Program-made: the position numbers and the translations under genes
Shown: positions 1 to 20,531 of the stretch, in pieces
How the letters are laid out: each line of letters starts with the position of its first letter
Position numbering within the stretch: position 1 is the first letter of the stretch
The notes under the pieces: generated by a model
What the model was told of the DNA's origin: nothing
Database searches by the model: none
The model's input: only the letters and a program-made list of their open reading frames with translations
Virus record (IMG/VR): IMGVR_UViG_3300034642_000119
Span: 1-20,531 of that record
From: a virus
Length of the DNA: 20,531 bases
Strand: one strand, 5' to 3'

Positions 1-765
1 ACCATCAAGTGTACCAGTAAAACCATGACGATACTGGGTTAAATGCATTTTGTTCATGATATTTGTAAGTGATTTGGCTTTAAATAAATGCACTTCATCA
101 CCAAGAATACAACCAAATTGTTCAAAGAACTTTCTTGGCATTTTATACAAAGACTGCCATGTAGAGATTGTTACTTCTTTTGTAATCTCTCTAGAATGAC
201 CTTGATATATCTTTTGCATTTTTGCTTCGATGTAACCATAATCAAGAAAATCGGAGTACATCTGTTCCACAAGAGATGTTGTAGGAACAAGTATAAGGAT
301 TCTGTTAGACTCATACCACCTACTCAACAAATAAATTATTAATGACTTGCCACTAGCAGTAGGGCTAAGAAGAAGGCTCCGATTGTTTCTGACTGCATGA
401 GTAAATGCGGCCATTTGGTAATCACGAATCTGTAAAGTCTTTCCTTTGGATTTAGGTGACACTCTTCTAATAAATCCACCCAATACGTCATCTCTATATT
501 CTCCTTCATCCTTTACTCCTTCTTTATATTTAATACTTATATCATTACGTTTTGCAAACTCTTCAATATATGGAACAAGACCAAAATATATTTCACCACT
601 CATCTGGTTGAAAAGACGTATCTTCCCATCCCATATACGATTTTTATATGTGGGCATGAACCTTGCGCCAGGCACTTCAAATGTGAAAAAATCTGAAAGT
701 TCTCTTGCAATATTTGGTTCTGTTTCTACTTTAATGTATACTTCATTCTTTTTTGAAATAATCAA
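1..765 (-). CDS. uvsW: UvsW-like DEAH/SF2 helicase (3' end beyond window)
   Basis: ATP-dependent RNA/DNA and branched-DNA helicase of T4-type recombination-dependent replication; in T4 it unwinds R-loops and remodels forks. 255 codons are visible and the frame is still open at base 1. Residues 1-65 match the UvsW N-terminal domain (SDFFTFEVPGARFMP, then WDGKIRLF). The helicase core follows: IRDYQ at 113-117, Walker A SPTASGKS at 134-141, VPTTSLVEQM at 160-169, the DExH box GDEVH at 222-226 and motif III TGTLDG at 250-255. No ATG fits; I chose TTG at 765 because GGAAGG lies 6 nt upstream and the protein then begins IISKKNEVY, as I recall for cyanophage UvsW. It overlaps the uvsY stop by 4 nt (ATTTGATT region), so the two are probably translationally coupled. 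Family assignment is secure; the non-ATG start is an inference. Confidence 0.94.
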   Translation of the reverse strand, partial: MIISKKNEVYIKVETEPNIARELSDFFTFEVPGARFMPTYKNRIWDGKIRLFNQMSGEIYFGLVPYIEEFAKRNDISIKYKEGVKDEGEYRDDVLGGFIRRVSPKSKGKTLQIRDYQMAAFTHAVRNNRSLLLSPTASGKSLIIYLLSRWYESNRILILVPTTSLVEQMYSDFLDYGYIEAKMQKIYQGHSREITKEVTISTWQSLYKMPRKFFEQFGCILGDEVHLFKAKSLTNIMNKMHLTQYRHGFTGTLDG

Positions 766-1190
766 ATCGAACCTTCCATAAACCTTTTCCAATCAATCGC
801 ATTTTTAATTTGAAAACCACGATTGTTCATCATCTTACAAATTCTTTCTGCGTAGTCACACATTGCATTGTGATAGTCTACTTTATGTTTAGCTTGTATT
901 AAATCCTCATCACTTTCAAGATAAGTAGGAATATCTTGTTTAAGAACTTTTAGGTCAAATGGTTTTTCATGATAAACCTTTGGGTCAGATTTACCAGAGT
1001 AGTATTCCCATTTATGTCTTAGAAGTTTTTTGTATTCTGCGTCTGCTTGTTTTGATAACAAGTTCCAACGAGTGAATATTTTTAGATATTTTCCATAGAG
1101 CTCTGGTGTTCTTAAAGATTCGATATCCAGTTGTTCTTTATCTATTTTAAGGTCTTTTTCTGCCTCTTGTTGCAGTTGTTCTAAATCCAT
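762..1190 (-). CDS. uvsY: UvsY-like recombination mediator
   Basis: Recombination mediator that loads the UvsX recombinase onto gp32-coated single-stranded DNA. 142 residues, close to T4 UvsY (137). Similarity to T4 runs from the N-terminus (MDLEQLQQEAEKDLKID) through the basic YYSGKSDP segment (T4 YYSGRGD) to the C-terminus RGFQIKNAIDWKRFMEG (T4 RGFAIKHIQDMRAFEAG). I chose ATG at 1190 over the upstream in-frame TTG at 1205 because GAGG sits 9 nt before this ATG and the N-terminus then aligns with T4. The downstream uvsW start overlaps its end, as expected for a recombination operon. No unusual features. Confidence 0.93.
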   Translation of the reverse strand: MDLEQLQQEAEKDLKIDKEQLDIESLRTPELYGKYLKIFTRWNLLSKQADAEYKKLLRHKWEYYSGKSDPKVYHEKPFDLKVLKQDIPTYLESDEDLIQAKHKVDYHNAMCDYAERICKMMNNRGFQIKNAIDWKRFMEGSI

Positions 1191-1205
1191 ATTATATATC
1201 CTCAA

Positions 1206-1300
1206 ATCAAGGAGTGATGGATTGTCTCGCTGATTCTATATTTACTGAAATCTTGTTTCAATATAAAAAAAGTTGTTCAAGATATATCCATCACCCTATA
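1206..1300 (-). other. Intergenic leader before uvsY with inverted repeat
   Basis: This 95-nt gap between the tube-fold gene and uvsY holds no ORF. It contains a 9-bp perfect inverted repeat (GTGATGGAT at 1214-1222 and ATCCATCAC at 1286-1294) enclosing 63 nt. A shorter imperfect TCTTG/CAAGA pairing lies inside (1251-1255 with 1278-1282), together with a run of seven T on the minus strand at 1265-1271. The arms could form a long-range stem in the uvsY leader. The T run is not preceded by a GC-rich hairpin, so I do not call a terminator. Confidence 0.4.
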
Positions 1301-1888
1301 TTATATAGTAAACATCTCATATAGTTTATATGTAAATGTACAAGTCGCAGTTAAGTACGTTGTATCAGTTAACTGTTGGTCAAATTGTAATGCACTTAAT
1401 GAAACTGGATACAAGTCAGAAAATCTAACTTCCATTATTGGATTATTCTTACTTGTCATTACTGTTAGTGTTGCGTCACCAAACATTGATTGTGTACCTG
1501 TTGGAACACCTGTACTGGTTGTTTCTCCTTTAACTTGAGAACCAGTAGGAAATACATCACTATTCTCTGATTTAAATGATGAGAATTGTGACCTAGCTTT
1601 TGGGAAACCAATACCAACTAACCATTGATGTAACTCTCTATAATTTGTTAACTTTTCATCAACAAGAAATGATATTTCCAGATTGTCAAATGTAAGGTCA
1701 TCACCTTGCACTGGTATTTGTTTAAGTGGAGTTGGAAAAATAGATTCTCCAAGATTGACGCCAGGGATGTTCGCTTGAGTTATAAAAAACTCAACCGTTG
1801 GCAGTTTCATTATCTTAAATGCAAACTTTGTTGGGTCTGCATAATCTAATTCTGTGGGTTGTCTTTGTAGTGAATTTACTTGTACCAT
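1301..1888 (-). CDS. Tail-tube-fold protein (gp19/gp48/gp54 superfamily)
   Basis: 195 residues; a single-domain protein whose pattern follows the phage tube fold. FAFKIMKLPTVEFFITQANIP, then GVNLGESIFPTPLKQI, a GD turn (LTFDNLEISFLVDE) and a helix ending HQWLVGI mirror this phage's own gp19 (LIKAAALPGQTIGEIAIPF, AGDREFEVWETTVI, MERWLNAI). T4 tube-fold proteins are gp19, gp48 and gp54; this one lacks the extra domains of gp48/gp54 by length, so the exact orthologue is uncertain. A low-complexity loop rich in S, T and G (about 105-133) interrupts the fold. It is isolated by a terminator upstream and has its own late promoter, with TATAAATA ending 5 nt before the ATG and no Shine-Dalgarno. The fold is inferred from pattern only. 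Confidence 0.72.
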   Translation of the reverse strand: MVQVNSLQRQPTELDYADPTKFAFKIMKLPTVEFFITQANIPGVNLGESIFPTPLKQIPVQGDDLTFDNLEISFLVDEKLTNYRELHQWLVGIGFPKARSQFSSFKSENSDVFPTGSQVKGETTSTGVPTGTQSMFGDATLTVMTSKNNPIMEVRFSDLYPVSLSALQFDQQLTDTTYLTATCTFTYKLYEMFTI

Positions 1889-1893
1889 ACTAT

Positions 1894-1901
1894 TATTTAT
1901 A
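1894..1901 (-). promoter_or_regulatory. T4-type late promoter TATAAATA, leaderless arrangement
   Basis: Exact TATAAATA on the minus strand followed by ATAGT and then the ATG at 1888. In T4 the octamer occupies -13 to -6, so the predicted +1 is the A of the start codon itself. No ribosome binding site is present, which fits a leaderless mRNA. Confidence 0.75.
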
Positions 1902-1905
1902 ATAT

Positions 1906-1932
1906 AAAAAAAGAGGGGTAGAACCCCTCTTT
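1906..1932 (-). terminator. Intrinsic terminator after the BMP gene
   Basis: On the minus strand AAAGAGGGG, loop TTCTA, CCCCTCTTT, then a continuing T run (seven T counted from 1912 to 1906). It lies 25 nt past the BMP-family stop and just before the next promoter, so it separates the accessory island from the tube-fold/uvsY unit. Confidence 0.93.
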
Positions 1933-1957
1933 ACATTAGAGTTATTTTCTATAATAG

Positions 1958-2983
1958 TTAGGGTTTAATTGCATCAATGCCAGGCAAGTATTCACTCATT
2001 CCTAATAACTCACCTGTGGTAAACTTCCCACCAAATGGGTCTAATTCACCATTAGTAATTTTAGCTTGTAGGTCTTCAGCAATGTTTGCTAAAACCTCTG
2101 GCATATTAGTGTACTCTGCCATTTTTACCATACCAGTATCCATACCACCCCATGTGTCTGAAGTTTTCCAAGTACCATCAATTACTGCTTGTACTCTTTT
2201 TACATAGTATGGCCCCCAATCATCAATGATTGCAGTTAACTGTGATTTTGGTGCAAATTTAATCATATCTGATGCTTGACCAAATCCAAGAATACCTTCC
2301 ATCTCTGCAATTTGTAATGCAGCTGGTGAATCTGTATGTTGAGTTATAATGTCTACTCCTTGAGAAATTAGTACTTTGGCTGCATCAGCTTCTTTTGCTG
2401 GGTCATACCAAGTGTTTACCCATACTACATCAACATCAAAATTTGGATTAACAGATGTAGCACCTAACCAAAATGCGTTAATACCACGAATAACTTCTGG
2501 AATTGGAAAGGATGCGATATAACCAGCCTTACCTTTTTTACTCATGTGTCCAGCGATAACACCTTGAATATATCTGCCTTGATAGAACTTTGAAGAATAG
2601 ACTGACATATTGGGCGCAGTCTTATATCCAGTTGCGTGTTCAAATTTTACGTCTGGAAATTCTTTTGCAACTTTTAACATGGACTCCATATAACCGAAAG
2701 AAGTTGCAAAAATAATATCAACTCCAGATTGAGCCATTTGTCTCATTACTCTTTCAGCATCAGGCCCATATTTAACATTTTCTACATATACCGTAGAAAC
2801 TTTATCACCTAATTCAGATTCTACTAACAATCTGCCTTGGTCATGCATATAAGTCCAGCCATGGTCACCGACTGGCCCCACATATACAAATCCAACTTTA
2901 AGTTTTTCATCAGCATACGCTAATGAAAAGGGTAGTGTCAGTAACATTACAAATGCTACTGATAAAATCTTGAATAGTCTCAT
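1958..2983 (-). CDS. BMP-family (PnrA/Med-like) periplasmic substrate-binding protein
   Basis: 341 residues with a clear Sec signal peptide: basic MRLFK, hydrophobic segment to about 21, and an AYA cleavage site after residue 24 (A22-Y-A24, then D25). There is no lipobox cysteine, so the mature protein should be soluble in the periplasm. The mature part is a type 1 periplasmic binding fold of the BMP family: KVGFVYVGPVGDHGW at 29-43, GVDIIFATSFGYME, YQGRYIQGVIAGHMSKKG, GQASDM and the C-terminal GGKFTTGE. Known members bind purine nucleosides or related ligands for ABC importers; the ligand here cannot be read. No permease or ATPase genes are nearby, so it would have to serve a host transporter. 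It has its own late promoter (3044-3051), the SD AAAGGAT, and a terminator after the stop. This looks like a host-derived auxiliary gene; PstS in cyanophages is the known precedent for a phage-borne periplasmic binding protein. Confidence 0.93.
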   Translation of the reverse strand: MRLFKILSVAFVMLLTLPFSLAYADEKLKVGFVYVGPVGDHGWTYMHDQGRLLVESELGDKVSTVYVENVKYGPDAERVMRQMAQSGVDIIFATSFGYMESMLKVAKEFPDVKFEHATGYKTAPNMSVYSSKFYQGRYIQGVIAGHMSKKGKAGYIASFPIPEVIRGINAFWLGATSVNPNFDVDVVWVNTWYDPAKEADAAKVLISQGVDIITQHTDSPAALQIAEMEGILGFGQASDMIKFAPKSQLTAIIDDWGPYYVKRVQAVIDGTWKTSDTWGGMDTGMVKMAEYTNMPEVLANIAEDLQAKITNGELDPFGGKFTTGELLGMSEYLPGIDAIKP

Positions 2984-3043
2984 AAACTATATCCTTTCTT
3001 TTTTAATGGTTTTTAACATAGAACATAATAACTCTAACAATCC

Positions 3044-3051
3044 TATTTATA
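3044..3051 (-). promoter_or_regulatory. T4-type late promoter TATAAATA for the BMP gene
   Basis: Exact TATAAATA on the minus strand, 2 nt past the tRNA 3' end and about 60 nt upstream of the BMP ATG (2983). The predicted leader of about 55 nt contains a good SD (AAAGGA). It gives the BMP gene late, structural-class expression. Confidence 0.78.
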
Positions 3052-3053
3052 AT

Positions 3054-3159
3054 TGGCTCTAGGGGAAGGACTCGAACCTTCACGATAAATATTTCTTTGC
3101 CAAGAACATCTATCACATGATTAACAGTCATGCGTGTCTACCAATTTCACCACCCTAGA
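3054..3159 (-). tRNA. tRNA-Asn(GTT) with class II body and giant variable arm
   Basis: 106 nt including encoded CCA. Acceptor stem TCTAGGG/CCCTAGA is a perfect 7 bp. The D stem is 3 bp (GTG/CAC) with loop AAATTGGTAGA, typical of tRNA-Leu. The anticodon stem is CATGA/TCATG with loop CTGTTAA, so the anticodon is GTT (3125-3123), Asn. The T arm is GAAGG-TTCGAGT-CCTTC. Discriminator G73, first pair U1-A72, and the anticodon loop CTGTTAA match E. coli tRNA-Asn. The variable region is 34 nt (3115-3082): G3114 to T3102 pairs with C3084 to A3097 as ten base pairs, a bulged A3094, three more pairs and a GGCA loop. Ordinary tRNA-Asn has a 5-nt variable loop, and bacterial Leu, Ser or Tyr arms are far shorter than this. 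It lies 5 bp after the stop of a synthetase-like gene and is probably co-transcribed with it. Confidence 0.9.
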
Positions 3160-3164
3160 ATTTA

Positions 3165-3965
3165 TTAATTTTTGTCTAGAGCTGCAATCATTCTAGTCAT
3201 ACCGATACCACCACCAACTCTTGGAAAGAAATCAAACTTGAGAAATGTCTCTAGTTCTGCTTCTACTCTATCTTTACCAAATAAATCAAATAACAATTTA
3301 GAATATTCACCGTTTGTGATTGTATGAAATGTATCTCTCATTTGTTCTACATCTGTACTACGTTCTGCACTACCTATTGTTTCCATACCACCTAATATAA
3401 CATCTATTTTTTTACTTGTAACACCATCATTATTTCTAGACATATTCCAAAAAGGTGAAGTAAATTCTGGAAAATGTGTTATCATCCCATTCCATATTTT
3501 TTCTTCATGTTCATTATCCAATTCTTCAACTTCAAATTCTGAAGCCCAATTATAATAAGTTTTATCTTCTAACTCTGGAAATCCTAGATATTCACAAAGT
3601 TCAATTTCCATCTTTTTTAAATCATTGATATCGCCTGGCATTTCAAATTCAAACATTGGAAATATAATATCATGTCGGCCAGGAATTGCATTTGGTTCTT
3701 GTCTATACGAAGTGGAGACACAAAAAAACCCCTTAGAATTAGGGGCTGATAATAGTTCGTGTTCTAACCACATTTGACCTGTCTGGGGAAGTGGCCAGAC
3801 TTGGCCTGCATAATTGTATGTTGCAACATTGAATGGGTCTTCACAAGCTGCAAGTATTGATAATCTATTTTGTGTGTGGACTTCTAAGAATCCTTTTCGC
3901 AAAAAAAAAGACCTCAAAAGGTCTACAGTTTTCGTAAATTTTTCTGGTGAAATTAGTTGTGTCAT
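3165..3965 (-). CDS. Stand-alone class II aaRS-like core (AsnRS / asparagine synthetase A-like)
   Basis: 266 residues comprising only the catalytic core of the Asp/Asn/Lys class II synthetases. Motif 1 region: LRSFFLRKGFLEVHTQ at 17-32; the usual motif 1 proline (EVxTP) is Q32 here. PLPQTGQMWLEHELL at 58-72 matches the AspRS/AsnRS segment (LPQSPQLFKQ). Motif 2: FCVSTSYRQEP at 81-91 (R88, E90), then GRHDIIFPMFEFEM at 96-109. METIGSAERSTDVEQM at 194-209 resembles AsnRS EIIGGSQRE. Motif 3: GGGIGMTRM at 251-259 (R258), which is closer to AsnA GGGIGQSRL than to the usual GLDRL/GFERL. There is no N-terminal OB anticodon-binding domain. I start at ATG 3965 because AGGAAAAG precedes it; in-frame sequence further upstream runs into gp23. 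Either an AsnRS-like enzyme for the adjacent tRNA-Asn or an asparagine synthetase (archaeal AsnRS paralogues of this kind exist). Confidence 0.85.
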   Translation of the reverse strand: MTQLISPEKFTKTVDLLRSFFLRKGFLEVHTQNRLSILAACEDPFNVATYNYAGQVWPLPQTGQMWLEHELLSAPNSKGFFCVSTSYRQEPNAIPGRHDIIFPMFEFEMPGDINDLKKMEIELCEYLGFPELEDKTYYNWASEFEVEELDNEHEEKIWNGMITHFPEFTSPFWNMSRNNDGVTSKKIDVILGGMETIGSAERSTDVEQMRDTFHTITNGEYSKLLFDLFGKDRVEAELETFLKFDFFPRVGGGIGMTRMIAALDKN

Positions 3966-3983
3966 AATCTTTTCCTTTTCCCT

Positions 3984-4013
3984 AAAAAAAGGGGGATTAA
4001 AAAACCCCCCTTT
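3984..4013 (-). terminator. Intrinsic terminator after gp23
   Basis: Minus-strand AAAGGGGG stem, loop region GTTTTTTAAT, CCCCCTTT, ending in seven T. It lies 28 nt past the capsid stop and 18 nt before the synthetase-like ATG. It should close the highly expressed capsid transcript. Confidence 0.92.
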
Positions 4014-4023
4014 AAGTTTTAGA

Positions 4024-4031
4024 TATTTAGT
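4024..4031 (-). promoter_or_regulatory. Late-promoter-like ACTAAATA before the synthetase-like gene
   Basis: ACTAAATA on the minus strand shares the last six bases with the T4 late octamer TATAAATA. The same variant occurs upstream of gp18 and gp20. A start about 6 nt downstream would put the terminator-like GGGGG/CCCCC hairpin at the very 5' end of the synthetase-tRNA transcript. No exact TATAAATA is seen in this gap. Confidence 0.4.
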
Positions 4032-4041
4032 CTTCTTCTTA

Positions 4042-5385
4042 TTACATAAGATTGGTAACTTGTACTCTTCTGTAGTAGACGTTTTCATCTCCACCAAGAC
4101 CGATATCAATAGCTGCATTAGCACCTTTATGGAATGGGTTAGTTGCCATACCATATCTGGTTTTGAAACCGATTTTTGGTTGGAAAGAATTCTCACCAAC
4201 TGCACGAACCATCTGTAGTGGAACGTATGGGCAGTAGAAAAGACCAGCGTCATATGGTGAAGTACCCTTATAACCAACAACGTAGTACTGAGCAGCTGCG
4301 TTATTAGCTGCATATGGGTCAACATACACTTTATAACGACCATTCAGTGTACCAGCAAAAGTGTTACCAGTGTCATCTACCTGTAGGTTATTATTGAGAG
4401 CAGGAGTATAGTCAAGAATACCAGCCATCTGAAGTGCAGAAGCTACATCAGAAGAAGTGATAATCATGTTACCCTTACCTCTTCTAGTTTCTTGAGCAAT
4501 TACATTCGCATCTCTTTCGATTTGGAACATAAGTCCTTTGAACTTCTCAACTGACCATCTACCGTTTGAGTCTGTATCTAAGTCGAAGATACCAGCATTA
4601 GTCGTGTTGATTGAAGCACCTTTCTTTGCAGAGACATAGATTGTTCTAATTACTTCTCTGTTAATTTCAGCAAGGATTTCTGAAGACAGAATATTTGACA
4701 ATTCTGTTTCTGCGTCTAGACCATGAATTGCTTTAAGGTCTTGAGCAAGTTCCATAGTGTATTCTGCTTTAAGTGCTCTTGACTTTGCTTCAACACTGGC
4801 TTTTTCGATTGAGAACGCCATTTGAGCAAAACCGTTTCCAGATGTACCGTCACCTAATGCTTCAGCAGTTCCAGTAGTCATACCACCGTCAGCGGTATAA
4901 TCACCAGCAGAACCTGTATTGTTTAGTACAGCAGGGTTGGTTTCACCAGCAGATGAAGTACCAGCAGAGCCAGGAAGGTTAGCGTTTTCACTACCACCAG
5001 AGAAAGCTGATTCTGCTTCGTTGTAGAACGCTTCGTGACCAGCAGTAAAACCTGTATTTTGGTCATCGTAGTTTGACTTCATTGCAAAGATAAGACCAGT
5101 TGGGCCAGTCATTGGCTGAACTGCACATACGTCATATGCAATCAAGTTTGGCATGGAACGTCTTACGAGCGAAATTAAAATTGGGTCGTAATTATCAATA
5201 CCAGCACCAGTAGAGTTAACAGGTGCAGCTTCACGAAGGAAAGCAGCATCCTCTTTCATTGCTTTTTCTTGGTTTTCCAAGATGATTGAAGTAACGGCTT
5301 TTTTATAGTTATCCTTAATCTCCGGCAAATCTGGGTGTTTAAGGACTGGCTGCCACTTCTCTTGTAAGTTTTCTGAATTATACAT
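4042..5385 (-). CDS. gp23: Major capsid protein gp23
   Basis: 447 residues (T4 gp23: 521). It forms the hexamers of the head shell. Clear gp23 signature: DPILISLVRRSMPNLIAYD followed by VCAVQPMTGPTGLIFAM (T4 ALVRRAVPQLIAFDVCGVQPMSGPTGQIFA), and the C-terminal half with YKVYVDPYA, YYVVGYKG, FYCPYVPLQMVRAVGE and KIGFKTRYGMATNPF. The N-terminal 52 residues are a likely scaffold-interacting peptide removed by the gp21 protease: L50-R51-E52 then A53 fits the T4 consensus of hydrophobic-x-Glu. A late-promoter-like motif (GATAAATA) and a strong GGGAG SD precede it, and a strong terminator follows. No gp24 vertex paralogue is in the window. Confidence 0.97.
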   Translation of the reverse strand: MYNSENLQEKWQPVLKHPDLPEIKDNYKKAVTSIILENQEKAMKEDAAFLREAAPVNSTGAGIDNYDPILISLVRRSMPNLIAYDVCAVQPMTGPTGLIFAMKSNYDDQNTGFTAGHEAFYNEAESAFSGGSENANLPGSAGTSSAGETNPAVLNNTGSAGDYTADGGMTTGTAEALGDGTSGNGFAQMAFSIEKASVEAKSRALKAEYTMELAQDLKAIHGLDAETELSNILSSEILAEINREVIRTIYVSAKKGASINTTNAGIFDLDTDSNGRWSVEKFKGLMFQIERDANVIAQETRRGKGNMIITSSDVASALQMAGILDYTPALNNNLQVDDTGNTFAGTLNGRYKVYVDPYAANNAAAQYYVVGYKGTSPYDAGLFYCPYVPLQMVRAVGENSFQPKIGFKTRYGMATNPFHKGANAAIDIGLGGDENVYYRRVQVTNLM

Positions 5386-5415
5386 CTCTGTATCTCCCTT
5401 TAGATTTATTACTTA

Positions 5416-5423
5416 TATTTATC
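5416..5423 (-). promoter_or_regulatory. Late promoter (GATAAATA) for gp23
   Basis: GATAAATA on the minus strand, 7 of 8 matching TATAAATA, 30 nt before the gp23 ATG in the short gap between gp22 and gp23. The transcript would start near 5410 and carry the GGGAG SD. Confidence 0.62.
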
Positions 5424-5428
5424 ATAAT

Positions 5429-6877
5429 TTATTTTTTGACATTACCAAAAGGTCTTGCATCTGCATTGTTCATGTAAGGTGCAGTCCTTTTAATAGCACT
5501 AGTATACGCAGCCATAGCGTCACTCATGTCAATCTCTTCTGTTCCCTCATCGTTCTCTTCTGTAAGAGTTTCAGTTGGAACAGACTTAGGAAAATAATTT
5601 TCCTTTAAAGTATTGAGTTTTTCGGTAAAGGATTCTTTATCTTTAAACTCAACATCTTCAACCAAGCTAGCAAATTTCTCTGTTTGAGTCTCTGCTAAAT
5701 CAGATGAAACTTCTTTGATTACTGATTCACGAACCAAAGTATCTTCAGATTGTTTCTTTTCAGTAAGTTTACCAATAGTTTCATTCAACTTACTTTCTAA
5801 TTCATCAATCTTCTGTGCTTGTGATTCTAAGATATCATACTTCTCATCTGGAACATCAATGTAATGTTCTTCAAAGAGTGATTTCAAACCAGTAATGAAA
5901 TCTTCTGCGATTTCACCTTTGAGTCCTCTTTCAATTGCAAGTTCATTTTCTTTCATCCACTCTTGAACTACATAATCAAGATAACCATCTACCTTTTCTG
6001 CAAGTTCAGTTTTGAATGTTTCCATTTCCTCTGCAATTTCTTGAGTCTTCTCTTCCTCAATCCTTTCCACTTCTGGACGAATTTTGGATTTTACTGCGGC
6101 TTCAAAAATTGTTGCGGCTTTTTGTTGGAACTCTTCTGAAAGGTCTTCACCTTGTACAAGAGCGTCAACATCTTCCTTAACATTGATTGATGCAAGTCTC
6201 TTTTCAATTGCTTCTTTTGCCTTTTGTAGACCTTTGAGTTCAACTTCTTCATCAGTCTCTTTACCCTTTGCCATATAAGATGCAACAAGTTCCTTTGTCT
6301 CAGCGGCAGACATTTTCTTCATCATATCATTCATGGCATTAATGGCATCAGTTTTTGTTTTAGGCATATTACCTTCATCTTTAGTATGATTAGCATTTTT
6401 TAAGATTTTCATATCTTCTGCCATGACCTTCTCTTCAACACCATGTTTGAATTGAACATCATACCACTCTACAAATCCGTTATCATCTGGAATTGCGTGT
6501 GATTTTTCGATTGGTTTACCTAATCCCCAAATTGGATGTTCCACGACTGTTGCACAGTCATGGTCTTTTGAATGACACAATTCTCTGATTTCATCATCGG
6601 TATAACCCTCTTTAACGGAATCAGCTTTTTGGTCACCCTTTTGAGAACTTTTAATTGAAGAGTCTTGCTTAACTTTTTTCGTAGCATCGGCTTTCTTTTC
6701 GTCACCTTTTACCACTGGAGCACCTAAATCTTCAACTTCCCCATCTACTTTATCGCCAGCTTCAGGAGCAACTGCACCCTTACCAGCAGGAGAAGAATCT
6801 TTTTTCATTTCGGCCTCGTTCAAGTCAGCATGAACTTCTGCTTCAAGTTCTTCTATAGTTTTATCTATTTCTGACAT
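5429..6877 (-). CDS. gp22: Prohead core scaffolding protein gp22, with N-terminal extension
   Basis: 482 residues, against 269 in T4. The C-terminal two-thirds is the gp22 scaffold: acidic, helical and coiled-coil rich, with LSEEFQQKAATIFEAAV at 246-262, YLDYVVQEWMKENELAIERG at 299-318 and FITGLKSLFEEHYIDVPDEK at 327-346. It should fill the prohead and be degraded by gp21. The first 90 residues are charged and low complexity (E, D, K, A). Residues about 108-160 form a compact segment (HPIWGLGKPI, EWYDVQFKHGVEEKVM, EDMKIL) that looks like a small SH3/KOW-like barrel, absent from T4 gp22. A second start, M171 at 6367, follows GAAGGTAAT and would give a near-canonical 312-residue form; that is only a possibility. 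Exact TATAAATA lies upstream, with SD GGAGA. Confidence 0.9.
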   Translation of the reverse strand: MSEIDKTIEELEAEVHADLNEAEMKKDSSPAGKGAVAPEAGDKVDGEVEDLGAPVVKGDEKKADATKKVKQDSSIKSSQKGDQKADSVKEGYTDDEIRELCHSKDHDCATVVEHPIWGLGKPIEKSHAIPDDNGFVEWYDVQFKHGVEEKVMAEDMKILKNANHTKDEGNMPKTKTDAINAMNDMMKKMSAAETKELVASYMAKGKETDEEVELKGLQKAKEAIEKRLASINVKEDVDALVQGEDLSEEFQQKAATIFEAAVKSKIRPEVERIEEEKTQEIAEEMETFKTELAEKVDGYLDYVVQEWMKENELAIERGLKGEIAEDFITGLKSLFEEHYIDVPDEKYDILESQAQKIDELESKLNETIGKLTEKKQSEDTLVRESVIKEVSSDLAETQTEKFASLVEDVEFKDKESFTEKLNTLKENYFPKSVPTETLTEENDEGTEEIDMSDAMAAYTSAIKRTAPYMNNADARPFGNVKK

Positions 6878-6918
6878 TTGAGTCTCCTTGATTAACTAAT
6901 TATTTCCTTATTGTAATA

Positions 6919-6926
6919 TATTTATA
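6919..6926 (-). promoter_or_regulatory. T4-type late promoter TATAAATA for gp22-gp23
   Basis: Exact TATAAATA on the minus strand, directly after the gp21 stop and 41 nt before the gp22 ATG. It should drive gp22 and read through into gp23. Confidence 0.8.
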
Positions 6927-6929
6927 CAA

Positions 6930-7580
6930 TTACAATTTTTTAAGGAATTTTGCGAAAGCCAACGCTTGGTAATTCGCTTGTCTGGAACGTACATTACGTT
7001 CCATTTCGTCCTTGATTTCCGCTACGTCTTGTTCTAAAATCATTCCATTGTTCCATACCCACTCTTTACCTTCCATAATACCTTGTACAAAAGCATTAGG
7101 TGCAGAAGGGTCTGCAACAATATCGGCAGCGGTTGCCAAGTAGAAATCGTCATTTACATAGTTTGCACCATTTTTCTTGGTCAAACTACCCATGCCCCTT
7201 GAGGACACTGCGAGTTTACCACCATCATCCATAATATTTTTAACAATTTCACCCATTGGTGTTGACATAACTTTTGCCTCACCAATAAAATTTTTTCCAT
7301 CTGGTTTTAAACTAGTTACCATATGAGATACTTTATCTAAGTTTACTGTTGGGCCATCTGGATGTCCTAATTCACCGTATGCACGATTCTGTTCAATAAA
7401 CTCTTTATTATATCTTTCTACTTCTTTGTTTAAAACCTCAAAAGGGTAGACACGACCATTACGGTTTTTGATTTCAGCTTGCATAAAAATACCTTTTAAC
7501 GCAAACTTCTTTTTACCGTTATCATCTTGTTCCGTAATGTATTCTACATCATCACTAAAGTGTTCTGATATAAGTTTCAT
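6930..7580 (-). CDS. gp21: Prohead core protease gp21
   Basis: 216 residues (T4: 212). Serine protease of the herpesvirus-assemblin-like fold that matures the prohead by cutting after hydrophobic-x-Glu. Family landmarks: IKNRNGRVYPFEVL at 37-50, the catalytic His in GELGHPD (H73) and the catalytic Ser in LAVSSRG (S126/S127). ADIVADPSAPNAFV at 152-165 supplies the downstream acidic part of the signature. SD AAGGAA precedes the ATG. Preceded by a structural-like ORF and followed by gp22, the normal order except for the inserted gene upstream. Confidence 0.95.
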   Translation of the reverse strand: MKLISEHFSDDVEYITEQDDNGKKKFALKGIFMQAEIKNRNGRVYPFEVLNKEVERYNKEFIEQNRAYGELGHPDGPTVNLDKVSHMVTSLKPDGKNFIGEAKVMSTPMGEIVKNIMDDGGKLAVSSRGMGSLTKKNGANYVNDDFYLATAADIVADPSAPNAFVQGIMEGKEWVWNNGMILEQDVAEIKDEMERNVRSRQANYQALAFAKFLKKL

Positions 7581-7592
7581 ATTCTTATTCCT

Positions 7593-8078
7593 TTAAGGTT
7601 GATTACCTATAGCTGTTCCTGTCATGGTTGCACTTGCAGCGATTGTATCGCCAGGCTTTTTATCAATCATGACAACTTGATTTGCAACTAAAGCCACTGA
7701 ACCAGCATATGTTCTTGTAGCAGTAATTGTATGGTTTTCATCACTACCATCTGTTAAAGTTAATGCATTTCCATCTAATTCTTCTGCAAGATTGATTGTG
7801 TTACCATCAACCTTTTTTACAAAATATTTACCACCATCTCTTAATTCAGCGATTTTAGTTCCACCACCAGCTGAATATGTAACTTCATCATTAGTGACGA
7901 AACCATGAGAACTGATAGTGATTGCGGCACCATCAACAGCACTTTGTGCATTAAATGTTCCGACTGCAGCTGCGACTGTAACTGTTCCAGCATTGGTTGC
8001 ACTCACTCTAATTCTTGTTGCTCTACCAAAATTACTAGCTGAACTTGTAATATTGGTTGCACTTCCTTTTAAAATCAT
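7593..8078 (-). CDS. Beta-rich structural protein of unknown function between the core proteins and gp21
   Basis: 161 residues, rich in A, T, G and V and almost without Cys or Trp, as in virion beta-structures. The middle segment (ITISSHGFVTNDEVTYSAGG then DGGKYFVKKVDGNTINLAEE, about 74-120) is a 'HGF-x-D-x-V-x-Y ... Y-x-V ... IxLA' repeat that I know from phage tail and decoration proteins. The C-terminus (VALVANQVVMIDKKPGDTIAAS) could be a second beta domain. T4 has no gene at this position, so a head decoration or tail accessory role is only a guess. It overlaps the upstream 82-residue gene by 4 nt (ATGA), so it belongs to the same late operon. Confidence 0.75.
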   Translation of the reverse strand: MILKGSATNITSSASNFGRATRIRVSATNAGTVTVAAAVGTFNAQSAVDGAAITISSHGFVTNDEVTYSAGGGTKIAELRDGGKYFVKKVDGNTINLAEELDGNALTLTDGSDENHTITATRTYAGSVALVANQVVMIDKKPGDTIAASATMTGTAIGNQP

Positions 8079-8323
8079 GAATATTCTCCTAACATTTCTC
8101 TTTCAAAATACTTCATAAGTTCATTTTCACGCACTTTATACTTACGAGCTGCGTCTTTTATACTTTTATCAAAAGTATTTAGGAAATCTGAAGGTTTCGC
8201 ATCCATAAGTTTAAATATATAATCTACTGCTTCCTTCATTTTTGGAGACAGTTTCTTATATTCTTTTGTCTTTTTATGCTCATCCTTTTCAGGCAAGTCA
8301 ATCTGCTGAAACGTCTTCTTCAT
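8075..8323 (-). CDS. Small helical protein in the gp68 position
   Basis: 82 residues, highly charged and predicted helical (KKLSPKMKEAVDYIFKLMDA then DFLNTFDKSIKDAARKY and ENELMKYFERE). In T4 the order is 20-67-68-21, and this gene occupies the gp68 slot. I cannot align it with T4 gp68 (141 residues), so identity as a prohead core component is inferred from position alone. It overlaps the end of the gp67-like gene by 26 nt in another frame. GAGGAAG lies immediately before its ATG, supporting this start. Confidence 0.7.
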   Translation of the reverse strand: MKKTFQQIDLPEKDEHKKTKEYKKLSPKMKEAVDYIFKLMDAKPSDFLNTFDKSIKDAARKYKVRENELMKYFEREMLGEYS

Positions 8324-8486
8324 CTTCCTCTACTTCTGGAATATGTTGCGTAACCATTGTGTTAGCAACTTCTTTTCTTCTTGTTTCTAATGCATCTCCA
8401 ACTCTTTGAGATACAGCGTTTTTAAAATGTGTTTCTGCACCAAGGTTATCACCAGATGCAATTGCGTCAATTATTTCTTTACTCAT
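8298..8486 (-). CDS. gp67: Prohead core protein gp67-like
   Basis: 62 residues (T4 gp67, an internal core peptide precursor: 80). Pattern match to T4: EIIDAIASGDNLGAETHFKN then AVSQRVGDALETRRKEVA against T4 LIEAIKSNDLVAARKLFAEAM...RTIDLIKEEKIAIA, followed by an acidic tail (EVEEDEEDVSAD, T4 also acidic). The tail is preceded by I-P-E (E51), a likely gp21 cut. Its ATG overlaps the portal stop by 4 nt and has SD GAGGAT, so it is translated with gp20. Position directly after gp20 agrees. Confidence 0.85.
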   Translation of the reverse strand: MSKEIIDAIASGDNLGAETHFKNAVSQRVGDALETRRKEVANTMVTQHIPEVEEDEEDVSAD

Positions 8487-10009
8487 TTTTTATCCTCAAC
8501 TATTTTCAAATTACCTTTCGGTTCATGCGACATCATCATGTCATCATCTTCACCACCACCTTCATCTTCAATCTCTTTTGACATTTGTTCAATCTCTTCA
8601 TCAGATTGACGAAGTACGTTCTTTTGAATCCATCTCTTAGAGAAGAAATTACCAAGGTATGGTTCTACTGTTCCTAACATATCTAATCTTTCTCTCAAAA
8701 TTTCTGCATCACGAAGTTCTGCAAAATGTCCATCTTGTAAGAAGTCATACGCAATATGTTCTTTCATCATATCCCATTCTTCTTCTGCAATAACTCCTGT
8801 AAGAATTAATTGTGTACGAAGTAAATCATGGAATAATACAGTAAATTTCTTTCTTAGTCTCTGTACAAACTTAGTAAATTTAAGTTCATCTCTTGTAATT
8901 TCTGTAGACCTACCCAATGAGAAGTTCTGTTCAGCTTCCATTCTTGAAATAGGAACATTGAGTGACCTATACAGTTTTCTTTGGAAATAGATAATATCAT
9001 CAATTTCACCAAGATTAGAACCGCCAGGCAAGGTTGTGATTTCTGTACCTCTACCACCTTCTCTTCTAGGTAACCAGAAATCTTCCAACATTGACATATG
9101 ATTTCTGTCATCTTTAATCTCACCAGTAGATGCATCATATACCAGTTTGTTACGATAACGATTCATAACATCTTTTAGATACTGTTCTGCTTTAATCTTT
9201 GGTAGATTACCAACATCAATATAGAAAATTCGTCTTTCTGGAGCTCTTGATATACGATAGATAACAAGACTATCTTCAATCATTCGTAGTTGGTTAACTG
9301 GTTTGATTGCTTTATGTAAGTAAGATAATACATGACCTTTATTCTGGTCAATTAATCCAGATGGACAATATGCGATAGAATCTTTAGTAATTTTTAATCC
9401 ATTGTTTACAGAACCACCAGTAGTAATTCCAAATTCATTATAGATGTAAAACTCTACTGCTTTTTGTTTTTCTTCTACTTGCGTAATAGGATTAGGTTTA
9501 CCAGAAATCTTTTCTCTGACCTTCTTAATTTTTTGAGGGTCAATATATCTTAACTCCGTAATACCTTTTCTTGGATTTTTTCTATCAATAACTTTATGAT
9601 AAAATAAACGACCATCAACATACCATCTTCTGAATATGTCATGACCTTTTTCTTGAAACTGTAATAATTGAAGAACTCTATCAAATTCTTCACGAATACG
9701 TTTTTTTACTGTAGGTGATTGTTTTAAACCATCTAATGCAAGTGAAACTGGTGTATCAAATTCATTAGATGCAATACCTTCACTAACAATATCTTCAATT
9801 GCGCTGTCACACTCTGGTTGCTGAGCGATATGTCTATACCTTTTAATTAGGTCATAGGAAGTTCTATCCTTTCCCTCAGTATCATATACTGAAGAATAGA
9901 AACCACCTTGAGCGATATCTTCTGCACCATCATCGGAAGTGGGGAGCGTAAATGACGCTCCCTCACTATCTTTTTTACGAGTGATTGTGAAACCAAATAA
10001 ATCAGCCAT
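8483..10009 (-). CDS. gp20: Portal vertex protein gp20
   Basis: 508 residues (T4: 524). It forms the dodecameric portal at one head vertex, through which DNA enters and to which gp13/gp14 attach. Family features: YRHIAQQPECDSAIEDIVSE at 59-78, GRLFYHKVIDRKNPRKGI, RYIDPQKIKKVR, then RISRAPERRIFYIDVGNLPK and EDFWLPRREGGRGTEI with TLPGGSNLGEIDDI, the signature used to identify T4-like portals in marine surveys. The C-terminus is Asp/Glu-rich. The gene follows a hairpin and an SD (GGGAG). No oddities in the reading frame. Confidence 0.97.
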   Translation of the reverse strand: MADLFGFTITRKKDSEGASFTLPTSDDGAEDIAQGGFYSSVYDTEGKDRTSYDLIKRYRHIAQQPECDSAIEDIVSEGIASNEFDTPVSLALDGLKQSPTVKKRIREEFDRVLQLLQFQEKGHDIFRRWYVDGRLFYHKVIDRKNPRKGITELRYIDPQKIKKVREKISGKPNPITQVEEKQKAVEFYIYNEFGITTGGSVNNGLKITKDSIAYCPSGLIDQNKGHVLSYLHKAIKPVNQLRMIEDSLVIYRISRAPERRIFYIDVGNLPKIKAEQYLKDVMNRYRNKLVYDASTGEIKDDRNHMSMLEDFWLPRREGGRGTEITTLPGGSNLGEIDDIIYFQRKLYRSLNVPISRMEAEQNFSLGRSTEITRDELKFTKFVQRLRKKFTVLFHDLLRTQLILTGVIAEEEWDMMKEHIAYDFLQDGHFAELRDAEILRERLDMLGTVEPYLGNFFSKRWIQKNVLRQSDEEIEQMSKEIEDEGGGEDDDMMMSHEPKGNLKIVEDKK

Positions 10010-10023
10010 AATAACTCCCTTTT

Positions 10024-10042
10024 CGTACTACTATTTAGTACG
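10024..10042 (-). promoter_or_regulatory. Hairpin enclosing ACTAAATA before gp20
   Basis: Perfect 7-bp inverted repeat CGTACTA/TAGTACG around a 5-nt loop in the 37-nt gap between gp19 and gp20. It contains the late-promoter-like ACTAAATA (10032-10039). No T run follows, so it is not an intrinsic terminator. It sits just before the gp20 SD and could be a promoter, an RNA-processing site or a translational control element. Confidence 0.5.
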
Positions 10043-10046
10043 TTTA

Positions 10047-10577
10047 TTAGAAGTTAACTGAAGAGGCTTCAAAGTGTGAGTATCTCCAAGTTACAGTAAA
10101 CTCTTCAATAGCATTTGTAGTTTCGTAACTCAACTCAATCGCACCAGTACCTTGAGGCATACAATTTCTTAAAATATAAGATTTAAGAACTGTATCATCT
10201 CTATCCAACTGTTCTACAGTCAAATCAGCAGTATAATCTGCGACATTTGCTAGACCAGTATTGGTTGCTGTATCATTGATTGCGTTCAACCATCTTTCCA
10301 TTGCATTTCTCACATTGAAGTCAGTATCATTGATAACTGTAGTTTCCCACACTTCAAATTCTCTGTCTCCAGCAATATAGAGGTTTCTACCTCTAAATGG
10401 AATTGCAATTTCACCGATTGTCTGGCCTGGCAACGCAGCTGCTTTGATTAGAAAAGATGCTTTTCTTGTATCAAGTCCAGTTGCAATAGCGCCTGGCGTA
10501 TTGAAAGTTACTCTAAACTGGTTAGCTCTCGCACCACCACCAATAAGGTTTGCTTTAAATTCATCTAAAGTAGCCAT
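10047..10577 (-). CDS. gp19: Tail tube protein gp19
   Basis: 176 residues (T4: 163). Polymerises into the inner tail tube. Recognised by LDEFKANLIGGGARANQFRV at 4-23, AALPGQTIGEIAIPFRGRNL, AGDREFEVWETTVINDTDF, MERWLNAIND and the C-terminal beta segment IEEFTVTWRYSHFE. It follows gp18 after 4 nt, as in T4, and is presumably translated from the gp18 transcript. No unusual residues or length. Confidence 0.96.
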   Translation of the reverse strand: MATLDEFKANLIGGGARANQFRVTFNTPGAIATGLDTRKASFLIKAAALPGQTIGEIAIPFRGRNLYIAGDREFEVWETTVINDTDFNVRNAMERWLNAINDTATNTGLANVADYTADLTVEQLDRDDTVLKSYILRNCMPQGTGAIELSYETTNAIEEFTVTWRYSHFEASSVNF

Positions 10578-10581
10578 TTAA

Positions 10582-12561
10582 TTACCCCCCTATCTCTGAA
10601 AATGCGACACCAGTTCTCACTGCAATGAAGTTCAACTGAATGAAGTTAATAGACCTTGCTGGTTTGATGAAGATGTCTGCAACAAACTCATTTCTGTCAA
10701 TTACTTCTCCAGTGTTGTTAGTTCCATCTGCAACAACACTAAAGTCTGTGATACCCCTTCTACCTTGAATATCTCTCAAGAAAGGTTCAACCAAGTTTCT
10801 AAATTGAGCTCTTGTAAACTCATCATTGAATTCAAAGAGTTGGAACTTAGCAGCGGTTGCAATCGCTTTCTCTAGTAAGATGAATAGTCTTCTCACGTTA
10901 ATTCTGTCAAACGCACTTGGTTTTGCAAGTGCAGTCTTATCACCGAATAACACTGTGCCTTGGCCAGGGAATGTAACCACTGGATTAATTCTAGCAGGAT
11001 ATAGAATATCCCTTTGTGGTTTAGTTGGATTGTATGCAAGTTTAACTGCACCACGAATTTGTCCTCTGTTAAATCCGCCAGGCGAGAAGAATGGGTCTGC
11101 AACTTGGTCTGTGTTTGCACAAAGACCAGCAATGTCACCATTTAATGGTACAAATCTGAATACGTCATTGAACTTATCGAATTGGTACTTATAACCACTA
11201 TCGAATACTGCATATGACGAACTTGAGAGTTGGTCAAAAAATGTCTTGACGTTTGCTGTTTGCTGAGTAGATGATGCAATATTTACAACATCTTCTCTTC
11301 TTGGAGAGATGAAAACAACAACATCTTTTCTTGCTTCTGCAAGGTCAATAAGATTAGTTGCGTGTGTAACACCATTTTCTCCATTTGGAACTTGACCAGC
11401 CATAATTAGATTTACATCTACTGTTTCTGCGTCTGCAAAAAGTTGATATGCACTATCTAATTCACCAACTGTAACTGCATCGTCATCTGTACCACCAGAT
11501 AAATCAAATTTAGCTTCACCAGTTGTTCCTGTACCGTTATCATATGCTTGACCAGCAGTTCTTGCAGTACCAGCGTGTGTGAGAACAGCTGGATGGTCTA
11601 ACCAGTATACAAATCCAGATTGTTTAAAGATTACATCTGGATAGTAGTTAGTTCCACCTTGTGGTGTTTTTGCATTTGGATGTTGCGAAACAAATGAATA
11701 TGTTTCAAGAACAGCATTTGTTCTTTCACCAGCAGTGTCAGTACGGAAACCAGAAATATCACCAGTTCTATCGTACACAACAATATGCATTTCATCATTG
11801 GTAACACCTTTACCTGTTGCATATGGTGATGTGCCAGGCGCACTATCAAATAAATCATAGTACTTCCAACGTCTACGAACTGCTTGTCCACTTGTAAGAG
11901 CAGATTTTAGTCCACCACCGTTAGGATTGTCTAACTGTCTAATTGTTAGGTCAGCACCAGAGATTGCAGTCACCTCATACTGTTGTCCGTCTGCTTCTCC
12001 GAAGTGTACAATGTCACCTACATTATAGTGATTACTTGCACTTCCACCAGCTGCAGATACGGTGACAGTAGTTGCACCAGCGGCAGGTGTTCCACTGACT
12101 TCACCAGCACTAGTTCCGTCTAAAGTTTCTTCATATGCAGCTGCAGAAGTACACATTGATACTCCCAAACTGTTACCGATAGCTCCAGCAGTTCTTGCAC
12201 CCCACTCTCCAGAGGAGGCTTCACCACCAGAAAAATTATCTTGATAATGAGTGTCGGACTTAATTAAAAGACCAGAACCACCACTCGTTGCGTTTAAAAT
12301 CCCACTTTGTGCTCTTACAACTCTCAATGCGTTACCGTATTGAAGGAAGTTAGAAGCTGCAAAGAAGGTTTCAAAATTACTTCCATTGGGTTTACCAAAG
12401 ATTCTGACTAGTTCTTCTTCCGAAGATACTGCCGTAATTTCCATAACTGGGCCTTTTTCAAAGTTTCCAGCAATTGCACCGATTGATGTTGATACGGCAG
12501 GAACTACGTTAGTTAAGTCAACTTCTTTGACGAGAACCCCAGGCGATACTTGAAAAGGCAT
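10582..12561 (-). CDS. gp18: Contractile tail sheath protein gp18
   Basis: 659 residues, the same length as T4 gp18. Forms the contractile sheath. The N-terminus FQVSPGVLVKEVDLTNVVPA then STSIGAIAGNFEKGPV, and the C-terminal sheath domain (FPGQGTVLFGDKTALAKPSA then FDRINVRRLFILLEKAI, AKFQLFEFND, RAQFRNLVEPFLRDIQGRRG), are canonical. The final strand FIQLNFIAVRTGVAFSEIG is the conserved sheath-tube linker end. The middle (about 140-380) is G/S/T-rich and corresponds to the variable surface-exposed protrusion domains. SD is AAGGAG. ACTAAATA lies 44 nt upstream. Confidence 0.97.
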   Translation of the reverse strand: MPFQVSPGVLVKEVDLTNVVPAVSTSIGAIAGNFEKGPVMEITAVSSEEELVRIFGKPNGSNFETFFAASNFLQYGNALRVVRAQSGILNATSGGSGLLIKSDTHYQDNFSGGEASSGEWGARTAGAIGNSLGVSMCTSAAAYEETLDGTSAGEVSGTPAAGATTVTVSAAGGSASNHYNVGDIVHFGEADGQQYEVTAISGADLTIRQLDNPNGGGLKSALTSGQAVRRRWKYYDLFDSAPGTSPYATGKGVTNDEMHIVVYDRTGDISGFRTDTAGERTNAVLETYSFVSQHPNAKTPQGGTNYYPDVIFKQSGFVYWLDHPAVLTHAGTARTAGQAYDNGTGTTGEAKFDLSGGTDDDAVTVGELDSAYQLFADAETVDVNLIMAGQVPNGENGVTHATNLIDLAEARKDVVVFISPRREDVVNIASSTQQTANVKTFFDQLSSSSYAVFDSGYKYQFDKFNDVFRFVPLNGDIAGLCANTDQVADPFFSPGGFNRGQIRGAVKLAYNPTKPQRDILYPARINPVVTFPGQGTVLFGDKTALAKPSAFDRINVRRLFILLEKAIATAAKFQLFEFNDEFTRAQFRNLVEPFLRDIQGRRGITDFSVVADGTNNTGEVIDRNEFVADIFIKPARSINFIQLNFIAVRTGVAFSEIGG

Positions 12562-12604
12562 ATTTTTTCTCCTTGTTCTATGTCAAATAAATCATTCTTG
12601 TGTA

Positions 12605-12612
12605 TATTTAGT
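12605..12612 (-). promoter_or_regulatory. Late-promoter-like ACTAAATA before gp18
   Basis: ACTAAATA on the minus strand, 43 nt upstream of the gp18 ATG, in the 107-nt gap between gp18 and the divergent plus-strand gene. It shares TAAATA with the T4 late core. The gap also holds the plus-strand TATAAATA, so the two promoters would be back to back, about 50 bp apart. Confidence 0.5.
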
Positions 12613-12655
12613 AAAATTAAGTTTCCAAAAACTCATTTTTATATGCACTTGAATC

Positions 12656-12663
12656 TATAAATA
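12656..12663 (+). promoter_or_regulatory. T4-type late promoter TATAAATA on the plus strand, leaderless arrangement
   Basis: Exact TATAAATA on the plus strand followed by ATACC and then the ATG at 12669, so the predicted +1 is the A of the start codon. No SD is present. The spacing is identical to the promoter at 1894-1901 on the other strand. Confidence 0.72.
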
Positions 12664-12668
12664 ATACC

Positions 12669-12965
12669 ATGTCATATTACGAAAGATATCAAAAGACAAT
12701 TAAAAAGGTTGCAAAGAAAAATTATAATAAAAGAATAATCTGGTTAAATGAATATCTTGCACCTTATTCATGTCAACAGTGTGGTGAACCAGAAACAGCT
12801 TGTCTTAAATTTTACCCCCATGATAAAGAGATTCGTTTTAAATCAAAAAGATTAGGTTTAAATGAGGAGTCCAGAAAAGAGGTGGTCAAACTCATTGAAA
12901 AATCTAAAATTGTTTGTTTTAATTGTTTTATCAAATATGAAAATGATATAATTGATATTATGTAG
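12669..12965 (+). CDS. Small zinc-finger / degenerate HNH-like protein
   Basis: The only plus-strand gene I accept. 98 residues, basic, with two CxxC pairs: C35-x-x-C38 and C83-x-x-C86, as in HNH nucleases (CxxC ... HH ... CxxCH...H). The segment LKFYPHDKEI at 46-55 sits where the HNH catalytic histidines would be, but only H51 is present. The terminal NCH...H is NCFIKYEND here. It may therefore be an inactive HNH relative or simply a zinc-binding phage protein. It lies between gp17 and gp18, which adjoin in T4, in reverse orientation, and has its own exact late promoter. Its last 8 nt overlap the end of the convergent DUF1289-like gene. Coding is supported by promoter, base composition and cysteine pattern. 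Confidence 0.75.
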   Translation: MSYYERYQKTIKKVAKKNYNKRIIWLNEYLAPYSCQQCGEPETACLKFYPHDKEIRFKSKRLGLNEESRKEVVKLIEKSKIVCFNCFIKYENDIIDIM

Positions 12966-13119
12966 TTGTTTGAGTTTTTCTAATCTTTATTTTTTCAAGA
13001 GTTTCTTTTTTCTGTTTATCTGTAAATATCATCCACTCCCTGATTTCATCCTGAGTTCTAAAACACCCAATACATATATCTCCTTCAAGGGTACATACTT
13101 TGATACATGGACTTTTCAT
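12958..13119 (-). CDS. DUF1289-like four-cysteine microprotein
   Basis: 53 residues. Matches the DUF1289 pattern: KSPCIKVC at 2-9, DICIGCFRTQDEIREWM at 14-30, then a basic helix. Four cysteines (C5, C9, C16, C19) probably bind a metal. The family is known from Proteobacteria as 'SPCIGVC ... LCxGCGRTxDEIxxW', with no settled function that I know. Its ATG overlaps the gp17 stop by one base (TAATG), so it should be translated by re-initiation after the terminase large subunit. It ends inside the 3' end of the convergent plus-strand gene. The length is less than most bacterial relatives, with a C-terminal K/T-rich tail. The family call rests on motif recognition. Confidence 0.85.
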   Translation of the reverse strand: MKSPCIKVCTLEGDICIGCFRTQDEIREWMIFTDKQKKETLEKIKIRKTQTTT

Positions 13120-14765
13120 TACCAGTTACTATCATAATTTCTTACTACTGGTGACCATCTAGTACCATATTCATCTACAATAGATTCACCAAGTGGGTCA
13201 TCAATACCATTATCCATAAATCCAAATGGAGCCATGTCTTGTTCTAGTTGGTCTTGTTGTTCTAAGAACATTCTTTCTCTTATATCTACGTTTGTTAATT
13301 CTTTAAAATATGTTTGGTTTGTCATCCACCCAAATAATACACAACACATTGCAAGGTCATCTGTATGACCTTCTTCTGCTTGAAATGACTGTCCATGTTT
13401 GACAAATGTAGAAAACTCTGTTATAAGGTCATAATCGTTAATAATCAGTTTATCTGTTTCTATAAGTTGTTTTAGGTTTGAACACCCTAACATCTTTACT
13501 GCTTTGGTTGTTCTTACACCTAACTGTACTTTACCCCCAGAGAACCCAGAACCAAGTATCTGACCAGCTCTACCACGCATAGATGCCATGACTAGATTAT
13601 CATACTCTAAATCATACTGTAATGCAGTTGCAACTTGTTCTCCAATATCATTTACCTCAACCATTACAAATGCAGTATTATATGCCTTTGCAATATCGTG
13701 TATTACATTTGGAAACAGTAAGGGTTTGATTTCGTTATTACGATATTTTGCGACAATACGATAAGGAAGTTCTGATACATCAAATACAAGAAATGCAGAA
13801 TAATCTTGTTCTGTTCCTCTTGCAACATCACAGACAATAGTATACGTTCTTCCTTTCTCTGGTTTCTTATATAATTCTAGTCCAGCATTTCTTTGTATTG
13901 GGTCATCAAATACCATAGACTTAATTTTAGTTGGATGTATCAGTGTATTAATAGAACCTAAGAACTCACATTCAAATTCACGATTAAATTGTTCTTGTGA
14001 AGTATTTGCAATAGTTTCTTGTTTCCATTTTTCATCACGGCCAGGGATTTCACTCCAATGAACTTCAATAGGATTGTAAGAGTTTTTACCACTCTCTGCA
14101 TCTGACCAGAGTTTATAAAATAGATTCATACCATTTGGTGTTGATACTATCACAACTTTTGTCTTTTGTCCAGAAGAAATTGTAGGATACACAGAACTAA
14201 AAAAATCTTCTGCGACATTGTGAGGTACGAAAGCAAACTCATCTAAGAATATCATATTGTATGAACCACCACGAACTGCACTAGATGAAGTAGAAGACGC
14301 AACAATACGAGAACCATTCTCTAAGTCCAGAGAACCTTTATTCCAAGACATTACCCCTTGTTGCATCCACTTTGGTAGATTTTCGTATGCAAGTTGCAGT
14401 CGTGAAAGAATATCTCTTGCAGTCGCAGCTTTGTTTGCAAGTATCGCTACTCTCATCTGTTCGTTGAATAGAACATAATGCAAGATATAAGATATAATTG
14501 TAGTTGTCTTACCAGATTGTCTGGGAAGTTTACAGATAGTAAAACGATTGTTATGAATCGTTCCTAACATTTCTTTCTGAAAGTTATATACGTCAAAAGG
14601 TACAAGACCTTCATCAAGAGATACAATCTTAATGTAGTTCTTGCAAAAATGTAATGGGTCTTCCATACATTTTTTATATTCTAAGATTTGTTCTTGTGTC
14701 CACTCTACTTGGACATTTGCTTTTTTTAGAAGTGGATTACCAAGATAATGATTTATATCGGTCAT
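13119..14765 (-). CDS. gp17: Terminase large subunit gp17
   Basis: 548 residues (T4: 610). DNA-packaging motor: N-terminal ATPase plus C-terminal RNase H-like nuclease. Walker A KLPRQSGKTTT at 79-89, Walker B MIFLDEF at 171-177 with catalytic E176, coupling motif VSTPNG at 207-212. Nuclease acidic residues sit in VCDVARGTEQDYSAF (D313, D321), VEVNDIGEQ (E370, D373) and EEGHTDDLAM (D469/D470). No intein or intron interrupts it. Its ATG is 1 nt past the stop of the last fibre-like gene with no clear SD, so it probably depends on coupled translation. In T4 it directly follows gp16; here seven genes separate them. Confidence 0.98.
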   Translation of the reverse strand: MTDINHYLGNPLLKKANVQVEWTQEQILEYKKCMEDPLHFCKNYIKIVSLDEGLVPFDVYNFQKEMLGTIHNNRFTICKLPRQSGKTTTIISYILHYVLFNEQMRVAILANKAATARDILSRLQLAYENLPKWMQQGVMSWNKGSLDLENGSRIVASSTSSSAVRGGSYNMIFLDEFAFVPHNVAEDFFSSVYPTISSGQKTKVVIVSTPNGMNLFYKLWSDAESGKNSYNPIEVHWSEIPGRDEKWKQETIANTSQEQFNREFECEFLGSINTLIHPTKIKSMVFDDPIQRNAGLELYKKPEKGRTYTIVCDVARGTEQDYSAFLVFDVSELPYRIVAKYRNNEIKPLLFPNVIHDIAKAYNTAFVMVEVNDIGEQVATALQYDLEYDNLVMASMRGRAGQILGSGFSGGKVQLGVRTTKAVKMLGCSNLKQLIETDKLIINDYDLITEFSTFVKHGQSFQAEEGHTDDLAMCCVLFGWMTNQTYFKELTNVDIRERMFLEQQDQLEQDMAPFGFMDNGIDDPLGESIVDEYGTRWSPVVRNYDSNW

Positions 14766-14766
14766 T

Positions 14767-15633
14767 TTAATCGTTTGTCATATACCAGCCGCTAAAATGA
14801 TAACTTCCTGCTTGAACATCTGACCAATTTGATACGACAGTATTATACCCAGATATATAAATGAAACTTTGAGATGCTGTTACAGTTGCAATATAATCAC
14901 CGTTAAATGCTCCACTTGCACTGTCAGTACCAGATGCATTGAGTCTCGTAAATTTATTATGACCAATGTGAACAGCAAAGTTATGAGTTCCATGAGCTCT
15001 GAAAGGTAATCCTCTTACTTGTGGTTCAGCAGAAAATGCGCCAGGAGCTGTTACGTTAAATGTAATCGCAATATAAACCATTCTACCTATCTTAGTATAA
15101 TGTCCTGTAGCTGTAGTGCTTGTGCCACTGCCTGATTTTCCTCTAAACTCACCTGGCCATGTACCTTGTTCATAGTCCATCAAAACATGACCAGTAACAG
15201 TTGGAGTTCCTTGATGTTGTCCAGCAGTATCAGATGAAGTAAAATTAGAAAAATCTATTCCACCATAAGGTGACACTACACCACCATTTGTAACTGAAAA
15301 AGCATCAAATGCATTACCACTATTGAGATTGCTGTTTGTTGTTATCACTCTTATAGCATGACCATTACCTTGATTCTGGCCAGCAATCCTAATATCTAAA
15401 CCTTGACTATCGTTTGGATTACCACCTTCACCAACTTGTTGTATTAACATTGTAGGGTTATTGGTTGCAGTAGATTGTTTTACATGAAGAACACCATTTG
15501 TTGTGTTGTGACTACCAGAATTTAATAGAGTTGCAACAGTTGTATTCGTTGTGGTTGCTGATATTGGATTACTTAGAGTAATATTACCAGCACCATTTCT
15601 TGTTTGGATTGTATCTACTTTAATTGTACTCAT
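14767..15633 (-). CDS. Tail-fibre/adhesin-like virion protein
   Basis: 288 residues. The N-terminus MSTIKVDTIQTRNGAGNITL is a short leader shared with two neighbouring genes and common in marine myovirus fibre proteins. The middle (about 40-130) is T/S/N/G-rich. The C-terminal part has DYEQGTWPGEF at 154-164 and GHYTKIGRMVYIAITFNV at 177-194, a receptor-binding-type beta module seen in many phage fibre tips ('EGTWTP ... GxYTKIG'). It is the last gene of the cassette, 1 nt before gp17. Its 5' junction is a near copy of that of the 16243-16806 gene. No enzymatic motif. Likely a fibre or capsid surface fibre; which virion structure it decorates cannot be read. Confidence 0.78.
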   Translation of the reverse strand: MSTIKVDTIQTRNGAGNITLSNPISATTTNTTVATLLNSGSHNTTNGVLHVKQSTATNNPTMLIQQVGEGGNPNDSQGLDIRIAGQNQGNGHAIRVITTNSNLNSGNAFDAFSVTNGGVVSPYGGIDFSNFTSSDTAGQHQGTPTVTGHVLMDYEQGTWPGEFRGKSGSGTSTTATGHYTKIGRMVYIAITFNVTAPGAFSAEPQVRGLPFRAHGTHNFAVHIGHNKFTRLNASGTDSASGAFNGDYIATVTASQSFIYISGYNTVVSNWSDVQAGSYHFSGWYMTND

Positions 15634-15657
15634 GTCTTTATCCTATCAGAAATCCAC
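15604..15657 (-). repeat. Cassette junction repeat, copy B
   Basis: 54-nt segment spanning the last codons of C1q-like gene B (GFLIG stop), the SD and the first 10 or so codons of the next gene. It matches copy A (16777-16830) at 45 of 54 positions, counted by hand, with no gaps. Confidence 0.85.
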
Positions 15658-16246
15658 TTACATATGTTCCTTCTTCTGCAGCTAAAGTGAGCGTATCTGA
15701 AGGTTGAAAAATTACATGAAACTTTTCACCGGCTGTAAATGTGAGTATAATATTATGGTCAACACCACCATAGTCATTTCCAGTTTGTTCAGACTCTTCT
15801 ACAGGGTGATAAACTCTATGATAACTACCTATTTGAGAACCATTTTTAAACACTCTTGATGCAACATATCTCGCTTCATCTGGGTCTTGAAATGTAGCCC
15901 CCCAATTTAAAGAATATGTTCCTGCCACTGGTGCTGTAAATTCATAGTTTGTTGTAGACCAACAATTTCCAATATTTACTAATGTATGATTTATAGGAGT
16001 TTTTGTTGTATTATTTGCATCGAAAGCAGAAACTGGAGCTCCTGTACCCATGTATGCAAAGAAACATGGTTTTGTTGGTTCAGTCACACGACCAGAACTA
16101 TCAACATTCATTGCAGTTGTTCCATTACTTGACTTAATTGTTGATAATTTTACGGATGATAAACTTATTCCACCAGTACCAGTAAAAGCAACGTCACTAG
16201 CACCGTCAGTATTTTCAATTTGGTCTACTTTTATTTTTGATGTCAT
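15638..16246 (-). CDS. C1q-like jelly-roll virion protein B
   Basis: 202 residues. Leader MTSKIKVDQIENTDGASDV, then NGTTAMNVDSSGRVTEPTKP (59-78 or nearby) leading into a C1q/TNF-like jelly roll: INHTLVNIG, then YEFTAPVAGTYSLNWG, the classic 'F-x-APVxGxYxF' core, RVFKNGSQIGS, LTFTAGEKFHV and a terminal GTYVSGFLIG strand. These domains usually trimerise and act as receptor-binding fibre tips. Paralogous to the 16811-17410 gene. Its ATG overlaps the previous stop by 4 nt. The SD of the next gene (AGGAT) overlaps this gene's final Gly-stop codons. Confidence 0.8.
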   Translation of the reverse strand: MTSKIKVDQIENTDGASDVAFTGTGGISLSSVKLSTIKSSNGTTAMNVDSSGRVTEPTKPCFFAYMGTGAPVSAFDANNTTKTPINHTLVNIGNCWSTTNYEFTAPVAGTYSLNWGATFQDPDEARYVASRVFKNGSQIGSYHRVYHPVEESEQTGNDYGGVDHNIILTFTAGEKFHVIFQPSDTLTLAAEEGTYVSGFLIG

Positions 16247-16806
16247 TGTGCAATCTCCATAACAGTAATAGCAGATGACGCTGAACTTGCATAGGCATTA
16301 TTTGCCATTGTAACAGGTCTATTAACATATGCCGCCAGAGCGTCTGGTGAAGGGGTGCCTGATTGTCTTCCCATCACAGTATATGTAAGTTGACTTGTCG
16401 TAGCAGGATTATCTAAAAAAGATTGCGAACAGGCTAGAGGGCAATTAGCATGGGTGGCTGTTCCGCCAGGACTTCTAACATTAAACCAAACATTTGTGAA
16501 TTGGTTAGTATTAGTACTGAATATCTGTCCACCACCAATATAAGTGCTGTCTCTCTTACATCTAATTAATGCAGAGTAATTATCTAGATGACTTATGTTA
16601 ATATCAATTGTTACTAAAATTTTACTAGTAGCAAACTTAGGTGTAATGTTTACTGAATATAAACTTACATCTCCTTCACTCTGAGAAAAAGATGTAGTAT
16701 TAGTATCATAAAATGTCTGTTCTACTTGTAAAATACACCCTTTAGGTAGTTTTACATCACCAACTGTTGTTTGTCCTTGAATTGTGTCTACTGATAATGT
16801 ACTCAT
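16243..16806 (-). CDS. Fibre-like virion protein with MSTxxVDTIQ leader
   Basis: 187 residues. The N-terminus MSTLSVDTIQGQTTVGDVKL then PKGCILQVEQTFYDT is typical of small phage structural proteins with a beta-sandwich body (VNITPKFATSKILVTIDINI at 51-70 'SKILI' strand; RCKRDSTYIGGG). The C-terminus SSAITVMEIAQ is an end I associate with such fibre-type proteins. Function presumed adhesion or decoration. It pairs with C1q-like gene A upstream; the pair is repeated downstream as C1q-like gene B plus the 14767 gene, although the bodies of the two second genes differ. Confidence 0.77.
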   Translation of the reverse strand: MSTLSVDTIQGQTTVGDVKLPKGCILQVEQTFYDTNTTSFSQSEGDVSLYSVNITPKFATSKILVTIDINISHLDNYSALIRCKRDSTYIGGGQIFSTNTNQFTNVWFNVRSPGGTATHANCPLACSQSFLDNPATTSQLTYTVMGRQSGTPSPDALAAYVNRPVTMANNAYASSASSAITVMEIAQ

Positions 16807-16830
16807 GTTTCTATCCTATCAAAAATCCAC
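16777..16830 (-). repeat. Cassette junction repeat, copy A
   Basis: 54-nt segment covering the end of C1q-like gene A, the SD AGGAT and the start of the following gene, ungapped match to copy B (15604-15657). The conserved core includes TGATAGGATA and ACATGAGTACA. Confidence 0.85.
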
Positions 16831-17410
16831 CAAATTTTGGGTGTTCAGATGTGAGAGTATTTGCTGGTGTATACATATAACCTTGTTTAATTACCATTCC
16901 AACACAATCATCCTTTGCAAGCACACACGTTCCAGACATGGCCATATTAGGATAATAACCTAGACCAGCTGTGCTGTGAGCAGCGTTAGAAAAAGATTGT
17001 GCGACTATTGTTGAACTTGTACCAGTAGAAGCAGGTGCTAAAATTCCAGATGCATTAGGAGCTCTCACAATAAGAAAATGATTTGTTTGATTAGATGGAC
17101 AAGCGCCACCACCAGTAGGCCCACAAGCAAAACCACAGAAATGAAAATGATAAGTTCCAGCCACTGGTGCTTTGAAATGATTTTGAATTCCATTAAGACC
17201 AGAAGGATTACCACCTATATTAAATTCGGTTCTTTTAAAAGAAAATCTTCCACTAACATTCCCTGACTCTGACACAATCGAACCAGCGCCGTCATGAAAA
17301 ACAACAAAGGCAGGATTTACTGGTTTTGTTACATAACCACCATCGTCAATGTTTATTGCAGTTGTTCCACCAGTATGTGCAATATTTTGTACTTTTAATG
17401 TTGATGCCAT
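16811..17410 (-). CDS. C1q-like jelly-roll virion protein A
   Basis: 199 residues. Leader MASTLKVQNIAHTGGTTAIN with IDDGGYVTKPVNPAFVVF, then a C1q/TNF-like domain: FNIGGNPSG, NHFKAPVAGTYHFHFCGF (APVAGTY core at 82-88), NHFLIVRAPN, MAMSGTCVLAKDDCVGMVI and the terminal HPKFGGFLIG strand. Five or more cysteines (CGFACGPTGGGAC, C-V-L, DDC) are unusual for these small virion proteins and absent from paralogue B. The segment GTTAINIDDGGYVTKPVNP matches GTTAMNVDSSGRVTEPTKP of paralogue B. Likely a trimeric fibre tip or head decoration. Confidence 0.8.
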   Translation of the reverse strand: MASTLKVQNIAHTGGTTAINIDDGGYVTKPVNPAFVVFHDGAGSIVSESGNVSGRFSFKRTEFNIGGNPSGLNGIQNHFKAPVAGTYHFHFCGFACGPTGGGACPSNQTNHFLIVRAPNASGILAPASTGTSSTIVAQSFSNAAHSTAGLGYYPNMAMSGTCVLAKDDCVGMVIKQGYMYTPANTLTSEHPKFGGFLIG

Positions 17411-17422
17411 TCTGAATTCCTA

Positions 17423-17752
17423 TTAGCCTGCAATTGTTACCCATCTGGAATAATGTTGGGAGCCATTAGCAGTATTTCTTAAATTAATTGTCTGTCCATT
17501 TGCACCTGCCTTAAAAGCTTGTGTTGGGCCACCAACACCAAAAGCAACGCCAGGGTTTGGTGCAGTAACATTTCTATCTGTATTTGAATTAACAAGTTGT
17601 TCACCCCAAGTAAAATTAGCTGCGGCTAACCCTACATTCGTCAAATTTGTACCATCAAGCGCTGGTAAGTTTCCAAATAATTTAGTCGCATCCAATTTAT
17701 TTGTACCTGCTTCATCAGTTGTTACAGTTTGTCCACCTACGATTAAAGCCAT
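17423..17752 (-). CDS. Small fibre-like protein of unknown function
   Basis: 109 residues starting MALIVGGQTVTTDEAGTNKL, glycine-, threonine- and asparagine-rich, with LPALDGTNLTNVG at 29-41, a 'DGSxLTNV' element common in tail-fibre stalks. The C-terminus NGSQHYSRWVTIAG looks like a terminal beta strand. Its ATG overlaps the previous stop (TAATG) and GGAGA precedes it. Function unknown; I infer a short virion adhesin or stalk from composition and neighbours only. Confidence 0.7.
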   Translation of the reverse strand: MALIVGGQTVTTDEAGTNKLDATKLFGNLPALDGTNLTNVGLAAANFTWGEQLVNSNTDRNVTAPNPGVAFGVGGPTQAFKAGANGQTINLRNTANGSQHYSRWVTIAG

Positions 17753-18117
17753 TATTTTATCTCCTCTAACTTAAATTTATATTTTTTACCATTCAGTCTA
17801 TTTAACAAATATAAATCTTCAGAACCCTCTTGTATTGTCCATGAACCAGATGTTCCATCTATTTCATTGTTTCTTGTTTTTGTATTATTTAGGTTCAAGT
17901 CACCAGTATAGATATCTCTCCATTGTTTTGAAGCAGAACCTAAATCATAAAGGTCATCTTGACTTGGTAGTAAACTTCCACCAAATGTACTAGTTCCAGT
18001 ACTTACTGTAAAGTTTCCAGATACAACCTGTAGTGAATCACCACTTTGTATTTTAACTTGGTTTGCATCTGCACCAGCTGTTAGTCCTGCTATTGTTGTT
18101 ACTGAAATTTTACTCAT
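17752..18117 (-). CDS. Fibre-like protein with 'LGSxxxxWxDIYTGDLNL' tip motif
   Basis: 121 residues from ATG 18117, which lies 1 nt past the previous stop; a longer in-frame start at 18168 would overlap the upstream gene. MSKISVTTIAGLTAGADANQ is the leader. SQDDLYDLGSASKQWRDIYT at about 64-83 and GDLNLNN are a module found near the C-terminus of many T4-like marine fibre proteins, where it is followed by 'EIDGTSGSWTIQEGSEDLYL' and a 'GKKYKFKLEEI' end, both present here. This gene is thus a stand-alone version of what is often the tail end of a large fibre. Role: virion surface fibre; location unknown. Confidence 0.78.
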   Translation of the reverse strand: MSKISVTTIAGLTAGADANQVKIQSGDSLQVVSGNFTVSTGTSTFGGSLLPSQDDLYDLGSASKQWRDIYTGDLNLNNTKTRNNEIDGTSGSWTIQEGSEDLYLLNRLNGKKYKFKLEEIK

Positions 18118-18118
18118 A

Positions 18119-18448
18119 TTAGACCACCGATAATGAACCTTCAATTGTAAGTGTTGTTCCACTTCCAATTGTTAAAGGCCCTGCCGCTAAACCGTTATTA
18201 TTTGCAGCTATTGTTCCACTAGTATTTAATTCGTTTTCGTGAACACGAATTATATCAGAAGTTCCAGCACCAGTATCACCTAAGTATGACCCAGCACCTT
18301 TTAAAACTGCACTTGAATTAACTCTTTTTAGTACAGATGCAGAAGTATCAAATACTATCAACTTGTCAGTTCCAGTTAAATCTCCATCTGCTAATGTAAC
18401 AGAAGAACCATTAATTGCACCGTTACCTATTTTTGTCAGTAATGCCAT
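18119..18448 (-). CDS. Small virion/fibre-like protein of unknown function
   Basis: 109 residues, starting MALLTKIGNGAINGSSVTLA, with a beta-helix-like Gly/Ser/Thr-rich composition and a C-terminal AAGPLTIGSGTTLTIEGSLS segment of the stalk type ('ltigsgttvtidG'). It shares the MAL- start and general style with the 17423 gene. It begins 1 nt after the gp16 stop, whose last codons (GAAGGG) supply its SD. No domain I can name. First gene of the inserted cassette after the terminase small subunit. Confidence 0.7.
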   Translation of the reverse strand: MALLTKIGNGAINGSSVTLADGDLTGTDKLIVFDTSASVLKRVNSSAVLKGAGSYLGDTGAGTSDIIRVHENELNTSGTIAANNNGLAAGPLTIGSGTTLTIEGSLSVV

Positions 18449-18449
18449 T

Positions 18450-18854
18450 TTATTTACCCTTCAACATTTTTTGTAGTTCTGAAGTAGAACCTACGAATAA
18501 TGCGTTTGTTACATTCTTTGGTGCGTTACTTGGTACTTCTTTTAACTTTTGCATTTTAAGTTGTAACTCACCTAATTTTTCTGTAACATCTGCAACATTC
18601 TTAATTAATTGTCCAGCAACCTCATAAGACCTTGGATGTTCACTTTCTTTTGCAAGTTCAAGAATACCATCAATTGCATCTTGTCCTCTTTCTACCAACT
18701 GATAAAAATTTCTACGTTGGTATTCATAATCATTATCGACTTCTTCTGGAACTTTTACTTTCGGTAAAGTTACTGTGGAAGTCGTTGTTTCCACAACATC
18801 AGTAATTCCCAAAACATTGTCAAGCACATTTAACTTTTCGGTTTCTCCGGCCAT
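18450..18854 (-). CDS. gp16: Terminase small subunit gp16
   Basis: 134 residues (T4: 164). Recognises DNA and regulates the gp17 motor; forms rings. Matches T4 in three blocks: VDNDYEYQRRNFYQLVERGQ at 39-58 (T4 LEDDYGVVRRNMHFQQQ), SEHPRSYEVAGQLIKNVADV at 71-90 (T4 ADSPRHMEVFATLM) and NALFVGSTSELQKML at 117-131 (T4 NATVFMGSPTELM). Its start lies 25 nt inside the preceding chaperone-like gene with SD AGGGAA, in another frame. Separation from gp17 by seven genes is unusual relative to T4. Confidence 0.92.
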   Translation of the reverse strand: MAGETEKLNVLDNVLGITDVVETTTSTVTLPKVKVPEEVDNDYEYQRRNFYQLVERGQDAIDGILELAKESEHPRSYEVAGQLIKNVADVTEKLGELQLKMQKLKEVPSNAPKNVTNALFVGSTSELQKMLKGK

Positions 18855-19249
18855 GATACGTTCCCTAAAACTCCATCTTTCAATGTTGCGTTTTTACCAT
18901 TACTATGTGCTGGTAAATCACGAAGTGCTTGACGATAAGTTTTCATTTCATCTGACATTGTAATATCGGAAAGTGCATACCAATCCGTTTCTACAAGTTT
19001 AGCATCTCTTTGTCTACGAAGTTCTACCAAAGGTGCAGCTGCATCTAATTTTTTAATTTCATCAGATACTTTTTTCCAAGTCAAACCACCCCATTCTTTA
19101 GGGTTATCACTTTCAATTGCACTACCATCTGAAGTTGCACCAGTTATTTTACGAAACATTGATTTAAATTCGTCTTCTGTAGTTGGATTTCCACGCATAA
19201 CCCAACTAGTAATACCTAATGATTCTAATGCTTCAGTTGCTGTCGCCAT
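18830..19249 (-). CDS. Phage tail assembly chaperone-like protein (Phage_tail_APC type)
   Basis: 139 residues. ELRRQRDAKLVETDWYALSD at 76-95 and MKTYRQALRDLPAHS at about 101-115 fit the pattern 'lRxxRdxlLxxTDWxxlxD ... YRqaLRDlP' of the small tail assembly chaperone family often found near fibre genes. The N-terminal half (SLGITSWVMRGNPTTEDEF, NPKEWGGLTWKKVSDEI) has no family I can name. It sits between gp15 and gp16, where T4 has no gene, and directly ahead of the fibre cassette. That makes a role in folding the cassette proteins plausible, but this is inference. CATAAATA lies upstream; SD is AAGGAG. Confidence 0.82.
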   Translation of the reverse strand: MATATEALESLGITSWVMRGNPTTEDEFKSMFRKITGATSDGSAIESDNPKEWGGLTWKKVSDEIKKLDAAAPLVELRRQRDAKLVETDWYALSDITMSDEMKTYRQALRDLPAHSNGKNATLKDGVLGNVSWPEKPKS

Positions 19250-19273
19250 TAAATTTCTCCTTTAATACTAATA

Positions 19274-19281
19274 TATTTATG
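19274..19281 (-). promoter_or_regulatory. Late-promoter-like CATAAATA after gp15
   Basis: CATAAATA on the minus strand, 7 of 8 matching TATAAATA, overlapping the gp15 stop codon and 24 nt before the chaperone-like gene's ATG. It could start a transcript through gp16, the fibre cassette and gp17. Confidence 0.5.
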
Positions 19282-20089
19282 CATCATCTGTATCCGTACC
19301 AGTAGTTTCATCATAATTCTTTGCATCCTCAAAGAAAGATGTAGTCTCATTAAATCCAAAATTATCATCTGCATCAGCAGTTGTTGGATTTGGTGTAACT
19401 GTATATCTTTGTTCTCTCTTTGGTGCATTAACTGGTAAATCTGTATATTGGTCAACTTGAACTTGTTTGATAACTTTCTGGTCTGTAACTGGGCCATACA
19501 GATAGAACTTTGCAGTAAATGACATTGTATATGTTAAAACTCTTCTGTCGTTAAAATCACCATCATAACTATCTTCATATGTTACACCACTTAAAATAAT
19601 TGGAACATCTCTTGTAGTTCCCATTGCAGTATTATCGTTTAACGTAATTGTGTAATCTGGTTGGAAAAACGGTAAAATCTGTTCTACAATTTGTAATGCG
19701 TCATCAGAACTTTTTGCCATGACTACAAGTTCAAAGTCCATATTATATGGAACAGGCATATACTGTGAACTCATAGTTTTACCTTCAGATGAAGAATTAG
19801 TTTTTTTGATTTTTTGAATAGAATTTAATTTACGAGAAGGGTCATATGAGATACCAGAAATTTCAAATCCCATTCTGGGTAAAGTTAACGCAACCTTTTT
19901 ATTAAGGTTTGGGTCTTCTCTGAGTCTTGTTAAAAACTTTTGTTTTGGGCCATACGCAAGAGGCACCTTCATACTTTGTGTAACTACACCAGAGTTGTTT
20001 GTTCTCACAATGTTTATATTGTTGAAAATAGTACCAAAGGCTACTACAACCTTTCGCATTGTTTCATGGTAAAATTGTTGTCCTAACAT
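19277..20089 (-). CDS. gp15: Tail sheath stabiliser / tail completion protein gp15
   Basis: 270 residues (T4: 272). Forms the ring that caps the tail and joins it to the head neck. Matches T4 over its length: MLGQQFYHETMRKVVVAFGT then IFNNINIVR (T4 MFGYFYNSSFRRYATLMGDLFSNIQI), MKVPLAYGPKQKFLTRL (T4 IRVPITYASKEHFMMKL), LPRMGFEISGISYD, QIVEQILPFFQPDYTITLN (T4 FQIVEQILPYFQPHF) and YTMSFTAKFYLYGPV. The C-terminal tail is acidic and Asp/Thr-rich. It starts 1 nt past the gp14 stop, with GTAGGA as SD. Confidence 0.96.
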   Translation of the reverse strand: MLGQQFYHETMRKVVVAFGTIFNNINIVRTNNSGVVTQSMKVPLAYGPKQKFLTRLREDPNLNKKVALTLPRMGFEISGISYDPSRKLNSIQKIKKTNSSSEGKTMSSQYMPVPYNMDFELVVMAKSSDDALQIVEQILPFFQPDYTITLNDNTAMGTTRDVPIILSGVTYEDSYDGDFNDRRVLTYTMSFTAKFYLYGPVTDQKVIKQVQVDQYTDLPVNAPKREQRYTVTPNPTTADADDNFGFNETTSFFEDAKNYDETTGTDTDDA

Positions 20090-20090
20090 A

Positions 20091-20531
20091 TTATCCTACT
20101 TTCCCTACATCACCAAAAGGATTAGACTCCGTAAAGTCTAAAATGGTATCATCTTGTTTATCAAAGAAGTCATTCATTGCATTTTCATCCACTGTATCAA
20201 CAACATAAGCTTCTTGTATTATATAGTCACCTGTCTCTGTAAGTAATGCACCAGTTCCATCCTCTAATGAAAGTTGGAACGCAAGTTGGTCTAATGAATT
20301 GTCTGTTTCGATTGCATCAATCTCTGCAATACCAGTATCCATATCTTCACTAGAATATTCAAAAGTTTTACATTTTAATTTAAATGCTGGTACATTATGA
20401 ATTTGATAGAATGGGTCATCATGGTCTACAAAAGATATTTCAAATATCTTTTTTACTTTTGGAAAGTAAACCAAGTCACCTTCATTTGGTCTTGTCTTTA
20501 CAATTAAATTAGAGTCATGTGATACTAATTG
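20091..20531 (-). CDS. gp14: Neck protein gp14 (5' end beyond window)
   Basis: C-terminal 146 codons; the frame is open to the window edge. Part of the head neck completing the portal before tail joining. The segment RPNEGDLVYFPKVKKIFEIS with FVDHDDPFYQ matches T4 gp14 [20 protein letters not shown] and PYDPFYQ. ATG or TTG starts inside the segment are not real starts: codons before the TTG at 20474 (KTRPNEGD) continue the T4 alignment. The C-terminus is acidic and ends NPFGDVGKVG. Followed by gp15 as in T4. Confidence 0.93.
   Translation of the reverse strand, partial: QLVSHDSNLIVKTRPNEGDLVYFPKVKKIFEISFVDHDDPFYQIHNVPAFKLKCKTFEYSSEDMDTGIAEIDAIETDNSLDQLAFQLSLEDGTGALLTETGDYIIQEAYVVDTVDENAMNDFFDKQDDTILDFTESNPFGDVGKVG

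Follow-up and report, generated by a model that had tools for sequence, protein, structure and literature searches.

A synthetase-like core and its adjacent tRNA in marine phages: a possible pyrimidine-synthesis enzyme with a dedicated tRNA

What use a phage might have for the catalytic core of a tRNA synthetase followed, on the same strand and 5 nt after its stop codon, by a tRNA of unusual build is the question raised by one locus in a 20,531-base virus record, the whole of which was analysed here and is termed the window. The window is a fragment of a T4-like marine phage, with gp23, the gp20 portal and the gp17 terminase present, and the original prediction regarded the two genes as an isolated unit forming a candidate orthogonal charging pair. 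Both genes and the gap between them are confirmed as predicted, and the protein encoded by the ORF at 3165-3965 on the minus strand is here termed AsnL. The features of the locus are as follows.

1958..2983, minus strand: gene for a BMP/PnrA-like substrate-binding protein (PF02608, 187.6 bits)
3054..3159, minus strand: tRNA with anticodon GUU, U1-A72, G73, encoded CCA, a Leu-like D arm and a long variable arm (Rfam, covariation)
3082..3115, minus strand: variable region of the tRNA, 34 nt, forming a hairpin (folding and covariation)
3123..3125, minus strand: anticodon GUU of the AsnL-linked tRNA, in the loop CUGUUAA, with A37 in the window copy (direct reading)
3165..3965, minus strand: AsnL, a standalone class II catalytic core of AsnRS/AspRS type, 266 aa (Pfam, PHROG, AlphaFold2, Foldseek)
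3720..3747, minus strand: H2, an intragenic terminator-like hairpin with a U run, AsnL codons 73-82 (promoter/terminator scan and conservation)
3901..3924, minus strand: H1, an intragenic terminator-like hairpin with a U run, AsnL codons 14-22 (promoter/terminator scan and conservation)
3984..4010, minus strand: terminator-like hairpin in the gap between gp23 and AsnL (GGGGGG..CCCCC, U7) (folding)
4042..5385, minus strand: gp23 major capsid protein, the upstream neighbour of AsnL (PF07068, 492.6 bits)

The isolation of the pair is less well borne out than its arrangement. A hairpin with a G6/C5 stem and a U7 tail is indeed present at 3984-4010, where a terminator had been proposed to separate the pair from gp23, but the stability of its fold is ordinary for a sequence of this composition (z -0.97). 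On the other side, nothing separates the tRNA from the BMP/PnrA-like gene, which starts 70 nt downstream on the same strand and is possibly co-transcribed with the pair, and two further terminator-like hairpins lie inside AsnL. Relatives of the BMP/PnrA-like gene are also seen near AsnL in about 26 loci.

The only Pfam match of AsnL is tRNA-synt_2 (PF00152, 57.9 bits against a cut-off of 25), and its PHROG match, phrog_29758 (474 bits), is a family annotated as of unknown function. An AlphaFold2 model built with 54 aligned homologues (pLDDT 92.2, pTM 0.90) assigns the entire chain of 266 residues to the catalytic core, in agreement with the predicted lack of an anticodon domain, and the N-terminal OB-fold domain that binds the anticodon is absent. 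Foldseek ranks AsnRS first (8tc9, 1x54), followed by AspRS and then by archaeal asparagine synthetase A (3rl6/3rex, TM 0.70-0.71), and the GUU anticodon of the tRNA does agree, as had been proposed, with the closest family of the enzyme. The residues of class II motifs 2 and 3 are invariant in the AsnL alignment. The lysine of the AspRS motif QSPQLYKQ binds the substrate, and the aligned pocket motif reads QTGQMWLE in AsnL and QSSQLYLE in AsnRS; leucine hence occupies the position of this lysine in AsnL, as it does in AsnRS, which hints at asparagine as the substrate. The ATP motifs of AsnL, a conserved synthetase core, are intact, and its pocket signature resembles that of AsnRS. AsnL shares with AsnRS the class II core, motifs 2 and 3, this pocket residue and the best fold match, but it lacks the N-terminal anticodon-binding domain, falls under the cut-off of the AsnRS equivalog TIGR00457 (22.9 versus 342.6 bits) and shows 15-19% identity. 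With archaeal asparagine synthetase A (AS-AR, 3p8t/3rl6) it shares an AsnRS/AspRS core devoid of the anticodon domain, and we also count as a likeness that the substrate of that enzyme is a free amino acid; however, identity is about 22%, the match to NF005055 reaches 24.8 bits against a cut-off of 389, the genomic context is different and AsnL bearers mostly have AsnB-like genes.

The tRNA is real, as predicted. Rfam matches it at 3054-3159 on the minus strand (54.6 bits, E 1e-10) with four arms and a paired variable arm, although ARAGORN, run on the window, misses it. It folds at -31.5 kcal/mol (z -2.6) with the variable arm paired, and in 34 homologous tRNAs 99.1% of cells are paired and all five helices are supported, two-sided changes being found in 18 of 24 pairs, variable arm included, and amounting to 153 in total versus 34 in shuffles. 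The variable arm (helix 4) is paired in 94.5% of cells and presents two-sided changes in all four of its pairs. This covariation rules out a chance origin of the tRNA.

The body of the tRNA is Leu-like: the closest cell-genome matches of the family model R1 that were checked are tRNA-Leu in 20 of 20 cases, and a phage tRNA-Leu(TAG) in L015 resembles it in the D arm and the long variable arm. The A73 and Leu anticodon of tRNA-Leu identity are nevertheless replaced by G73 and GUU, which are shared with phage tRNA-Asn genes, whereas the short class I variable loop of tRNA-Asn is absent (34 nt in the window). The AsnL-linked tRNA is a hybrid that departs from both groups in its obligate neighbour AsnL and, in most copies, in a pyrimidine at position 37. 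All 105 distinct GUU tRNAs of the AsnL-linked family carry U1-A72 and G73. The identity of tRNA-Asn has been ascribed to the anticodon and G73 (PMC9976931), and U1-A72 is required by GatCAB, tRNA-dependent Asn synthesis being an established process (PMC4206432). Position 37, on the other hand, is U in 79, C in 7 and A in 19 of the 105 tRNAs (a pyrimidine in 86, or 82%), and position 33 is not U in three; the 72 other tRNAs on the same contigs always have purine 37 (pyrimidine in 0/72) and always U33. The features that serve Asn identity and GatCAB recognition do not vary, while positions related to decoding are relaxed. The window tRNA does not itself show the relaxed loop, since it carries A37, and with its ordinary loop CUGUUAA it may decode normally.

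The giant variable arm had been proposed as the handle by which AsnL would read the tRNA. Its length, however, ranges over 12-39 nt in 104 of the 105 tRNAs and is 6 nt in one (L003, 3806-3883) that retains the same GUU, G73 and U1-A72, which makes an essential handle unlikely. Two further AsnL contigs present divergent tRNAs. In L297 the adjacent GUU tRNA (5077-5170) has apparently mismatched first and second acceptor pairs and discriminator A, and in L239 (4866-4885) the downstream tRNA apparently consists only of an acceptor stem and GCCA (TCCGGGGTCCCCCGGAGCCA), as if the body had been deleted.

Linkage was assessed from both sides. Among 80 viral contigs out of more than 590 AsnL relatives, a complete GUU tRNA lies shortly downstream of the gene on the same strand in 76, the contig ends inside the tRNA in one and the tRNA is absent in three (L012, L047 and L048). 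Conversely, a tRNA pattern blind to the gene identified 119 viral contigs, three of which end before the gene, and AsnL lies directly upstream on the same strand in 115 of the 116 testable ones (within 150 nt in 112 and at 230 nt in three). The sole apparent tRNA without AsnL (L192) was rejected as a family member, reaching at most 25 bits with model R1. The pair is also found in the cultured cyanophages P-SSM7, P-SSM2 and P-SSM5, and the gene is listed as 'tRNA ligase' in the table of a 2010 cyanophage survey (PMC3037559). In P-SSM2 (L082, NC_006883.2) the tRNA-Asn of the record (164094-164179) falls inside another gene, which is probably an annotation error; our location of it is 162083-162168, immediately behind the 'tRNA ligase' gene.

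The strict linkage that had been named as support for a charging pair holds closely in these phages, but in cells and huge phages AsnL stands alone. A scan of genome contigs returned 110 AsnL relatives, the best 80 of which were analysed, many of them with 50-67% identity, from Patescibacteria, DPANN archaea, Midichloriaceae, Pasteurella atlantica, Dependentiae and some Bacteroidota. No such tRNA lies near AsnL in these best 80, except in the phage-like L236, L237, L238, L243 and L297. Elsewhere in cell genomes, model R1 recovered only tRNA-Leu in the 20 best matches checked, and a U37 GUU tRNA pattern applied to 29 AsnL genomes returned only ordinary tRNAs or non-tRNA matches. The huge phages L084 and L085 (LR756501 and LR756508; 735 and 484 kb) also have AsnL without an adjacent tRNA; their homologues show 46-48% identity, and their genomes have about 70 and 36 tRNA matches. 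Independent occurrence of the two genes is hence found in one direction, AsnL being common in bacteria, archaea and huge phages that lack the tRNA. In a tree of 59 AsnL proteins the tRNA-bearing genes are clustered, requiring 4 changes, a value reached by none of 500 label shuffles. A Pithovirus LCPAC304 homologue (BFVD A0A481Z9R2; 44% identity, TM 0.93) extends the AsnL family to giant viruses.

Given that AsnL-bearing cells, and also three phage loci, lack the partner tRNA, the tRNA cannot be required for the core reaction of AsnL, and because the dependence is one-sided, the tRNA requiring AsnL but not the reverse, this reaction is probably not the charging of this particular tRNA. Nor does AsnL consistently replace a known enzyme of asparagine metabolism or charging, since full AsnRS over the cut-off is kept in 13 of 38 AsnL genomes and an Asn_synthase domain over the cut-off in 32 of 38, some of these matches being weak. 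The former count rules out AsnL as a simple replacement of AsnRS, and the latter disfavours it as a simple replacement of Asn synthetase.

In cells, genes for PyrF, PyrE, PyrD and Prs are among those neighbouring AsnL. In L258 (Candidatus Bandiella) the operon reads AsnL-pyrF-pyrE-pyrD-prs, and a PyrE/PyrF-like cluster is located within two genes of AsnL in 16 of 77 loci. Carbamoyl-phosphate synthase (CarB, PF02787) is found in 0 of 29 AsnL genomes, the ATCase/OTCase domain (PF02729) in three and dihydroorotase (PyrC) over the cut-off in one, whereas OMP decarboxylase (PyrF) exceeds the cut-off in 22; the absences are partly expected, since the set comprises mostly MAGs without completeness values and many of the genomes are incomplete or reduced. 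Each of these four families is present in 14 of 14 control genomes (PyrC over the cut-off in 11), and among 79 other genomes from the family to which one AsnL bearer (a Chitinophagaceae MAG) belongs, 77 have CarB. In L261 and L300, AsnL follows an ArgH-like lyase and an amidohydrolase, which may be additional members of the pathway or may simply serve arginine synthesis.

A similar association is seen in some viruses. A short PyrD-like protein (PF01180), with NCBIfam scores far below the cut-offs, occurs in at least 204 viral stretches, and AsnL is present in the stored DNA of 19 among the best 80 of these and in 14 of 40 longer viral contigs with the PyrD-like protein. Phage operons read AsnL-tRNA-PyrF-PyrD (L376, L394 and L413), PyrD-AsnL-tRNA-PyrE (L386 and L391, the phage PyrE being called by tblastn similarity and having no Pfam match) and, without the tRNA, AsnL-PyrD (L373/L374). 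Two observations count against a pyrimidine role: a same-strand pyr or prs gene within 1.5 kb is found in 16 of 94 distinct phage AsnL loci with flanks and in none of the remaining 78, and the window contains no pyr or prs gene.

Since bacterial AsnL is found among pyr genes in genomes without the normal first steps of the pathway, we tentatively favor, with a confidence a little short of even, the reading in which the phage carries its own version of an enzyme of pyrimidine synthesis along with a tRNA dedicated to it. In broader terms, the pair probably belongs to an undescribed pyrimidine-making route and serves more than protein synthesis only; a search of open-access papers found no description of AsnL, of the AsnL-tRNA pair or of such a pathway. 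Judging from the pyrimidine context and from the absence of carbamoyl-phosphate synthase, ATCase and dihydroorotase, the reaction that AsnL first performed seems to have been a metabolic one. AsnL would supply L-dihydroorotate to PyrD-PyrE-PyrF, bypassing CarAB-PyrB-PyrC, and would thereby yield the same product as these enzymes, but from an unrelated protein family and with one gene instead of several. Asparagine is the likely precursor because dihydroorotate equals Asn plus CO2 minus H2O, and the simplest chemistry would be L-asparagine + CO2 + ATP -> dihydroorotate + AMP + PPi, a conversion that an Asn-binding, adenylate-forming enzyme could plausibly carry out. A report on T. kodakarensis (PMC13260591) describes pyrimidine synthesis without carbamoyl-phosphate synthase, the carbamoyl phosphate coming from the arginine pathway; compared with what is described there, AsnL genomes mostly lack ATCase and DHOase as well.

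With less confidence, we see the main role of the phage tRNA in metabolism, as a partner of AsnL, and not in decoding. Because GUU, G73 and U1-A72 are all kept, and with them what AsnRS or a non-discriminating AspRS needs for charging and GatCAB for amidation, the tRNA may hand on or hold tRNA-made Asn, or signal the Asn supply to AsnL. The tRNA-dependent synthesis of Asn by ND-AspRS and GatCAB (PMC4206432) likewise uses a tRNA-Asn with U1-A72, but the AsnL-linked tRNA differs in being phage-borne, Leu-bodied, usually altered in the loop and linked to AsnL. It may supply Asn in hosts that make Asn only on tRNA, regulate AsnL, or still be charged and decode. The complete proposal, in which bacteria, archaea and phages share a one-enzyme entry to dihydroorotate from asparagine without carbamoyl phosphate and a dedicated marine-phage tRNA hands over tRNA-made or tRNA-stored Asn, we regard as rather unlikely in its entirety.

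A regulatory layer is suggested by the AsnL coding sequence itself, in which the promoter/terminator scan detected the two terminator-like hairpins, both conserved in phages. At codons 13-20, 115 of 124 phage AsnL genes fold better than 95% of their synonymous recodings (mean folding energy -6.4 versus -1.6 kcal/mol), and so do 43 of 50 distinct segments; at codons 72-81 the figure is 60 of 77 distinct segments, against 7-10% for control stretches in the same test. Identical codons are kept far above expectation at codons 15-19, and the stems change in compensating ways. The excess is weaker in cellular AsnL genes (20/72 and 25/75). H1 and H2 resemble intragenic attenuators and are candidates for a tandem pair, which may be coupled to translation; the UTP-sensed attenuation that controls pyrBI and pyrE in E. 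coli offers a precedent.

The alternative that survives best, although we consider it unlikely, is the one originally proposed, namely that AsnL charges the tRNA with Asn or a different amino acid, and that this tRNA would then decode AAY codons during infection. Asn identity features on a Leu-like body fit a dedicated charging pair, as do the near-strict linkage in phages, the invariance of GUU, G73 and U1-A72, the encoded CCA, the intact class II motifs and AsnRS fold of AsnL and, in the window, the canonical anticodon loop. This idea is nonetheless hard to reconcile with cellular AsnL genes that lack such a tRNA and lie in a pyrimidine context; moreover, pyrimidine 37 in 82% of the tRNAs and the missing U33 in 3/105 are unusual for a decoder, the variable arm is not conserved in length and, because AsnL has no anticodon domain, host enzymes or the ribosome account better for the invariant GUU. 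If it were true instead, the locus would supply a minimal Asn charging pair of natural origin with uses in engineering.

Less likely again is that AsnL is metabolic, in pyrimidine or asparagine synthesis, and the tRNA a regulatory RNA or cofactor, such that uncharged tRNA would bind and gate AsnL when Asn is low. This possibility is congruent with AsnL working without the tRNA in cells and the tRNA never being seen without AsnL, and the hairpins in the gene already suggest regulation. An archaeal-type asparagine synthetase A activity of AsnL (Asp + NH3 + ATP -> Asn), with the tRNA simply using the product, appears improbable: the core-only architecture, the fold match to 3rl6/3rex and the weak NF005055 match agree with it, but the latter is far under its cut-off, an Asn_synthase match, in some cases weak, is already present in 32 of 38 AsnL genomes, and the absence of CarB, PyrB and PyrC is left unexplained. 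Finally, a replacement tRNA whose altered loop resists a host anticodon nuclease, with AsnL keeping it charged, is the least probable reading, for even though most copies have an altered position 37, beside the anticodon at which nucleases of this kind act, and phage tRNAs that evade defence have been described (PMC11555353), GUU itself is unchanged, and neither the pyrimidine operons nor cellular AsnL would be accounted for.

Should AsnL indeed replace carbamoyl-phosphate synthase, ATCase and dihydroorotase as part of a pyrimidine-synthesis route, it would constitute an undescribed alternative to the textbook pathway and would help explain the supply of pyrimidines in many reduced bacteria and archaea. 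Participation of the tRNA as well would make it a rare case of a virus-borne tRNA that has evolved for metabolism, joining an RNA of translation to nucleotide metabolism.
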